In this document: piece by piece, positions 1-64,000 of the stretch | Numbering within the stretch: the first letter of the stretch is position 1 | Layout: each line of letters begins with the position of its first letter | DNA from: Dehalococcoidia bacterium | GTDB lineage: Bacteria > Chloroflexota > Dehalococcoidia > Lucifugimonadales > UBA3495 | DNA: 64,000 nucleotides | NCBI GenBank assembly: GCA_021295965.1 | Contig: JAGWBI010000002.1 | Location: forward strand, 18,110-82,109 | Direction of reading: 5' to 3' | Notes under the pieces: model-generated | The model's database searches: none | Seen by the model: only the letters and a program-made list of their open reading frames with translations | What the model was told of the DNA's origin: nothing | Position numbers and translations under genes: made by a program

Positions 1-76
1 GGAGGCGACGGGCGGATTCGAACCGCCGAATAGAGGTTTTGCAGACCTCCGCCTTAGTCCACTTGGCTACGTCGCC
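1..76 (-). tRNA. tRNA-Cys (anticodon GCA)
   Basis: On the minus strand the sequence folds as a cloverleaf. The acceptor arms GGCGACG (5' end at 76) and CGTCGCC (10 down to 4) pair, the anticodon loop CTGCAAA carries GCA, and the T-arm contains GGTTCGAATCC. The discriminator base is T at position 3. Positions 2-1 give CC, so a genomically encoded CCA may be cut by the window edge. Confidence 0.95.
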
Positions 77-143
77 CCGTTGGGCTGCCCTTGCGCCAAT
101 TGAAATCCGGTTCGCGTTCTCGGTTACCTTGCAGAACGTTACA

Positions 144-230
144 TGGTGCCGAGGGCGGGACTTGAACCCACACGGGCGAAAGCCCACGGCCCCCTCAAGA
201 CCGCGTGTCTACCTATTCCACCACCTCGGC
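144..230 (-). tRNA. tRNA-Leu (anticodon GAG), CCA encoded
   Basis: This is a minus-strand class II tRNA. The acceptor GCCGAGG/CCTCGGC closes the fold, a long variable arm follows the anticodon stem, the anticodon loop TTGAGGG reads GAG, and the T-loop is GGTTCAAGTCC. The 3' CCA is encoded (TGG on the plus strand at 144-146). It lies 67 bases upstream of tRNA-Cys on the same strand, so the two may be co-transcribed. Confidence 0.95.
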
Positions 231-244
231 CGGATCATGCTCGA

Positions 245-275
245 AGTATATCACAGAGTGGGAATCCACTGTCAA
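245..275 (-). promoter_or_regulatory. Putative promoter of the tRNA-Leu/tRNA-Cys unit
   Basis: On the minus strand a perfect -35 TTGACA (270-275) is followed after 19 bases by TATACT (245-250), 15 bases ahead of the tRNA-Leu 5' end. The spacer is longer than the ideal 17. The hexamers are strong and well placed. Confidence 0.55.
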
Positions 276-453
276 ACCCGGTGAAAATCGATTCGCGTCG
301 CGAAGTCCTCGTTCAAAGACCGAGCTGTTTCAGCCTTACGAGAAAAAGGATTAGGAATCCTGGTCCGAGTTATGAATCAAGCTGACAACACTATGGTGAT
401 GTGGCGGATTGGAAGTAAATCGATGCAGTCCGCCACATTCGGGCGCCAAATGG

Positions 454-786
454 CTAATTGACTTGGTGCTCCCGGTTCAACAAATCCTTGGCTATCTCGC
501 CAATGTTGGCTTCCATGCAATCTCGCAGGGCCGAGTAGATGGACCGCTTGATGGCATCCATTTGCCACGCCTCATATTCGGCAGCGATCTGGTACTCGTT
601 CTTCACTGCGATCAACTGTCGTAGTGTCTCCAGGTAGTGGGCTTGCAGGGGTGTCAAGGATTCGCCTTCGTAATCCTCGACCTCGGGGCCAGCTTGCTGC
701 TCTACCCCAATTGGCGCAGCGCTCACTACCGGCTGTTCGCTTTCGAATCCGCTGACTTCAGTATCGTCTTTTGGTGATGCGCTCAT
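454..786 (-). CDS. Hypothetical protein downstream of dnaK
   Basis: This is a 110-residue protein of unknown function. I chose the ATG at 786 because GGGAG lies 7 bases before it; an in-frame start 60 bases upstream has no such site. The first half is acidic and low in complexity. The second half (about residues 45-105) is predicted helical and rich in Glu, Gln, Ala and Tyr, suggesting a coiled-coil or small helical bundle. It is last in the hspR-grpE-dnaK direction, 219 bases after dnaK, and could be part of that operon or separately expressed. No signal peptide or membrane segment is visible, and I do not recognise a family. Confidence 0.6.
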   Translation of the reverse strand: MSASPKDDTEVSGFESEQPVVSAAPIGVEQQAGPEVEDYEGESLTPLQAHYLETLRQLIAVKNEYQIAAEYEAWQMDAIKRSIYSALRDCMEANIGEIAKDLLNREHQVN

Positions 787-1005
787 TGCGTTTCTCCCGA
801 TTTCCGGCGGGGCGGCACCTGCCGGGGATGGTGAGCTCAGGTGCATTATAGCACTTCCAGACTCCGTCCGGCACGGTGGCGCCGTTGGTTTACGAGCGTT
901 TTACCGGTTCAGCCTGGTCGCCCCGATTTTGAGTTGGGACCCGATACAGCAAAGATTGGCGAGACTCCGCCGCAAATGGATGGGTTTCTCCAGCGGGAAT
1001 CGCCT

Positions 1006-2892
1006 CTAAACCTCCCGGAACTCGCCCTCTACGGTGTCGTCGGGGTCCGGTCCGGGGGTCCCGTCACTCGGGCCACTGGCGCCCGGCTGGGAGTACACCG
1101 CCTGGCCAACCCGCTCCAACGCGGCGTTCAGTTCGGTCATGGCGGTTTGCATCTGGGCAACGTTGTTGGCCGCGATAGCGTTGCGCAGATTCTCCAGTTT
1201 GGCCTCGGCGTCGGCTTTGAGGTCAGCGGGCAAGCTTTCGGCGTGCTCGGTCAACAAGCGCTCCGCTGAGTACGCCAGACTGTCGGCCTGATTGCGCGTT
1301 TCTACTTCCGCACGACGCTGCCGGTCGGCCTCTTCGTTGGCCTGGGCCTCGGTCATCATCCGGTCGATGTCCTCTTGAGAGAGGCCGCTGCTGGTTTGGA
1401 TGACGATGCGCTGTTCCTTGCCGGTACCTTTGTCCTGGGCAGAAACGCTGAGGATGCCGTTGGAGTCGATGTCAAAGGTGACGTCAATCTGGGGTACGCC
1501 CCGGGGAGCGGGTAGGATGCCGTCCAGCATAAACCGGCCGATGGTCTTGTTGTCGGCGGACATGGGACGTTCACCCTGCAGCACGTGGATGTCCACGCTG
1601 GGCTGGCCGTCGGCCGCCGTGGTGAAGGTTTCCGTTTTCCGGGTTGGGATGGTCGTGTTTCGCGGGATCAGAGCGGTGGTAACGTTGCCGAGCGTCTCGA
1701 TGCCCAGGGTCAGAGGGGTAACGTCAAGCAGGACGATATCGCCGACCTCGCCGGCCAAGACCCCGGCCTGGATGGCGGCGCCCATGGCCACGGCCTCATC
1801 TGGGTTCACCGTCCGGGATGGCTCTTTGGCGAAGATCTGCTGTACTTTCGCCTGCACCGCCGGCATACGGGTCATCCCGCCGACCAGAATAACGTCGTTG
1901 ATAGCGCTCGAGGAGATGCCAGCGTCGGTCAGCGCCTGGCGGCATGGGCCTTCAGTACGGTCGATCAAACCGCCCACCAACTGCTCCAGGCGGGAGCGGC
2001 TGAGTGGCTTTACCAGGTGCTGCGGCCCGCTGGCGTCAGCGGTAATGAATGGCAGATTGATCTCCGTTTCCAATGTGCTGGAGAGTTCGATCTTGGCGCG
2101 CTCGGCGGCATCCCGCAGCCTCTGGAGGGCCATGCGGTCTTGGGCCAGGTCGATGCCGGTCTCCGCGCGAAACTCGGTTACCAGCCAGTTGAGAATGGCT
2201 TCGTCGAAATCATCACCGCCCAGGTAGGTGTCCCCGTTGGTGGAAAGCACCTCAAACACCCCGTCGCCCAGGTCCAATATGGTGATGTCGAATGTGCCAC
2301 CGCCCAGATCGAACACGGCGATCTTGGCGTCGGTGTTCTGGCGGTCCATGCCATATGCCAGAGCTGCGGCGGTGGGTTCGTTGATAATGCGCCTGACGTC
2401 CAGGCCCGCAACCTTGCCGGCGTCCACGGTAGCCTGTCGTTGGGAGTCGTTGAAATAGGCCGGCACGGTGATGACGGCTTCGGTAATGCGCTCGCCCAGC
2501 TTGGCTTCGGCATCCTGGCGCATTTTCTGCAAAATCATGCTGGAGATCTGGGGCGGAGCATAGGATTGGCCGGCCATCTCAACGTTGGCGTCACCGTTGT
2601 CACCCGCCACTACCTTGTAGGGCAAACGACGGGAAGCATCCTGGACTTCGGGTTCGTCGAATCGGCGACCCATGAGGCGCTTGACCGAAAAGATGGTGTT
2701 GTCAGGGTTGGTCACGGCCTGCCTCTTGGCAGTCTGACCCACGTATCGCTCTCCGCTACGCGCGTTCACGGCCACCACCGACGGCGTGATGCGGTTCCCC
2801 TCGGCGCTCTCCACCACCTCGGCCTCGCCGGCTTCTATTACCGCAGCCACCGAGTTGGTGGTACCGAGGTCTATGCCCAGGATCTTTGCCAT
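1006..2892 (-). CDS. dnaK: Molecular chaperone DnaK (Hsp70)
   Basis: This is the ATP-dependent cytoplasmic chaperone that binds exposed hydrophobic segments with help from GrpE and a J-protein. At 628 residues it has the usual length. The N-terminal signature GIDLGTTNS is at about residues 5-13. The phosphate-2 motif DLGGGTFD lies near residue 195 and [11 protein letters not shown] in the 330s, followed by the substrate-binding domain and helical lid. The tail is short and acidic and ends in EFREV, like the EEVD-type tails of bacterial DnaK. GAGGAG stands 9 bases before the ATG. It follows grpE on the same strand. No dnaJ is present nearby, so the J-protein partner must lie elsewhere. Confidence 0.97.
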
Positions 2893-3004
2893 TGTTGTAA
2901 CTCCTCAGTTTTGTTTTCGTTCAAATCGAGTTGATGCCGCAATCGGCATCGCATGGGTTGTGGCCGGGGCAGCATGGCGCTCCGCTCCAGCCACAGTCCC
3001 AGGC

Positions 3005-3640
3005 TCATTGGTTGACCACCACCTGGGCTACTTGCACCACCTGGTCGTGCAGGAGATAGCCCTGCCTTAGCACCTCTACTATGGAGCCCGGGTCGGCGTC
3101 CCCAACCTGGGCGATGCCCACCGCTTCATGCAGTTCCGGGTTGAATGGCTCGCCAAGCGATTCGATGCGGGTGACCCCTTCGGATTCGAGGAAACCGGCC
3201 AGCTTCCTCTGGATCAGTCGTACTCCTTCCACCCATCCGCCGTAGGCGGAGGCTACGTTTTCGTCAGGACCGGAGCCGTTGTTTTCCAGATGATTCACCG
3301 CAAGATCAAGCTCATCGACGATTGGCAAAAGATGTACCAGTAGGCGGCTGTTGGCTCGCCTCTGGATGCTGATTCGTTCCTCATCATGGCGGCGGCGGGC
3401 ATTGGCGAGATCGGCCTGTCCGCGTTGAGCGGCGTCGGCCTGCCGGGCGATTTCCTCATTGGCTTCGGCCAACGCCGCCCTGAGCATGGTGGCCTCCTGC
3501 TCCGGCGTCAACGGTGGCTCGTCGGCCGGCGCAGTATCCGCCACGTCATCGGGGTTGGCGTAGAACTCGGATGCCAAGGTTTCCCCGGCCTCGTCGTCGG
3601 GCCGGTTATCGCTGGGGAATAGGGTTTGCTCGTTTTCCAT
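3005..3640 (-). CDS. grpE: Nucleotide exchange factor GrpE
   Basis: GrpE releases ADP from DnaK. The 211-residue protein has an acidic disordered N-terminus (to about residue 60), a long coiled coil, then the conserved C-terminal beta domain with GVTRIESLGEPFNPELHEAVG and a VLRQGYLLHDQVVQVAQVVV-type end typical of the family. The frame stays open 53 codons upstream, but I use the ATG at 3640 because AGGAAA precedes it and the extra residues look non-protein-like. It is 112 bases upstream of dnaK and 46 bases downstream of hspR, consistent with one heat-shock transcript. Confidence 0.95.
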   Translation of the reverse strand: MENEQTLFPSDNRPDDEAGETLASEFYANPDDVADTAPADEPPLTPEQEATMLRAALAEANEEIARQADAAQRGQADLANARRRHDEERISIQRRANSRLLVHLLPIVDELDLAVNHLENNGSGPDENVASAYGGWVEGVRLIQRKLAGFLESEGVTRIESLGEPFNPELHEAVGIAQVGDADPGSIVEVLRQGYLLHDQVVQVAQVVVNQ

Positions 3641-3686
3641 TGATTGTTTCCTGATGTGGGATTCCTGTCGGAATAGAGAGTCTTGG

Positions 3687-4223
3687 TCAGACGGGCGCCG
3701 GCAGGCTGAGGCTATTGCAAAGCTGGGCAACCTCTTCGCGGATGGCGGCGACGATGTCGGGGTCCCCGGTCGTGCGCGCCAGCCGGCGGGAGAAGACATT
3801 GAGGTTGTTCACCAACTTAAGCGCGAACTCTACCCCCGCGAGGTTCAGCCCCAAATTGTCCATCAAATGACGGATGAGCATCACCTTGCGCAGGTCCTCC
3901 TGCGAATACAACCGCAGCATCCCGACCGTCCGGACGGGCTGGATCAGACCCAAGCGCTCATATTTTCGCAGCGTCTGTGGGTGCATCTCCAGCAGGCGGG
4001 CCGCCACCGAGATGATGTACACGCCCTCGACCTCCATGTTGGGGACGGGGTCGGATTCGGGTATCGCGCGGGGTGATGCCCCGGTCGTCATGCTGTCCGG
4101 GGTGACAGACGCCGCTGGGGTCAGCCCTTCGGGCCACCGGGGCGGGCCACCGGCAATCGGATCCGGGTACGGTTCCAACCGAGTGCGGCGGGCGTGCCGG
4201 TGCTGTATCGATTGTCGCTGCAT
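3687..4223 (-). CDS. hspR: MerR-family heat-shock repressor, HspR-type
   Basis: HspR represses dnaK operons by binding HAIR operators. The MerR-type helix-turn-helix spans about residues 68-95 (VYIISVAARLLEMHPQTLRK, then YERLGLI), followed by the recognition wing RLYSQEDLRKVMLIRHL and a helical region with LNLAGVEFAL, all typical of HspR. The 60-residue N-terminal extension is unusual. The ATG at 4223 has GGAG eight bases upstream; ATGs at 4091 and 4037 lack good ribosome sites but would give the normal HspR length. It is first gene of an hspR-grpE-dnaK order, whereas Streptomyces has dnaK-grpE-dnaJ-hspR. A HAIR-like palindrome lies 54 bases upstream, so autoregulation is expected. Confidence 0.88.
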   Translation of the reverse strand: MQRQSIQHRHARRTRLEPYPDPIAGGPPRWPEGLTPAASVTPDSMTTGASPRAIPESDPVPNMEVEGVYIISVAARLLEMHPQTLRKYERLGLIQPVRTVGMLRLYSQEDLRKVMLIRHLMDNLGLNLAGVEFALKLVNNLNVFSRRLARTTGDPDIVAAIREEVAQLCNSLSLPAPV

Positions 4224-4268
4224 CGTCGCGAGCTCCGTGCGTGAATTTAATCACATTGCTACGTTCTC

Positions 4269-4297
4269 AATATACCCCTTGACACGACCCGTGTCAA
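4269..4297 (-). promoter_or_regulatory. hspR-grpE-dnaK promoter
   Basis: On the minus strand -35 TTGACA (4292-4297) and -10 TATATT (4269-4274) are separated by exactly 17 bases, a near-consensus sigma-70-type promoter about 45 bases ahead of hspR. Both the -35 box and most of the spacer lie inside the HAIR-like palindrome at 4277-4299, so a bound repressor would block polymerase. Confidence 0.8.
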
Positions 4298-4299
4298 GG
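4277..4299. promoter_or_regulatory. HAIR-like operator (CTTGACA-N7-TGTCAAG)
   Basis: This is a perfect inverted repeat with nine-base arms (CCTTGACAC and GTGTCAAGG) around a five-base centre. Written as CTTGACA-N7-TGTCAAG it has the same arm length and spacing as the actinobacterial HspR-associated inverted repeat, consensus CTTGAGT-N7-ACTCAAG. It sits between hspR and a divergent zinc-ribbon gene and contains the -35 boxes of both directions. Confidence 0.8.
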
Positions 4300-4307
4300 T
4301 CTATCAT
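4279..4307 (+). promoter_or_regulatory. Divergent promoter for the zinc-ribbon gene
   Basis: On the plus strand TTGACA (4279-4284) is followed after 17 bases by TATCAT (4302-4307). The -35 box is the other arm of the HAIR-like palindrome, so the same repressor should control this promoter. The predicted leader to the start codon at 4474 is about 160 bases. Confidence 0.65.
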
Positions 4308-4473
4308 CCGAATCAAGAACAGCAGGCCGGTCTCCGCGAATACTAAACCACAGCTACGGGATAAGGAAACCAGAAAACCGGTGGACGGTCCCAGACGTAT
4401 ATCAAACGATCAGGGCAGTCCCTGCGTCATACAACAATGCCTCGGATAACGAAATCCTGGCAAGGAGGTCATC

Positions 4474-4683
4474 ATGAAACTGAAGTTCAACGCCTGCCCC
4501 AAGTGCCGCGGCGACCTGGAAATTCGGCGGGACATCTACGGCATGTTCGTCAGCTGCCTCCAGTGCGGACTCCAGCGAGACCTGGATGCGCCCAACCAGG
4601 CGATCGAGTTCGCCAAGCCGGCACCCGCCGCAGCCTCTGTGCCGGGATACGAAGCGCGCGAAGAGCTGCTCAAGGCCGCATAA
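4474..4683 (+). CDS. Small zinc-ribbon protein, predicted heat-shock regulon member
   Basis: A 69-residue protein with two CxxC knuckles, C8-P-K-C11 and C28-L-Q-C31, separated by 16 residues, which should bind one zinc ion. The first 35 residues form the ribbon; the rest is Ala/Pro-rich and probably flexible. AAGGAGG precedes the ATG by 5 bases, a very strong ribosome site. It is transcribed away from hspR from a promoter that shares the HAIR-like operator, so I infer heat induction. The function is unknown; small zinc ribbons of this kind are often nucleic-acid or ribosome associated. Confidence 0.75.
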   Translation: MKLKFNACPKCRGDLEIRRDIYGMFVSCLQCGLQRDLDAPNQAIEFAKPAPAAASVPGYEAREELLKAA

Positions 4684-4710
4684 CCAAATTTCACCGAACC
4701 GGCCAAGTTC

Positions 4711-4737
4711 CAGGGGCGGGTTGCAAACCCGCCCCTG
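4711..4737. repeat. 27-bp palindrome, CAGGGGCGGGTT-N3-AACCCGCCCCTG
   Basis: A perfect palindrome with 12-base arms between the convergent ends of the zinc-ribbon gene and the molybdoenzyme gene. It belongs to a six-member family in this window (others at 14212, 28376, 28969, 33774 and 46963). Confidence 0.85.
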
Positions 4738-4764
4738 ATCGATTCTCGCGGCGCATCGACCATC

Positions 4765-5424
4765 TCAGCGGGTCAACTCAGGCCAGAACCGTTCTTCCAG
4801 CCAAGGGTCGGCGTTGTTGTTGTACCCGCGTTCTTCCCAAAAGCCGGGGGCGTCCTCCGCCATCACCTCTATGCCGTTCACCCATTTGGCCGACTTCCAC
4901 CCGTAGCGGCTGGGAATGACCAGTCGCAGGGGCCAGCCATGATCCATGCCAAGTTCCGCGCCGTTCTGGCGGTGTGCCAGCAGGCCTTCGGATAGAGCGA
5001 GATCCAGAGGTACGTTGGTCGTGTAGTCGCCGTAGCAATGGGCCATGATGTGCCGGCCCTCCGGCAAAAGGCCGGCTTGCTCCAGCAACGTTGCAACCAG
5101 CACACCGCCCCAGGACTGGTCCAGGGCGGACCATTGGGTCACGCAGTGAAAATCGGCGTCCATGGTTACCTGCGGCAAAGCGTTGAATTGCTGCCAGTCC
5201 AGCGTGATCTCGCGCTCCACCAGCCCCCAGACGCGGATGCTCCAGGTTGCCAGGTCGATTTCCGGGGTATCCCCATAGGTGAGCACTGGGAAAGTTTTGG
5301 CGACGAACTGTCCCGGCGGAACCCTCTCGCCGGCCGGCGGAGCGATCTTGATCTGGTCGGGCCGTTTCAGGCCGAACTCAGGTTGCGGTGGAGCGGATTG
5401 TTGCTGCTGATTCGATGTCGTCAT
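4765..5424 (-). CDS. Molybdopterin-dependent oxidoreductase, sulfite-oxidase-like
   Basis: This matches the short, cytoplasmic sulfite-oxidase-like molybdopterin family. The molybdenum-ligating cysteine is C94 in DFHCVTQWS, followed by W-x-G-V-x(4)-L (SWGGVLVATLL) and the HGWPLRLVIPSRYGWKSAKWV block that lines the cofactor pocket. There is no Tat signal and no heme domain; the 219-residue length fits the stand-alone domain. I prefer the ATG at 5424 (GGAG eight bases upstream) over the GTG at 5448, which would overlap the selD stop. It follows selD by 20 bases and is probably in the same operon. The natural substrate is not predictable. Confidence 0.88.
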   Translation of the reverse strand: MTTSNQQQQSAPPQPEFGLKRPDQIKIAPPAGERVPPGQFVAKTFPVLTYGDTPEIDLATWSIRVWGLVEREITLDWQQFNALPQVTMDADFHCVTQWSALDQSWGGVLVATLLEQAGLLPEGRHIMAHCYGDYTTNVPLDLALSEGLLAHRQNGAELGMDHGWPLRLVIPSRYGWKSAKWVNGIEVMAEDAPGFWEERGYNNNADPWLEERFWPELTR

Positions 5425-5444
5425 GGGTTGCGCTCCGGGTATGT

Positions 5445-6497
5445 TCACTTATTGGCCTTGATCGAGCCTGCCGGTCCGTCGGTGATGCGGCCCACCACCG
5501 CAGCGCAGGGCGCGCCTTCTTCACGCAAGGCGTCCACTAACTGGCCGGCCCGATCGGCCGGCACCGATATCAGCAGGCCGCCGGACGTCTGAGCGTCGCA
5601 GAGCAGCAGTCGGTCTTCGTCGGTTAGTCCGTCGTCCCAACTCACCACGTCATTGACGCTGCTCACGTTGCGGTGCGTGCCGCCGGGGGCGATGCCGTTT
5701 TCCAGCAAGTCCCGCACGCCGGGCAGCACCGGCACGGCTCCCAGGTTTATTTCAGCGGCGACGCCACTGCCCTTCACCATGCTCTTGAGGTGTCCCAGCA
5801 ATCCGAACCCGGTGATGTCGGTAGCGGAGTTGACGCCAACGCGTTGCATTGCCTGGGCCGCCGGACGGTTCAGAGCGGCCATCGTCTGCACGGCGCCGGC
5901 CATCACGTCCGGATCAACCACGCCTTGCTTGCCGGCGGTGGTTATGATGCCGGTGCCGATGGGTTTGCTAAGGATCAAGACGTCGCCGGGCTTCGCGCCG
6001 GCGTTGCTGACCTGTTTGCCCGGCTCGACCAGCCCGATGACCGACAAACCATACTTGGGTTCCGGGTCGTCAACGGTGTGCCCGCCGACGATGAGGCATT
6101 CAGCCTCGGCCGCCTTGGCGTAACCACCCTGCAGGGTGCGTCCCAGTATCTCCTTGTCCAGTGACGCCGGGAACCCCACCACGTTCAGCGCGATGAGGGG
6201 CTTGCCGCCCATGGCATACACGTCGGACAGGGAATTAGCGGCGGCGATGGCCCCGAACTCGTAGGGATCGTCCGTGATCGGCGGGAAGAAATCTACCGTT
6301 ACGATGAGAGCCGTCTCGTCGTTCAGGCGATAGACGGCGGCATCGTCGCCGGTCTCGGCCCCCACCAGCAGGTCGGGATGCGACAGCAGCGGAACGTAAC
6401 TCAGAACCTGGCCCAGGTCCTCAAGGCTCAGCTTGGCCGCTCAACCGGCGCAGTGGGAAAGTTCGGTGAGGCGGATGGGGGTGTCGAGTTGGGTCAT
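5445..6497 (-). CDS. selD: Selenide, water dikinase SelD, selenocysteine-containing
   Basis: SelD makes selenophosphate from selenide and ATP, the selenium donor for Sec-tRNA. The conventional open frame begins only at 6365, but the same frame extends upstream through one UGA (6443-6441) to an ATG at 6497. The extended N-terminus reads ...TELSHCAG-U-AAKLS, which aligns with the E. coli active site HGAGCGCK: the UGA stands at the catalytic Cys17 position (here residue 19) and the essential lysine follows as K22. The body has LLVGAETGDDAAVY, the TVDFFPPI metal site and NSLSDVYAMGG. With Sec the length is 350, normal for SelD. The ATG overlaps the stop of the preceding small gene (ATGA), implying translational coupling. 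Annotating from 6365 would lose the active site. Confidence 0.93.
6401..6423 (-). promoter_or_regulatory. Putative bSECIS hairpin after the selD UGA
   Basis: On the transcript, starting about 20 bases after the UGA, GAGGACCT and AGGTTCT can pair around a GGGCC loop, with further pairing below a mismatch. Bacterial SECIS hairpins lie inside the coding region just downstream of the UGA with a G-rich apical loop, so position and shape fit. The exact fold is inferred by eye. Confidence 0.55.
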
Positions 6498-6868
6498 CTA
6501 TTATCCTCTCTGCATTGATGCGCCAAGCGGCTAAAGCGGCGTTCCAATTTGTTGAACCGGCGGTCATATTGGCCGTGGGGGTAGCGTTCCGGGTTTTGAG
6601 CCACCCACGCCAAGGCGAGCTCTCGGCCCGGCGCATCGGCGGTGATCAATACGCCAGAGCGCTCGCGGACGAAATTCACCATCGCCTGTCGCTCCAATAT
6701 GACGCGAGCCACGTAGAATGGCAGCCAAATTGGAAGCGCAATGATGCGAAGTAGCAAACGGGCCGTGCCAGCCTGGTGACGCGCCAATTCGTGGGCAGCT
6801 TGTCCCTCTGCTCTACTGAGCGCGGCGTGTCTGTCTATCGGGGGCTGGCCGGCCATGTTGTCGCCCAC
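6494..6868 (-). CDS. Hypothetical protein coupled to selD
   Basis: A 124-residue protein I cannot assign. Residues about 37-60 are hydrophobic (LLLRIIALPIWLPFYVARVI) and could be one amphipathic or membrane-associated helix. The C-terminal 40 residues are Arg-rich. Its TGA overlaps the selD ATG in an ATGA junction, so the two are probably translated together. The GTG at 6868 lies 5 bases past the acyl-CoA dehydrogenase stop; the ATG at 6856 is an alternative with GTGGG upstream. Linkage to selD suggests a selenium-related or membrane role, but this is context only. Confidence 0.65.
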   Translation of the reverse strand: MGDNMAGQPPIDRHAALSRAEGQAAHELARHQAGTARLLLRIIALPIWLPFYVARVILERQAMVNFVRERSGVLITADAPGRELALAWVAQNPERYPHGQYDRRFNKLERRFSRLAHQCREDNR

Positions 6869-6872
6869 GTGC

Positions 6873-8048
6873 CTACAGCTGGTATTCCGGCCGGCGCAGC
6901 AACTGCCGCGCTATCACCAGCCGCATGATCTCGTTGGTGCCCTCGCCGATGATCATCAGGGGTGCGTCGCGGTAGTACCGCTCCACCGGGAAGTCCTTGG
7001 TGTAGCCGTAGCCGCCGTGGATGCGCATCGCCTCCATGGATACCTCGCCGCACACCTCGCTGGCAAAAAGCTTGGCCATGCCGGACTCCAGGTCGATGCG
7101 TTCGCCGCTGTCCTTCTTGTCGGCGGCGTCGTACACCAGCAGGCGCGCGGCCTGGATCTTGGTGGCCATATCGGCGATCTTCAGCTGGATGGCCTGGTGC
7201 TGACTGATGGGGACGCCGAAGGACTCCCGCTGCTGAATGTACCGCATCGAGGCATCCAGGGCGGCCTGCGCCACGCCGACGGCCCGGGCGCCCACGTTGA
7301 TGCGCCCGGTTTCCAGCCCGCTCATCACGTGGCCGAAGCCGACGTTTTCCACTCCGCCAATGAGATTCTCGGCGGGGATGCGAAAGTCCTCGAAGAAGAG
7401 TTCACAGGTATCCAAGCCCCGGTAACCCAGTTTGTCCAGATGGCGGCCCACCTTGAAACCAGGGCTGCCGTCCTTTTCTATTACGAAGGCTGACAATCCC
7501 CGGTGCTTGATGGACGGATCGGGGTCGGTGCGTGCCAGCAGGCAGAAGGCGTCGCCGGACTCCGCGTTGGTGATGAACATCTTGGAGCCGTTGACGACGT
7601 ACTCCTCGCCGTCCTTGACGGCGCGCGTTTGCAGAGCGCCCACGTCGCTGCCGCCCCCGGGCTCGGTGAGGGCCAGGCCACCCCGGATTTGTCCGCTCGC
7701 CAGGCGCGGCAGGAACCGGTCCCGTTGTTCCTGGTTTCCATAATGCGTCAGCACGTAGGTGAGGATGTGGTGCGTCCCCAACGCGCCGGTCAAGGCCATG
7801 TAGCCCTTGCTGATTTCCTCGAAGATCATCGCGAAGGTGGTGTAGTCCAGGCCCATTCCGCCGTATTCTTCGGGCACGTTGATCCCGAACAGGCCCAGTT
7901 CCTTCATGCGGTCGATGAGATCGTAGGGAACGGTGTCCTCGGCGTCGTGCTGTGGAGCGGCCGGCTCTACCTCGCGCCGTACGAAATCGCGCACCATGCT
8001 GACGATCTGCGAACGGGCTTCTTCGGGCGTTTTGGTAATCGTGGTCAC
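6873..8048 (-). CDS. Acyl-CoA dehydrogenase
   Basis: FAD enzyme that desaturates acyl-CoA at the alpha-beta bond. Family landmarks are GLFGINVPEEYGGMG, the FAD-contacting LTEPGGGSDVGALQT, SKMFITNAE, and the C-terminal RIHGGYGYTKDFPVERYYRDA followed by IGEGTNEI, where the Glu is the catalytic base. I use the GTG at 8048, preceded by AGGAGC, giving 391 residues beginning TTITKTPEE, a normal length; the open frame further upstream is not protein-like. It may head the operon leading into the small gene, selD and the molybdoenzyme. The acyl chain preference cannot be told from sequence. Confidence 0.92.
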   Translation of the reverse strand: MTTITKTPEEARSQIVSMVRDFVRREVEPAAPQHDAEDTVPYDLIDRMKELGLFGINVPEEYGGMGLDYTTFAMIFEEISKGYMALTGALGTHHILTYVLTHYGNQEQRDRFLPRLASGQIRGGLALTEPGGGSDVGALQTRAVKDGEEYVVNGSKMFITNAESGDAFCLLARTDPDPSIKHRGLSAFVIEKDGSPGFKVGRHLDKLGYRGLDTCELFFEDFRIPAENLIGGVENVGFGHVMSGLETGRINVGARAVGVAQAALDASMRYIQQRESFGVPISQHQAIQLKIADMATKIQAARLLVYDAADKKDSGERIDLESGMAKLFASEVCGEVSMEAMRIHGGYGYTKDFPVERYYRDAPLMIIGEGTNEIMRLVIARQLLRRPEYQL

Positions 8049-8085
8049 GGGGGCTCCTGTTCCTATTCCGCCAGTAGTCGGAGTC

Positions 8086-8114
8086 AGTCTATCCCAGCCC
8101 ATGCGGTGGCGCAA
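8086..8114 (-). promoter_or_regulatory. Putative promoter of the acyl-CoA dehydrogenase-selD operon
   Basis: Minus-strand TTGCGC (8109-8114), a 17-base spacer and TAGACT (8086-8091), 38 bases ahead of the GTG start. Both boxes are imperfect; spacing and position are good. Confidence 0.4.
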
Positions 8115-8179
8115 TCCCGCCGTGTTTCCGCCGCCCGCACCGCATCGCCAACACCCCGGAGTTGGTCGCCCGTGGTACA

Positions 8180-8208
8180 TTGACGCTCATTACCCTGACG
8201 GGTATCGT
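8180..8208 (+). promoter_or_regulatory. Putative promoter of the CocE/NonD hydrolase gene
   Basis: Plus-strand TTGACG (8180-8185), 17 bases, TATCGT (8203-8208), about 55 bases before the start codon in the divergent spacer. The -10 is weak. Confidence 0.35.
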
Positions 8209-8262
8209 TGACGCCAATAGCAGCCGGTTTAGCGCGCCGGCGCAGCACCGGAGGTAAACCGC

Positions 8263-10026
8263 ATGACCGCCCAGCGACAGCAGTACCAGGTTATCCGCGA
8301 ACCCAACGTCATGGTGCCTATGCGGGACGGGACGCGGTTGGCTACCGACGTCGTCCGCCCCGACGCCCCGGGCCGGTTTCCGGTGCTGATCAACCGGGGG
8401 CCCTACAGCAAGGACAGCTACCTGAACAACCCCGACCACTCTATCTGGTTCTTCCCACGAAACGGTTACGTGCTGCTGAGCCAGGACGTGCGCGGGCGGT
8501 TCGAATCGGAGGGTGAATACAACCCCCTGTTCCAGGAGGCTCTGGACGGCTACGACACTGTGGAATGGGCGGCGCGACAGCCTTGGTCCAGTGGGCGGGT
8601 CGCGACCACTGGGCAGAGCTACCTGGGCGCCACCCAATACACCTTGGCCGGCAAGCATCCGTTGCCCCCGCATCTGGCCACCATGGCCGTCGTCTCCGCT
8701 TCGTCGGACTTCCATCAGTCCTGGGTGTATCACACCGGCGGCGCGATGGAGTGGGGCTGGAATGTCCCCTACGCCATCCTGAAAGGACGCAACACGCTGG
8801 CACGGGGCGGCCACGAAGCTCTCCTTGCCAAGATGGACGAATACGTCATCGAGCCGGGAAACTTCGGCCAACCATTGTCCGACGAGTGGTATCGCCACCT
8901 GCCCTTGCGTGACTGGATTGATCGCCTCAAGGAAGCCGCGCCTTACTTCCACGAATACTTTGATGAAGAGTTGGACGGCCCCTACTGGTGGGGCATCAAC
9001 CTGATGCGGCAAGCCAGGAACGTCTCCATCCCAATGTTCCACGTTAGCTCGTGGTACGACATCTTCCTGGAAGGCGCGCTGAACGCTTTCCAGACCATCC
9101 AAAAACACGGCGGCAGCGAACAGGCCCGCCGCAACCAGAAGTTGATCGTGGGACCCTGGGCGCATCTGCGACCCTACACCGAACCGACCACGGGCGGCGC
9201 CGGCAACATTGATTTCGGGTCGGAGGCGGCCATCGAGCTGCACGACTACCTGCTCCGCTGGTACGGTTATTGGCTCAAGGGCGAGGAAACCGGCATCATG
9301 GACGACCCGCCGGTGCGCCTGTTCGTCATGGGCGACAACCGCTGGCGCGATGAAAACGAGTGGCCCCTGGCCCGTACCCAATACACCGACTGGTACTTCC
9401 ACTCCGGAGGCAACGCCAACACCCGCAACGGTGACGGCGCCCTGTCCACCGTTCCGCCGGAACCGGACGAGTCAGCGGACCAGTTCACCTACGATCCCGC
9501 CGACCCGGTACCCACCCTGGGTGGCAACACCCTGATTATCGACTACGGCGTCTTCGACCAGGGCCCGGCGGAAGACCGCCCCGACGTGCTGTCGTTCTCC
9601 TCGGAACCGCTCCCCGCGGACCTGGAGGTCACCGGTCCTATCTCCGTAACACTCTACGCCGCCACCACCGGCGTCGACACCGACTTCACTGCCAAGCTGG
9701 TTGACGTGCGTCCCGACGGTTTCGCCCACAACCTGCAGGACGGAATCATCCGCGCCCGCTATCGCACTTCCGTGCGCGAACCCTCTTTTGTCAATCCAGG
9801 CGAGGTTTACCGCTACACCATCGACCTATGGGCCACCAGCCACGTCATCAAGGCCGGCCACCGCATCCGCGTGGACGTATCCAGCAGCAACTTCCCACGC
9901 TTCGACCGAAACCCTAACACCGGCGCCGCCCTGGGGGTGGACACGCGGTTGGAAACAGCGCGCCAGACCGTGCATCACTCGGCGCGTTACCCCTCCCACA
10001 TTACCCTGCCGATCATTCCTCGGTGA
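8263..10026 (+). CDS. CocE/NonD family hydrolase
   Basis: A serine hydrolase of the cocaine-esterase / X-Pro dipeptidyl-peptidase superfamily, cleaving ester or amide bonds. The nucleophile is S119 in GQSYLG. MVPMRDGTRLATDVV and QDVRGRFESEGEY are the standard N-terminal blocks. The C-terminal third (from about residue 400) is the jelly-roll X-Pro domain with LEVTGPISVTLYAATTGVD and the DVSSSNFPRFDRNPNTG block usual for the family. At 587 residues it has the usual length. No signal peptide is seen, so it is probably cytoplasmic. GGAGG lies upstream of the ATG. It is divergent from the acyl-CoA dehydrogenase and followed by a Rieske oxygenase; the substrate is unknown. Confidence 0.93.
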   Translation: MTAQRQQYQVIREPNVMVPMRDGTRLATDVVRPDAPGRFPVLINRGPYSKDSYLNNPDHSIWFFPRNGYVLLSQDVRGRFESEGEYNPLFQEALDGYDTVEWAARQPWSSGRVATTGQSYLGATQYTLAGKHPLPPHLATMAVVSASSDFHQSWVYHTGGAMEWGWNVPYAILKGRNTLARGGHEALLAKMDEYVIEPGNFGQPLSDEWYRHLPLRDWIDRLKEAAPYFHEYFDEELDGPYWWGINLMRQARNVSIPMFHVSSWYDIFLEGALNAFQTIQKHGGSEQARRNQKLIVGPWAHLRPYTEPTTGGAGNIDFGSEAAIELHDYLLRWYGYWLKGEETGIMDDPPVRLFVMGDNRWRDENEWPLARTQYTDWYFHSGGNANTRNGDGALSTVPPEPDESADQFTYDPADPVPTLGGNTLIIDYGVFDQGPAEDRPDVLSFSSEPLPADLEVTGPISVTLYAATTGVDTDFTAKLVDVRPDGFAHNLQDGIIRARYRTSVREPSFVNPGEVYRYTIDLWATSHVIKAGHRIRVDVSSSNFPRFDRNPNTGAALGVDTRLETARQTVHHSARYPSHITLPIIPR

Positions 10027-10099
10027 GGTGTCCACCGGCGATGATCTTTGACGTTCTCGTTCCACTTGGCTAGCTCATTTCCCCATTGGAGGGTTCAGC

Positions 10100-11437
10100 A
10101 TGGAAATCGACAGTCTTGTTTACGACCGTCCCGATCTGGGCAAGTTCAGGGTGCACCGTTCCAGCATGACGTCCTCTGAAATTTACGAGCTGGAGCGTCA
10201 ACGAATTTTTGACCGATGCTGGCTGTATTTGGGTCACGAGTCCGAGATTCCAAACCCAGGGGATTACGCTCGTCGGGTCGTCGCTGAGCGGGCTCTGTTC
10301 TTCGTGCGCGACCGCAACGGCGAGTTGCGGGTTTTCCACAACACCTGCCCTCATCGTGGCGCCCTCATCTGTCGCACCGACCACGGCAACGCCCAGGTGC
10401 TGCAATGCTTTTACCACGCCTGGAGTTTCAACACGTCGGGCGAGTTAATCGGGATGCCCGACGTCGAGGGTTACGGCCCTGATTTCGATCGCGGCGAAAT
10501 GGGCCTTCATTCGGCCCGTTTCGACAGTTACAAGGGTTTCATATTCGTGTGCTTCGACGCCAATGCCGAGCCCTTGGTGGATTACCTGGCCGGAGCCGCC
10601 GAATACCTCGACTTGGTGGCCGACCAGGCCCCGGACGGGATGCGTGTAATTCCCGGCTCGAACCGCTACACCATCAAAGCCAACTGGAAGCTGCTGGCCG
10701 AAAACAGCATCGATGGCTACCACGCGCTTCCCACCCATCAGACCTACTTTGATTACATGGCTAACGAGGCGGGCGGAGATGTGCCATCAATCAACAACCG
10801 CCGAGGATTCGGGCGCTCCCTGGGCAACGGCCATGGCGTGATGGAAAACGACGCCATATACGGCCGGCCGATTGCCATGTGGCATCCTTACTTTGGGGAA
10901 GAGTCTCGCGAGGAAATCCAGGGAATCAAGGATGAACTCATCGCCAGACACGGCCCCACCAAGGCGCTGCGCATGTGCGAAAAAAGCCGGAACATGGTTA
11001 TCTTCCCCAACCTGGTCGTCAACGATGTCATGGCAGTCACGATCAGGGTGTTCCAGCCCACTGGCCCGGACAGCATGAACGTTACCGCGTGGCAGGTGGT
11101 TCCCTCCGGAGAGACCGGTATGCGACTGAGCCGACGATTGGATTCCTTCCTGTCGTTCCTGGGACCCGGCGGGCTGGCTACGCCGGACGACACCGAGGCG
11201 CTGGAATCCTGCCAACAAGGCTTCCGTTCCGGCGGGATCGAGTGGTCGGACCTCTCCCGGGGCTTTTACCGGGAACCCCGTGGCAACGACGAATTGCAAA
11301 TTCGTTCCTTCTGGCGACGGTGGCAATCGCTGGTATCGGATCAACCGCACGTGGAGCAGTACGAAAGAGGTTTGACCCCGGGCGAAATACCAGAGGTCGC
11401 GCCATCACCGGAGCTGACCGTTGCGGCGGACGACTAG
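10100..11437 (+). CDS. Rieske aromatic-ring-hydroxylating oxygenase, alpha subunit
   Basis: The catalytic subunit of a ring-hydroxylating or demethylating dioxygenase. The Rieske [2Fe-2S] ligands are C83 and H85 (CPHRG) and C103 and H106 (CFYHAW). The mononuclear iron site is D205, H208 and H213 in NSIDGYHALPTH, with a further Asp expected near the C-terminus. Length (445) fits. GGAGG precedes the ATG. The beta subunit follows after 18 bases. No ferredoxin or reductase component is in the cluster, so electrons must come from a shared reductase elsewhere. The substrate is not inferable. Confidence 0.94.
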   Translation: MEIDSLVYDRPDLGKFRVHRSSMTSSEIYELERQRIFDRCWLYLGHESEIPNPGDYARRVVAERALFFVRDRNGELRVFHNTCPHRGALICRTDHGNAQVLQCFYHAWSFNTSGELIGMPDVEGYGPDFDRGEMGLHSARFDSYKGFIFVCFDANAEPLVDYLAGAAEYLDLVADQAPDGMRVIPGSNRYTIKANWKLLAENSIDGYHALPTHQTYFDYMANEAGGDVPSINNRRGFGRSLGNGHGVMENDAIYGRPIAMWHPYFGEESREEIQGIKDELIARHGPTKALRMCEKSRNMVIFPNLVVNDVMAVTIRVFQPTGPDSMNVTAWQVVPSGETGMRLSRRLDSFLSFLGPGGLATPDDTEALESCQQGFRSGGIEWSDLSRGFYREPRGNDELQIRSFWRRWQSLVSDQPHVEQYERGLTPGEIPEVAPSPELTVAADD

Positions 11438-11455
11438 CCAGGGGAGGTTGAAGAT

Positions 11456-11995
11456 ATGGCGACACAAATGACGCCGGCAGCACCTCCCATCAAGGGGCTG
11501 CCGCCAACGACTGAGTCCCTGCTGCTGCAGCATGAGGTGGAACAGTTTCTGTATCTGGAAGCCCGGTTGCTGGACGACTGGAACCTGGACGCCTGGCTGG
11601 AGCTGTACACCCCAGACGCCCGGTATGTGGTCCCCACCACCGACTTGCCCGAAGGCGATCCGACGTCTGACCTGGTGTTTATTGACGATGACTACCGGCG
11701 CATGGCCGGTCGGGTCGTCCGACTCAAAAGCCGCCACGCGCATCGTGAATATCCCTGGTCGCGTACCCGCCGTTTCATCGGCAACGTCATGGTGACCGCG
11801 ATCAACGGGGACGAAATTGAGGCTACCGCTTCCGTGGCGGTGTGGCGGTTCCGCGCCGGCGAATCGGCTCCCTACGTAGGTCGCTACGATGTTCGTCTCC
11901 GCAGGGTGGACGGTCAACTGCGCCTGTGCTACAAAAGGGCGATCCTGGATCAGGAGGAACTGTCCGACCACGGTGCGTTGAGCATCATCCTCTGA
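11456..11995 (+). CDS. Ring-hydroxylating dioxygenase beta subunit
   Basis: Small subunit of the preceding Rieske oxygenase, with an SnoaL/NTF2-like fold that packs the alpha3-beta3 hexamer. Recognisable parts are FLYLEARLLDDWNLDAWLELY, DYRRMAGRV, the SRTRRFIGNV strand and the closing YKRAILDQ. It is 179 residues, a standard length. AGGGGAGG lies before the ATG. Its 18-base spacing from the alpha gene indicates co-transcription. Confidence 0.92.
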   Translation: MATQMTPAAPPIKGLPPTTESLLLQHEVEQFLYLEARLLDDWNLDAWLELYTPDARYVVPTTDLPEGDPTSDLVFIDDDYRRMAGRVVRLKSRHAHREYPWSRTRRFIGNVMVTAINGDEIEATASVAVWRFRAGESAPYVGRYDVRLRRVDGQLRLCYKRAILDQEELSDHGALSIIL

Positions 11996-12093
11996 ACCGG
12001 GATCTTGGCGGAAACATCTGCCGTTTACTTCGGTAGAGTCGGCCACTGAACCGCCATCGACCATCAAAACCAATCGAAGTTAGGAAACGCAAG

Positions 12094-12552
12094 ATGACAA
12101 CCAGCAACACTATCTTGGATGATGCCCAGCGTGCACTGCTGGACGCAACTTTGAACCGCATCGTGCCGGCTCAGGACGAGATGCCTGGCGCCGGCGACCT
12201 GGGCATCGCCGCCTTCGTCGAATCGGTGGCGGCGGGATCCGCCGCCAAACGCCGCCTGTTCATGGAGGGGTTAGTCCAAATTGAACTGGCGGCACAGGAA
12301 CGGGGCGGCTTGTTTGCGACCCTGTCGGAAACGGCACAAGACGATGCTCTGAAATCGGTCGAGGAAACCAACCCGGCCTTTTTCCAGGAACTGGTCACCC
12401 AGGCGTATCGCGGTTACTACACCGATGAGACGGTATATTCGCTTCTCAGCTATCGAGCTCCCAACCGGGCGGACTACGATCCGCTGCCTTTAGACGAGTC
12501 GCTGCTCGGACCAGTCCGCGAGCGTGGACAGATCTGGACGACCGCACCGTGA
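12094..12552 (+). CDS. Gluconate 2-dehydrogenase subunit 3-like protein
   Basis: The family signature NRIVPAQDEMPGAGDLGIAAF is near residues 18-38, followed by helices ending in YYTDETVYSLLSYRAPNRADYDPL. In known systems this small subunit partners a GMC-type or flavin dehydrogenase and often carries a Tat signal; here neither a large subunit nor a signal is present. It is 152 residues. It follows the Rieske pair by 98 bases and may be expressed with it. Its stop abuts that of the convergent radical SAM gene with no spacer. Confidence 0.75.
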   Translation: MTTSNTILDDAQRALLDATLNRIVPAQDEMPGAGDLGIAAFVESVAAGSAAKRRLFMEGLVQIELAAQERGGLFATLSETAQDDALKSVEETNPAFFQELVTQAYRGYYTDETVYSLLSYRAPNRADYDPLPLDESLLGPVRERGQIWTTAP

Positions 12553-13524
12553 TCAGGCCGCCAAGGGCAACGCGAGTTGGGTGGGGGTCTCCGTTTTTTC
12601 GGGCCGACTCGGGCAACCCTGTTCATCGGCTTCGTTGCGGGGCACCAACCTCGCGGGTTGCAATCCCTTGACCGACGGAAGTCGGGGCAACTCCCAACGC
12701 AAACGTGCGTCGTCCACCAGGCCTGACACCGCATTGGTGTAGTCCCTGGGAGCGTGCTCGGTCCGGTATAGGCGCTCGTACCCCGGCGCCAGATGTGGAT
12801 AAGCCTCCCGGATGAGCGGCATGAACCATTCGCGGCTGCCCGGTCGCAGAAACAGCAGGTTGCTGGACAGGAACTGGGCCCGGTGTTCGGCAGCTGCGCT
12901 TACCAGAGCATCGATACTCGCAGCGCTGTCGGACAAACCCGGGAGCAAAGGCGCCGCCAACACACCGGCCGGTATTCCATGCTCGACCAGGTATTGCATG
13001 GTCTCTAGGCGCGCCATGGGATGCGGCGCTCCTGGTTCCGTCTGGCGCCATACGGTTTCGTCCACCGTGCCCACGCTGAAAACCACCTGGGCTCCGGCGA
13101 CTTCGTTCAGTTGACGCAGTACATCAACGTCCCGTTTGGCCAGAGTGCCCTTGGTAGTGACGGAGGCCGGGTTGCGAAACTCAGCCAGCACCTCCAGCAA
13201 CTGGCGGGTCAGGCGATACTGGGCTTCGGCCGGCTCGTAAGGGTCGGACGCGGTGCCGATGGCTATGGGTTCGCCATCCCACTTGGGTCTGGAGAGTTCG
13301 GCGCGGAGGACTTGCGGCGCGTTGATCTTCGCGAAAATCCGCCGTTCGAAGTCCACTCCCGAGTCCATTCCCCAATACTCATGTGTAGAACGGGCGTAGC
13401 AATAACGGCAGGCGTGGCGGCACCCCCGGTACGGGTTGATCGTCCAGCGGAAGGGAAAATCTGAAGCGTTGACGTGGTTGATGAGGGACTTACAGCGGAT
13501 TTCGGTTACTTCGGCGGCAACCAT
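12553..13524 (-). CDS. Radical SAM protein, SplB/Rv2578c-like
   Basis: A [4Fe-4S]/S-adenosylmethionine enzyme. The cluster motif is C35-R-H-A-C39-R-Y-C42, preceded by TINPYRGC, which places it in the spore-photoproduct-lyase-like or Rv2578c group rather than standard MoaA/BioB types. IAIGTASDPYEPAE and the TKGTLAKRDVDVL block are typical of that group. The start is ATG 13524, with GGAG eight bases upstream; ATG 13545 lacks one. The length is 323. The upstream promoter contains GAGC-N4-GTTC, resembling Gram-positive LexA boxes, so DNA-damage induction is possible. The true substrate of this group is not established. Confidence 0.85.
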   Translation of the reverse strand: MVAAEVTEIRCKSLINHVNASDFPFRWTINPYRGCRHACRYCYARSTHEYWGMDSGVDFERRIFAKINAPQVLRAELSRPKWDGEPIAIGTASDPYEPAEAQYRLTRQLLEVLAEFRNPASVTTKGTLAKRDVDVLRQLNEVAGAQVVFSVGTVDETVWRQTEPGAPHPMARLETMQYLVEHGIPAGVLAAPLLPGLSDSAASIDALVSAAAEHRAQFLSSNLLFLRPGSREWFMPLIREAYPHLAPGYERLYRTEHAPRDYTNAVSGLVDDARLRWELPRLPSVKGLQPARLVPRNEADEQGCPSRPEKTETPTQLALPLAA

Positions 13525-13539
13525 GTGGCGCTCCTTCAC

Positions 13540-13594
13540 AAACATGTGTTCTGTAATTGAACATTATTTTAGAGCGCATGTTCGGTATTGTCAA
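13540..13594 (-). promoter_or_regulatory. Radical SAM promoter with LexA-like motifs
   Basis: Minus strand: TTGACA (13589-13594), 17 bases, TAAAAT (13566-13571), a near-consensus promoter. The plus-strand motif GAGCGCATGTTC (13572-13583) fills the spacer, and AAACATGTGTTC (13540-13551) lies downstream of the -10. Each differs by one base from the GAAC-N4-GTTC palindrome bound by Bacillus and mycobacterial LexA. Confidence 0.6.
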
Positions 13595-13651
13595 CGCTAT
13601 CCGTGGCTTTCTTTAATCAATGCGCGGCGTGGGTTTCGTTGTGGAGGTCGC

Positions 13652-13657
13652 TATAAT
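13652..13657 (+). promoter_or_regulatory. Putative -10 box for the gamma-carbonic-anhydrase gene
   Basis: A perfect TATAAT 32 bases before the TTG start codon. No convincing -35 is seen 16-18 bases upstream, so this is a weak promoter call. Confidence 0.35.
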
Positions 13658-13689
13658 TGCCGGAGCAGTTTTGACTCAGGAGGGCTCTT

Positions 13690-14214
13690 TTGATTCGCAG
13701 TATTGACGGGAAAACACCCCAGATCCATCCCAGCGTTTTCGTCAGTGAGGCCGCCTACGTCGTCGGCGACGTCGTCATAGGCGAGGGCACCAGTATCTGG
13801 CCCGGGGCGGTGATCAGGGCAGACTACGGGCGGATAATCATTGGCAAAAATTGCTCTATACAGGACAACTGTGTTCTGCACACCGACGACTATCTGGAGT
13901 TGGGCGACAATGTGCTGATGACCCACGGTGCGGTGGTGCACGGTGGCATAGTCGGCAACAACGTGATGATTGGCGTGAACGCGGTGTGCCTGGAGGACTG
14001 CAAGGTGGGCGACTACGTGCTGATCGGCGCCGGCGCTATCGTCACGGGAACGCCGATCCCCAACGAATCATTGGTCGTCGGGGTGCCCGGGAGGATTCGC
14101 GAACTCCCGGACGTACATCGCAAGAGATTGGAAAATCCCACGGCCCGCTACCAGGAGAACGGCCGACGATTTATCGCGGCTGGGTTGGGCCTGCAAATCC
14201 CCGCGACGGAGTAG
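13690..14214 (+). CDS. Gamma-carbonic-anhydrase family hexapeptide-repeat protein
   Basis: A left-handed beta-helix protein of 174 residues. Hexapeptide repeats run from about residue 25 to 130. The zinc-binding histidines of gamma-carbonic anhydrases are in place: H64 (NCVLH), H79 and H84 (MTHGAVVHGG). Related proteins include PaaY and CaiE, so carbonic anhydrase or CoA-thioester activity are both possible. The start is TTG at 13690, supported by AGGAGGG eight bases upstream. It is monocistronic and convergent with dnaE. Confidence 0.88.
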   Translation: MIRSIDGKTPQIHPSVFVSEAAYVVGDVVIGEGTSIWPGAVIRADYGRIIIGKNCSIQDNCVLHTDDYLELGDNVLMTHGAVVHGGIVGNNVMIGVNAVCLEDCKVGDYVLIGAGAIVTGTPIPNESLVVGVPGRIRELPDVHRKRLENPTARYQENGRRFIAAGLGLQIPATE

Positions 14215-14237
14215 GGGCGGGCTTCAAACTCGCCCCT
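14212..14237. repeat. Imperfect member of the palindrome family
   Basis: TAGGGGCGGG and CTCGCCCCTG arms around a seven-base centre, directly after the gamma-carbonic-anhydrase stop and before the convergent dnaE end. One arm position is mismatched compared with the other five copies. Confidence 0.7.
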
Positions 14238-14238
14238 G

Positions 14239-17200
14239 TTATACCGCGCTACCCTGGTACTCGCAGCAGGTTTCGTCCTCGCGCAGCAGATCTTTCACCC
14301 GCTGTTGCAGTTCGTCGCAGATCGCCGTTGAAACGGTAGGAATCTCCATCAACACCCGGCGCTCTTCCTTGAGGTTCAACTCCAAATAGACCTTGTCGTC
14401 GCCGGTATATTCCAACATCACGCGGATGGCTTGGCGCAACCGGTAGCGATCTTCGTCCGGGTCATCCGTTTCGATCATCTTGATGAGCACGCCGGCCTCC
14501 CGGCTACCGTTTTTGCCGGGGCTGGCGGGGGCGACAGAACCGTTTGTCGCGGTGGAGCCGTTGGTGTTCGGAGCGCGCTTCGTCCGGGGGCGCGGCTCTG
14601 CCGGCTCCTCTTGCGTCTCGGACGCAGTTGCTTGATCGGGAAGCTGGTATTCCTGGGCTTCGTAGCAGGCGATGGAAAAATCGTCGCCCCGGATTTGCAG
14701 GCGGCCGGTCACCCGGGCGACCCGACCTGCCTGCCAGATGTGGGCGGTTTTGTCCAATGCGTCCGGCCACACCATCGCTTCAACCAGGCCGCCTACCAAA
14801 GCCAGATCAACCCGTAGGAACTTGCGATTGTCCCGCGTATAACGCTCCGCGACGCTGGCGATATGGCCGAGCAGCGTGACGGTGGTGCTGATCATGTCCT
14901 CGTGGAGTTGTTCCACCGAGTTATAAGCGTCGCCCGGATCGATGGCGGCCAGGGCCAACAGCGGATTGTAGGAAAGGGCGACTCCGAGATATTCTTTCTC
15001 CAGCGCCGCTTTTTCCTGAAGCGTGTAGTCTGGTTGGGATGCGTCGAAATCCAGCAGAGTGCCGCCGGCGCCGCTGTCAAGTTCTTCACCGAACATGCCA
15101 ACCTGACCCGAGTTGCGGTTGCGTGTTTCCTGCTGGGCAACGGCCCAGATACGGTCGAGATTGCCCACAACTGCCGCTCGCGGAGCCAGGGAATCGAAGG
15201 CGCCGGCCTTGGCCAGACCTTCCAACGTCCGCCGGTTCAGCCCGGAAACGTCAACCCGCCGGCAGAAATCGCTGATCGACGCGTATTCGCCTCCGGCCTG
15301 CCGCTCTTGCACGATGGGGACGACGGCCGCTTCGCCCACGGTTTTCACCGCCGACAAGCCGATACGTAGCCGGCCCCCGTGCGGCGATTTTTCGCCGGCT
15401 TTGTCAATCGTATAGAAGATGCCGGAATGGTTTACGTCGGGCAGGCCAATGCCGATGCCCATGCGGGTACATTCGTTGATCGACGCGACGTAACGTTCGC
15501 CGTGGTCCAGACGGCAGTTCAGCACGGACGCCATGTATTCCAACGGGTAGTGCGTCTTGAAATAGGCAGTCCAGTAGGAAATCAGGCCGTAGCTCACGCT
15601 GTGGGCCTTGTTGAAGGCGTAGCCGGCAAACGGTTCGATGAGATTGAAAATCTCCGTTCCCATCTGCTCGGTGTATCCTTGTTGAACCGACCCGGCGACG
15701 AAGCGTTCCCGTTCTTCGGCCATAAGCGCGGGTATCTTCTTGCCCATCGCCTTCCGCACCGTGTCGGCCTCGCCCAGCGAGTAGCCGGCAAAATTTTGCA
15801 GGATGTGGAGCACCTGGTCCTGATAAACGATGACTCCGTAGGTCTCGCCCAGTAATTCCTTCATGCTGGGATGTGGGTAGGACACCTGCTCCCGCCCGTG
15901 TTTGGAGCGGATGAATCGGTCGATATGCTCCATCGGACCGGGGCGATAGAGGGCAATCATGGCAGCTATGTCGCCCAGATCCGAAGGTTTGAGCTCCTTG
16001 ATGTAACGCTGCATCCCGGCGCTTTCCAGCTGAAACAGGTCGGACGTGTTTCCGGTGCCCAGCAGTTCGTAGGTTTCCGGGTCGTCCAGCCCCAGGCGGG
16101 TCAGATCAATGCGAATGCCCCGCTCTTCGTCCAGCAGTTTGATGGTGCGGTCCAGGATGGTCAGGTTGGTCAGGCCCAGGAAGTCCATTTTGAGCAGACC
16201 CAGCTTGGCCACGGGATCCATGGAATATTGGGTCATCATGACCGGGCTGTTCTCGTCGCCGCGAGAGGGACGCTGCAACGGGACGGTCTCGGTAAGGGGC
16301 TCGTCGGCAATCAGGACGCCGGCGGCATGGGTGCTGACGTGATGGACGATGCCTTCCAGGGCCTGGGCATGGTCAACCAGTTCGCGCATGGACCCGTCGG
16401 TCTGATACACCTGTCCCAGTTCCGGGCTGGCGGTCATTGCGTCGGCGAGAGTGCGGGATTTGAACGGCACCATGCGGGCGATGCGGTCAACGTCGCCGTA
16501 GCTCATGCCGAGGCCGCGACCCACGTCCCTGAGCGCGGCCTTCGGTCCCAACGTACCGAATGTGATGATTTGAGCCACCCGGTCGCTGCCGTAGCGGTCG
16601 ATCACATACCGCAGAACCTCGTCCCGGCGGTCGTCCTGGAAGTCCATATCGATGTCGGGCATTTCCTTGCGCTCAAAGTTGAGGAAACGCTCAAAGACCA
16701 GGTTATAGGCCATCGGGTCAACATCGGTGATGCCCAGACAGTAGAGAACAACGCTGGCGGCGGCGCTCCCCCGGACCCCAAACAGGATCTGCTGCCGGCG
16801 CACGAACGAGATGATGTCCCAAACCACCAGGAAGTAGTTGGCAAAACTCGTCTGCCGCACCACTTCCAGTTCGTATTCCATGCGGGCGCGCGCGGCCTCG
16901 TTGTTTCGCCCGTAGCGCTCGTTGAAACCCTCCCAGCAGATACGCTCGAGGTAGGCGTCGGCGTCCTCTCCGTTTGGTGTCGGGTATCGCGGCAGGTGCA
17001 TCTGACCGAACCCCAGCGAAACGTTGCACTCCTGGGCCACCTCGCCGGTAATTTCCACCGCCTGGGGGAAATCGGCGAATAGGGCAGCCATCTCTTCGGG
17101 CGTCTTGATGTAATAGGAAGAGTCCTCCATCCGCAGGCGCTTGTCGTCCAGCACGTTGGTGCCCGTCTGTATGCAGATGTACACGTCCTGGTACTGGTAG

Positions 17201-17832
17201 TCAGCCTGACGGACGTAGTGCGCGTCGTTGGTTGCCAGGAGTGGTATGCCGGTGTCGCCGTGCAGCCGCAACAGCCCATCGTTGATGCGCGGCAACTGTT
17301 CGATGTGTTCGTGTCGCTGCAATTCGAGGAAGTAGTTTTCGCCGAAAAGCTCCCGGTACCAACCGACCTGCCTTTTGGCGTCATCGTAATTGCCATCGGC
17401 CAGCAGTGTGGGCACTTCCGCTGACGGGCACCCGGAAAGACAGATCAAGCCCTGGCGGTGCGACTCCAGCAGTTCCTTGTCAATGCGCGGGCGGTAGTGG
17501 AAACCTTCCAGGTGGGACCGAGTGACCAGTCGCAGCAGGTTCCGGTAGCCGGTGTTGTCTTTGGCGATGAGTACCAGGTGATTGGCGGTTCGCTCGTTGG
17601 GCGTCTTGTCGTGGCGGCTGCCGTGCGCCACGTAGAACTCGCAGCCGATAATCGGCTTGATCCCGGCTTCTTTGCATTCGGAGTAAAAATCAACCACGCC
17701 GTAGAGCGAGCCGTGGTCCGTGATGCTCATGGCGTCCATGCCCAGCTCGCGGGTCCGGTTCACCAGATCCGGGATGCGGCTGATGCCGTCGAGCATGCTG
17801 TATTCAGTGTGAGTATGGAGATGAGTGAACAC
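14239..17832 (-). CDS. dnaE: DNA polymerase III alpha subunit
   Basis: The replicative polymerase. It opens with the PHP domain (HLHTHTEYSMLDG), followed by the C-family polymerase core with the catalytic aspartates in PDIDMDFQDDRRDEV, then LFQLESAGMQRYIKELKPSDLGDIAAMIALYRPGPM-type fingers, a helix-hairpin-helix and an OB region. The C-terminal 100 residues include an Asn/Gly/Ser-rich linker (NGSTATNGS) before a conserved end. The frame is open from a TTG at 17883, but the GTG at 17832 starts exactly where DnaE proteins start (VFTHLHTHTE); this gives 1197 residues. The gene is alone in its transcription unit. Confidence 0.96.
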   Translation of the reverse strand: MFTHLHTHTEYSMLDGISRIPDLVNRTRELGMDAMSITDHGSLYGVVDFYSECKEAGIKPIIGCEFYVAHGSRHDKTPNERTANHLVLIAKDNTGYRNLLRLVTRSHLEGFHYRPRIDKELLESHRQGLICLSGCPSAEVPTLLADGNYDDAKRQVGWYRELFGENYFLELQRHEHIEQLPRINDGLLRLHGDTGIPLLATNDAHYVRQADYQYQDVYICIQTGTNVLDDKRLRMEDSSYYIKTPEEMAALFADFPQAVEITGEVAQECNVSLGFGQMHLPRYPTPNGEDADAYLERICWEGFNERYGRNNEAARARMEYELEVVRQTSFANYFLVVWDIISFVRRQQILFGVRGSAAASVVLYCLGITDVDPMAYNLVFERFLNFERKEMPDIDMDFQDDRRDEVLRYVIDRYGSDRVAQIITFGTLGPKAALRDVGRGLGMSYGDVDRIARMVPFKSRTLADAMTASPELGQVYQTDGSMRELVDHAQALEGIVHHVSTHAAGVLIADEPLTETVPLQRPSRGDENSPVMMTQYSMDPVAKLGLLKMDFLGLTNLTILDRTIKLLDEERGIRIDLTRLGLDDPETYELLGTGNTSDLFQLESAGMQRYIKELKPSDLGDIAAMIALYRPGPMEHIDRFIRSKHGREQVSYPHPSMKELLGETYGVIVYQDQVLHILQNFAGYSLGEADTVRKAMGKKIPALMAEERERFVAGSVQQGYTEQMGTEIFNLIEPFAGYAFNKAHSVSYGLISYWTAYFKTHYPLEYMASVLNCRLDHGERYVASINECTRMGIGIGLPDVNHSGIFYTIDKAGEKSPHGGRLRIGLSAVKTVGEAAVVPIVQERQAGGEYASISDFCRRVDVSGLNRRTLEGLAKAGAFDSLAPRAAVVGNLDRIWAVAQQETRNRNSGQVGMFGEELDSGAGGTLLDFDASQPDYTLQEKAALEKEYLGVALSYNPLLALAAIDPGDAYNSVEQLHEDMISTTVTLLGHIASVAERYTRDNRKFLRVDLALVGGLVEAMVWPDALDKTAHIWQAGRVARVTGRLQIRGDDFSIACYEAQEYQLPDQATASETQEEPAEPRPRTKRAPNTNGSTATNGSVAPASPGKNGSREAGVLIKMIETDDPDEDRYRLRQAIRVMLEYTGDDKVYLELNLKEERRVLMEIPTVSTAICDELQQRVKDLLREDETCCEYQGSAV

Positions 17833-17969
17833 TATGATGGAACCTGCTAGAGGGCTGGATTCGTCAAATTGGCGACGGCTCAATGATAGCAGTCGTAATG
17901 TCGGCAGGCAGTATCATTATGTCATCACTCGTTGTACCGACACCAAAAACCTGCCTTTAAACCGAATGA

Positions 17970-17993
17970 CCCGCCGCCAAAATTAGCGACGGG
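17970..17993 (-). terminator. Possible terminator after the UGSC-neighbour gene
   Basis: CCCGTCGC and GCGGCGGG can pair (one G-T) around TAATTTTG, about 30 bases after the 357-residue gene ends. The U-tract is poor, so the call is weak. Confidence 0.35.
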
Positions 17994-18021
17994 CCATGGT
18001 ATTCCGGCTACCCCGGCGGGC

Positions 18022-19095
18022 CTATCCCGGAATCTCTATCCTTTCCGTCACGACCCGCGTCACGCCCCACCCGGCTAACCACGCGGAATGCCGACCGTCA
18101 CCCCCGGCCACGACGATCACAATGTCGTCCGCTTGGGGGGCGATGGGAACCATCGTATCGGGCTTGGTATCGTCAATCCAGGCCGGGTAGTTGCGATTGC
18201 CCCAATGTCCGAGCCCGGAAAGCTCTTGGATGGACATTCGCGCGTTGGAGTAGATGTACTCACGCACGTCTTTTTTGGACAGGCCGTCAGCGGCGATCTC
18301 GGCGGCGTGTTCCGGGCTGATTACCAGCGTAACCTGTGCGCCGGTCCCAATCTGGTAGTAGTTGGAGAAGCCCGTGGCCCGCGTCGCCCGCACGAGGGTG
18401 TTGAGCACCTCGATGCCACGCGACACCGTGGTTTCCATAATCGGGTAGAAACCCCTGATGGCGTGGAGTGTGACCATGCTGTCTTCGGGGTCAAGTCCCA
18501 ACTCGACGTGGCGCGGCTCCCAGGGGCTGCGCGCTTCGTTCTCCGCGAAGCAGAAAGAATATCGTCCGGGCATGGCGAGGGTAGCCTTGTCCATTTCGCC
18601 GATGATCAAGCCGGCAACGTTGCGGACGAATAGGCGCAGCGCCCGTCCTATCGTGGCGTTGGCCCGATACCCGGGGCCGAAGCAGCCGGAGTCGCCGTTG
18701 ATGCCCAGCTGCTCGGCGACGGGGCCGTTGACGATTACAACCGGCGCAGCTCCGCCGGTGGTTGCCTGGCACCCGGCCAGGTTAAACGGCGTCTGCAGCG
18801 CGGCCTTGACGCAAGCCACCACGACCGGAAAATACTCCGGTCGGCAGCCGGCCATTACCGCGTTGATCGCGACTTTCTCGATGGTGACGTCCGAGTTGGA
18901 AGGCTGGGCGACGCCCAGGGACAGCGACGGATCTTCGCCCCAAGGCCCCAGCATCCGGCGTACCGCTTCTTCGGTGGCCGGAACGACCGGCATCCCGTCG
19001 GTCCACCCCTGTTCTTCGTAGTAGTCCTGGATAGCGTCGTAGGAGTCCTCGACGCTGATGCGGCGGGAGTTCAAAGCGGGGGAGTTGGTGGTCAT
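18022..19095 (-). CDS. Uncharacterised 357-residue protein in the UGSC selenoprotein cluster
   Basis: I cannot name this family with certainty. Conserved-looking parts are DGMPVVPATEEAVRRMLG, AVMAGCRPEYFPVVVACVKA, LAGCQATTGGAAPVVIVNGP and NGDSGCFGPGYRANATIGRALRL, with four cysteines in the first half, and a C-terminal DIVIVVAGGDGRHSAWL strand-loop. It lacks a signal peptide and membrane segments. It begins 3 bases after the EEP gene ends and is third after the UGSC selenoprotein on the same strand, so a joint redox or catabolic role is plausible but unproven. Its internal Gly/Ala-rich loops look like a ligand-binding enzyme rather than a structural protein. Confidence 0.7.
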   Translation of the reverse strand: MTTNSPALNSRRISVEDSYDAIQDYYEEQGWTDGMPVVPATEEAVRRMLGPWGEDPSLSLGVAQPSNSDVTIEKVAINAVMAGCRPEYFPVVVACVKAALQTPFNLAGCQATTGGAAPVVIVNGPVAEQLGINGDSGCFGPGYRANATIGRALRLFVRNVAGLIIGEMDKATLAMPGRYSFCFAENEARSPWEPRHVELGLDPEDSMVTLHAIRGFYPIMETTVSRGIEVLNTLVRATRATGFSNYYQIGTGAQVTLVISPEHAAEIAADGLSKKDVREYIYSNARMSIQELSGLGHWGNRNYPAWIDDTKPDTMVPIAPQADDIVIVVAGGDGRHSAWLAGWGVTRVVTERIEIPG

Positions 19096-19097
19096 GT

Positions 19098-19823
19098 TTA
19101 ACTCGACTGTGGGGTCAGGGTGGCGAAGACGCCGAAGTGATCGGACAGGTCTTTCGGCTTATCCTTGCAATTGCTGATTGCGCCCACGGGTTCGGTGCGC
19201 AAGTCGGTGCTGATGGCAATGTGGTCTATGGCCTTGCCATCCTGAAAACCAATATTTGCGGTGATGATCTCGAGGCGTGATGCTATGACCGAACGCAGCC
19301 TGTCGCGTACACGATCTGGTGGCCCATTAGGGACGACGCCGATGCGTTGGTTGAAATCCCCCATCACTATCAGTCGGGAGTGGGTAATACGGTCAAGCAC
19401 GGCATCCAGGCCGTCAAGATATTCGAGATGGTCTTGCCATGCTCGGCGATTCCCGCGTTTCTTGGGTGTTCTGGAGTTGCGCCAGGGAATACAGACGCCA
19501 ATTACCGTGACATCTCCTATTGACGACTGGGTTGTTCCTGCCACGAATCGCCCCGGAGGAAGCGCCGAACTGCCTTTCCAATCAACTTTCCGCCACAGAT
19601 GACGAGACCAAAGCACCACCTTGCGCCGGCCGGGTGCGACCGGGTATCCGTAGTAAGGCTGCGGCCAAATAGCGTGGCCACCAGCGTGCAACAACTGGTT
19701 ACTGGTCTCGGTAAGGCAGATTATTTCCGGGCAATGGTCGCCAATTCGACGCAGAATTTCAGGGCTACGCTTCGATAGAGGCGTAGCCCATTTAACGTTC
19801 CAGTTCACCACGCCTAGGGACAT
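19098..19823 (-). CDS. Endonuclease/exonuclease/phosphatase (EEP) family protein
   Basis: A 241-residue protein of the EEP fold. NWNVKWAT near residue 8 carries the metal-binding Asn; PEIICLTET supplies the catalytic Glu. MGDFNQRIG is the classic GDFN motif, and the closing SDHFGV provides the Asp-His pair. This group cleaves phosphodiesters (DNA repair nucleases, sphingomyelinase-like phosphatases); the exact substrate is not clear. It has no signal peptide. It lies 22 bases after the UGSC gene and 2 bases before the 357-residue gene. Confidence 0.85.
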   Translation of the reverse strand: MSLGVVNWNVKWATPLSKRSPEILRRIGDHCPEIICLTETSNQLLHAGGHAIWPQPYYGYPVAPGRRKVVLWSRHLWRKVDWKGSSALPPGRFVAGTTQSSIGDVTVIGVCIPWRNSRTPKKRGNRRAWQDHLEYLDGLDAVLDRITHSRLIVMGDFNQRIGVVPNGPPDRVRDRLRSVIASRLEIITANIGFQDGKAIDHIAISTDLRTEPVGAISNCKDKPKDLSDHFGVFATLTPQSS

Positions 19824-19845
19824 GAACCGTCGCCCCTGTCAGCGG

Positions 19846-20385
19846 CTAACCGCCGTTGGTCAGCATCTCGGCAATCTGACCCGCGTACTGGTGAGCAAGC
19901 TCCCGAACCTCCGGAATGGAGCGGGGCGCCAGCGGGCTGGGCAGGGCCAGGATCTGCACGGTCGGCATTCCCAGCGAAGAGGCGCGGGCGTGAGCTGCCC
20001 TGGTGAAGCTCTCGGTGATGACGCTGACGGACGGGACGCCGCGGGTTTCGGTAACTACTGTGTCGTGGAGACCCCACGCTGTGCAGCTCCCTCAATCCGC
20101 GATGCCGTGCACCACCGCATCGCACTGGGCCACCAGCTCGTCGATGGTATCGTCCGAGCACGGCGCGCTGAAGCTGAACTTGCGCAGGTACACCACCTTT
20201 TCAACAGCGTACTCTTCTTCAAGGATCACCTGTAGTTCCTGGAGAAAGTTGTCGGAGTGGTACTTCCGGTTCTCCAGCAGGCCGATGGTTTTCCCGGCCA
20301 GACCGGGCAGGCGCTGGGCAGAGTCGCGCTCGGCGGTCTGTTGCTCCGGCCTGGGGTCGAGTATCTGGATGGTGGCAGTGGTCAT
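19846..20385 (-). CDS. UGSC-family selenoprotein
   Basis: The frame opens at ATG 20385 (GGAGG nine bases upstream), meets a UGA at 20094-20092 and continues to TAG at 19846, 179 residues. Around the UGA it reads CDAVVHGIAD-U-GSC-TAWGLHDTVV, the U-G-S-C redox motif that names this family; homologues carry Cys or Sec at the U position. The downstream part (TETRGVPSVSVITESF, ARASSLGMPTVQI, LAHQYAGQIAEML) is well-formed protein. A hairpin with a GGUCU loop lies 16-30 bases after the UGA. The function is unknown; the motif suggests thiol/selenol redox chemistry. It sits between guaB3 and the EEP gene. Confidence 0.92.
20064..20078 (-). promoter_or_regulatory. bSECIS-like hairpin of the UGSC gene
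   Basis: On the transcript CGTGG-GGTCT-CCACG forms a five-base-pair stem with a GGUCU loop, starting 16 bases from the U of the UGA. E. coli fdhF has the same GGUCU apical loop, recognised by SelB. This supports selenocysteine rather than termination. Confidence 0.75.
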
Positions 20386-20410
20386 AGCGTTCCTCCGTAC
20401 AATCTTACAA

Positions 20411-20439
20411 CCGTCATTCCCGCGAAAGCGGGACTCCAG
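20411..20439. repeat. Copy of the CATTCCCGCGAAAGCGGG palindromic repeat
   Basis: A short hairpin-forming repeat (TCCCGC/GCGGGA around GAAA) between guaB3 and the UGSC gene. The same core occurs inside the composite element at 25494, with one base changed (GGGACTCC here, GGGAATCC there). Repeats of this type are dispersed in many bacterial genomes. Confidence 0.75.
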
Positions 20440-20442
20440 CGC

Positions 20443-21579
20443 TTATCCCTGCATCTGGTAGTGCTTGCCCTCGGTTTTAATGGCCGGGGCGATTACCATT
20501 TCAGTCTTGTGGAAGTCGCGGACCGTGTAGGCCCCGCACATCCCCATGGCTACGCGCAGCGCGCCGACTAGATTTTGGGTCCCGTTGGTGACGCTCGACG
20601 GCCCGTGGAGCAACTGCTTCAGCGTCCCCTTGGTACCCACGTTGATGCGAGTGCCCCTGGGCAATTCCGGGTGCGCGTTGGCCATGCCCCAGTTGTAGCC
20701 CCGCCCGGGCGCTTCCGCAGCCTGGGCGAAGGGAGTGCCGAGCATGACCCCGTCGGCGCCACTGGCCATAGCCTTGCACACGTCGCCGCCCGTGCGCAGT
20801 CCGCCGTCTGTGATGACGTTGACGTACCTCCCGGTGCGCTGGAAGTAGTCTTCCCTCGCTGCGGCGCATTCCAACGTGGCCGTAACCTGCGGCACGCCGA
20901 CGCCGGTCACCTCTCGCGTGGTGCAGGCCGCGCCCGGTCCGACCCCGACCAATACGGCGTCGACCCCGGTCTCCATCAACTCGCTGGCGACGCCGTAACT
21001 GACGCAGTTGCCCACCACGACCGGAACATTCAGAGATTCGATCAGTTCAGCAAAGATCAGGCCCCGGTAGCTCCGGGAAACGTGACGGGCGGTGGTCACG
21101 GTGGACTGTACTACGATGATGTCAGCGCCGGCTTCCACCGCCAGAGGGCTGAACCGTTTGGTAGTTTGAGGAGTGAAGGCGATGGCCGCCACGGAACCCG
21201 ATTTCTTGATTTCCTGGACGCGCTCACCGATCAAGTTTTCCTGAACGGGGTCGCTGTACACTTCCTGGAGGTACTCGGTGACTTCGCTCTGGTCCATGGA
21301 GATGATCCCTTCCAGAACCGAGTAGGGATCGTCATAACGGGTGTAGAGTCCTTCTCCGTTGAGAACTCCCAAACCGCCCATTTCGTGCATCAACGTGGCG
21401 AAGCGCGGCGACACTGAGCCGTCCATGGCTGACGCCAACACCGGAGCATCGAAGGAGAACTGGCCGATGCTCATTTGAGTGGAGGTCATTTCCGGATTGA
21501 TGGTAACTTCGCCGGGGACGATGGCAACCTCGTCGAACCCGTAGGAACGCTCCAATTCCTTGAGCAAACGCCTGGCCAT
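20443..21579 (-). CDS. GuaB3-family IMP dehydrogenase-related protein
   Basis: A 378-residue TIM-barrel protein of the GuaB3 group, which lacks the CBS domains of true IMP dehydrogenase. The catalytic loop [17 protein letters not shown] has the nucleophilic Cys. [27 protein letters not shown] is the phosphate-binding region. The N-terminal [23 protein letters not shown] start is characteristic. Recent work links some GuaB3 enzymes to GMP reductase activity; here either purine role is possible. GAGGTG precedes the ATG. It is first in the leftward cluster containing the UGSC selenoprotein, separated by 57 bases that hold a palindromic repeat. Confidence 0.9.
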
Positions 21580-21699
21580 TGTGTCACCTCAATTCCTGTC
21601 GTGACGGGCGGAAGATGTTCGTTAGGGGTCTATCCGTCAACGGACGGGTTTTCGCCCCGGAAGTTTCCGTTATGGGATTGCTATCATATATTTTAGCAG

Positions 21700-21728
21700 T
21701 CGGGGGCGCCCTGAGTTGGCGCCCCCGA
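21700..21728 (-). terminator. Terminator-like hairpin after clpC
   Basis: TCGGGGGCGCC and GGCGCCCCCGA form an 11-bp stem around a seven-base loop, 28 bases past the clpC stop. On the minus strand it is followed by CTGCTAAAATATATG, not a clean U-tract, so it may act partly with other factors. Confidence 0.5.
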
Positions 21729-21756
21729 TTATTCCATTATTGGATATCTGCCTGGC

Positions 21757-24231
21757 CTAAGCGACAGGCAGGGCAGCCGTCTCCTTGCTGCGTACCTTGA
21801 TGCAAATTTTGCCATCCTCGTCGAGGTCCACAATGGCTGTGTCCCCTTCGTCGAACTTGCCGCCCAAGAGTTCGTCGGACAGCCGGTCTTCCACCTCATT
21901 CTGGATGAGACGGCGCAACGGGCGGGCTCCCAATACCGGGTCGAAACCGTTGTCGCCCAGGTACTCGCGGGCCGCTTCCGTTAGCTCTATGCTGATTTCC
22001 CGCTCTCGCAGCTCTAGCCGTACCATGTTCATCATCAGGTCCACGATTTGGTGGATCTCGTCTCTGCTCAGAGCGTGGAACACGATGGTGGCGTCCAGGC
22101 GGTTGAGGAATTCAGGCCGGAAGAAGCGCTTGACTTCCTCCATCACCTTGTCCTTCATTCGCTCGTAGGCTTGGTGATCGGTCTGCGCCTGGTCGGACTT
22201 GACCGCAAATCCGAGGCTGGTGTCGCGCCTGATGAGGTCGGAACCCAGGTTGCTGGTCATGACGATGATGGAGTTGCGGAAATCGACCCGGCGGCCCCGC
22301 GCGTCGGTCAATTGACCGGCGTCGAAAATCTGCAGCAGTATGTTGAAGATCTCCGGGTGCGCCTTTTCGATCTCGTCCAGCAGGATGGCGCAGTAGTTCT
22401 TCTTGCGCACGCCCTCGGTGAGCTGGCCGCCTTCGTCGTATCCCACGTATCCCGGAGGCGCTCCGATGAGGCGGGCCGTGGTGTGGCGCTCCTGGAATTC
22501 GGACATATCCAAGCGGATCATGTTGTCCTCATGACCGAAGAGGAATTCCGCCATAGCCCGTACCAACTCAGTCTTGCCAACCCCGGTGGGACCAAGGAAC
22601 AGGAAGACGCCAATGGGGTGTCGCGGGTCCTTGAGACCGGCGCGCGCCCGGCGCACCGCCTTGGAGATTCCCACGATTGCTTCGTCCTGCCCAATGATGC
22701 GCTGGTGGAGTTCCTCCTCCATGCGCAGAAGGCGTTCCGTCTCTTCTTGAGCCAGCCGGGTGACCGGGATCCCGGTCCACATGCTGACCACCTCGGCGAT
22801 GTCCTCCTCGGTGACCTGCGTGCGTTCCTTGTTGCGGTCGGCCTTCCACTCGCGCTCCAGGTCTCCTACGTTCTCGGTGAGATGGAGTTCCCGGTCGCGG
22901 AGTTCGGCGGCCACTTCATACTGTTGGGATGCGATGGCTTCGTCTTTCTCTTTGCGAACGCGCTCCAGCACTTCCATAGCGTCCCTGACTTCCTGGGGAG
23001 CATGGGCGCCACGCAACCGCACTCGCGACCCGGCCTCGTCCAGAAGGTCGATGGCCTTGTCGGGCAGGAAACGATCGGGGATGTAACGGGTGGACAGCGT
23101 CGCGGCAGCTTGCACCGCGGCATCCGTTATTTCGACGTTGTGGTGGTCCTCGTATTGGACTTTCACGCCGCGTAGGATGTCCACTGTCATATCGGGGTCA
23201 GGTTCTTCAACCCGGACGGGTTGCAGGCGGCGTTCCAGCGCGGGGTCGCGTTCCACGTACTTGCGATAATCGTCCATCGTGGTGGCGCCTATGCACTGGA
23301 TTTCACCACGGGCCAGAGAAGGTTTGAGGATGTTGGAGGCATCCACCGCGCCCTCTGCCGCGCCGGCTCCGACCAGCGTGTGTATCTCGTCGATGAACAG
23401 CACACAGTTGCCGGAGGTTTTGATTTCTTCGATGACTTTCTTCAGCCGCTCCTCGAACTCGCCCCGGTATTTGGTGCCCGCTACCAGCGCGCCCATATCA
23501 AGGGTCACGAGGCGCTTGCCCTGCAGAGTTTCCGGCACGTCGCCGGAGGAGATCTGCTGAGCCATGGCCTCTACGATGGCGGTCTTCCCCACCCCGGGTT
23601 CCCCCACCAGGACCGGATTATTCTTGGTGCGGCGGCTGAGGATCTGGGTCACACGTTCGATCTCGGTATCTCTTCCGATAACGGGGTCGAGTTTGCCGCC
23701 AAGGGCCGCGTTGGTGAGGTCAACTCCCAACTGGTCCAGGGTCGGCGTGCGCGTGGTGGACCGGGAACTGCTGGTTCCGCTGCCGCCAGAGTTGCTGAGG
23801 ATGCGATGGGTCTCGGCGCGCACTTTTTCAAGGTTAACGCCCAGACTCTCCAGCACCCCTGCCGCAACTCCCTCACCTTCTCGCAACAATCCTATGAGTA
23901 GATGCTCGGTGCCGATGTAGGTGTGGTTCATACGCCGCGCTTCGTCGACGGCCAACTCTACGACCTTTTTGGCCCGAGGGGTAAGTCCGATTTCGCCCTG
24001 CGCCGGCCGTTCGCCGCGGCCGATGATGAATTCCACGGCCGAGCGGACCTTGGTCAGGTCAACACTCAGCCCGGACAGCACTCGAGCGGCTACGCCCTCG
24101 GTCTCACGTACCAAGCCCAGCAGGATGTGCTCCGTGCCGATGTAGTTGTGGTTAAACCGCTGAGCCTCTTCCTGGGCCAGCGACAGAACCCGCCGCGCCC
24201 GCTCTGAAAACTTCTCGAATCTGCTGCCCAT
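21757..24231 (-). CDS. clpC: ATP-dependent Clp protease ATP-binding subunit ClpC
   Basis: The Hsp100 unfoldase that feeds ClpP. At 824 residues it has the two N-terminal repeats ([16 protein letters not shown] and the second repeat near residue 80), AAA-1 with Walker A GEPGVGKT near residue 210, a UVR-containing middle domain (about 420-460), and AAA-2 with Walker A GPTGVGKT near 550, followed by the D2-small domain. The UVR/M-domain distinguishes ClpC from ClpA or ClpB. AGGAGAG precedes the ATG. No mcsA, mcsB or ctsR neighbours are present. An inverted repeat overlaps the likely transcription start upstream. Confidence 0.95.
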
Positions 24232-24249
24232 GAGTCTCTCCTGGGTTGG

Positions 24250-24284
24250 AATAACGCCAATGGCTTCGCTCTGGTGCCGTTATT
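24250..24284 (-). promoter_or_regulatory. Inverted repeat at the clpC promoter
   Basis: AATAACG-CCA (24250-24259) and TGG-TGC-CGTTATT (24272-24284) form a bulged palindrome. It begins inside a TACAAT -10 candidate (24282-24287, minus strand), so it would cover the transcription start and could be an operator; as RNA it would be a 5'-leader hairpin. It matches neither the HAIR nor the CtsR consensus. Confidence 0.35.
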
Positions 24285-24435
24285 GTACCCCATTTAACCA
24301 AAAATAAAAGCGACTTCGCACCGATTCTATCGGCACAGCCGCTGATAATGGTTATCCATTTTTACGTTGCAATGGCCTGGGGTCGCCAGTCGGTTCTTCA
24401 TGCGGCATTACACCCGCCACACGTAGATCAAATGA

Positions 24436-24543
24436 CTTTTTGGTGCTTTCCGGCGGTGACCTATTTTCCCACTCCGTTACCAGAGCAGTATCGTCGGCGC
24501 TGGGGCGTTTCACTTCCGTGTTCGCGCTTGAACCACCAGAAAG
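24436..24543 (-). rRNA. rrf: 5S ribosomal RNA, unlinked
   Basis: On the minus strand the ends CTTTCTGGTG and CACCAAAAAG form helix I with one mismatch. The interior shows the 5S core: GCGCGAACACGGAAGTGAAAC, the CGCCGACGATACTGC arm, and AACGGAGTGGGAAAATAGG before CACCGCC. The length is about 108 bases. No 23S or 16S rRNA is adjacent. A dedicated promoter lies directly upstream. Confidence 0.9.
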
Positions 24544-24553
24544 CAACGGGGGC

Positions 24554-24582
24554 ATTATGCCCCAAATCGTCCCGTTTGGCAA
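24554..24582 (-). promoter_or_regulatory. Promoter of the solitary 5S rRNA
   Basis: Minus strand TTGCCA (24577-24582), 17-base spacer, CATAAT (24554-24559), the -10 ending 11 bases before the 5S 5' end. The -10 sits in a perfect GGGGCATAATGCCCC palindrome, which could also be an operator. Confidence 0.65.
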
Positions 24583-24637
24583 GCGTAATGTTGGCCAAGT
24601 CGCGCTCGTTGGCAGGGGTCGCAGAAGGGGGCTGTGC

Positions 24638-24643
24638 TATACT
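24638..24643 (+). promoter_or_regulatory. Extended -10 of the tRNA-Lys gene
   Basis: TGC-TATACT, an extended -10 element, 30 bases upstream of the tRNA. The -35 region is poor, as is common with extended -10 promoters. Confidence 0.45.
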
Positions 24644-24672
24644 GCCTTCGAGGGTCAGCGCATGGCCGTCGC

Positions 24673-24748
24673 GGGCCGTTAGCTCAGCTGGCAGAGCACC
24701 GGACTTTTAATCCGGGTGTCGTGGGTTCGATCCCCACACGGCCCACCA
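24673..24748 (+). tRNA. tRNA-Lys (anticodon TTT), CCA encoded
   Basis: Acceptor GGGCCGT pairs with ACGGCCC. The D-arm is AGCTCAGCTGGCAGAGC, the anticodon loop CTTTTAA reads TTT, and the T-arm is GTGGGTTCGATCCCCAC. Discriminator A and CCA are encoded. It is divergent from the 5S rRNA gene. Confidence 0.97.
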
Positions 24749-25043
24749 ACGCCCCTTAGGATGCCCTCAATCCGTGGCCTTTGCGCGGTGATGCAACGAC
24801 CACCCAGCACTTGTCAATCGAGCCCGCCGGGGATGTGAACCAGAGCACCGCGGGTCCCTACAGCGATGCGGTTCCAGCATGGGCGCCGACATTTGAGAAT
24901 TACATCCTCCAGCATCCCGATGGCGGCGCCGAATTGCTGATAGTTATGGACGTTCTCCCGGAATATCGCGATTTCTTCGGAAATACGCGGCCCTTATGCG
25001 TAATCAACTATACGCCCAGCTTGCGTTTCCAGGAGGTTGAGCA

Positions 25044-25598
25044 ATGCGGGTCATGGTATTGGTGAAGGCCACGGTGGACAGCGAGGCCGGTACTATGCCT
25101 TCCGTTGAACTGATGGAGGCGATGGGCAGGTACAACCAGGAGTTGGCCGCATCCGGCGTCCTTTTAGGTGGGGAGGGCCTCAAACCATCATCCCAGGGAA
25201 AACGGGTGGCGTTCCATGGACCCGAGCGGACGGTCTCTGACGGGCCATTTTTGCCGCCTCGCGAGTTGGTGGCCGGCTTCTGGCTGTGGGAAGTGAAAGA
25301 CATGGCCGACGCGGTTGAGTGGATCAGGCGTTGCCCCAACCCCATGCTTGGTCTCAGCGAAATCGAGATCCGTCCCCTGTATGAGATGGAGGACTTTGGA
25401 GATAACGTTCCCCAAGAGCTTTGCGAACAGGAGGAAATCCTGCGCCGGGCCAGGGCCTTTCCAAAGTCACGAATAGCGGTCTTCCGCCCCAAACCGTCAT
25501 TCCCGCGAAAGCGGGAATCCAGAAGGCCGGATTCCGGCTTTCGCCGGAATGACGGATTAACTTTGGAAAGGCCCTGGCGCCGGGCCACGGGCGGTTGA
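25044..25598 (+). CDS. YciI/DGPF-domain protein with a repeat-derived C-terminal extension
   Basis: Residues 1-135 are a YCII-related (DGPF) domain: MRVMVLVKAT at the start, GPERTVSDGPFLPPRELVAGFWLWEV with the DGPF motif, and ADAVEWIRRCP. Such small proteins are linked to ECF-sigma systems or act as minor enzymes. GGAGG lies upstream of the ATG. From residue 136 the protein is translated from an inserted palindromic element: residues such as SFPRKRESRRPDSGFRRNDG are the telltale product of a dispersed repeat. Removing the 135-base insert joins EEILRRA directly to TGG-stop, so the ancestral protein had 139 residues. Confidence 0.85.
   Translation: MRVMVLVKATVDSEAGTMPSVELMEAMGRYNQELAASGVLLGGEGLKPSSQGKRVAFHGPERTVSDGPFLPPRELVAGFWLWEVKDMADAVEWIRRCPNPMLGLSEIEIRPLYEMEDFGDNVPQELCEQEEILRRARAFPKSRIAVFRPKPSFPRKRESRRPDSGFRRNDGLTLERPWRRATGG
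25442..25587. mobile_element. MITE-like palindromic element with 11-bp direct repeats
   Basis: Direct repeats GCGCCGGGCCA (25442-25452 and 25577-25587) flank a roughly 124-base element whose ends are inverted: the arms at 25450-25467 and 25560-25577 are a perfect 18-base inverted repeat, CCAGGGCCTTTCCAAAGT. Inside, CCGTCATTCC (25494-25503) and GGAATGACGG (25546-25555) form a second inverted pair around CCGCGAAAGCGG-type hairpins. Element plus one direct repeat is 135 bases, an exact multiple of three, so the host reading frame survived. No transposase is encoded. Confidence 0.75.
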
Positions 25599-25666
25599 CT
25601 CGTTCCTTCCCGGCACGACCGCATGTGCAGTGTAAACATCCAGAAACTTCGGAGATCGGTGAATTG

Positions 25667-26110
25667 GTGACCAATGTCAGGATTGCAGCCGAGGCGGACC
25701 GAGACGCGTTGGTAAATTTGGTCCGCAAACTGCTGGCGGAACTGGGTGGCGCCCCACCATCGGCAGACGATATGTCAGAGGTGTACCACCGTTTCAGCGG
25801 CGGCGGCGATGCCGGGTTCGTGGTTCTTGGCGAAACCGGGGGCGAAATAACTGCGGTCTGCACCGTGTCCTTCGTCGAAGCGATGCGCAGTCTGGGTCGA
25901 TACGCCATCATCCAGGAAATGTTGGTGAAACCCCCGCAACGCAGCGCCGGCATCGGTATGGAGGTGCTGCGTTTCGCGTTGAACCAGGCAGTTTCCCGCG
26001 GATGCCGCATGGTCGAGTTGGGAACCCCCTTTCATGGTGACCGGCAAATCCCGTTCTACCAGCGCGCCGGATCCACGAACGTGGGTGCACGGCTGCGTTG
26101 GCGCGCTTGA
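25667..26110 (+). CDS. GNAT-family N-acetyltransferase
   Basis: A 147-residue acyl-CoA-dependent acetyltransferase. The domain begins VRIAAEADRDALVNLVRKLL. The central strand and acetyl-CoA loop are IIQEMLVKPPQRSAGIGMEVLRFAL, where R/Q-x-x-G-I-G is the pyrophosphate-binding motif, and the FYQRAG helix near the end is typical. GTG 25667 and TTG 25664 are both possible starts after GGAG at 25651. The acceptor substrate is unknown. It overlaps the next gene. Confidence 0.82.
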   Translation: MTNVRIAAEADRDALVNLVRKLLAELGGAPPSADDMSEVYHRFSGGGDAGFVVLGETGGEITAVCTVSFVEAMRSLGRYAIIQEMLVKPPQRSAGIGMEVLRFALNQAVSRGCRMVELGTPFHGDRQIPFYQRAGSTNVGARLRWRA

Positions 26111-26676
26111 CCGAAACGAGTCTCGCCCAACGCCGCCTCATCCTGGTAAGGCACTGCGAAGCATCCGGGCAGCAACCAGGCGCCGCGCTCACCGATGCCG
26201 GTCTGGAACAGGCTCGCGAACTGGCCGAGTTTCTCTCCGGCGCACCGGTTGACCGCATCGTTGCCAGCGCCTACGTCCGCGCCCAGCAAAGCATCAAACC
26301 CCTGGCACAACGGCTGGGGTTGCCCGTCCATATTGATCCCCGGCTGAACGAGCGCAATCTTTCACCCCGGCCTGTTGCCAATTGGCGGGAGGTGTTGCGC
26401 GATTCGTTTGAAGATTGGGACCTGCGCGCCCCGGGAGGGGAATCGGCCCGGGAGGTGCTGGTACGAGGCTGGGAATGCCTGAATAACCTCCTGAATGAAG
26501 GCAATCAACTGCCATTGGTCGTCACGCACGGCAATTTGATGAGCCTGGTCCTGCACTCGCTCGACCCATCCTTCGGCTACGCGGGTTGGCTGGATCTGAC
26601 CAATCCCGACGTGTATGCACTGCAATCCGACGCCAATGGGGGACTGGTTTTCCGCCGAATCTGGCGACCGGGCTGA
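26098..26676 (+). CDS. Histidine phosphatase family protein
   Basis: A phosphoglycerate-mutase-like (branch 1) phosphatase. The phosphohistidine motif is LILVRHCEA near residues 14-22, with a Cys where GluG is often seen (RHG becomes RHC). LNERNLSP and the second catalytic His in VVTHGNLMS complete the site. The length is about 190. Two TTG starts are possible (26098, and 26107 which overlaps the preceding TGA as TTGA). It is probably co-translated with the GNAT gene. The substrate is not predictable. Confidence 0.85.
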   Translation: MARLTETSLAQRRLILVRHCEASGQQPGAALTDAGLEQARELAEFLSGAPVDRIVASAYVRAQQSIKPLAQRLGLPVHIDPRLNERNLSPRPVANWREVLRDSFEDWDLRAPGGESAREVLVRGWECLNNLLNEGNQLPLVVTHGNLMSLVLHSLDPSFGYAGWLDLTNPDVYALQSDANGGLVFRRIWRPG

Positions 26677-26772
26677 CCCCGGACGGTCGGTTGCGCCCCG
26701 TAATCAATCCCTATAAAGTGAGCGTGTTACGTGTGAAACGACCACACCAAGGCAGGCACAGGAGGCAGCATC

Positions 26773-27528
26773 ATGGCCAGACTTGAAGGCAAAGTCGCCC
26801 TCATCAGCGGCGGCGCGAGGGGTCAGGGCGCGGTGGAGGCGCGGATGTTCGCTGAGGAAGGCGCCAGCGTCGTCATTGGCGACATCCTGGACGAACAGGG
26901 ACGCCAAACCGAAGCGGAATTGCAGGAACTCGGCTACAACGTCACCTACGTGCATCTGGACGTCACCAGCGAATCGGATTGGGAAGCGGCGGTACAGACC
27001 GCGGTAAGCGCCTATGGGAAGCTGGATGTACTCCTGAACAATGCCGGTATCCTGATCCGCAAGAACATTGAAGAAACCACCGAAGCGGACTGGGACCGCA
27101 TCTTCGCCGTCAACGCCAAGGGCGTTTTTCTCGGCACCAAGGCGGCTATACCAGCCATGCGGGCCGCCGGCGGCGGTTCCATCATCAATATCTCTTCCAC
27201 CGCCGGCCTTGTGGGCAGCCCAAACGGTTCGGCCAGCTACACCGCCACCAAAGGGGCCGTCCGCCTGTTCACCAAGTCAACGGCGATCCAGCACGCAAGC
27301 GAGGGGATACGCTGCAACTCCATCCACCCCGGCCCCATCGAGACGGATATGATCGCGGACACGCTGAACGATCCTGCGAACATGGAGCTCCGTATGCAGA
27401 GACTGCCCCTGCAGCGGGTGGGCAAACCCAGCGAAATCGCCTACCCGGCCATTTATCTGGCGTCCGACGAGTCTTCGTTCGTCACGGGTTCGGAAGTGGT
27501 GGTCGACGGCGGGACGACCGCCGCGTAA
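26773..27528 (+). CDS. SDR-family oxidoreductase
   Basis: A classical short-chain dehydrogenase of 251 residues. The NAD(P)-binding motif is GGARGQG (residues 13-19), NNAG is at about 89-92, and the catalytic Ser-Tyr-Lys are S141/S142, Y156 and K160 (SYTATKGA). D37 after beta-2 favours NAD over NADP. It ends with VTGSEVVVDGGTTAA. AGGAGG precedes the ATG. It is 12 bases upstream of an amidohydrolase, so the pair may act in one catabolic route. The substrate is unknown. Confidence 0.93.
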   Translation: MARLEGKVALISGGARGQGAVEARMFAEEGASVVIGDILDEQGRQTEAELQELGYNVTYVHLDVTSESDWEAAVQTAVSAYGKLDVLLNNAGILIRKNIEETTEADWDRIFAVNAKGVFLGTKAAIPAMRAAGGGSIINISSTAGLVGSPNGSASYTATKGAVRLFTKSTAIQHASEGIRCNSIHPGPIETDMIADTLNDPANMELRMQRLPLQRVGKPSEIAYPAIYLASDESSFVTGSEVVVDGGTTAA

Positions 27529-27540
27529 GGAGGTCCCAAC

Positions 27541-28350
27541 ATGGCTACCGTGATCGACACCCATTGCCACGCCTCGCCCTACTGGTTCGAGCCGGTGGAG
27601 ATTCTGCTGGATGAGATGGAACGGGCCGGCGTGGATCAGGCGGTGCTGACCCAGTTCTTCGGCGTTTTCGACAACAGCTACCTGGTGGAGGCGGTGCAGC
27701 GTTTCCCCGGACGGTTCGCCGTCATCGCCATCGTTGACCACACCCAGCCCGACGCCGTTGACCGGGTTGCTGATTTGAAGGATCAGGGCGTGGACGGACT
27801 GAGGTTCCAGTGCTCGTGGCGGTCCCCCGGCGACGACCCATTGGCCCTGTGGCGCAAGTGCGCCGAACTGGGCGTGGTGGCCAGCGTGATGGGGCCAGCG
27901 GAACATTACGCCGCGCCGGAGTTCGAGGAGATCATCCGCGAACTGCCCAATCTGAACGTCGTCGTAGAGCACCTGGCTGGTGTCGGGGCGTTCTGGGGGC
28001 CGGGCCGCGCGGATACGGAAATCCCAATGGATGCCTACCGCAAGTCGCTGGAACTTTCGAAGTACCCCAACGTGTACATGAAGATACCGGGCCTGGGGGA
28101 ATTTTGCCCTCGGCCGCAGCCATTCCGCCAGCCGATACCTTTCGATAACATTCCCCCGTTGATCGAAATGGCGGTGGAAGCCTTCGGGGGCGACCGGCTC
28201 ATGTGGGGCAGCGACTTCCCACCTTCGGCAAACCGCGAAGGGTACCGCAACGCCCTGCGGTTCCCGATGGAGCTGATCGAATATCCCAGCACCGAGGCGC
28301 GGGATATGGTGTTCGGCGGCACGGCGGCGAAGCTCTGGGAGTTCCGTTAG
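27541..28350 (+). CDS. Amidohydrolase (ACMSD-like, amidohydrolase 2)
   Basis: A metal-dependent TIM-barrel hydrolase or decarboxylase of 269 residues. The metal site begins with DTHCH (residues 6-10), a second-sphere His occurs in VVEHLAGVG, and the catalytic Asp is in LMWGSDFPPS. The C-terminal FGGTAAKLW is a standard family end. AAGGAGG precedes the ATG. It is probably co-transcribed with the SDR gene upstream. A dicarboxylate or lactone substrate is possible; not resolved. Confidence 0.9.
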   Translation: MATVIDTHCHASPYWFEPVEILLDEMERAGVDQAVLTQFFGVFDNSYLVEAVQRFPGRFAVIAIVDHTQPDAVDRVADLKDQGVDGLRFQCSWRSPGDDPLALWRKCAELGVVASVMGPAEHYAAPEFEEIIRELPNLNVVVEHLAGVGAFWGPGRADTEIPMDAYRKSLELSKYPNVYMKIPGLGEFCPRPQPFRQPIPFDNIPPLIEMAVEAFGGDRLMWGSDFPPSANREGYRNALRFPMELIEYPSTEARDMVFGGTAAKLWEFR

Positions 28351-28375
28351 GCCATTCGCATTTCGTTATCTTGAC

Positions 28376-28403
28376 GTAGGGGCGAATAGTCATTCGCCCC
28401 TAC
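28376..28403. repeat. 28-bp palindrome, GTAGGGGCGAAT-N4-ATTCGCCCCTAC
   Basis: A perfect palindrome with 12-base arms between two plus-strand genes. It has the GAAT-type core and is identical in arms to the copy at 33774. Confidence 0.85.
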
Positions 28404-28423
28404 CCACAAATGGAGGCGTTACC

Positions 28424-28945
28424 ATGCCACGATTCGCAGTTGATCTGAACACGGCGGAGGGCCGTGGGAAAGTAGGTGGACAACCCTGGCGCGTCGCTCC
28501 GGGACTGGTGCCTGGCGAGCCCAACGAAGGTCTGACCGCGCGGCTTCTGGATACGCCGGCCAGGCTGACCGACTACGACGATTCCGGCTGGGATGTATGC
28601 GATAACGTGCGCCAGAGCCTCTCCGTGGGCTTTACATTCGCATGGTATCGCATCGCCGTGACGTTGCCGGAGTCCATCGACGGAGTCAGCGTGGCCGGCT
28701 CCCGGGTTTGGTTCGAGACCAACTTCGACAACTACGGAGAGGTGTGGGTCAACGGCGAAATTGACCGGGCCTACGGGAGCATTGTCGGCCTGAACACGCC
28801 GCACCGGGTCGAGATAGCCGAGGTCGGTGAACCCGGTTCGCAATACGTCATCGCGTGCCTGTGCCTGAACGGGCCACTTGCCGCGCCACGTGGTGGGATC
28901 TTCATGCGCTTTGCCACGCTGGCCTTCGAGTCGACGGATAATTGA
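28424..28945 (+). CDS. Hypothetical beta-sandwich protein
   Basis: A 173-residue protein with an excellent ribosome site (TGGAGG) before the ATG. The central VWFETNFDNYGEVWVNGEIDRAYG resembles the galactose-binding-like sandwich of glycoside hydrolase family 2 sugar-binding domains, where W-V-N-G is common; TDYDDSGWDV is similar to the opening of such domains. There is no signal peptide. The role is unknown; it may bind a carbohydrate or act as a small accessory of the upstream amidohydrolase. Confidence 0.7.
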   Translation: MPRFAVDLNTAEGRGKVGGQPWRVAPGLVPGEPNEGLTARLLDTPARLTDYDDSGWDVCDNVRQSLSVGFTFAWYRIAVTLPESIDGVSVAGSRVWFETNFDNYGEVWVNGEIDRAYGSIVGLNTPHRVEIAEVGEPGSQYVIACLCLNGPLAAPRGGIFMRFATLAFESTDN

Positions 28946-28968
28946 TGCGTTGCCAAAATAAACGCAAT

Positions 28969-28997
28969 GTAGGGGCGGGTTTCAAACCCGCCCCTAC
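28969..28997. repeat. 29-bp palindrome, GTAGGGGCGGGTT-N3-AACCCGCCCCTAC
   Basis: A perfect palindrome of the GGGTT-core subtype between the convergent ends of the beta-sandwich gene and the dienelactone hydrolase gene. Confidence 0.85.
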
Positions 28998-29023
28998 GAC
29001 TCGGGGACCGTGAAAGATTCCGC

Positions 29024-29770
29024 CTACGATAGGTGCTGGCCGTAGAACTGGAAGATGCGCTCCCAGGCTGCATTGGCGGCTTCCACTGCGTAACTGGGCC
29101 GGTCAACTGCGACAAACCCGTGCCCGGCGTTGGGATAGACCTCGTACTCCCAGGACTTGCCGGCGGCCTTGATGGCGGCGTCGGTGACCTTCACCTCATC
29201 CACGGTGGGCCGGGCGTCATCCGCACCGAAAATGCCCAGCAGCGGACACGAGAGGTCGTTGACGAACTCAATGGGAGCGTGGGGCATGGCCTCGGTGGGA
29301 GGCTCCGTGTCGCGGGGGGTCACGCCGCCGCCCCAGCAGTCCACCGCTGCGCTGAGGCCCTTGAGCTTGCAGGCGGCCAGGAATACCTGGCGACCACCGG
29401 AGCAGAAGCCGATAATGCCGACCTTGCCGTTATACCCGCTCAGGTGCTGCAGATAGCTGATGGCGCCGGCAGCGTCGCCCATGGTGCGCTCGTCCGGCAT
29501 CCCGCCCTTGTCGCGGATGCTGGCGCTGTTGGCGTAGGGGTCGCTGGAACCCTCGCGGTAGTGAAGGTTGGGGGAGATGGCGATGTAGCCGTTGTGGGCG
29601 AACTTTCGCGCCATTTCCTTGGTGGCGTCGTCCCAGCCGGGCATGTGGTGGAAGAGCATTACGGCGCCGAATGGGCCAGCGCCCATTGGCCGCGCCAGAT
29701 AGGCGTTTATGGCGTCGCCGTTGTGTCCCTCAACCCAAACTTCTTCAGCAATCATTCCGTTGTAAGCCAT
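29024..29770 (-). CDS. Dienelactone hydrolase family protein
   Basis: An alpha/beta hydrolase with cysteine nucleophile: C123 in GFCSGG. The Asp (GADDARPTVDEV) and His (NAGHGFVAVDRPSY) complete the triad. The length is 248. GGGAGG precedes the ATG. These enzymes open dienelactones in chloroaromatic catabolism, but many members act on other lactones or esters. It is monocistronic, and convergent with the upstream beta-sandwich gene. Confidence 0.93.
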   Translation of the reverse strand: MAYNGMIAEEVWVEGHNGDAINAYLARPMGAGPFGAVMLFHHMPGWDDATKEMARKFAHNGYIAISPNLHYREGSSDPYANSASIRDKGGMPDERTMGDAAGAISYLQHLSGYNGKVGIIGFCSGGRQVFLAACKLKGLSAAVDCWGGGVTPRDTEPPTEAMPHAPIEFVNDLSCPLLGIFGADDARPTVDEVKVTDAAIKAAGKSWEYEVYPNAGHGFVAVDRPSYAVEAANAAWERIFQFYGQHLS

Positions 29771-29946
29771 GGTGTGATACCTCCCAATTGAATGCGTTGT
29801 TTTTGGATGTTTTCTTGGTCGAATACGGGCCGGTGCAGAACAGCCCGGCGCCTCACGCAGGAAGGTTACTATCGGCCCTGCCGGGTGTCAAACAGCCCTG
29901 CGCCTCCGACTGAGTCGCAGCGTTGGCTCGGCCCGGCTCTCTGGAC

Positions 29947-30723
29947 TTAGTGCAGCCCGGCCTGGGTCAACAGCGCGCGGAGCATTTCGCCCATCTGCGT
30001 TTCGTGTCGGGGAGCGAACTCGGTGAACTCCCGGAGGTTCCGCGCTGCCTCTTCTTCCGGATCAAACCGCTCACCCATCAGCTCGTAGTCGCCAAATAGT
30101 TCCCGATTCCAGATCCGCAGTTCGTCCAGCGTCAACTGCGGTTCAAACTGGAAGCCGTAGGACGGGCCGTAGCGGAACGCCATGGGAAAGCGGACGTAAC
30201 CACCATCACGGCGCAGCATGGTGCCTTCGGCCAGGAGGCTCGCGCCGGCGGGGACGGTGAACTGTTCGCCGTGCAACGTGGGGACCAGCGGGATGCGGAT
30301 TTCGCTGAACACCGGGTCCGACGCGCCGGCGGCAGTAACGTCGATTTTGCGGAGGCCGAACTGGTAACCGCCGGTCGGCGCGACCGCGCCGCCCAGCGCC
30401 CGAGACAATAGTTGCGCTCCCAGGCAGATCCCAACCACCGGCGTCGGCGGTCGACTCCCCACGCCTCCGGTGGCGGCATCGCGGAGATAGGCCATCTCCT
30501 GGATCAGCGCCGGGTAGTTGTCATTGGCCGACATCGGGCCGCCCAGGGATACGATGAGGTCGGTTTCGGTGGCGTGGGGCGCATCGAACTCGACGAAATC
30601 CGGCTCGCCCGCGAAGACCGGAACCATAGTCGTGGCGAAACCGGCATCACGCAGGATCGCGGTGAAATTGCCGCCCAGCGTTTCGACCGGGTGGTGCTGA
30701 ATGATCACCGCGTGTTTGGTCAT
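29947..30723 (-). CDS. Class I glutamine amidotransferase-like protein lacking the catalytic His/Glu
   Basis: A 258-residue protein with the class I GATase fold. The nucleophile elbow VGICLGAQLLSRALGG places C100, and LHGEQF is in the expected place. In the position where active enzymes have FHPE, it reads GFQFEPQ (residues 191-196): the catalytic His is Glu and the Glu is Gln. I infer either another chemistry or loss of glutaminase activity. It overlaps the upstream NUDIX gene by 4 bases (ATGA), so the two are coupled. Confidence 0.82.
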   Translation of the reverse strand: MTKHAVIIQHHPVETLGGNFTAILRDAGFATTMVPVFAGEPDFVEFDAPHATETDLIVSLGGPMSANDNYPALIQEMAYLRDAATGGVGSRPPTPVVGICLGAQLLSRALGGAVAPTGGYQFGLRKIDVTAAGASDPVFSEIRIPLVPTLHGEQFTVPAGASLLAEGTMLRRDGGYVRFPMAFRYGPSYGFQFEPQLTLDELRIWNRELFGDYELMGERFDPEEEAARNLREFTEFAPRHETQMGEMLRALLTQAGLH

Positions 30724-31247
30724 CTTACGTTCGCCCGGTTCCGGACTAGTTCAACCAGCACAGTACGGTCGGTGGGGAAAGCCAATGGTTCCGGCGGATC
30801 ATCGGGCGAGAACCACGCCACGCGATCCAGGTCGTCCGACGCTTCCGCTTCACCGCCAACTATTTCCCCGTAGAACCAGACGCCAACGGTGAGCGCTGCC
30901 GGGTTGTGAAAGTTGGAATGGACCGCGCACACTTCACCAATTCGCACTTCCAGGCCGGTTTCCTCGGCAAACTCCCGGCGAGCGGCCTCGCGTATGTCTT
31001 CCCCCCACTCCACATAACCGCAGGGGATGCACCAGGCACCTTCGTTGCCGCCGGCGGAACGCCGGCCCAACAAGATGCGACCTTGCTTATCAAGGACGAC
31101 CACGGCGACCCCGACTGCCGGGTTGCGGAAGTGGACGAAACCGCATGACGTGCAGCTCGGCCGTGGCAAACCGCCCCGGTTGGCTAGTTTCAATTCCAGT
31201 CTGCACCGGGGACAGTAGTGGTAGTCGGGGGAAACGGAATCAGCCAT
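30720..31247 (-). CDS. NUDIX hydrolase with N-terminal zinc ribbon
   Basis: 175 residues. The zinc ribbon is C12-P-R-C15 ... C32-T-S-C35. The Nudix box runs over residues 77-99 (GYVEWGEDIREAARREFAEE, then TGL), matching G-x5-E-x7-R-E-U-x-E-E-x-G-U. The domain layout resembles NudC-like NADH pyrophosphatases but it is shorter and lacks the N-terminal domain. It is a house-cleaning hydrolase of nucleoside-diphosphate derivatives. Its end overlaps the amidotransferase-like gene. Confidence 0.92.
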   Translation of the reverse strand: MADSVSPDYHYCPRCRLELKLANRGGLPRPSCTSCGFVHFRNPAVGVAVVVLDKQGRILLGRRSAGGNEGAWCIPCGYVEWGEDIREAARREFAEETGLEVRIGEVCAVHSNFHNPAALTVGVWFYGEIVGGEAEASDDLDRVAWFSPDDPPEPLAFPTDRTVLVELVRNRANVR

Positions 31248-31256
31248 CGGTGAGGA

Positions 31257-32837
31257 TCACGTCGCCGCCCGCCCTCGGCGCACCGCCCGACCGGGCAGCG
31301 CTCCGGTGTTCTCGCCCTGTTGGATCACCACCTGGCCGTTGACGATGACGTACTCGATGCCCACCGGATACTGTTTGGGGTTTTCCTTGGTCGCCAACGC
31401 CTTCACGGTGTCAGGGTTGAAGACGACTATGTCCGCTTTGAAACCGTCCCGTAGCAGACCCCGGTCGGGAATGCCCAGCCGCTGTGCCGGGAATGAGGTC
31501 ATCTTCCGGATGGCCTCCGGTAGTTGCAGGTGCTTTTCGGCGCGCACGAATTCCGCCAGCACAATCGGGAAACAGCCGTAGGTTCGGGGGTTGGGATACT
31601 CTCCGAACAGGATGGCGTCGGAGGCGATCATGCCGTAGGGGTGGGACACGAAGGCATAGAGTGTCTGGGCGTTGGTCCCCAGGCCGACGGTGCTGATGCC
31701 CAGGTTCTCCGAGAGGAGCAGGTCGAACAGCGCGTCGGCCGGCTCCTGGCCGCGCATCTCCGCTATGTCCGTGATCAGCCGGCCGTCGTAGATTTGGTTT
31801 TCGGGTTTCGTGAAGTTGGTCAGCCAGTTGTTTTCCAGCCTGCTGGGCGTGATCTCGCGCTTCATCCGCGCTCGGTCGTCGGCGTCCTGCAAAGCGGCGA
31901 TGAGACGCTCCGGGCCACCGTCCTTAGCCCAGTGGGGGAGGCCGATGGTGGGCGTGGTGCCGGAGTAGGGATAGGTGTAGCAGTCAAAGGTGCAATCGAT
32001 CCCCTCGGCGCGCGCGTCCTCCACCAGGCCCAGGTGTCCCAAATGGCTGCCCACTCCGGAAACCGACTGTCGGTAGTGGGTGAGGTGGACCGGGATTCCG
32101 CTGCGCCGACCGATCTCAACGGCTTCGTGCCAGGGCGCGAGGTAGCCCTGGCTGAGCAGGCTGGCGCGCGTGTGGGTGTGATAGATGCCACCCAGCGCAG
32201 CGGCCGTTTCGGAAAGAGCGACCAGCTCATCGGTGTCGGCGTAGGCGCCGGGTGGATAGTCCAGGCCTGTGGAAAGGCCCCATGCTCCTTCCTCCATAGC
32301 CTCACGCACCACAGACTGCATGTCGGCGATTTCGTCAGAGGTTGCGGGGCGCTGTTCCCAGCCGACGCTCCAGATGCGAACCGGAGAGTTGCCCAGGATG
32401 TACGCCATGTTGATAGCAACCGTCCCGTCGTACTTGCCCAGCAGATCAGCCACCGTGAGCCAGTCGGCCGGCATGGGTGGGTAGCCGTTCAGCCCGGCGT
32501 CTAACCAGATGTAGCGGTGCAAGTCCTCCTGCGTCTTGAACGGAGCGTGGGAAATGCCATCAATGCCCACTAACTCGGTGGTGACTCCCTGGCGCACCTT
32601 GGGATCGTGGTGCGGGTCGCCCAAGATGGTCAGGCCCGCGTGGGAATGGAGGTCAATAAATCCTGGGCAGACTACATGGCCGGTTGCGTCGATCACGCGG
32701 GCGGCGTTTTGGCGTAACTCCGCGTCGTCGCCCCGATGAATGGTGACCGTATCCCCGGATATGGCAACGGCGGCGTGGAAGCCGGGACTGCCGGAGCCGT
32801 CGATAACCTGGCCGTTGGTGATGAGTAGGTCGATCAT
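31257..32837 (-). CDS. N-acyl-D-amino-acid deacylase / D-aminoacylase family amidohydrolase
   Basis: 526 residues from the ATG at 32837; a weaker TTG lies 36 bases upstream. The metal site starts with FIDLHSHAG, and IYHTHTRA and IPVHLTHY supply further ligands. The C-terminal FPAQRLGIPDRGLLRDGFKADIVVF and YVIVNGQVV are the composite beta-sandwich typical of the family. These enzymes hydrolyse N-acyl-D-amino acids or related cyclic amides; the substrate is not certain. It is divergent from a carboxymuconolactone decarboxylase-like gene. Confidence 0.9.
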   Translation of the reverse strand: MIDLLITNGQVIDGSGSPGFHAAVAISGDTVTIHRGDDAELRQNAARVIDATGHVVCPGFIDLHSHAGLTILGDPHHDPKVRQGVTTELVGIDGISHAPFKTQEDLHRYIWLDAGLNGYPPMPADWLTVADLLGKYDGTVAINMAYILGNSPVRIWSVGWEQRPATSDEIADMQSVVREAMEEGAWGLSTGLDYPPGAYADTDELVALSETAAALGGIYHTHTRASLLSQGYLAPWHEAVEIGRRSGIPVHLTHYRQSVSGVGSHLGHLGLVEDARAEGIDCTFDCYTYPYSGTTPTIGLPHWAKDGGPERLIAALQDADDRARMKREITPSRLENNWLTNFTKPENQIYDGRLITDIAEMRGQEPADALFDLLLSENLGISTVGLGTNAQTLYAFVSHPYGMIASDAILFGEYPNPRTYGCFPIVLAEFVRAEKHLQLPEAIRKMTSFPAQRLGIPDRGLLRDGFKADIVVFNPDTVKALATKENPKQYPVGIEYVIVNGQVVIQQGENTGALPGRAVRRGRAAT

Positions 32838-32967
32838 AGCGGCAATGATAACGACCAGCGCCGGGGCGGGCAAGTTGGGACTTCACGTTGACCGACGGCC
32901 TCGAGGTTTGTTGATTTAGCCGGCAGGCGGTCTTACACTGCCGCCATCACGGAAGCGGAGGCTCGAC

Positions 32968-33750
32968 ATGAGCGAACTGGATGAACGTTATGAACGGGGG
33001 CAGGAAACGCGGCGGATGTTCGGCGGCGGACAAATCACCGGCGGATCGTCGCCCGGGGCGTGGGACATCGCGCCGGACCTGGAACGCATACTGGGCGAGG
33101 GCCTGTTTGGCACCATCTGGCGGCGGGAAGCGTTAACCCCGGTACAGCGGGAAATGATCACGCTATCATGCCTGATCGTCATGAACCGCGAGGTGCAGCT
33201 GAAGCGCCATTTGAGCAACGCGCTCAACGTGGGCTTGACCCCGGAGCAGGTGGTTGAGCTGATCATCCACGATACCTGGTACGGCGGCGCGCCGGCCGGC
33301 ATCCAGGCGCTCACCCTGTGCAAGCGGGTGTTCGAGGAACGGGGCATCGACTTCACCCCGGCCCGCATACACAATTCCGAGGAGGACCCGGACAGCCTGT
33401 TCCAACGGGGCGACGAATACCGGCGTAACTATATGGGGTCGTCGCCGGCGCGACCGGCTCCACCCACCGAGGCGGAAAGGGAACTGGGCCGCATCACCGG
33501 CGAATACTATTGGGGCGCGACTTGGACCCGTCCGGGTCTGGACCTGCCCAGCCGATGCCTATGCACCATGACCTGCCTGGCCGCCCTGGGACGCGAAGGG
33601 CCACTGCGCAGCCACATCAGGGGCGCGCTGAATATCGGGTTCACCAAGGACCAGGTAATCGAAGTGTTCGGCCACATGACCCTGTACGCCGGTATCCCCT
33701 TCGCCCGGGGCGCCATGGACATCGCCAACGAAATTTTCGCCAGCGCATAA
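32968..33750 (+). CDS. Double-domain carboxymuconolactone decarboxylase family protein
   Basis: 260 residues containing two CMD/AhpD-like repeats: residues about 45-125 (LTPVQREMITLSCLIVMNRE, then LSNALNVGLTPEQVVELI) and 170-255 (LPSRCLCTMTCLAALGREG, then IRGALNIGFTKDQVIEVF). The second repeat contains cysteines like the AhpD redox pair (C-L-C-T-M-T-C). It could be a lactone decarboxylase or a peroxide/thiol protein. Tandem CMD proteins are frequent in this type of genome (inference). It is followed by a palindrome and by convergent zwf. Confidence 0.88.
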   Translation: MSELDERYERGQETRRMFGGGQITGGSSPGAWDIAPDLERILGEGLFGTIWRREALTPVQREMITLSCLIVMNREVQLKRHLSNALNVGLTPEQVVELIIHDTWYGGAPAGIQALTLCKRVFEERGIDFTPARIHNSEEDPDSLFQRGDEYRRNYMGSSPARPAPPTEAERELGRITGEYYWGATWTRPGLDLPSRCLCTMTCLAALGREGPLRSHIRGALNIGFTKDQVIEVFGHMTLYAGIPFARGAMDIANEIFASA

Positions 33751-33773
33751 CGGCAACTGTGCGCCAGTTTTTT

Positions 33774-33801
33774 GTAGGGGCGAATGATCATTCGCCCCTA
33801 C
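33774..33801. repeat. 28-bp palindrome, GAAT-core copy
   Basis: GTAGGGGCGAAT-GATC-ATTCGCCCCTAC, a perfect palindrome between the convergent CMD and zwf genes. A run of six T precedes it on the plus strand. Confidence 0.85.
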
Positions 33802-33836
33802 GTGTTCCCAATTCATGGCCCGTATCGATTGCGGAT

Positions 33837-35333
33837 TTAGATTCCGTATCCCACTTCCACACAACCCGGAAGCCAACGACGGTTGTCGCCCAGCAGGAGT
33901 TCTTCGCCGTTGGGTGGCCCATCCATGCCCGGTATGTAGCGATAGGGAGCCGGCGCGCCGGGCAGGTCGAGGCTGTGGACGATGGGATCGATTATGCTCC
34001 AAGCCAGCTCGATTTCGTCGCTACGGATGAACAAAGAGGCGTCGCCATCCAGAAGGTCCAACAGCAGATGTTCGTAGGCGTCGGGCAGATCGACGCCGGC
34101 AAATCCTTCGTCGTAGTGGAACTCCAGAGAAACCGGCTTCATCTCCAGCTCGGCGTCGGGCACCTTGGACTGGAACTCCAGCCGCATACCCTCGTTGGGT
34201 TGGACGCAGATCGACAGCGTATTGCCGGGTATATCGACGCCTTCCGGCACCGGAAACAGCATATGCGGCGGCGAGCGGAACTGGATGATCATCTCGGTGG
34301 TCTTCCGGGACAGTCCCTTCCCGGAGCGCAGGTAGAACGGAACGCCGTGCCAGCGCCAGTTATCTACGAAAAGACGCAAAGCTGCGTAGGTAGGCGTTTG
34401 CGAGCCCGGCGACACGCCAGGTTCGTAGTGATAGCCGTCGTATTGACCGATGACGAGATTGTGGCGCACGTCTCGTAGATTGAGGCGGCGGACCGCGCTG
34501 AGGGCTTTGACCTTCTCGTTCCTGAGCGCGTCGGCCTGGAAGGCGAACGGGGGGTCCATGGTGATCAGGGCCAGCAATTGCAGCAGATGGTTCTGAAACA
34601 TATCCTTCAGAACCCCGGCCCGGTCGTAGTATTCGCCCCGCTCCCCCACCAGGATGTCCTCGGCAACGGTAATCTGCACCTGATCAATGTAGTTCCGGTT
34701 CCAGATTGGCTCAAATATGGAGTTCGCGAACCGAAAAACCAGCAGGTTCTGCACGGTCTCCTTGCCGAGATAGTGGTCAATGCGATAGACCTGATCCTCA
34801 CTAAACACGCTGTGAATGTGCTGGTTCAAACGCTGGGCCGTCGACAGGTCGGAACCGAACGGTTTTTCGATCACTATCCGTCGCCAGCCTGGACTTTCAT
34901 CGGCCATCCCGGCGGACGCTAATGCCGTGATCGCCGGCGCGTACAATCCCGGGGCCAACGCCAGATAAAACAGGCAATTGAATCGGTCATCGTCGGCGGC
35001 CAACTCGCCGACTCGCCGGCTCACGGCGCCCAAGGCGTCGGCGTCGGTAACGTCTGCGGGCACGTAGCTGAGGCGGGAGGCGAAATCGTCCCACTCCGCA
35101 GCATTGGCATCGCCGATGGCTCCGCGCAGCCGTTGCCGGAATTCGGCGTCAGACCATTGGTCTCGGGCCACGCCAATGACATGGACATGACGCGGCAATC
35201 TGCCCTTCCGGTACAGGTTGAACAGTGCGGGAGCCAGCTTGGTATGGGTCAGGTTGCCACTGGCGCCCATTATCACCAATGCGGTGACTGAGCCGGTCCC
35301 GCCCGGCAAGACGGTCGCTCCGTGACTGATCAT
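33837..35333 (-). CDS. zwf: Glucose-6-phosphate 1-dehydrogenase
   Basis: First enzyme of the oxidative pentose phosphate pathway. GASGNLTHTKL near residue 24 is the coenzyme loop. The active-site RIDHYLGKE follows, and IEKPFG is present. At 498 residues it has the usual length. Its ATG overlaps the gnd stop (ATGA), so the two are translationally coupled. The Gnd and Pgi neighbours make the assignment firm. Confidence 0.96.
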   Translation of the reverse strand: MISHGATVLPGGTGSVTALVIMGASGNLTHTKLAPALFNLYRKGRLPRHVHVIGVARDQWSDAEFRQRLRGAIGDANAAEWDDFASRLSYVPADVTDADALGAVSRRVGELAADDDRFNCLFYLALAPGLYAPAITALASAGMADESPGWRRIVIEKPFGSDLSTAQRLNQHIHSVFSEDQVYRIDHYLGKETVQNLLVFRFANSIFEPIWNRNYIDQVQITVAEDILVGERGEYYDRAGVLKDMFQNHLLQLLALITMDPPFAFQADALRNEKVKALSAVRRLNLRDVRHNLVIGQYDGYHYEPGVSPGSQTPTYAALRLFVDNWRWHGVPFYLRSGKGLSRKTTEMIIQFRSPPHMLFPVPEGVDIPGNTLSICVQPNEGMRLEFQSKVPDAELEMKPVSLEFHYDEGFAGVDLPDAYEHLLLDLLDGDASLFIRSDEIELAWSIIDPIVHSLDLPGAPAPYRYIPGMDGPPNGEELLLGDNRRWLPGCVEVGYGI

Positions 35334-36253
35334 CCGTCCCCGTGCCCGACCTGTCTGACGGCATGGCCCCCGAACTGATTGCGGAGAGCGGCCAACAACC
35401 GTGAGCCGAATGGTTCTTCCTGCCTGGAGCGAAAACGCTGGTAAAGGGCAGCGGTAATGGCCGGCGTCGGAACCGCCAGTTCCACCGATTCGTTTACGGT
35501 CCAGCGGCCCTCGCCGGAGTCGTCCACGTATGCGGCCAGGCTCTCCAGCCCGGGATCATCCTCCAACGCTCGCACGGCCAGATCGAGCAGCCAGGACCGG
35601 ACTACGCTCCCGTATTGCCACGTTCGCGCTATCGCCGGCAGGTCCAGATCGAATTCGTGCTGTTTCGCCTGCATCAGCTCGAACCCTTCCGCATAGGCCT
35701 GCATCAGCGCGTACTCCACTCCGTTGTGGACCATCTTGGTGAAGTGGCCGGCCCCAACCGGCCCGACGTGAGAGTAGCCTCGATCCGGACCGGGCGCCAG
35801 CGTCTGGAAGATTGGTTCCAGCCTGCGGAAAGTGTCCTTGTCGCCGCCCACCATCAGGGAATAACCTTCGGTGAGGCCCCATATGCCGCCACTGGTTCCG
35901 GCGTCCAGCAGGTGAATACCCCGCTCGGACAACCTCTGTCCTCGGAGCATGGTGTCTTTGTAGTTGGCGTTGCCGCCATCAATCACGGCGTCGTCCGGAT
36001 CCAGAATGTCGGCCAGCTCGTCAATAACCGCGTCGGTGACCGCTCCTGCCGGCACCATCACCCAAACTGCCCGGGGTTGCGACAACCTCGCCGTCAGGTC
36101 GCCAACAGTCTCCGCCGCCTTCGCGCCCCCGGAAGCGCTGGCGGCGACGGCCGCTGCATCCCGATCGTAGGCGACTACCGTGTGCCCGCCCGCAATCAGC
36201 CGTTGCGTCATATTGGCGCCCATGCGGCCCAAACCAATCATGCCGATTTCCAC
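35330..36253 (-). CDS. gnd: 6-phosphogluconate dehydrogenase, short GndA/YqeC type
   Basis: 307 residues, the short dimeric form. N-terminal GLGRMGANMTQRL binds NAD(P); AGTSGGIWGLTEGYSLMVGG and the catalytic Lys in GAGHFTKMVHNGVEY are diagnostic. It lies between pgi (16 bases) and zwf (overlap). It oxidatively decarboxylates 6-phosphogluconate. A 6-phosphogluconolactonase is not in the operon. Confidence 0.95.
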   Translation of the reverse strand: MEIGMIGLGRMGANMTQRLIAGGHTVVAYDRDAAAVAASASGGAKAAETVGDLTARLSQPRAVWVMVPAGAVTDAVIDELADILDPDDAVIDGGNANYKDTMLRGQRLSERGIHLLDAGTSGGIWGLTEGYSLMVGGDKDTFRRLEPIFQTLAPGPDRGYSHVGPVGAGHFTKMVHNGVEYALMQAYAEGFELMQAKQHEFDLDLPAIARTWQYGSVVRSWLLDLAVRALEDDPGLESLAAYVDDSGEGRWTVNESVELAVPTPAITAALYQRFRSRQEEPFGSRLLAALRNQFGGHAVRQVGHGDG

Positions 36254-36269
36254 TGGCGTATCTCCTGCT

Positions 36270-37913
36270 TCAGAGTATTTCGGTTATCTCCGATATTGCG
36301 CGCGCTGGGTCGTCACCGACGTTGATGGAAACGGTGCGACGTCCCAGAGTCTGTAGAGCCTGCAGATCCCCAAGGGCCTGAGCGTCGGCCAGCACTCCAA
36401 AGCTGAACGGCCAGCCGGGGATGGGGATGTCCTCACTGTGGGACTGTGTCAGCTGCAGGAAAATGCCCGTGTCCGGGCCGCCCTTGTGCAGCTGTCCCGT
36501 GGAATGGAGGAACCTGGGGCCGTAGCCGTGGGTAGTTGCGACACGATATTTGCGCATCGCCTTTTGGCGCAAACCCTGTACCGCATCATCAACAGCGGAG
36601 GAGGCCGGCAGATAGGACATGATCGCCAGGTAGTCCCCACTTCGGCTTTGCGCAAGCAGACGGCGGAGGTGCGCTGGATCGTCGAATTCCGGGCGCGCGA
36701 GGCGTTTCTCGTCCTGGTACCGAGCCAACACTGCGACTGTACTGTCCTTGGCCCCCTGCACGTCGGGTTGGTCGAAGGGCTGGATGCCCATGAGGTGGCC
36801 GGCGATGGCGGTGGCGTACTCCCACCGGTAGAATTCGGCAGTCAAATCGTTGGGATCGGACAGTTCCAGGACGGCAACCGGATGCCCGTCGTCCCGGAGT
36901 CTTAGCACGGCTTCGTCGGTATGCACATTGTCGTCCGACGCCAACCGGACCTGGACGAAGAAACGGTCGTCGCCATAGCAGCCCTGGTTTCTAGCAATGT
37001 CCAATGGCTCCCCGGCAACTGGGATCACGCCGGTCCCGTTTTTCCCGGTGCTCTCGGCCAGCAATTGTTCGACCCATAAACCGAAGGGCGCCATCTGCTC
37101 CGACGCGATCAACGTCAGTTTGTCGCGACCCTGCTTGGCCAGGGTTCCTATTGCCGTTCCCAGCCAGGCACCTGGATTGTCGGCCGTCGAGTCGGCGAGC
37201 AGGCAACGCTGTTGCATCCGCAGGGCCGGCTCAAGCAGTCGCTCCAGGTCAACGCCGGCCAGCGCGGCCGGCGCCAGGCCAAAGTACGAAAGAACCGAAT
37301 AGCGGCCTCCGATGTTGGGGTCGTTGATGAACGCGTGGCGGAATCGTTCGGTCCTCGCCATTTCGGCCAGGGGAGTGCCCGGATCCGTTACCGCCACGAA
37401 ATTATCGCCGGCACCCTCGGCCCCGAGCCTTGAGTTCACCAATTCCCGGAAATATGCGTAGAAGGCCAGGGGTTCGGTAGTCGTGCCGGATTTGGACGAC
37501 AAAACGAACAGGGTGTGGGCTGGGTCGATGGCGGATGTGGTGGATGCCACCCATCCCGGCACGGTGCTGTCCAGGGTCAACATTCGTGGAAAGCTTGCGC
37601 CATTCAACGAAGGCCCCAGAACCTGCCGTATTACCTCCGGGCCGAGGCTACTGCCGCCCATGCCCAGAAGGACAATGTTACGATAACCTGCCGACTGCAC
37701 CGATTCCGCAAAGCGTCGCAACTCTGAGATCCGGGGCAAAACGTCGGTGGGAAGCGTCAGCCAAGCGAGACGATCCGCGATCTCGGTAGGATCATCGCTC
37801 CAAAGAGTAACATCATGAGCGCAGAGACGCTTCGGGACGCTATCCGCGTCCAATTGGCCGGCGGCGTCGAACACCAGTTGAGAATAGTCGCCGAGGTGGT
37901 AACGGTCGGTCAT
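36270..37913 (-). CDS. pgi: Glucose-6-phosphate isomerase, stand-alone form related to Tal-Pgi fusions
   Basis: 547 residues. GMGGSSLGPEVI near residue 95 and SKSGTTTEPLAF bind the phosphate; KNGTGVIPVAGEP and the late HSTGQLHKGGPD block belong to the long PGI type found fused to transaldolase in many bacteria (known family fact). Here the transaldolase half is absent: the ATG at 37913 has GAGGGAAG upstream and no transaldolase sequence precedes it. It heads the pgi-gnd-zwf operon. Confidence 0.92.
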   Translation of the reverse strand: MTDRYHLGDYSQLVFDAAGQLDADSVPKRLCAHDVTLWSDDPTEIADRLAWLTLPTDVLPRISELRRFAESVQSAGYRNIVLLGMGGSSLGPEVIRQVLGPSLNGASFPRMLTLDSTVPGWVASTTSAIDPAHTLFVLSSKSGTTTEPLAFYAYFRELVNSRLGAEGAGDNFVAVTDPGTPLAEMARTERFRHAFINDPNIGGRYSVLSYFGLAPAALAGVDLERLLEPALRMQQRCLLADSTADNPGAWLGTAIGTLAKQGRDKLTLIASEQMAPFGLWVEQLLAESTGKNGTGVIPVAGEPLDIARNQGCYGDDRFFVQVRLASDDNVHTDEAVLRLRDDGHPVAVLELSDPNDLTAEFYRWEYATAIAGHLMGIQPFDQPDVQGAKDSTVAVLARYQDEKRLARPEFDDPAHLRRLLAQSRSGDYLAIMSYLPASSAVDDAVQGLRQKAMRKYRVATTHGYGPRFLHSTGQLHKGGPDTGIFLQLTQSHSEDIPIPGWPFSFGVLADAQALGDLQALQTLGRRTVSINVGDDPARAISEITEIL

Positions 37914-37955
37914 GGCAACTTCCCTCGCCTCGCAGCTGTACCGTATCAACCCGAT

Positions 37956-37969
37956 TTTAGCATATGGCC
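37956..37969 (-). promoter_or_regulatory. Extended -10 upstream of pgi
   Basis: Minus-strand TGC-TAAAAT, an extended -10, about 43-50 bases ahead of the pgi start. The -35 (near ATTGGG) is weak. Confidence 0.4.
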
Positions 37970-38014
37970 GCGCAACCCAATCGGTAGAGCCGGCGCAGCT
38001 TGATTGCTTCAGCG

Positions 38015-38020
38015 TATAAT
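38015..38020 (+). promoter_or_regulatory. -10 of the alpha/beta hydrolase gene
   Basis: Perfect TATAAT 31 bases before the hydrolase ATG; no clear -35 is seen. It is divergent from pgi. Confidence 0.35.
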
Positions 38021-38051
38021 CACGGGGAAGTCTGAAAAGAGAGCGATTGTC

Positions 38052-38936
38052 ATGCCCGACTCCAACTCAGCGCCCATCAACGCCGAACCAGTATCGCACA
38101 CCGTTCAGATCGGCGATATCGCGATGCACTATCTGGATTGGGATGGAGGCGTAGCGCCAATGTTGGCGTTACACGGGCTGGCGTCGTCGGGACATTGGTA
38201 CCGACGGGTAGCCCCGCATCTCGCTGGAGATTACCGCATCGTCGCTCCTGACCAACGGGGACATGGCATGACGTCACAAGCCCCTGCGGGCTACGACTGG
38301 CAAACTCTGGCGGAAGACGCCATCGGCCTGCTCGATCATCTGGGCATCCATCGGGCCGCGGTCCTGGGCCATTCGTGGGGCGGTCACGTCGCCAGCAATT
38401 TAGCGATGCGCTTCCCTGACCGGGTGACCAAGCTCGTGATGATCGATGGGGGTTTTCAGGACGGCCATTTGATGCCGACGCCGACCTGGGAGGCGTTTCA
38501 ACAGCGGTTGGCGCCTCGTTTGGTGGCTGGCACTCGGGATGAATACCTGCGCCGGTTGGCGGACAACTTGTGGTTCTGCTGGGGCGACGATCTGGCCGAG
38601 ATCGCGTTGACCATGGTTTACGAAGGACCAGACGGTCAGATGCACGACATATTGCGCCCCGAGCATCACGCGCAGGTGTTGGAGTCGATGTGGAACGAGC
38701 CGCCGTCGGTCGTACTGCCACAGATTACCGTTCCCACCCTGGTGGCGGCGGCCGGTCCGCGTGCTGAGCGGGCCAACTCCCAGTTTTCTCGTCAACGCGA
38801 GGTGATGGTAGCCGCGGCGGAGCAAGCGTTGCAGAACGGCCGGATCCATTGGATACCGGAAACGGTCCACGACATCGGCTACGACAAGCCGGCGGAACTG
38901 GCTGCCGTGGTCAGGGAGTTTCTTGCTGAGGATTGA
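38052..38936 (+). CDS. Alpha/beta hydrolase
   Basis: 294 residues; nucleophile S108 in GHSWGGH, oxyanion HGLASSG, and the late His in VHDIGYDKP. The cap region follows residue 130. AGAGAG lies before the ATG at 38052; the frame remains open 48 bases upstream. The family includes haloalkane dehalogenases, epoxide hydrolases and esterases; DQRGHGMTS suggests the epoxide hydrolase or esterase type. The stop abuts the convergent ABC exporter gene with no spacer. Confidence 0.9.
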   Translation: MPDSNSAPINAEPVSHTVQIGDIAMHYLDWDGGVAPMLALHGLASSGHWYRRVAPHLAGDYRIVAPDQRGHGMTSQAPAGYDWQTLAEDAIGLLDHLGIHRAAVLGHSWGGHVASNLAMRFPDRVTKLVMIDGGFQDGHLMPTPTWEAFQQRLAPRLVAGTRDEYLRRLADNLWFCWGDDLAEIALTMVYEGPDGQMHDILRPEHHAQVLESMWNEPPSVVLPQITVPTLVAAAGPRAERANSQFSRQREVMVAAAEQALQNGRIHWIPETVHDIGYDKPAELAAVVREFLAED

Positions 38937-40865
38937 TTAATCGGCAGCAGCCGGAGACATGCCGTCCGCTCCGATGACTTCGCCCCCTACGGGCGCCACG
39001 TCCACGCTGGGACCGGACAGGCCGTAGTTGATGGCGTACAGCTGGGCGTACACGCCACCGGCTTCCAGCAACTCGTCGTGAGAACCGACCTCGGCAACGC
39101 GGCCACGGTCCAGGACCACGATCTTGTCGGCGTTTCTGATGGTGGAAAGGCGGTGGGCGATGACGATGGAGGTGCGCCCCTTGAGAATCCGTCCCAAGGC
39201 CCGCTGGATGAGCAGTTCAGTGTGGGTGTCGATATTTGCGGTGGCTTCGTCCAGGACAAGTATGCGCGGATCGCCAACTATGGCGCGGGCGAAGCTGATC
39301 AACTGGCGCTGACCGATGCTGAGATTGACGCCACGTTCCGCCAGCACCGAGTCGTAACCGGCTTCCATTTCCATGACAAAGTCATGGGCTCCCACTGCCT
39401 TGGCCGCCGCAATCATCTGTTCGTCGGTGGCGCCCTGATTCTGGTAGCAAATATTTTCGCGGACCGAGCCGGAGAAAAGGTAAGGCTCCTGCAACACCAT
39501 GCTCATCTGATGCACCAGCGATTGACGTTTCACGTCCCGGAGGTCGCAACCGTCAATGGTGATAGCTCCCCCGGTAACGTCAGCGGAACGATGCAGGAGG
39601 TTAACCAACGTGCTCTTGCCGGCGCCGGTGGAACCGACCAGCGCGACGTTTTCACCGGCCTTGATGTGCAGGTTGACGTTCTTCAAAACGTCGATGCCCT
39701 CGATATAGTGAAACATTACATCGTTGTACCGAATTTCACCCTGGACTTCCGGCATCTCGATAGCGTCGGGTTTATCATTGACGTCGGGTTCGAGGTCCAG
39801 GACCTCAAAAATGCGGACGCCGGCGGCCATTGCCCGCTGCAATTGGCTGTATTGCATAGTCAGTTGCCGAATCGGTTCGAAGAACCGCTGGATCCAGAAG
39901 GCGAACGCCACCAGGGTCCCGACCTCCAGGCTGTCCCGTTGCAGCAGGAATCCTCCGAAGATCACAACGCCGACACCGATGCCCAGGCCAATCAGCAACT
40001 CCACCAGGGGTTGCAGCAACCCGGAATACCGGGCTGCTTCCAGGTTGGCGTTCAGGTATTCCTGGTTAAGGGTGCGGAAATGCGCGAGGTTCTCATCCTG
40101 GCGGTTCAGACTCTGCACCACCCTTACGCCGGTGATGTTCTGGTTGTACTCGCCGTTGACCATGGCGATGGCGCGCCGGATACGCATGAATGAATGCCGG
40201 GCGAAGCGCTGCCAGTACATCATTATCAACGTCAGTATCGGCACGACCAACATGCAGACCAGGGCTAGCTGCCAGTCAACGATGAGCATCAGGATTATGA
40301 TGCCGCCCACCGTGACCAGTTCCGCCAGGGCCAGGGCCAGCAGTTCGAAGGTCTCCTGCAACTGGAGAATATCGGACTGCATCCGAGACATGATGCGTCC
40401 GATGGGCGTGCGGTGGTAGAAGGCGTTGGACTGGTTCTGGAGGTGACTGAACATCCCAGAACGCAGGTCGTACAGAATGTGTTGGCCGGTCAGCGAAATG
40501 AAGATGAACTGCAGGCGATTGGCCAGGAAGTGAATGACCGTAACCGCCATAAAGGCCGCGCCAATAACGTGGACCCGGTTAACGCTGCCCTCGGCGATGG
40601 CCCAGTCAATGCCCCATTTCATCAACAGCGGGATGCAGGCGTTGACCGCGGCGTAGGTGAGGAGGGATACCAACGCGATCAGGGCGTATTTGCGATATGG
40701 CCGGATGTAGGTCAGGAACCGCGTTACGACACGGTTGTCGTACACGCGGCCCACAACGTCTTCGTCGGTGAGGTTGTCGTTGGTCGGAGCGAACATGCTG
40801 TCAGCGGAGGTGCCGCGCATCCCCCGCATCATGCCGCCGCCCATACCGCCGCCTCCTCGCATCAT
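38937..40865 (-). CDS. ABC exporter half, canonical catalytic site
   Basis: 642 residues: Gly/Met-rich cytosolic N-terminus (residues 1-18), six-helix type I exporter transmembrane domain (about 50-330), then an ATPase domain. Walker A is GSTGAGKST, the signature is LSIGQ (degenerate, instead of LSGGQ), and Walker B ILVLDEATAN has the catalytic Glu. It overlaps the upstream exporter gene by 4 bases. The two halves have complementary defects, as in heterodimeric exporters such as TM287/288 and BmrCD. Substrate unknown; multidrug or lipid is likely. Confidence 0.92.
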   Translation of the reverse strand: MMRGGGGMGGGMMRGMRGTSADSMFAPTNDNLTDEDVVGRVYDNRVVTRFLTYIRPYRKYALIALVSLLTYAAVNACIPLLMKWGIDWAIAEGSVNRVHVIGAAFMAVTVIHFLANRLQFIFISLTGQHILYDLRSGMFSHLQNQSNAFYHRTPIGRIMSRMQSDILQLQETFELLALALAELVTVGGIIILMLIVDWQLALVCMLVVPILTLIMMYWQRFARHSFMRIRRAIAMVNGEYNQNITGVRVVQSLNRQDENLAHFRTLNQEYLNANLEAARYSGLLQPLVELLIGLGIGVGVVIFGGFLLQRDSLEVGTLVAFAFWIQRFFEPIRQLTMQYSQLQRAMAAGVRIFEVLDLEPDVNDKPDAIEMPEVQGEIRYNDVMFHYIEGIDVLKNVNLHIKAGENVALVGSTGAGKSTLVNLLHRSADVTGGAITIDGCDLRDVKRQSLVHQMSMVLQEPYLFSGSVRENICYQNQGATDEQMIAAAKAVGAHDFVMEMEAGYDSVLAERGVNLSIGQRQLISFARAIVGDPRILVLDEATANIDTHTELLIQRALGRILKGRTSIVIAHRLSTIRNADKIVVLDRGRVAEVGSHDELLEAGGVYAQLYAINYGLSGPSVDVAPVGGEVIGADGMSPAAAD

Positions 40866-42676
40866 ACGGCAGCCCTCCCGTCGGCCATGACCGGTACTGC
40901 CGCCTCCAGCAGGACTTCCTCCTGGGGACGGAGCTGGAGTTCGTAAATGCTCTGGTAAATGCCACCCTGGCGAATCAGCTCTTCGTGAGTGCCGCGCTCC
41001 GCGATGACACCTTTATCGAGCACAAGTATCTGATCGGCTTCGCGGACGGTGCTGAGACGGTGAGCGATGACAAAGGTCGTGCGCCCCTTCATCACTTCCA
41101 CCATCGCGCGGTGGATTTGCCGTTCGGTTTCAACGTCGACGCTGGAGGTGGAGTCGTCCAGAATGAGCACAGGCGGGTCAATCAGGATGGTGCGGGCGAT
41201 GGAGAGCCGCTGACGCTGCCCGCCGGACAGTGTAGTGCCCCGCTCGCCGACCCAGGTGTCGTACCCGTTGGGCAGGGCCATGATCTGGTCATGCAGCTGG
41301 GCGACTTTGGCGGCGCGTTCCACATCCTCGTCCGTGGCCCCGACGACACCATAGGCGATGTTGTTTCGGATGGACGCGCTGAAGAGATATACGTCCTGGT
41401 GAACGATGCCAACGTTGTGGCGAAGGGACTGCAGCGTGAAGTCCCGGATGTCGTCGCCGTCGATAGTGATTTGGCCGCCGGTCACGTCGTAGAAACGAGG
41501 CAGCAGGTTGACTACCGTGGTCTTGCCGCTGCCGGGCGCGCCCAGAATGGCCGTAACCTGTCCGGGCTTGGCGTCCAGGTCAACTCGGCGCAAGGCCGGG
41601 GAGCGATCTTCGTAAGAAAAGGCGACTTTTTCAAACCGTACGTGCCCGTTGGCCCGGCCCATCTCCACTGCGTTGGGACGTTCCGAAACCGGCGATACGG
41701 CGTCAAGCACGTTGAACAGGCGTTGACCCGATGATATGGCCCTGGAGAAGGTGTTGATGACCTGGGCAGAGGCGCGAATTGGGAAGGTCAATTGGTTCAG
41801 ATAGAGGAAGAACTTCGCCAGGTCGCCCAGGCTGAGTTCCCCGCGCACCAGCAACCAGCCGCCCAGCCACAAGATCAGGCCGAGGGCGAAAGTGAAGTAC
41901 AACGTCATCCAGGCGCTGTTGGTGCCCTGCATTCGCTCGGCATCGTAGTATTCCGTCCGCAGTTCTTCCGCTTTGCGGTTGTATTTCTCACGCTCGTAGT
42001 TCTCGGATGCGAAAGCCTTGACCACGTGCATACCGGCAAGATTTTCCTGCAACACCGTGACCGACTCGCCCATAACCTCCTGCACGTGCAGCCATTTGCG
42101 ACGGAGCGCCCGCATCACGAAAGACGAGCGGAGGATGATGGCAGGCACGAAAATCATGCTCACCAACGCGAGTTCCCAGTGGAGAACGAAGAGGACGATG
42201 GGAATTGCGATGACGCGGATAACCACGTCGAGGGAGCGGATCATGCCCATGTTGACGAAACGGCGCATGGCCTCTACGTCAGCAGTGGCCCGCGACATCA
42301 GGTCGCCCGTGTGCTCCTTGTCATGGAAGGCGAAGCTAACGTTCTGCAATTTGTCATACAGCAAATTGCGGCAGTCGAACGACACCATCTGGGAGAGCGA
42401 TTCAGTGGTGTAAGTCCTGGCGAAATCGCAAAAACCCCGCGCGAGGCTTACGCCCAGGATCCCCAGGCCCAACAACAATACGGAGCCGAGGGCGAAGTTC
42501 AACTTGAGGAATTTGTCGGTATCCGGATCCTGGTACACCATCGTGTCGATGGCGTTGCCAAAAAGCCAGGGTAACGCCATCGAAAAACCGATGGCAGCCA
42601 ACGCGGTGAAGTAAGCCAAGCTCAGCCGCAAGGGGTACTTGGCGGCCATGCCGATGATGCGCCAAAGGATGTCCAT
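40862..42676 (-). CDS. ABC exporter half, non-canonical catalytic site
   Basis: 604 residues with a six-helix membrane domain and an ATPase domain. Walker A is GAPGSGKTT, the signature is the canonical LSGGQ, but Walker B is LILDDSTSSVD, with Asp where catalytic Glu is expected. This half therefore carries the degenerate site while lending a good signature to its partner. The ATG/TGA overlap with the partner gene implies equal expression. Confidence 0.92.
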   Translation of the reverse strand: MDILWRIIGMAAKYPLRLSLAYFTALAAIGFSMALPWLFGNAIDTMVYQDPDTDKFLKLNFALGSVLLLGLGILGVSLARGFCDFARTYTTESLSQMVSFDCRNLLYDKLQNVSFAFHDKEHTGDLMSRATADVEAMRRFVNMGMIRSLDVVIRVIAIPIVLFVLHWELALVSMIFVPAIILRSSFVMRALRRKWLHVQEVMGESVTVLQENLAGMHVVKAFASENYEREKYNRKAEELRTEYYDAERMQGTNSAWMTLYFTFALGLILWLGGWLLVRGELSLGDLAKFFLYLNQLTFPIRASAQVINTFSRAISSGQRLFNVLDAVSPVSERPNAVEMGRANGHVRFEKVAFSYEDRSPALRRVDLDAKPGQVTAILGAPGSGKTTVVNLLPRFYDVTGGQITIDGDDIRDFTLQSLRHNVGIVHQDVYLFSASIRNNIAYGVVGATDEDVERAAKVAQLHDQIMALPNGYDTWVGERGTTLSGGQRQRLSIARTILIDPPVLILDDSTSSVDVETERQIHRAMVEVMKGRTTFVIAHRLSTVREADQILVLDKGVIAERGTHEELIRQGGIYQSIYELQLRPQEEVLLEAAVPVMADGRAAV

Positions 42677-42878
42677 TACCGATGATTTCCTCGGTGCTGG
42701 ACGTCCGGATTACGAGAATCGGAGGCGGCGTCGCCGGCTGCAACGAACCAGCGTAAGATTACAAAATCAGATAGCATAGGACACGCAATATACACCCAAA
42801 ACCGTGTTCCGGCAATCCCGTGGCATCGCCTAATTGGACGTTTTCGCGATTCGCTGCGGAGTCTTGACCAGAGCAAAC

Positions 42879-42908
42879 CGACCCCAAAACCTGCTGGTGA
42901 TGGGGTCG
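42879..42908 (-). terminator. Putative terminator after argS
   Basis: CGACCCC and GGGGTCG arms pair around a 16-base loop, followed on the minus strand by GTTTGCTC. It begins 26 bases after the argS stop. Confidence 0.45.
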
Positions 42909-42933
42909 CAATTAACGGTTACACAGGGTCGCT

Positions 42934-44622
42934 TCACCGCTCCATCCGTTCCGGCGCGGACATGCCCATCAGGGTCAGGGTACGGCGGAAGACGATCTGC
43001 GCCGCAGACACCAGCTTGAGGCGCGCCAACGTGAGTTCGTTGTCCTCAGGGTTGGCGGAGATGACGCGGCAGTTCTCGTAGAAATGATGGAACGCGGTGG
43101 CCAGTTCCATGGCGTAATGGGGCAGATGGTGCGGCTCCAGGTTTTCGGCCACCTGGACGATCAACTCGGGCAACCGGAGCATGGTGCGGATGAGGCCCAA
43201 TTCGTAAGGGTGGGTCAGCAGGCTCACGTCCCCACTGTCATAGTCTATGCCGCGCTCGGCGGCCAGGTTCAGGATGCTGGCGTTGCGGGCATGGGCGTAC
43301 TGCACGTAGTACACCGGGTTTTCTGATGACTCTCGGGTAGCCAGTTCCAGATCAAATTCCATCTGCGTGGATGCCGCCCGGGCCAGGAAGAAGTAGCGGC
43401 AGGCATCCATGCCGACCTCATCCACCAGTTCGCGGAGGGTCACGAAATCGCCGGTGCGCTTGGAGGCCCGGACGGTCTCATCGCCCCGCTTCAGGGTCAC
43501 CATCTGCGAGATCAGGACGGTCAGGTTTTCCGGGTCAATTCCCAGAGCAGCAACGGCGGCTTTCATCCGGGGAACGTGGCCCTGGTGGTCGGCGCCCCAG
43601 ATGTCGATAACCCGATCAAAACCCCGTTCGCTGAATTTGTTGTAGTGGTAGGCGATGTCGGAAGCGAAGTAGGTGGGTTCGCCGGAGGAACGGACCACGA
43701 CGTTGTCCCGGTCGTCTCCCAGGGCTTTTGAGTTAAACCACAGAGCGCCGCTGAGCTCAGCCAGATGGCCGCCTTCCCGGAGGCGCGCGATGGCCCGGTC
43801 GTAATCGCTGGCGGAGGATTCGGCCTGGAACAACCTTCTCTCGCTGAACCAGTTGTCAAACGTAACGCCGATCTCCTGTAGATCCTCGCGAATCAGCGCC
43901 ACCATTTTTTCGCGGGCTATGTCGCCAATTTCGCGGATGGCCGCCTGGTCGTTGATCTCCAGGAATCGGGACGATTCCGCGCGGATGACGTCCTCCGCGA
44001 TGTCGGCGATGTAATCCCCTTGGTAACCGTTGTCGGGCATCTCCGCGTCGCGCCCCTGGGCCTGCTGGTAGCGCGTCCAGACGGAGCGGTAAAAAGCCTC
44101 CATCTGAGTGCCGGCGTCGTTGATGTAGTACTCGCGGGTCACGTTGTAGCCGGCGGCTTCCAGGGTGTTCGCGAGAGCGCTGCCCAGCACGGCGCCCCTG
44201 GTGTGGCCGACGTGCACCGGGCCGGTGGGGTTGACGCTGACGAACTCGACCATCACCTTACGACCGGCTCCAACGTCAGAAGCGCCAAAGGCATCACCGG
44301 CCGCTCGGACGGCTTCCACTTGCTCTTGGAGCCAGCGGTCGCTGAGCCTGAAGTTGATGAAGCCCGGCGCGGCCGGATCCACGCTGGCGATCTCCGGTCG
44401 CGGCTCGACCCGCTCCGCGATCAATTGAGCCAGTTGCAGCGGGTTGGCTCGCGCCGCTCGGGCCAGTCTTAGTGGCAGGTTGGTGGCAAAATCGCCGTGC
44501 TCCGGGTTGTTGGGCCGGTCGATTTCGATGCTGGGCACGGTCGCTACGCTGATCGCGCCGTCGCGCTGCGCTCGCTCCAATGCTGCGGCGACGGCTTCGC
44601 CCACGGTGTCTCTAACAAGCAT
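42934..44622 (-). CDS. argS: Arginine--tRNA ligase
   Basis: 562 residues, class I synthetase. The HIGH equivalent is HVGHTRGAVLGSAL near residue 120. The N-terminal Add-1 domain precedes it; the KMSKS-like loop is degenerate (KRGDETVRASKRTGD), which is common in ArgRS. The anticodon-binding domain ends with RRTLTLMGMSAPERM. The ribosome site is weak. A structured inverted-repeat element lies in the 81-base gap upstream. Confidence 0.95.
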   Translation of the reverse strand: MLVRDTVGEAVAAALERAQRDGAISVATVPSIEIDRPNNPEHGDFATNLPLRLARAARANPLQLAQLIAERVEPRPEIASVDPAAPGFINFRLSDRWLQEQVEAVRAAGDAFGASDVGAGRKVMVEFVSVNPTGPVHVGHTRGAVLGSALANTLEAAGYNVTREYYINDAGTQMEAFYRSVWTRYQQAQGRDAEMPDNGYQGDYIADIAEDVIRAESSRFLEINDQAAIREIGDIAREKMVALIREDLQEIGVTFDNWFSERRLFQAESSASDYDRAIARLREGGHLAELSGALWFNSKALGDDRDNVVVRSSGEPTYFASDIAYHYNKFSERGFDRVIDIWGADHQGHVPRMKAAVAALGIDPENLTVLISQMVTLKRGDETVRASKRTGDFVTLRELVDEVGMDACRYFFLARAASTQMEFDLELATRESSENPVYYVQYAHARNASILNLAAERGIDYDSGDVSLLTHPYELGLIRTMLRLPELIVQVAENLEPHHLPHYAMELATAFHHFYENCRVISANPEDNELTLARLKLVSAAQIVFRRTLTLMGMSAPERMER

Positions 44623-44643
44623 AATGCTTATCCATCAAATCAG

Positions 44644-44690
44644 GATCAATCCCATGGTGTTGGGGTGTTAAATCCTAACACCGATTGATC
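44644..44690 (-). promoter_or_regulatory. Nested inverted repeats ahead of argS
   Basis: GATCAATC (44644-44651) and GATTGATC (44683-44690) enclose an inner perfect seven-base-pair hairpin GGTGTTA/TAACACC with a five-base loop (44664-44682). It may be a terminator for the VOC genes or a structured argS leader. It lacks T-box features. Confidence 0.4.
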
Positions 44691-44703
44691 AGCGCATGAT
44701 CCC

Positions 44704-45105
44704 TTATCCTTGGGCCAGTTGGAACCAAAGGCCGTGGCTGTCGGCCGGGTCAATGTTGGCCGTTACGTAACCGCGGGGGCTTTGGGTGACGCCGCCTTCG
44801 CCGCGCAGCCGATTGCCCTTGCCGGCCAGTTCAGCGGCAACCTGGTGGATGTTATCCACGCCAAATGCTACGTGATAAACGCCCGGGCCGTGCTCGGCCA
44901 GGTGCTGTCCGATACCGGAGTCGGCATCCAAAGGCTCTGTGATCTCGATGAGCGTCTCCCCTACCCGGTAAAGGGCGTCCTTCATACCACGCTCCTCGAT
45001 AACGTGCAGGTCATCGGGTTCCATGCCGAAGTTCTGGCGGATGTATTCCACCATCTCGTCGCGGTCGCGAACTACGTAGTGGATGTGGTGAACGGAGTTG
45101 AGCAT
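44704..45105 (-). CDS. VOC-family protein (glyoxalase fold), copy 2
   Basis: 133 residues. It starts HHIHYVVRDRDEMVEYI and contains VGETLIEITEPL and HVAFGVDNIHQV, as in methylmalonyl-CoA epimerase and glyoxalase-like proteins; the metal-binding His/Glu set is plausible. It is a tandem paralogue of the gene at 45159: same length, similar plan, 53 bases apart. Substrate unknown. Confidence 0.85.
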   Translation of the reverse strand: MLNSVHHIHYVVRDRDEMVEYIRQNFGMEPDDLHVIEERGMKDALYRVGETLIEITEPLDADSGIGQHLAEHGPGVYHVAFGVDNIHQVAAELAGKGNRLRGEGGVTQSPRGYVTANIDPADSHGLWFQLAQG

Positions 45106-45158
45106 CGTAACCTCCAGATTCTTATGCTGCGCAAACCATCGGTTAACCAGGTTCCGCT

Positions 45159-45560
45159 CTATCCTTCGGCGATCTGGAAAGGAAATCCCAAAGCGCTGGC
45201 CGGGTCTATGTTGGCGGTCAGGTAGCCTTCGGCGCTTCGAGACATCCCGTTTTCGCCGCGCATTGCGTTGCCCTTGGCAGCGAGTTCCGCCGCTTTGTCG
45301 GCGATGTCAGATACGCCGAAGGCCATGTGATAAGGGCCCGGGCCGAAGGTGCTCAGGTATTGGCCCATGGCCGACTCGGCGTCCAGTGGTTCGGTAAATT
45401 CCACGTTGGTCTGCCCGACTTTGAAAATTGCGTTTTTCATTCCCCGGGCGGGATAAACCTCAATCTTCACGGGGGCAATCCCGAAGTTTTCTTCGATGTA
45501 TGCGGCCATGGCATCCGCGTCGTGGACAAGGATACGAACGTGATGTATAAACTCGAACAT
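45159..45560 (-). CDS. VOC-family protein (glyoxalase fold), copy 1
   Basis: 133 residues beginning HHVRILVHDADAMAAYI, then VGQTNVEFTEPLDAES and HMAFGVSDIADKAAELAAKG. It shares most motifs (ARGMKNAIFKVG here, ERGMKDALYRVG in copy 2) and the exact length of the next gene, so a local duplication is clear. GGAGC stands upstream. It could be an epimerase, glyoxalase or dioxygenase-like protein. Confidence 0.85.
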   Translation of the reverse strand: MFEFIHHVRILVHDADAMAAYIEENFGIAPVKIEVYPARGMKNAIFKVGQTNVEFTEPLDAESAMGQYLSTFGPGPYHMAFGVSDIADKAAELAAKGNAMRGENGMSRSAEGYLTANIDPASALGFPFQIAEG

Positions 45561-45612
45561 CGCCTGGCTCCTTTAGGAACAAACGCCTGATCTGGGGACG
45601 AGGAAAGAAACG

Positions 45613-46323
45613 GTGGCACGACGAATTTTGCTGGTGGGCGGAGACGAGTTCAGACCGTCTTGCGCCGGAATGGACCGCCATATGCTCCACCAAACCGGCC
45701 AGTCGGCTCCGCGTGTGGCTATCATACCAACTGCCGCCGCTCGCGAAAACCCGGCTCTGGCCGCATCCAACGGCGTCCGGCATTTCACCGGCTTGGGCGC
45801 ATCCGCCTACAGCGTGGACGTGATCCGCCGGGCTGACGCCGAGAACCCACGTATCGTGGCCCAGTTGGAAGGCGCCGACGTGATCTATTTCACCGGCGGA
45901 AGCCCGGAGCATCTGCACACGGTATTGGCTGGCAGCCCACTGCTGGAAGCCGTGATTGCCGCCAATCTCGGTGGCGCCATCTGGGCCGGCTCCAGCGCCG
46001 GCGCCATGGTGCTGGGCGCGGTGATGCGGCGACCTTCTTCCGGTTCTCCCGTCTCGCCGGCGCTGGGGATTATCCCGGACGTCATGGTGCTGCCACATCA
46101 TGAGCGCAGCGACCCGCAAGCCGTGACCAACGAACTTTCTTCCCCCGAAACGGTTAGCCTGACCGTTTTGGGTATCGACGGTGGATCAGGAATAATGCTC
46201 GAACCGGGAGGAGCGACCGCCCTCGGCGCTGGGAACGTGACGGTGTATCAGTCTGGCAGTTGGCGCAGATACGCCGGCGGCGAGGCGGTTCCGGGCCTCA
46301 CGGCGGACGGGCCGGCCGGCTAG
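45613..46323 (+). CDS. Peptidase S51 / cyanophycinase-like protein
   Basis: 236 residues of the serine GATase-like fold. The nucleophile is S128 in WAGSSAGAM; IYFTGGSPEHL and VLPHHERSD are further family blocks. It opens with a GTG preceded by GAGGAAAG. Such enzymes cleave dipeptides or cyanophycin; no cyanophycin synthetase is nearby, so a peptidase role is more likely. It overlaps the convergent hisIE end by 4 bases. Confidence 0.85.
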   Translation: MARRILLVGGDEFRPSCAGMDRHMLHQTGQSAPRVAIIPTAAARENPALAASNGVRHFTGLGASAYSVDVIRRADAENPRIVAQLEGADVIYFTGGSPEHLHTVLAGSPLLEAVIAANLGGAIWAGSSAGAMVLGAVMRRPSSGSPVSPALGIIPDVMVLPHHERSDPQAVTNELSSPETVSLTVLGIDGGSGIMLEPGGATALGAGNVTVYQSGSWRRYAGGEAVPGLTADGPAG

Positions 46324-46943
46324 CCTCTCCGCGCTCGCAGTTCTTCCCAAACCGCGTTGGGCGAAACTCCGGCTGCGGCCATCAACGTCATGGTGTGGTA
46401 GAGAAGGTCGGCGATTTCGCCAGGCAGGTTCTCGGTATCGCCCGACGCTGCGGCCAGGGCGGTCTCCCCCGCCTCTTCGATCACCTTCTGGGCTACTCGG
46501 CTGACGCCTCCGGCCAGGAGTTGTGCCGTGTAGCTGCCCTCGGGCATGGTGCGCTGGCGGTCTCTGATCACCGCGAACAGCTCGTCAAGGACGCGAGGTC
46601 CGCCGTCGGACGCAGTGTAATCTTCAGGCAGGCCCTCCATCTTGGTGAAAAAGCACGAGACCTCGCCGGTGTGGCAGGCCGGGCCGTCCGGTTCCACCTT
46701 CAAGAGGATGGTATCGGCGTCGCAGTCAACGTACCACTCCCGCAGGTTGAGGTAGTTGCCGGAAACCTCGCCCTTGTGCCACAGGTCCTCCTGGCTCCGG
46801 CTGTAGAACCAGACCTGCGTCCCTTCCACCGTTCGCTTGAGAGAGCCGGGGTTCATATAGCCCAGCATCAGCACTTGCCCGGTGTTTATATCCTGGGCAA
46901 TGGCGGGTACGAGGCCCTTGTCGTCCAGCTTTACTTCGGTCAT
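46320..46943 (-). CDS. hisIE: Bifunctional phosphoribosyl-AMP cyclohydrolase / phosphoribosyl-ATP pyrophosphatase
   Basis: Histidine biosynthesis steps 2 and 3. HisI occupies residues 1-115 with the metal site C-D-A-D and ACHTGEVSCFF. HisE occupies about 120-205 with VLDELFAVIRDRQ, EEAGETALAA and DLLYHTMTLMAAAGV. The length of 207 fits the fused form. It is last in the hisF-HAD-hisIE operon; TTGGGAGG-type site precedes the ATG. Confidence 0.95.
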   Translation of the reverse strand: MTEVKLDDKGLVPAIAQDINTGQVLMLGYMNPGSLKRTVEGTQVWFYSRSQEDLWHKGEVSGNYLNLREWYVDCDADTILLKVEPDGPACHTGEVSCFFTKMEGLPEDYTASDGGPRVLDELFAVIRDRQRTMPEGSYTAQLLAGGVSRVAQKVIEEAGETALAAASGDTENLPGEIADLLYHTMTLMAAAGVSPNAVWEELRARRG

Positions 46944-46962
46944 TTCAAATTCCTCCCAAACC

Positions 46963-46990
46963 GTAGGGGCGAATAATCATTTGCCCCTAC
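46963..46990. repeat. 28-bp palindrome with one mismatch, GAAT core
   Basis: GTAGGGGCGAAT-AATC-ATTTGCCCCTAC, in the gap between the HAD gene and hisIE. It differs from the perfect copies by one base in the right arm. Confidence 0.8.
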
Positions 46991-47688
46991 CCGATGCGTT
47001 CCAGCACGGCGGGCAATCCCAACAGGTCTTGGATTTCGCCGTCGGGCATGGGCAGGTCGGGGTTCAACGGAGCTCGGGAGCGGTTGATCCAGACGGCGGC
47101 CATGCCGGCGCCGCGAGCGCCCGACACGTCCTCGAATTGCTTATCGCCCACGTACACGCATTGGGACGGTTCAACGCCCAGGCGGCCGACGGCAGTTTCG
47201 AACAGTCTCCGGTCGGGCTTGTAACATTTAGCGCCCTCCGAGGATATGACGAACTCAAACCGGGCCGGTATGCGTGCTACGACGGGTTCCAGGTAGGCGT
47301 CATCGGCGTTGGAAACCACGGCCAGGCGATAGTCGCTGCCGATGATGCTGAGAGCTTCAGGAGCGTCGGGGAAAAGGGGGCGCGTCGCCAGGTTGTTGAT
47401 GGAGATCTGCGACGCCGCCAGGGGGTCGCCGTCCAAGTCCAGTTCGGAGAATGCAACGGCGAAAGCGTCGGCCCAGCCATCAAGATACGAGATGAAGGGT
47501 GCGCCGCGGGTGTTGCGTTGCTTGCGGAAGTTGTCGGCGCCGTTATCCCAAGCCTGGCGCAGGGCTTCGGGCGTAGTTTCGAGCTTCTGCTGCTCGATGA
47601 TTTCCACGAAGGTCTCTCGCCAGTGTTCAGTGCCGTCCTGCGCTATCGTGTTGAACATGTCAAAGATTACGGTGGTGAAAGCGCTCAT
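46987..47688 (-). CDS. HAD-superfamily hydrolase
   Basis: 233 residues. The nucleophile is D10 in VIFDMFNT; VVSNAD (motif II) and YKPDRRLF (motif III Lys) and VYVGDKQFED (motif IV) follow. The second motif-I Asp is absent, as in the subfamily of haloacid dehalogenase-like proteins. It lies between hisF and hisIE, 30 and 43 bases away. A phosphatase role in histidine synthesis (histidinol-phosphatase) is an attractive possibility but unproven. Confidence 0.87.
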   Translation of the reverse strand: MSAFTTVIFDMFNTIAQDGTEHWRETFVEIIEQQKLETTPEALRQAWDNGADNFRKQRNTRGAPFISYLDGWADAFAVAFSELDLDGDPLAASQISINNLATRPLFPDAPEALSIIGSDYRLAVVSNADDAYLEPVVARIPARFEFVISSEGAKCYKPDRRLFETAVGRLGVEPSQCVYVGDKQFEDVSGARGAGMAAVWINRSRAPLNPDLPMPDGEIQDLLGLPAVLERIG

Positions 47689-47718
47689 TCGGCAGGCTCC
47701 TCGTGTGACGACCGTGGA

Positions 47719-48546
47719 TTAGATCCGCATGGGAATACCGCAGGCCGCGAGGTATGCCTTGGCCTCTGCGATGGAATAAGTCCCGAAGTGAAAAATGCTG
47801 GCGGCCAGCACAGCATCAGCCTCGCCTCCTGAGAAAGCATCGTAGAGATGCTCGAGGTTTCCGGCCCCTCCGCTGGCAATCACCGGGACCGGAACGGCCC
47901 GCGAAATCGCCCGGGTCAGATTCAGGTCATACCCGTCCTGCTGACCATCCTCGTCCATGCTGGTGAGCAGGATCTCGCCCGATCCGAGCGCCACCGTGCG
48001 TTCCGCCCATTTCACCGCGTCCAGGCCGGTGGGGTTGCGTCCCCCATGCGTGAAAACCTGCCATCCGGAGCCGTCATCGACCGCCAGGGTGGGGTCTTTT
48101 GGCTCCGGACAGGTTTCTCCCGGCACGACCCGGCGGGCGTCGATGGCGGTGACGATGCACTGGCTGCCGAACTGCGCCGCCCCCTCGGACACCAGTTCCG
48201 GGGTGCTGATGGCGGCGGTATTCACCGAGACCTTGTCGGCTCCCGCGTTGAGCATACGGCGCACGTCCTCAATGGAGCGAATGCCGCCCCCGACGGTGAG
48301 AGGGATGAAAACCTGCTCGGACACGCTGCGAACCACATCTACCATGGTATCGCGGGAATCGCTGCTGGCGGTGATGTCCAGGAACACCAGTTCGTCCGCG
48401 CCTTCCAGGTCGTAGCGGGCGGCCAGTTCGGCCGGATCGCCGGCGTCGCGGAGATTGACGAAGCTGGTCCCTTTCACGACGCGCCCAGCGTCAACGTCAA
48501 GGCAGGGGATGATGCGGCGGGTCAACACAGTGGGCCTACTATCCAC
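47719..48546 (-). CDS. hisF: Imidazole glycerol phosphate synthase subunit HisF
   Basis: The cyclase subunit. Catalytic Asp residues are D17 in PCLDVD and the later one in [28 protein letters not shown] and [13 protein letters not shown] bind the phosphates. It has 275 residues from a GTG at 48546. A second GTG six codons inside is an alternative start. hisH is not in this window. It follows a small 49-residue gene with 39 bases between. Confidence 0.95.
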
Positions 48547-48585
48547 TCGGTAGAAGCGGCGGTCGGTTTAGCATTGCTGGTCAGC

Positions 48586-48735
48586 TTATTCGGACTCGCC
48601 GGCCACGATCTTGACCTGTTCGGGAGTAAGAGGTACCCCACGCGCCGCCAACTCCCGCTGAATGCGCTCGCGTTCTTCCTTGCGGCCTTTCGCTCTGGCT
48701 TTTCGCTCGACCGCTTCTTTTGCAGCAAAGAACAC
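48586..48735 (-). CDS. Small charged coiled-coil protein
   Basis: 49 residues, very charged: KEAVERKARAKGRKEERERI, then QRELAARGVPLTPEQVKIV. The first half should form one amphipathic helix. The start is the GTG at 48735 because GGAGG lies 7 bases upstream; a TTG 39 bases further up lacks one. It is the first gene of the hisF unit. The function is unknown. Confidence 0.6.
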   Translation of the reverse strand: MFFAAKEAVERKARAKGRKEERERIQRELAARGVPLTPEQVKIVAGESE

Positions 48736-48789
48736 TTTGAAACCTCCGTACAGCGCCGCTGTGGTGGGGAACAAAAGCAGCGTAGCCCT

Positions 48790-48818
48790 ATTATAATCCC
48801 GTCGTCCTGCTGGGTCAG
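48790..48818 (-). promoter_or_regulatory. Promoter of the small-gene/hisF/HAD/hisIE operon
   Basis: Minus strand CTGACC (48813-48818), 17 bases, perfect TATAAT (48790-48795). The composite repeat element begins 4 bases upstream of the -35, so its arrival may have altered control of the operon. Confidence 0.6.
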
Positions 48819-48821
48819 CCC

Positions 48822-48989
48822 TTTCAGCCAGCTCATGCGTACCCAGTTTGTCATCGCGAGGAGCGCAGTCCGCCTGTGGCGGATGGCGATCCCGCTTCCT
48901 GAACGATCATCCCCCCGGCAACGGGATTGCCGCGCTTCGCTCGCAATGACAGTTTGATCGAAACTGGGTACGCGTGAGTTTCAGCCAGC
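48822..48989. mobile_element. Second MITE-like palindromic element with 11-bp direct repeats
   Basis: Direct repeats TTTCAGCCAGC (48822-48832 and 48979-48989) flank an element with terminal inverted repeats TCAYGCGTACCCAGTTT (one mismatch; a perfect core at 48837-48849 and 48961-48973). Inside, TCATCGCGAGGAGCG and CGCTTCGCTCGCAATGA form the widespread GTCATTGCGAG-type palindrome. The element is about 146 bases and encodes no transposase. This, plus plain spacer, is all that is seen between 48736 and 49284 apart from two promoters. Confidence 0.7.
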
Positions 48990-49202
48990 CGAGTACCGGC
49001 AGTTGGCCGCCGGGCGCGCAACTGTTGATAGCCACGGCCAACAGCATACTGATGCTGATCGAGACCGACCCGTCGAAGAATCTCCACGTTGACCGACTGT
49101 TGTTGTCGTTTTCCATTGTAACGTCCCGATAGATTGCGTCATTACGATCCAGGTTTGAGACGCTGGCGCAAGGCCGCGGCCGGGCATACATCCTCGTCAT
49201 TC

Positions 49203-49231
49203 TTGCCCCGAACCCTGCGGGCAACTATCAT
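49203..49231 (+). promoter_or_regulatory. Promoter of the GlcG-like gene
   Basis: TTGCCC (49203-49208), 17 bases, TATCAT (49226-49231), 54 bases ahead of the ATG. Confidence 0.45.
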
Positions 49232-49284
49232 ATCGTGCGAACAATCGGCCGGAAGCCGAGTGCAGAACGGACAGGAGGCACAAA

Positions 49285-49680
49285 ATGGCATTAACACTGG
49301 CAGACAGCAACCGGATTATGGCGGCGGCCATCGCCCAAGCCAATGAACTGAACATCAAGGTGAGCGTCGCCGTGGTGGATTCCGGCGGACGACTTATCGG
49401 GCTGCAGCGCATGGACGGCGCGATCTGGGCGTCGGCCTACGGTTGCCAGGGTAAAGCCGTGGCATCGGCCGCCTTTGGCCGACCCAGCGGCGAAATGCAG
49501 GACCGGGCCACCGCTCCCACGCCCGCCGGTATCCGGGAGCGTTCCGGCGCGGAGATGATCTTCGGCCAGGGCGCCGTTCCCATCGTGCAGGATGGCGCAG
49601 TGGTTGGCGCCTGTGGCGTAGGCGGGGGGACCAGCGAGGAGGACGAGCAGTGCGCATCCGCTGGCGCGGGAGCCCTGTAA
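49285..49680 (+). CDS. GlcG/HbpS family heme-binding-like protein
   Basis: 131 residues with the family pattern: helix DSNRIMAAAIAQANELNIKVSVAVVDSGG, then LIGLQRMDGA, AASAAFGRPSGE-type helix (KAVASAAFG), and the final GVGGGTSEEDEQCA. HbpS binds heme and senses redox stress; others are near glycolate or propanediol genes. AGGAGG precedes the ATG. It is monocistronic and followed by a clear terminator. Confidence 0.9.
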   Translation: MALTLADSNRIMAAAIAQANELNIKVSVAVVDSGGRLIGLQRMDGAIWASAYGCQGKAVASAAFGRPSGEMQDRATAPTPAGIRERSGAEMIFGQGAVPIVQDGAVVGACGVGGGTSEEDEQCASAGAGAL

Positions 49681-49700
49681 CGATCTGAGGAAGACATTTG

Positions 49701-49730
49701 CCCCTCTCCCTGCTTTGGGAGAGGGGTTTG
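49701..49730 (+). terminator. Intrinsic terminator after the GlcG-like gene
   Basis: CCCCTCTCCC-TGCTTT-GGGAGAGGGG, a perfect 10-bp stem followed by TTTG. It starts 20 bases after the stop codon. Confidence 0.75.
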
Positions 49731-49735
49731 CGTTG

Positions 49736-50443
49736 TCAGGGAACCAACGCGAGAACCGATGCTGGCGACCCACTGCCACCAACCAGGGGCAATCTGCCGA
49801 CCACCACGGTTGCGCCATTGGGCGCCAGTGTGCCCAGATTATTGAGGCACTCCAGGACCAGGGCGTTTTTCCCCAACGCAAACCGGCTGACCGACAGGTC
49901 CGTATCCGCGCCGGGGTCGATACCGTGGGTGTCAATGCCCAAGCCCGAAACGCCGCGCCGCTCCAGCAAAAAACGGGCCGCATCCATCCCGAACCCGGGG
50001 AAATGCATCGTACCCCCAGCGTCGGCGTTTATGAACCGTTCGGTTTGGTCCCAATAGCGCTCCCATCCTGTGAAGAGCAGGACGATGCATCCCGACGGGA
50101 CTTCTCCGTTTCGTCGCTCCCACTCTTTCACGCTATCAACCGACAGGGCGTAATCCGGGTCCCTCATGGTCAAGTCACTGACATCGATCACCACCGCCGC
50201 CGAGACCAGCGACTCCAACCGGATTTGGGCTGGCCCGACGCCGTCGTGCCAAAAAGCCGACGGCGTGGAGAGATGCGTCCCGCTGTGTTCGCCCATACTG
50301 AATCGCCGTAACCGATAACCATCTTTGCCGATGCTGGCGACGGGCTCAAATTCGACGGGTGGATCGCCGGGCCACCGGGGAATATCGGGCCGGATGGGGT
50401 GCGTCAGATCAACCACCCGGCCATATGTGATCGATGTTTCCAT
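49736..50443 (-). CDS. Cyclase family protein (kynurenine-formamidase-like) with altered metal motif
   Basis: 235 residues. VVDLTHPIRPDIPRWPGDPP is the usual start. The HxGTHxDxPxH metal motif reads H53-S-G-T-H57-L-S-T-P: the Asp ligand is Ser59. GLGIDTHGIDPG and ALVLECLNNLGTL are conserved late blocks. These enzymes hydrolyse formamides or isatin-like amides; the missing Asp leaves activity uncertain. Confidence 0.87.
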   Translation of the reverse strand: METSITYGRVVDLTHPIRPDIPRWPGDPPVEFEPVASIGKDGYRLRRFSMGEHSGTHLSTPSAFWHDGVGPAQIRLESLVSAAVVIDVSDLTMRDPDYALSVDSVKEWERRNGEVPSGCIVLLFTGWERYWDQTERFINADAGGTMHFPGFGMDAARFLLERRGVSGLGIDTHGIDPGADTDLSVSRFALGKNALVLECLNNLGTLAPNGATVVVGRLPLVGGSGSPASVLALVP

Positions 50444-50468
50444 GTTGCCGGCATGATAACCGACGGCG

Positions 50469-50777
50469 CTAGGCGACCATCGGGTGGTCGTCCGCCCGGT
50501 CCCCGACCCGGCCAGGTTCGCCCATGACAGGAATCAGTCGTTGCATATCTTCCACGTGGCGGTCAACCCACCGCATGGCGTCGGCGAAGCTGCGGGTGTT
50601 GCCCAGCTCGGTAAGTTGCCCGTAACGATTGCGACCGTAGATGACGTAACAGATTGATGGAACTTCGCCGTGGATGAGGTGGCCGCGATATGGGATCCGC
50701 CGGCCGCCCAAAGGGATGGGCGAAGTGGTAACAGCGTGGGTGGCGTCCATCATGCTGATGCGGGCCGTGGTGATCAT
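50469..50777 (-). CDS. Hypothetical protein with a possibly DNA-damage-responsive promoter
   Basis: 102 residues; family unknown. GGGAG lies 8 bases before the ATG. The middle (YRGHLIHGEVPSICYVIYGRN, then RYGQLTELGNTRSFADAMRWVDRHVEDMQ) suggests a beta hairpin followed by an alpha helix; no signal or membrane segment is seen. The upstream spacer has GAGC-N4-GTTC motifs like those before the radical SAM gene. Confidence 0.6.
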   Translation of the reverse strand: MITTARISMMDATHAVTTSPIPLGGRRIPYRGHLIHGEVPSICYVIYGRNRYGQLTELGNTRSFADAMRWVDRHVEDMQRLIPVMGEPGRVGDRADDHPMVA

Positions 50778-50797
50778 GGCGTTTACTCCCGTCGCGC

Positions 50798-50856
50798 GAA
50801 CATATCAGCGCATTTGTCTTGAGCATATGTTCTAACAATCAAATGTTCTATGTCAA
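50798..50856 (-). promoter_or_regulatory. Promoter with repeated ATGTTC motifs
   Basis: Minus strand TTGACA (50851-50856) with a weak TAGAAC -10 (50829-50834) after 16 bases. Plus-strand GAGCATATGTTC lies at 50821-50832 and another ATGTTC half-site at 50843-50848. The first differs from the motif in the radical SAM promoter at only two of twelve bases. Confidence 0.5.
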
Positions 50857-50972
50857 TGGCTCGGCCAGCCACTTTTGGCTTTTTTGTTCCGATTTCGGCG
50901 GGACCTAGTCCGCAAAGCAATGGCCGAACGGACTACGCCCGGCCAACGAGAACATCGGGTTGGTGATGGAAA

Positions 50973-52226
50973 CTACTCGGCGCCTTGCAGGAATGCGTCA
51001 ACATTGAGACTTTGTTGGCTGGATGTCTGCATATCCCGCACCATCACCGTACCGTCTCGTACTTCGTCGTCTCCAATGATCAGGGCGGCGGACACGCCCA
51101 AAGCATTGGCCTGACGCATCTGGCCCCGCAGGGCCCGGCCGCCGTTGGCCAGAATTGCTCCGATGCCGGCATCCCGCATCCGTCGGGCCAGGCGAACACC
51201 CTCCACCCGGGCGGCTTCGCCGATCGTGGCGATCAGGTATTGGGGTGATGGCTCGTCGGGGACCGGCGCTTCGGCGCGGCGCAAATTCAATGCCAACCGC
51301 TCGATACCGCTGCCGAAGCCGATCCCCGGCGTTTGCCGGCCGCCCAACTGCTCGATGAGGCCGTCGTAACGCCCGCCCCCGCAGATGGTGGACTGCGCGC
51401 CTTCTACGGCCGGCTGGATTTCAAAAACGGTGCGCGTATAGTAATCGAGGCCGCGCACCAGCCGGTGATCCACGCGGTTGGGGATGCCGGCGGCGTCAAG
51501 GTACGATTGGACCTTGTCCCAGTGGGCCTGGCAATCGGCGCAAAGACATTCCGCCGATTTAGGCGCCTCCTCACCCAGCGCGCGACAGGTCTCGACTTTA
51601 CAGTCCAGCAGCCGCAGGGGATTGCGTTCCAGACGTTGCCGGCAATCTGGGCAGAGGTGGGCAGTTTGGCGTTCGTAATACGATTTCAACGCCGCGATGT
51701 ATTCGGGGCGACACTGGCTGTCGCCAATGCTGTTGGTGAGCAAGGTGATGTCCGACAACCCGATGTCGTGCATGAACGTCCACGCCAGTTCAATCACCTC
51801 GGCATCCACCGAAGGGTCGCCGTCGCCGATTGCCTCCACGCCGAATTGGTGGTGTTGGCGGAACCGGCCCGCCTGGGGGCGCTCGTAGCGAAACACGGGG
51901 CAAATGTAGTACATCCGCACCGGTTGGGCCTGGTTATGCATCCCGTGCTCCAGGTAAGCGCGGCAAACCGGCGCGGTGCCTTCGGCCCGCAACGTGAGCA
52001 TATCGCCGCCGCGATCCTCGAAGACATACATCTCCTTTTCCACGATGTCGGTTCCCTCACCGACGCCGCGAACGAATAGCCCGGCGTCCTCGAACATCGG
52101 GCTGTCAATCCGACCGTAGCCAAATCGCCGGGCCACGTCGGTGGCATGGGACTCGATGTAACGCCAGTATTTCTGGTCAGCGGGTAGGCGGTCGGCAGTG
52201 CCCCGAGGGGCTTGGAAAGTTGGCAT
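50973..52226 (-). CDS. hisS: Histidine--tRNA ligase
   Basis: 417 residues, class II synthetase. Motif 1 is RIDSPMFED, motif 2 is LRAEGTAPVCRAYLEHG ... FRYERPQAGRFRQHHQFG, the histidine-A loop is LVRGLDYYTRTVFE, and GGGRYDGLIEQLGG is motif 3-related. The C-terminal anticodon domain ends EVRDGTVMVRDMQTS. A Cys-rich insertion (CPDCRQRLERNPLRLLDCK) near residue 200 is a zinc-binding-like feature seen in many bacterial HisRS. Confidence 0.95.
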   Translation of the reverse strand: MPTFQAPRGTADRLPADQKYWRYIESHATDVARRFGYGRIDSPMFEDAGLFVRGVGEGTDIVEKEMYVFEDRGGDMLTLRAEGTAPVCRAYLEHGMHNQAQPVRMYYICPVFRYERPQAGRFRQHHQFGVEAIGDGDPSVDAEVIELAWTFMHDIGLSDITLLTNSIGDSQCRPEYIAALKSYYERQTAHLCPDCRQRLERNPLRLLDCKVETCRALGEEAPKSAECLCADCQAHWDKVQSYLDAAGIPNRVDHRLVRGLDYYTRTVFEIQPAVEGAQSTICGGGRYDGLIEQLGGRQTPGIGFGSGIERLALNLRRAEAPVPDEPSPQYLIATIGEAARVEGVRLARRMRDAGIGAILANGGRALRGQMRQANALGVSAALIIGDDEVRDGTVMVRDMQTSSQQSLNVDAFLQGAE

Positions 52227-52318
52227 GGCGTTGGAGTAACTCCGTGGATCGTTAAGGCTGGATCGTCGTTGTTGGGAGATTGTAACACCGGCGGTTGCAT
52301 ACTTACCGCGCGATTACC

Positions 52319-53569
52319 CTAAGCCTTCCCCTCTGCCTCCAGTTGGGCCAATTCCTCGGGCGTCAATCCGCCGATCGTGCAGAGAATGTCCCGGTTGTGC
52401 TGGCCCAGCCTGGGTGGCGGGTTGGCCGGCGTGTCCACGCATCCCGTCAATTGGACCGGCGTGTTGACCGTGCGGAATGGCCGACCGTAGGTGTCGCCGC
52501 TGTCCACAAACATCTTCCGTGTTTCCAGATGAGGACAGCTATCCAAATCGGCGGCGTCCTGCACGATGCCCATGGAAAAGCCACAGTCCAGCAGATGCTG
52601 ATTCAGCTCCCGCTTGGGAATGTGCTGCGACCATTCCTCGATGGCCGGCAGGATGTGGCTGAAATAGAACGGCCCGGTCACGCCTCGTCCCAGGTAGCGG
52701 GGATCTTCCGCCAGTTCAGGGCGGCCGATGATGTTCCACATGGCGCGCCATTTGTCGTCGGCGTCGCCGGCGCCGGCCAGCACCACGTAGCCGTCGGACG
52801 CCCGCAGAGTAAGCTGCGCGGAAAACATATTCTCCCGGGCGGTGGTGGTGACCTGGCCGGTGGACTGGAACAGGGGCATGCTGCTGGTGGTATGGGCCAC
52901 CATGCAGTCGTACATGGACATGTCCACGTGCTGACCCTTCCCGGTCTTGCGCCGCGACTCCAGGGCCAGCATTACCCCCAGGGCCGTCCAGACGCCGGGC
53001 ACGGAATCGCCCACGTTGTCCCCCACCATCTGCGGTCCGCTCTCGGGAGCGCCCGTCATCACCATCCATCCGCCCATGCCCTGTACGCACGGATTGTTCG
53101 CCGGCCAGTTGGAATATGGCCCTCGCAGACCGTCGCTATCGCCGTAGCCGCTTATGCTGGCGTACACCAGCGCCGGGTTAATTTCGCTCAATCGGTCGTA
53201 GCCGAAACCCAACCGCTCCATCGCGCCGGGACCCCAGTTGTCCAGCAGCACATCGGAAACCCGCACCATGTTCTCGAACGCCTTCCTGCCAACCGGGTCG
53301 CGGAGATCCAGGGAAACGCTCAATTTGTTGCGGTTGACGCCCAGATAACGCGCGCTCACCTTGGTCCCATCGGGGCCGTCAACGAAAGGATCGTTGGCGC
53401 GAGCGCGGTCTCCGCTGCCGGGACGTTCTATCTTTATGACCTCAGCGCCCATGTCCGCCAGGATCATGGCGCAATATGGCCCGGCAACGATGTGTGTTGC
53501 GTCGAGGACACGCAGTCCGTCCAGGGGCAGCGGCTGTAGGCGGATGTCCGCGTCGTTTTCGGCTGTCAT
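52319..53569 (-). CDS. CaiB/BaiF family CoA-transferase
   Basis: Class III CoA transferase of 416 residues from ATG 53569 (GGAG upstream). It has LRVLDATHIVAGPYCAMILADMGAEVIKIERPG at the start, the catalytic region MVGDNVGDSVPGVWTALGVM with Asp, and GKGQHVDMSMYD. The reaction moves CoA between acids, e.g. formyl-CoA to oxalate or succinyl-CoA to other acids. It is monocistronic. Confidence 0.93.
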   Translation of the reverse strand: MTAENDADIRLQPLPLDGLRVLDATHIVAGPYCAMILADMGAEVIKIERPGSGDRARANDPFVDGPDGTKVSARYLGVNRNKLSVSLDLRDPVGRKAFENMVRVSDVLLDNWGPGAMERLGFGYDRLSEINPALVYASISGYGDSDGLRGPYSNWPANNPCVQGMGGWMVMTGAPESGPQMVGDNVGDSVPGVWTALGVMLALESRRKTGKGQHVDMSMYDCMVAHTTSSMPLFQSTGQVTTTARENMFSAQLTLRASDGYVVLAGAGDADDKWRAMWNIIGRPELAEDPRYLGRGVTGPFYFSHILPAIEEWSQHIPKRELNQHLLDCGFSMGIVQDAADLDSCPHLETRKMFVDSGDTYGRPFRTVNTPVQLTGCVDTPANPPPRLGQHNRDILCTIGGLTPEELAQLEAEGKA

Positions 53570-53673
53570 GGCAGGCTCCATCCACGCGCCGGAACCCGTT
53601 GGCGCCGACGCAGGTTTCATCGCAAAAAACTATACAGGATTGCAGTTACCGACAAAACCACTCGCCGGCGAGT

Positions 53674-53703
53674 TTGACATTTTTTGGCGGTGCTGCATAC
53701 AAT
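53674..53703 (+). promoter_or_regulatory. Promoter of tRNA-Asp
   Basis: TTGACA (53674-53679), 18 bases, TACAAT (53698-53703), about 33 bases before the tRNA. Confidence 0.7.
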
Positions 53704-53736
53704 AATAACGCGCGTTGTGAAATTGCGCTGCGAAAC

Positions 53737-53812
53737 GGCCCGGTGGTGTAGCGGTTAACATACTGCCCTGTCAAGGCAGAGATCGGCGGTTCGAATCCGC
53801 TCCGGGTCGCCA
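53737..53812 (+). tRNA. tRNA-Asp (anticodon GTC), CCA encoded
   Basis: Acceptor GGCCCGG/CCGGGTC with one G-T pair; anticodon loop CTGTCAA reads GTC; T-arm GGCGGTTCGAATCCGCT; CCA is encoded. A terminator follows 15 bases later. Confidence 0.97.
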
Positions 53813-53827
53813 TTACCGAACCTCTCG

Positions 53828-53854
53828 AACGGCTCCAAAAACGGGGCCGTTTTT
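53828..53854 (+). terminator. Intrinsic terminator after tRNA-Asp
   Basis: AACGGCTCC and GGGGCCGTT pair (nine base pairs, one G-T) around AAAAAC, then TTTGTTG. The 233 bases from here to 54045 hold nothing else recognisable. Confidence 0.75.
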
Positions 53855-54045
53855 GTTGTGTGGCGGGGGGAGAACCATCAATCTGTCTCCATCGCCAGTT
53901 GCCACCGTCCATTGACGATTAGGTCTCCATGCGTTTCCCCATGCGTCACCATCAGATATAGCCGTATAGATTTTATTACAAATTTCGTTGCTATAGTGAT
54001 TGACACTGCCGATACCGGATTACCCTCTCCAAAAGGAGAGGATAA

Positions 54046-54105
54046 ATGAGCCATAAAGATCAAAAACACACCGCCAGAAGATCGCGACGAAAACCGGAGG
54101 CATAG
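54046..54105 (+). CDS. Possible 19-residue leader peptide
   Basis: ATG preceded by AAAAGGAGAGGATAA, an optimal ribosome site, encodes 19 residues rich in Arg and Lys (HTARRSRRKPEA) and ends 2 bases before the next gene, whose own GGAGG lies inside it. It could couple translation. There is no homologue to support it. Confidence 0.35.
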   Translation: MSHKDQKHTARRSRRKPEA

Positions 54106-54107
54106 TT

Positions 54108-54497
54108 ATGAGCAAACTGGCCTTATCCCTAATATTGATTGCCATCGGAACTGTGATTTTCGTGCGTTCGCCAGCGGGTGACGGGCCGGCTGGTGGGGGA
54201 GGACCGGCTACGGCCGACCGGGTGCAGGTGAGTCCCACCGGGCCGGACGGCGCTGACTTTAATTTCGACACGACCGAATTGGCCACCGAAGGCGAAACCT
54301 TTACCTTCCAGATCGCGTGCGTCAACCGGACCCTGTTGCCCTGTGTCCTGCTTGCCGGTGCGATCGAAGTAGAGCCGGGGTTCATTGCGCGGGTCGCTGA
54401 TCGAACCAACGGTCAATTACAGTTTGAACTGACGTCGTTGGCCCAATTGGGCATCGTGGGGCCGGACACTCTGCGGTTGACCGCAAACGGGACGTGA
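54108..54497 (+). CDS. Hypothetical exported protein
   Basis: 129 residues. The first 20 (MSKLALSLILIAIGTVIFV) form a hydrophobic signal or anchor. A Gly/Pro linker follows (residues 23-36), then a probable beta domain with two cysteines. No lipobox is seen. It lies after tRNA-Asp in a stretch of poorly recognised genes. Confidence 0.55.
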   Translation: MSKLALSLILIAIGTVIFVRSPAGDGPAGGGGPATADRVQVSPTGPDGADFNFDTTELATEGETFTFQIACVNRTLLPCVLLAGAIEVEPGFIARVADRTNGQLQFELTSLAQLGIVGPDTLRLTANGT

Positions 54498-54545
54498 TCG
54501 GTTACCGAGGTCTATTCCCGGTACGCAAGGGGCGCTTTCCCCGTG

Positions 54546-54761
54546 ATGGATATTTCCAACCTATGGGTCTCTATCCGGACGGTTGATTCCCAATCCTGGG
54601 TGATCGACGTAATCCAACCCGAAATGGCCGAGGTAACCGCGCAGAACGGCGGGGTTCAACTCTTCCACAGCTTTGCCGATGATAATTTCTTCATTTCGCG
54701 CCGACCCATACACGTTGGGCGGGCTAATCAGCCGTGTGTCGCCTCACTGGGACCGGCCTGA
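54546..54761 (+). CDS. Weak hypothetical open frame
   Basis: 71 residues from ATG 54546, with AAGGGG upstream. The composition is protein-like in the first 55 residues (DISNLWVSIRTVDSQSWVID), but no family is seen. It may be a decayed fragment. Confidence 0.3.
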   Translation: MDISNLWVSIRTVDSQSWVIDVIQPEMAEVTAQNGGVQLFHSFADDNFFISRRPIHVGRANQPCVASLGPA

Positions 54762-54961
54762 CGGGGGGGCGCTGGGCCGTCGAGCGCTTCTTTGGTTGGT
54801 GGTTCAGCACCGGCTGGGTTGAGAGCCATACTTGCCGAGGCAGAAAGCGAACTGGCCTACGTTTCCTCTTGTCAGCAGTGATGTTCGTCGCCATGGCGTT
54901 GGCCAGGATGCCCCAGTACAAGCCCGAGGTATCCCTCGTCGGAATGCTGCGGGCAGTTTAG
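54734..54961 (+). pseudogene. Possible transposase C-terminal remnant, IS5-like
   Basis: The frame reads GGRWAVERFFGWWFSTGW ... SAVMFVAMALARM, resembling the RWVVERTFAWL and YLAMIRLMLRR-type end of IS5-group DDE transposases. There is no upstream catalytic domain, no inverted terminal repeats and the middle is not conserved. If right, it is an old remnant. Confidence 0.35.
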
Positions 54962-55348
54962 GCAGACGCCGTTAGCGTCACTCTGACTGATCTGTACCCC
55001 CGTCGGGGGAATCCTCTTGTGACCGTGGTTGTTGATGCACGCGCAAAGAGACCTGTCCATCTGCATCGCCTTAGCGTAGATGTCGCCCAACCCGAAGATT
55101 TCTTCCATTGCAACCATGGCTTTGTCGTTGTTCATCTTGCGCAGCAGCTTTCTGCGGTCTTCCTTCAGTAAGCCGAAGATCTCATCGTGGTTACGGTCGG
55201 TGTACCGTTTCGATACGTGCCGAGTTGCTTTCCACATCGACCACTTTCGCTTGACCGGCCAAGCGATTTTCACCCACAAGTTGGGCGGCTCGTAAACACA
55301 GTTCTCGGGATCCACTGGCCGTTCGCCTACCCATGGTAGCTTTTCCAT
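54872..55348 (-). CDS. Hypothetical protein with two C-terminal cysteine clusters
   Basis: 158 residues. GGAGC stands ten bases before the ATG. It is highly charged in the middle (RKLLRKMNNDKAMVAMEEIFG) with helices. Near the C-terminus C-A-C-INNHGH and C-L-N-C-PQH could bind a metal. It overlaps the transposase-like remnant on the other strand. The family is unknown. Confidence 0.5.
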   Translation of the reverse strand: MEKLPWVGERPVDPENCVYEPPNLWVKIAWPVKRKWSMWKATRHVSKRYTDRNHDEIFGLLKEDRRKLLRKMNNDKAMVAMEEIFGLGDIYAKAMQMDRSLCACINNHGHKRIPPTGVQISQSDANGVCLNCPQHSDEGYLGLVLGHPGQRHGDEHHC

Positions 55349-55641
55349 TTTCCACGGCTCCGTGAATACAATTCGGCGGCGGTGTCATGCCGCTTAAATC
55401 CGTCATACGCGGCCGCTCAAAGCAGTGTGGGCACCATTCCTCTACCCCAGCACGAATCGGAGTTAACAACCTGCTGATCGACGATTATCGTAAACGTGGT
55501 GCATCGCTACGGATGCCGAAATCCGTCATTCCTAACTATGGGTAGCGAGCCGCTCGTCGTAGCAAACCTAATTTTGCACGCGCCTATTGAATATCCGGCG
55601 GGCCTTGCGAAGTGCATCGCGTCAACGTAACATCCTTTGCC
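55349..55641. other. Intergenic stretch without recognised genes
   Basis: A 293-base gap between the hypothetical gene and the crotonase gene. I see no convincing coding frame, tRNA or strong palindrome. It belongs to the atypical segment that follows tRNA-Asp. Confidence 0.5.
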
Positions 55642-56427
55642 ATGCGGTATCGCCATATCAGCTTCACCCGGACTCCCTCTGCTGCCGCCATCGTGTTGCC
55701 GGCCCGCGGCGACGGGTGCACCATTACTGAGGAGATCGCTGCTGAATTGCGCGATTGCTGCCACGCCTTGATGCTGGCGGACGAGCTGCGGGTTGTGACA
55801 ATTTCAGGGTCCGGCCATTCGTTTGCAGTTGGCCGCGTGAAACCCCCGCCGGATATCCTCTCCAGGCCAACGGTGGCGAAGCGCCGGGCTTGGCAAGATG
55901 CGTTGTGGGTCGCTTCAGCCGTGGCCGCGTTGCCTATGCCCGTAGTAGCGGTGCTCAACGGCGACGCCATTGCCCACGGCCTGGAGTTGGCCTTGGCGGC
56001 GGACCTGCGCGTCGCCGTAGGCACGGCCCGCCTCGGCGCCGGCGATCCTATGGTGGACGGCTTCCCCTTTGACGGAGCGACCCAGCGGTTGCCCCGCCTG
56101 GTCGGTCCGGCGTTGGCGCGGGATATGCTGTTCACCGGGCGCGCCCTTTCGGCCCTGGAGGCGCTGGAGTTTGGCCTGGTCAACCGCGTCGCGCCTCCCG
56201 AGCGGTTGGATGACGTGGTTGACGATTTGGTATCCACAATCGTGGCATCCGCCCCAATCGCCGCCCGCTACGCAAAAGAAGCGGTGGTCGCCGCCGGGGA
56301 TCTGACACTTACTCAGGGGTTGCGTTTGGAAGCCGACCTCAGCGTGATCCTGCAAAGCACCGATGACCGCGCCGAAGGTTTGGGCGCGTTCGCCGAAAAG
56401 CGTTCGCCCCAATTCCAGGGCCACTGA
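55642..56427 (+). CDS. Enoyl-CoA hydratase/isomerase family protein, divergent
   Basis: 261 residues with the crotonase fold, but weak in the oxyanion regions: the first G-loop reads SGSGHSFAVG and the second, NGDAIAHGLELALAADLRVA, keeps the pattern. LARDMLFTGRALSALEALEFGLVNRV is the standard C-terminal half. The catalytic Glu pair is not obvious. A GTG 30 bases upstream is an alternative start. It is first of a run of acyl-CoA genes. Confidence 0.8.
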   Translation: MRYRHISFTRTPSAAAIVLPARGDGCTITEEIAAELRDCCHALMLADELRVVTISGSGHSFAVGRVKPPPDILSRPTVAKRRAWQDALWVASAVAALPMPVVAVLNGDAIAHGLELALAADLRVAVGTARLGAGDPMVDGFPFDGATQRLPRLVGPALARDMLFTGRALSALEALEFGLVNRVAPPERLDDVVDDLVSTIVASAPIAARYAKEAVVAAGDLTLTQGLRLEADLSVILQSTDDRAEGLGAFAEKRSPQFQGH

Positions 56428-56441
56428 GTCAAAATTTGCCC

Positions 56442-56984
56442 ATGCACGTACGATTGGATATTCACACCCACGTTGGGGAAATGTTCGGGTTCCAACCGCC
56501 GACGCCCGAAATCGCGGAATCTGTGATAGCGCAGATCAAAAAGGCGGGCCTTGACGGCATCGCCGTCACCGACCACTGGCGTCGGGACTGGGGATTGGCT
56601 CTGCACCGGGTCGTGGAAGACCATTTCCCCAACGAGGTCATCATAATCCCGGGGCACGAAATCGACGTCCGTCCGCCAAGTAGCCCCTTCGACGAATACC
56701 ACTGCACCGAGTTGTATCTGCCTGGCGGCCGCCTTTTTCGCACCTACTGCCACCCCGGATACTACACACCCAACATCGTTATCGAAGACGATATCCACGG
56801 TATCGAAGTTGCCAACCACCATCACGATTGGCATATTCGTCGGCCAGCGGTCGAACGGGTCGCCGACGCCCACGGCCTGCTCACTTTTTCGGTGAGTGAT
56901 GCAAATGTGCTTGGCGAGATCGGCGCCGGAAGCACCCTGGTTGACCTGGACGATATGTTCCGTCGGGCCATTCCGTTGGACTGA
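56442..56984 (+). CDS. PHP-domain metal-dependent hydrolase
   Basis: 180 residues. The metal ligands are DIHTHVGE (H-x-H), VTDHW, IPGHEID and CHPGYYTPN, then ANHHHDWH and SDAN. Such proteins are phosphoesterases or trinuclear-metal hydrolases. It sits between the two crotonase genes with 14-base spacers. Substrate unknown. A TTG six bases upstream is possible. Confidence 0.85.
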   Translation: MHVRLDIHTHVGEMFGFQPPTPEIAESVIAQIKKAGLDGIAVTDHWRRDWGLALHRVVEDHFPNEVIIIPGHEIDVRPPSSPFDEYHCTELYLPGGRLFRTYCHPGYYTPNIVIEDDIHGIEVANHHHDWHIRRPAVERVADAHGLLTFSVSDANVLGEIGAGSTLVDLDDMFRRAIPLD

Positions 56985-56998
56985 CGCATCGCACCCAT

Positions 56999-57739
56999 AT
57001 GGCGACTCCTTTCCCCACCATCATCTACGAAAAGGTCGGCGACGTAGCTCACGTCTCGCTGAACCGCCCGGAGCGTCTCAATGCCTATTCGGTGGCCATG
57101 CGGGACGATTTCGCCCAGGCGTTGTGGGCCGTCGGGGAGGATGACGAGGTTGGCGCACTGCTGATCACCGGACAGGGCCGGGCCTTCTGCGCGGGGGCCG
57201 ACCTCAGCGAGTTCGGCTCGGCTCCCTCCCAGGTGATTGCCCGCCGAGTCCGCTGGCAGCGCGACGTCTGGGGCCAACTCATCGACCTGCCCAAACCCAT
57301 CGTGGTCGCGGTTCATGGGTACTGCATCGGCTCGGGCATCGAGATCGCGCTCCTGGCGGATCTTCGCATTGCCGCCTCAGACACCGTTTTCGCCATGCCG
57401 GAGGTCCAGTTGGGAATGATACCCGCGGCCGGTGGCAGTCAAACCCTCCCCGCTAACGCCGGACCGTCGGTTGCGCTGGACCTGCTTCTCACCGGCCGAC
57501 GTTTCGATGCCAACGCGGCGCTGGGTTATGGGCTGATTAGCCGCGTGGTGTCTCCCGATGAGTCGGAGGAAACCTCGTGGGCTGTCGCAAGCCAACTCGC
57601 CCAATTGCCGCCGGGTTTCGCTGCCGCCATGCGGGTGGCGCTGCGGGAAACCGGGATCACTAAGTTGGCCGATGGGTTGCGAACGGAGCGGCGACTATCG
57701 GCGTCTTTGGCGTCCATCGATGATATTCAGAAACGCTGA
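56999..57739 (+). CDS. Enoyl-CoA hydratase/isomerase family protein
   Basis: 246 residues. VSLNRPERLNAYS is the start of the fold; AFCAGADLSEF is oxyanion loop 1; HGYCIGSGIEIALLADLRIAASDTVFAMPEVQLGMIP carries loop 2 and the usual catalytic Glu position (PEVQLG). It is likely in acyl-CoA breakdown with the ligase that follows 46 bases downstream. Confidence 0.92.
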   Translation: MATPFPTIIYEKVGDVAHVSLNRPERLNAYSVAMRDDFAQALWAVGEDDEVGALLITGQGRAFCAGADLSEFGSAPSQVIARRVRWQRDVWGQLIDLPKPIVVAVHGYCIGSGIEIALLADLRIAASDTVFAMPEVQLGMIPAAGGSQTLPANAGPSVALDLLLTGRRFDANAALGYGLISRVVSPDESEETSWAVASQLAQLPPGFAAAMRVALRETGITKLADGLRTERRLSASLASIDDIQKR

Positions 57740-57785
57740 GCGCTTTGGGGTAACTCGCCGGGATAATCGTTAGCATGGAGAGACG

Positions 57786-59348
57786 ATGAACACTACGGAA
57801 TTTCTGATGATCGCGTCGGCAATCGTGCCGGACCGGACGGCTATCGTATTCGATGGTCAGCAAATCAGTTTCGAGATTCTCCAGGAACGGGTCAACCGGC
57901 TCGCCAACGCTATGGCGGAGTTGGGCATCGAAGCCGGCGACCGCGTGGCGGCAATGCAGACCAATTGCCACCACCTCATGGAAGTATATTTCGCTGCCGC
58001 GCAGCTCGACGCCATCTACGTCCCCATCAACTTCCGGGCCAAGGAAGATGAACTGGCCACTATGCTGTCAATAGTGGAACCTAGACTGCTTTTCCTGGGT
58101 GAACGCTACCTGCCGCTGGCGCCGTCCGACGGCTCTGTTCCGCCGGAGCGCATCGTGATGCTGGACGCGGCCGGATTGTATGGGCGCCACAACTACGACG
58201 ATTTGTTGTCCAACGCTGATCCGGACCAGCTCCACTTCCCGGAGGACGACGAGGATGCCACCACTGTGATCATGTTCACTTCCGGCACCACCAGCATACC
58301 CAAGGGAGCGCAGTTGACCCACGACAGCTTCAGCACGTTTCTGCTCACCAGCGTGACGCCGGCCGATCCCGACATCGAGGAAACCAACCTGTTGACGGTG
58401 CCGATGTACCACGTGGCTGGATTACAGGGTGCGCTGGCGGCGATTTTCGGGGGAAGGACCCTGGTGGTGATGCCCCAATTCGACCCGGAAGAGTGGATGG
58501 CGTTGGCCGCCAAACACCGGGCTAACCGGGCCATGCTCGTGCCTACCATGCTCAAGCGAGTGATGGATCACCCGAGTTTCGGGGCTTACGACCTTTCGTC
58601 GCTGGACGTGATCACCTATGGCGCTGCTCCCATGCCGTTGCCGGTCATAAGGGAGGCCATCGGCAAGTTCCCCAACACTCGGTTCATCAATGCTTTCGGG
58701 CAGACGGAAACGGCGTCCACCATCACCATGCTGCCGCCCGACGATCACGACCTCTCGGGATCCCCGGAAGAAGTCGAAACCAAGGTGCGCCACCTGACCT
58801 CCATTGGGAAACCCCTGGAGGACGTCGAAGTCATGATTGTGTCCGAGGATGGAGAGCCGGTGCCCGACGGCGAAGTCGGCGAAATCGTCGCCCGTGGCGC
58901 GCGGATGATGACCGGCTATTGGCAGCAATCCGACGCTACCGGCGACACCCTGCGTGGCGGCTGGCTCTACACCGGCGATCTGGCGTGGCAGGACGAGGAC
59001 GGTTACATTTACCTGGCCGGGCGCGCTCGGGATTTCATCAAACGCGGCGGCGAAATGATCTCCCCGGAGGAGGTGGAGCAGACCTTGGTGGAGCATCCCG
59101 GCGTTGAAGAAGTGGCGGTCATCGGTGTTCCCGATCTGGAATGGGGCGAGGAGGTGCGTGCGGTGGTCGTGGCCGTTGACCCGGCGGTGTCCGAGGGAGA
59201 GTTGATCGAATTCTGCCGTGACCGGCTTGCCGGCTTCAAGCGTCCTCGTTCCGTGGTGTTCGTGGATGTGTTGCCGCGCAACGTAATGGGCAAGGTAATG
59301 AAACGCGACCTGCGAGAAGAATTCGGCCATCCCGTCACTAACAGTTGA
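57786..59348 (+). CDS. AMP-dependent acyl-CoA synthetase/ligase
   Basis: 520 residues of the ANL superfamily. The P-loop is TSGTTSIPKG (165-174); INAFGQTETAS, the YTGDLAW motif, GRARDFIKRGGEMISPEEVE and catalytic K503 (NVMGKVMKRDL) follow. It activates a carboxylic acid with ATP and CoA. GGAGAGACG lies before the ATG. It follows crotonase genes and probably feeds them. Chain preference unknown. Confidence 0.95.
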   Translation: MNTTEFLMIASAIVPDRTAIVFDGQQISFEILQERVNRLANAMAELGIEAGDRVAAMQTNCHHLMEVYFAAAQLDAIYVPINFRAKEDELATMLSIVEPRLLFLGERYLPLAPSDGSVPPERIVMLDAAGLYGRHNYDDLLSNADPDQLHFPEDDEDATTVIMFTSGTTSIPKGAQLTHDSFSTFLLTSVTPADPDIEETNLLTVPMYHVAGLQGALAAIFGGRTLVVMPQFDPEEWMALAAKHRANRAMLVPTMLKRVMDHPSFGAYDLSSLDVITYGAAPMPLPVIREAIGKFPNTRFINAFGQTETASTITMLPPDDHDLSGSPEEVETKVRHLTSIGKPLEDVEVMIVSEDGEPVPDGEVGEIVARGARMMTGYWQQSDATGDTLRGGWLYTGDLAWQDEDGYIYLAGRARDFIKRGGEMISPEEVEQTLVEHPGVEEVAVIGVPDLEWGEEVRAVVVAVDPAVSEGELIEFCRDRLAGFKRPRSVVFVDVLPRNVMGKVMKRDLREEFGHPVTNS

Positions 59349-59380
59349 ACGGGAACCAAAGTGGGACCGGAGGGAATGGT

Positions 59381-60316
59381 ATGGATATAGCGGTAATGGG
59401 CGCCGGCGGCGTCGGTGGCTACTTCGGCGGGTTGTTGGCCCGTGCCGGAAACGACGTGACATTTATCGCCAGAGGGCCGCACCTGGAAGCAATCCGCCGC
59501 AACGGTCTGCGGGTCGAGAGCGGAAATGACGGTATCTTCACCGTCCCCGGCAACGCCACCGACCATCCGGCCGAAGTCGGACCGCGTGAACTGGTTCTGT
59601 TCACCGTAAAGATGTACGACAACGACCCCGCCATCCGCGCCATCGGTCCGCTGGTCGGGCCGGAAACAATCGTGCTGACGTTGCAAAACGGCATCGACAA
59701 CGGCGAGAGATTGGTGGAGGCCTACGGAGCGGAACGGGTAATGATCGGCTCCGCGTACCTGGAAGGACGCATCAGCGAGCCGGGCGTGGTGACCCAGGGC
59801 GGTCCCGGCTCGGCCTCCTTCGGCGAGCGCACCACTGGGATCACCGAACGAGGGCGGCGGTTGCTGGAAGTCTTCCAGAACGCCGGTTGGCGCGTCGAAT
59901 TGCTGGAGAACATGACCGGGATGCTGTGGAAGAAATTCGCCTATTTGGCCGGATCTGCCGGCGTATGCGCCGCCAGTGGGTGCGCTTACGGCGAATTGCG
60001 TACCGTGCCTGAAACCCGCTCGGCCATCGAGTCCGCTATTGCGGAAGCCCTGGCTGTGGGTGAAGCCTCCGGCGCCCCGCTGGAACCCGACTCGCTGCAA
60101 TGGTCGATGAATGCACTCGACAACTTCCCCGCCACCGGTATGGCGTCGCTGGCGAAAGATTTCGCCGAAAGCCGGCCGGTAGAGCTAGAAGGACTTACGG
60201 GAACGGTAATTCGGATGGGGCAAGAATACGGAATTCCAACGCCGGTAAATGACGCCCTGTACGCTGTGTTGAAACCACGGGCAAACCGGATCGAGGCCGA
60301 TCTGCCTAGCGGCTGA
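59381..60316 (+). CDS. Ketopantoate reductase-like protein (PanE/ApbA family)
   Basis: 311 residues. GAGGVGGYFGGLLARAG is the NADP-binding start; LFTVKMYDNDPA contains the catalytic Lys; LQNGIDN and WKKFAYLAGSAG and FPATGMASLAKDFAESRPVELE follow in the standard order. The ATG at 59381 is chosen by its GGAGGG; a TTG upstream overlaps the ligase stop. Ketopantoate or another 2-oxo acid may be the substrate; no pan genes are near. Confidence 0.9.
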   Translation: MDIAVMGAGGVGGYFGGLLARAGNDVTFIARGPHLEAIRRNGLRVESGNDGIFTVPGNATDHPAEVGPRELVLFTVKMYDNDPAIRAIGPLVGPETIVLTLQNGIDNGERLVEAYGAERVMIGSAYLEGRISEPGVVTQGGPGSASFGERTTGITERGRRLLEVFQNAGWRVELLENMTGMLWKKFAYLAGSAGVCAASGCAYGELRTVPETRSAIESAIAEALAVGEASGAPLEPDSLQWSMNALDNFPATGMASLAKDFAESRPVELEGLTGTVIRMGQEYGIPTPVNDALYAVLKPRANRIEADLPSG

Positions 60317-60522
60317 GCGGACGCGACATCCCAGTCGCATCGGAAAACATAGATCGACCGAACGCGCCGGTTAGCCGCCGGCGCTTTTCTTTGGCAGAGC
60401 GCGCAGTCGGGCACCCTCAGCGTCCGAGTAAGCGCGGATTGCGGCGCCGGCTCAAAGATTTCTGGTTACGATATACGTTATATTGTGATTATTTTCACCA
60501 TTTTCGGGTACTTAAAACCCAC

Positions 60523-60551
60523 TTGACATCGTTTTTCCGCGTTGTTAGCCT
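60523..60551 (+). promoter_or_regulatory. Promoter of the first substrate-binding protein gene
   Basis: TTGACA (60523-60528), 17 bases, TAGCCT (60546-60551), in an AT-richer spacer of 298 bases (60317-60614), leaving a 63-base leader. Confidence 0.6.
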
Positions 60552-60614
60552 TTCGCACGCTGATGATCGTACACACATTGCGTTGAGCCGTTCCCGTCGC
60601 ATGAGGGGGTTACC

Positions 60615-62390
60615 ATGCAGAACCGTGTGCTGAATCACTTCACGGGTCGCATATTCCTGTTCGGAATCACTGTGACCGTGCTTGCGCTCCTGGTGGCCTG
60701 TGGGTCAACCGCCCCGGACCAAACTGCCGCCCCCGCGGCAGACACGGCGGCGCCGACCCAACCCGCTGCTCCCACTGCTGCCGACAGCGCGGCGCCGACC
60801 GCCGTGCCGGCCCAGGCCGGAACCGCTCCCGAATCCGCCGACCGGGGGAAATACGGGGGCATCATCACCGCTCAGAATACCGGCAGCGTAGCCCACTGGA
60901 GCGTTTGGCACTGCGGCTCCGGCGGCACCTGCATGGCCCCGACCGCTCCGCTCTACAGTGGGTTGGTCCAATACAACGGCGAAACGCCGGACCCGCTGGA
61001 CATCCGGGGCGACCTTGCCACGGAGTGGGATGTCAGTGAGGACGGGACGTCGTACACGTTCTACCTGGCCGAAAACGCCAAATGGTGGGACGGTACGCCC
61101 GTTATCGCCGATGATGTGGTGTTCAGCCTCGACGAAATGGTGCGGGACGATGTGCCCCGGCCGCGAGCCGGCCAGTTCCGCCCGTACTACGAAAGTTCCC
61201 GGGCGATTGACCCCAAAACCGTGGAGGTCACGCTCAAATTCGCCTCTTCTGCCTTCCTCCAATTTCAGGCCACCGAATTCGTCAAGATCAAGCCCAAACA
61301 CCATTTTGACGACCCCGACGTTGACATGAAGAAGGAGGAAAACATCCTCGGCTCCGGCCCGTTCAAGCTGAAGGAATACAAAAAGGACATATCCATCGAG
61401 TACGAGAAATACGAGGACTATCACAAAGAAGGCTACCCATACGTGGATGGGTTGCAGTTTTTCATCATCCCGGACAGCAGCACCATCCTCGCCGCTTACC
61501 TGTCCGGTCAGGTCATGATGACTACCCACCAAAACAGCAACCTGAACATCCGCGAAGGAGAGCAACTGCAGGGACGCTTGGGCGACCGCGCTACCGTCTA
61601 TTATCCCGGACCCACCAACTGGGTGGGGCTGATGATGAATACCGAGCGGGAACCGTTCGACGACGTCAGGGTGCGCAAGGCAATGCACCTGGCTTTGCAC
61701 CGGCAACCCTTCATCGACGCCTTCGGCAACGGTAGATATTACCTCGGTGGGCCGTTCCCGCCCGACCAGTGGTTCTCTTTGAGTACGGAGGAACTGGCGC
61801 AGCTGCCCGGTTATCGCCAGACCGCCGACGGGGAGAAGCATCCCGACGACATCGCCGCTGCCAAGGCGTTGATGACTGAGGCGGGTTACGCCGACGGTTT
61901 CGAGACCACCATCCTGGCCGCCAACTTTCTCGGTTTCCCCGACCACGCCCAGATGGCCGCCGACCAGTTGCGCCGTTTCCTCAACGTAACTGCAGAGGTC
62001 CAACCGGCTGAGGCCACCGCCGGATACGCCAGGTACGAATCCGGCGACTGGGAGTTCGGCGTCCACGGCAACGGTTTCCTGATCCTCGATCCCGACGCCA
62101 TCATCGGCGGTTCTTACCTGGCCACCGGAACCCGCAACTACAGTGGGTGGGAACCGCCTCGCATCACGGAACTATTCAACCAGCAAATCAGGGAAACCGA
62201 CCAAACCAAACGACGGGAGGTCGTGCAGCAGATGGCGGACTACATGCGCGACGAAGACTCCCACGTCATCATCATGCACTGGAGCCGTCTCGTGTTCGTC
62301 GTGGACAGCCGCATCCAGAACTTCAACCTGCCCGCGACGTTCTCGTCCCACAACAACAAAGCTCATCTATGGTGTGACCCAGCCTGCTGA
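60615..62390 (+). CDS. ABC transporter substrate-binding lipoprotein, family 5 (peptide)
   Basis: 591 residues. Type II signal peptide with LVAC at residues 26-29 (lipidated C29), then an Ala/Pro/Thr-rich linker to about residue 75, then the SBP_bac_5 domain: LVQYNGETPDPLDIRGDLATEWDVSEDGTSYTF, the WWDGTPVIADDVVFSLD motif and MMNTEREPFDDVRVRKAMHLA. A CGSGGTCM motif near residue 100 is shared with the next gene. It binds oligopeptides, nickel or opines; substrate not predictable. Confidence 0.93.
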   Translation: MQNRVLNHFTGRIFLFGITVTVLALLVACGSTAPDQTAAPAADTAAPTQPAAPTAADSAAPTAVPAQAGTAPESADRGKYGGIITAQNTGSVAHWSVWHCGSGGTCMAPTAPLYSGLVQYNGETPDPLDIRGDLATEWDVSEDGTSYTFYLAENAKWWDGTPVIADDVVFSLDEMVRDDVPRPRAGQFRPYYESSRAIDPKTVEVTLKFASSAFLQFQATEFVKIKPKHHFDDPDVDMKKEENILGSGPFKLKEYKKDISIEYEKYEDYHKEGYPYVDGLQFFIIPDSSTILAAYLSGQVMMTTHQNSNLNIREGEQLQGRLGDRATVYYPGPTNWVGLMMNTEREPFDDVRVRKAMHLALHRQPFIDAFGNGRYYLGGPFPPDQWFSLSTEELAQLPGYRQTADGEKHPDDIAAAKALMTEAGYADGFETTILAANFLGFPDHAQMAADQLRRFLNVTAEVQPAEATAGYARYESGDWEFGVHGNGFLILDPDAIIGGSYLATGTRNYSGWEPPRITELFNQQIRETDQTKRREVVQQMADYMRDEDSHVIIMHWSRLVFVVDSRIQNFNLPATFSSHNNKAHLWCDPAC

Positions 62391-62452
62391 TTGACAAAGA
62401 TTGACCCAAAATCCGCTGGGTATCGGAACGCGTCGCCTGAGGAGGGAACGTC

Positions 62453-64000
62453 ATGCTGAACCGCGCACTTCAGTTCCTCACCATCCGCACGTTGATCGTT
62501 TTCACCGTCGTTTGCAGCCTGACCGCCGCCGCGGCCTGTGGCACCACCGCTCCTGAAGAAGCAGTTACGCCCAGCCAGGATACGGCGCCCGCCACCGCTC
62601 CTCCGGCCGCACAATCCGGTCCTGCTCCAACCGCCGAACCGGCGCCCGCTCAGGTCGCCGCGCAGATGGAGGATAGTGGCAAGTATGGCGGCATCCTCAC
62701 CGGGCAAAACGCCGGCAGCGTCGCTCATTGGAGCAGTTGGCAGTGCGGCTCCGGCGGCACCTGCATGACGCCCACCTCGCCGATGTACAACGGGTTGGTC
62801 CAGTACAACGGCGAGACCCCCGAACCCCTGGACATTCGCGGCGATCTGGCCAGTGAGTGGGACGTCAGCGAGGACGGCACCATCTATACGTTCCACATCC
62901 GCGACAACGCAAATTGGTGGGACGGCACGCCCGTTTCATCCGACGATGTCGTGTACAGCCTGGACCAGATGGTGCGCACCGACGCGCCTCGCCCGCGTTC
63001 CGGCCAGTTCCGCCCTTACTACGACCGCTCGGAAGCGATCGATCCGAAAACGGTTGCCGTTTACCTGAAGTTCCCGTCCGCGGCTTTCCTTCAGTACCAG
63101 GCGACGGAATTCGTCAAGATCCATCCCAAGCACCATGTCGAGACCGGCGTGGACATGAAGAAAGAGGAAAACATCCTGGGCTCCGGCCCGTTCAAGTTGA
63201 GGGAGTACAAGAAGGACATATCCATCGAATATGAGAAGAACCAGGACTATTTCAAGGAAGGTTATCCGTATCTGGACGGTCTGAAATATTTCGTCATCGT
63301 GGACACCAGCACCATCACCGCGGCCTATCTGTCGGGCCAGGTGATGATGACCACCTTCGCCAACAGCAACCTGAACGTGCGCGACGGAGAGCAATTGCAG
63401 GAACGGATCGGCGAGCGGGCGACGGTGCACTATCCCGGGCCGCTGGGGTGGGCCGGTTTCATGATGAACACCACGCGCGAGCCGTTCGATGATATCCGCG
63501 TGCGGCAGGCCGTCCACCTGGCCATCCACCGCCAGCCCTTCGCCGAAATCTTCGGCAACGGCCGCTACCCGCTGGGAGGCCCGTTCCCGCCTGACCAATG
63601 GTTCTCACTGTCTTCCGAGGAATTGCTCGAGCTGCCGGGTTACCGGCAGACCGAGGACGGGGAGAAGCATCCGGACGACATCGCCGAGGCGAAACGGTTG
63701 CTCGCGGAAGCCGGGTATCCCGATGGGTTCGAAACCAGCACCCTGGCCGCCAACTTCCTTGGTTTCCCCGAGATGGCGCAATTGGCCGCTGACCAATTGC
63801 GACGGCACGTGAACATCATTACCGAGGTGCAGCCCGCCGAGCCGACGGCCGGTTACGCCCGTTACGAGGCTGGAGACTGGGAATCCGGAGTCCACGCCAA
63901 CGGGTTCCTCATCCTGGATCCTGACGCCATCATCGGCGGCTCGTATCTGGCGACGGGTACCCGGAACTACAGCGATTGGGAGCCTACCCGCATAACGGAA
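62453..64000 (+). CDS. ABC transporter substrate-binding lipoprotein, paralogue (partial)
   Basis: Runs off the window edge; 516 codons are visible. It has its own lipobox (AAAC, C29), a shorter linker, and the same SBP_bac_5 blocks (WWDGTPVSSDDVVYSLD, REPFDDIRVRQAVHLA, CGSGGTCM). It is a close paralogue of the gene 62 bases upstream. AGGAGGG precedes the ATG. The permease and ATPase genes probably follow outside the window. Confidence 0.93.
   Translation, partial: MLNRALQFLTIRTLIVFTVVCSLTAAAACGTTAPEEAVTPSQDTAPATAPPAAQSGPAPTAEPAPAQVAAQMEDSGKYGGILTGQNAGSVAHWSSWQCGSGGTCMTPTSPMYNGLVQYNGETPEPLDIRGDLASEWDVSEDGTIYTFHIRDNANWWDGTPVSSDDVVYSLDQMVRTDAPRPRSGQFRPYYDRSEAIDPKTVAVYLKFPSAAFLQYQATEFVKIHPKHHVETGVDMKKEENILGSGPFKLREYKKDISIEYEKNQDYFKEGYPYLDGLKYFVIVDTSTITAAYLSGQVMMTTFANSNLNVRDGEQLQERIGERATVHYPGPLGWAGFMMNTTREPFDDIRVRQAVHLAIHRQPFAEIFGNGRYPLGGPFPPDQWFSLSSEELLELPGYRQTEDGEKHPDDIAEAKRLLAEAGYPDGFETSTLAANFLGFPEMAQLAADQLRRHVNIITEVQPAEPTAGYARYEAGDWESGVHANGFLILDPDAIIGGSYLATGTRNYSDWEPTRITE

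Follow-up and report, generated by a model that had tools for sequence, protein, structure and literature searches.

UGSC proteins rank with the most abundant selenoproteins of ocean metagenomes: the GOS survey recorded 255 UGSC sequences with selenocysteine (Sec) and 21 with cysteine, found UGSC fused to a domain named Unknown_1, and called its fold 'likely' thioredoxin-like (PMC2398784). A 2026 review still lists UGSC as predicted and gives it no function (PMC13188914), in agreement with the initial annotation of the DNA described here, and no text on a UGSC function was found in the literature searched. Among enzymes of described chemistry, GrdB (selenoprotein B of glycine/sarcosine/betaine reductase, PF07355) and PrdB (of D-proline reductase), which belong to enzymes that cleave glycine and proline reductively, resemble the UGSC system: Sec is equally placed within a similar strand-Sec-helix segment, the motif is UxxC, some operons include genes for thioredoxin reductase, and the organisation is multi-subunit. 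The UGSC system differs from them in that it has no pyruvoyl partner of the GrdE/PrdA type, in that it has another partner, a protein designated HP357, and in that it occurs in aerobic lineages and haloarchaea.

The window, a stretch of 64,000 nucleotides of contig JAGWBI010000002.1 of a Dehalococcoidia bacterium, contains an additional member of this already published family (Table 1). The read-through protein matches the Pfam UGSC model (PF24696) end to end with 172.2 bits (cut-off 25) and NCBIfam NF041046 with 130.6 bits (cut-off 125), and it contains the motif Sec98-G-S-C101, which bears out the initial annotation of a UGSC-family selenoprotein with Sec at the UGA. The full-length match, the motif and a SECIS element past the UGA are all as in the published family, and no feature speaks against membership; the partner is encoded separately here, and the thioredoxin-like fold assigned in 2008 is not supported. 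The initial annotation gave neither the strand (minus) nor the HP357 gene 750 bp downstream, and it counted 81 more residues after GSC: the long tail is present, but the 81 residues are those after Sec, GSC included.

Table 1. Features of the UGSC locus and of the Sec machinery in the window
Feature	Position	Strand	Remarks
UGSC-family selenoprotein gene, 179 aa	19846..20385	minus	ATG at 20385; stop TAG at 19846-19848
Sec98 codon TGA, first residue of UGSC 98-101	20092..20094	minus	TGA in 13/13 congeneric orthologues
SECIS hairpin CGUGG-GGUCU-CCACG, 5 bp and 5-nt loop	20064..20078	minus	
Shine-Dalgarno-like GGAGGA, five bases 5' of the UGSC ATG	20391..20396	minus	Identified from sequence
HP357, UGSC partner protein, 357 aa	18022..19095	minus	Without Pfam or NCBIfam model
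Endonuclease/exonuclease/phosphatase-like gene, between UGSC and HP357	19098..19823	minus	
selD, selenophosphate synthetase, Sec machinery	5550..6497	minus	5550 marks where the family match ends and is no stop codon

The codon and the sequence around it are conserved as expected of a translated UGA. TGA is invariant in the 13 congeneric orthologues, among which dN/dS is 0.068 upstream of this codon and 0.086 downstream; therefore the part after TGA is under the same protein-level constraint. The initial annotation had envisaged two findings that would speak against Sec, homologues that end at the UGA and a genome without Sec machinery. No such homologues were found, since every orthologue from the related genomes fetched reads UGSC, and the same genome encodes selA (546 bits), selB (356 bits), selD (379 bits) and tRNA-Sec (69 bits), all above cut-offs. 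The selD gene of the window is itself a selenoprotein gene (MTQLDTPIRLTELSHCAGU..., in-frame TGA at 6441-6443).

In E. coli fdhF, the SECIS is a short stem that follows closely on the UGA and is capped by the loop GGUCU; the hairpin of the window gene has the same loop and a short stem near the UGA, but differs in stem sequence. With a GGUCU loop of 5 nt that begins 18 nt past the UGA and a stem of 5 bp, it lies within every published bSECIS limit (loop of 3-9 nt, stem of 4-16 bp, a G among the first two bases of the loop, a distance of 16-37 nt to the UGA; PMC13188914). All five pairs are present in one register in 127 of the 133 TGA-containing UGSC homologues, versus about 10% on average (maximum 19.5%) when the same proteins are synonymously recoded, and 128 of the 133 have GU at loop positions 2-3, which the four Cys homologues lack. 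When 45 distinct sequences are aligned, 96.4% of cells pair and both sides have changed in four of the five pairs; the covariation score is reached by none of 500 shuffles, nor do slides come anywhere near it. Synonymous divergence among the congeneric orthologues is 0.07 over the ten hairpin codons versus 0.43 further downstream. The minimum free energy of the hairpin taken alone is not significant (z -1.54), and an Rfam search found no match to a SECIS model. The GGUCU-loop bSECIS proposed at the right distance from the UGA is thus upheld by the published limits, by stem conservation and by covariation. Other UGSC genes have loops AGUGU, AGUAU and similar; the loop rule of the family is NGUNU, and GGUCU is specific to the orthologue group of the window gene and its close kin.

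As far as sequence can establish it, the UGA of the window gene is translated as selenocysteine under the direction of the adjacent SECIS. Some plasmid annotations do end the UGSC gene at the UGA, as they would if the codon were an ordinary stop and the similarity downstream a relict or chance. That reading can be practically dismissed, being already contradicted by the present data: the low dN/dS past a TGA that all 13 orthologues retain, the SECIS covariation, the complete Sec machinery and the Pfam match over the full length. Truncation by automated gene calling, which the initial annotation anticipated, occurs for example on plasmids of Acidovorax sp. T1 and Paracoccus ferrooxidans, where annotated hypothetical proteins (L212:7419-7709 and L218:5378-5665, respectively) are UGSC proteins cut at the Sec codon; IS1071 is close by in the former, and selB is about 4 kb away in the latter.

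The family is carried by 30 of the 40 genomes searched. That its members have Sec or Cys, as the initial annotation put it, holds for the window gene (Sec) and for Cys homologues found elsewhere, and UGSC or CGSC is the motif in the great majority of homologues; HUGSS, which lacks the second (resolving) Cys, occurs in some copies. Nine copies are present in this genome (from ten matches, two of them belonging to a single frameshifted gene); eight contain TGA, and the Sec codon has been deleted from the remaining one. The latter paralogue (L062:6074-6610; C45:46594-47082) has lost exactly 21 bp (GxGDUGS) and retains a SECIS hairpin (CGTGC-AGTGT-GCACG), which is either a fossil SECIS or the product of an assembly error. 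Another copy (L067; C37:13278-13743) has a frameshift just past UGSC and no longer contains the SECIS hairpin; its HP357 neighbour is still there.

In nearly all cases UGSC adjoins, or is fused to, HP357, whose conservation as a UGSC partner is reported here for the first time. HP357 has an invariant Cys84 and a nearly invariant Cys182; it has no credible match in Pfam, NCBIfam or PDB sequences, and no relatives were found on viral contigs. In this genome, eight of the nine UGSC genes adjoin or are fused to an HP357 homologue, and the ninth is at a contig end. Scanning genomes with HP357 alone yielded 80 loci, which belong to Chloroflexota, Proteobacteria, Rokubacteria, Bacillota, a haloarchaeon and others. 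In 73 of these loci a UGSC gene of the same strand is no more than 1 kb away, the median gap being 95 bp; more than 15 loci consist of a single open frame of UGSC, linker and HP357. Evolutionary distances of UGSC and HP357 correlate over 83 pairs (r 0.735; at most 0.145 in 1000 permutations) and also among seven paralogue pairs of this genome (r 0.745; 0.04% of permutations), and therefore the pairs were duplicated together. It is well supported that UGSC and HP357 are one functional unit, made of two subunits or one fused chain, and HP357 may be the Unknown_1 domain of the 2008 GOS survey.

No third conserved neighbour was found across the 80 loci, only common catabolic families. The endonuclease/exonuclease/phosphatase-like gene between UGSC and HP357 has similar genes in congeneric orthologous loci only, and was therefore left out of the UGSC-HP357 system; it evolves fast (41-54% identity, versus about 90% for its neighbours). 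ClpC, GuaB3 and DnaE, encoded next to the window gene, were considered as functional partners and rejected as conserved synteny of housekeeping genes.

Thioredoxin system genes accompany the pair on some annotated plasmids: Arthrobacter sp. ERGS1:01 has the operon trxB-trxA-HP357-UGSC, which is of the Cys type, Roseovarius sp. THAF8 has HP357-UGSC-trxB, and Variovorax sp. SRS16 has trxB upstream of a UGSC-HP357 pair. The TrxB proteins of these three loci are above the equivalog cut-off, and two more neighbours are TrxB-like below the cut-off. TrxB-like places number about 0.1 per Mb in the plasmid collection (715 in 7.3 Gb), so that finding several of them in the surroundings (about 15 kb) of some sixteen loci is unlikely by chance; large catabolic plasmids may, however, be richer in TrxB-like genes than the collection average. 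Of the 80 genome loci, two have a TrxB, at a distance of about 5 kb, and none of the UGSC-HP357 pairs of this genome has one nearby. Other neighbours are TRAP transporters, CoA transferases, thiamine pyrophosphate enzymes and members of the isocitrate-lyase/PEP-mutase family; TctC transporters make up 14 of 113 neighbour proteins, and both TctC and TRAP are transporters for organic acids.

The AlphaFold2 model of UGSC (pLDDT 94.7, pTM 0.87) has five strands alternating with helices and places Sec98 between strand 90-96 and helix 99-114. The beta-alpha-beta-alpha-beta-beta-alpha order of the thioredoxin fold and its antiparallel hairpin are absent, and the structural matches of the model are flavodoxin-, Rossmann- and receiver-like. 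The predicted fold is therefore flavodoxin/Rossmann-like and not the thioredoxin fold proposed in 2008; in the model, this common arrangement shows no function and speaks against a thioredoxin fold. A natural UGSC-HP357 fusion was modelled at pTM 0.92, and the fold search with it covered the UGSC half only. Comparison of UGSC with PDB sequences gave only chance-level matches.

A distant relationship of UGSC to GrdB was detected by aligning profiles with hhalign, using GRDB sequences from related genomes extended through their own TGA. The match of UGSC to GRDB continued past the TGA (score 51.1, E 8e-7, probability 92%) covers about 86 columns, and Sec falls on Sec unforced. The best of 60 column shuffles scored 19.8 and unrelated families at most 26.6, and the match persists (36.7) when the Sec and Cys columns are masked; the comparison with PrdB-like sequences is weak (35%). 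With PF07355 alone the comparison gives no match, as this model does not reach the Sec codon but ends just short of it, and none of 25 UGSC proteins matches the PF07355 profile. These alignments support common ancestry of the UGSC and GrdB catalytic segments, without membership of UGSC in the GrdB family. HP357 showed no detectable relation to GrdE/PrdA or to the N-terminal part of GRDB by hhalign, and no PF09338 (GrdE/PrdA) gene was found in this genome, which is 87% complete; therefore the parallel to GrdB ends at the catalytic segment. A short PrdB-like selenoprotein with UPLC, UPRC or UPIC is present in many relatives (L094-L116) and in this genome (C51:75165-75590).

The fold and the GrdB match bear on the possibility that UGSC is a thioredoxin-fold thiol:disulfide oxidoreductase or a peroxidase-like antioxidant, with HP357 as its protein substrate or scaffold. 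The UxxC motif and the trxB and trxA neighbours would also fit a disulfide relay, and the 2008 survey leaned the same way (PMC2398784), but the confident model with its five strand-helix alternations and no antiparallel hairpin, its structural matches and the profile match to GrdB make such a protein unlikely.

We lean instead, with modest confidence, towards UGSC-HP357 as a thioredoxin-fed selenolate reductase that would cleave a C-X bond of a small organic acid in a manner like that of GrdB and PrdB. HP357 would bind, or help to bind, the small organic (acid) substrate; the Sec98 selenolate, located at the N-terminal end of a helix of the Rossmann-like domain, would attack or reductively cleave the C-X bond, X being N, halogen, S or O; a selenenyl-sulfide would form between Sec98 and Cys101 as Cys101 resolves the intermediate; and NADPH, TrxB and thioredoxin would reduce it again. 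Where a genome has several pairs, these would be paralogues, each acting on a different substrate. The proposed chemistry has a published parallel in a GrdB-like operon that has been implicated in C-F cleavage of fluoroacetate (PMC10838667). The catabolic neighbours, such as the TctC transporters and CoA transferases, also speak for the proposal. Feeding by thioredoxin is suggested by the trxB and trxA genes of the Arthrobacter, Roseovarius and Variovorax loci, and this part of the proposal is weakened in that most loci have no TrxB close to the pair; the likeness to GrdB is limited by the short span of the hhalign match and by the weak PrdB-like comparison. The main difficulty for a reductase lies in the HUGSS variants without the resolving Cys and the MGTS variants without both residues.

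The same variants would fit a non-redox enzyme: if UGSC-HP357 were, for instance, a lyase, a hydrolase or a racemase, Sec would serve as a nucleophile or in acid-base catalysis and hence be replaceable. In Sporomusa and Vibrio fusions MGTS stands in place of UGSC, HUGSS copies do without the second Cys, and the fold is common to many non-redox enzymes. Such an enzyme is nonetheless improbable, given UGSC or CGSC in the great majority of the family, the trxB operons and the retention of Sec despite its cost.

Taken further, UGSC and HP357 could represent a large class of selenoenzymes that has gone unrecognised: reductases in two parts, distantly akin to those of glycine and proline but present in aerobic bacteria and haloarchaea, that would reductively cleave persistent organic acids, with the nine copies of this Dehalococcoidia lineage as a catabolic toolkit; this broader proposal is speculative and on balance doubtful. 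The nine copies suggest substrate diversification, and comparable enzyme expansions are known in related SAR202 bacteria, in a study whose main text is without selenium (PMC6946804). An obligate-looking partner, a predicted fold, a relative of known chemistry and a likely electron donor together permit a first concrete biochemical test for UGSC; new here are the HP357 partner, the flavodoxin/Rossmann-like fold with the GrdB match, the trxB operons on plasmids and the nine copies.

Two further arrangements were observed among the fused genes. In one Chloroflexi MAG, three genes for UGSC-HP357 fusions lie in tandem, and each has a UGA of its own (L177:3350-8726). The fusions with MGTS, which has neither Sec nor Cys, in Sporomusa termitida (L210:8320-10044) and Vibrio europaeus (L214:5386-7071) are both located near aconitase X / DUF126 genes.
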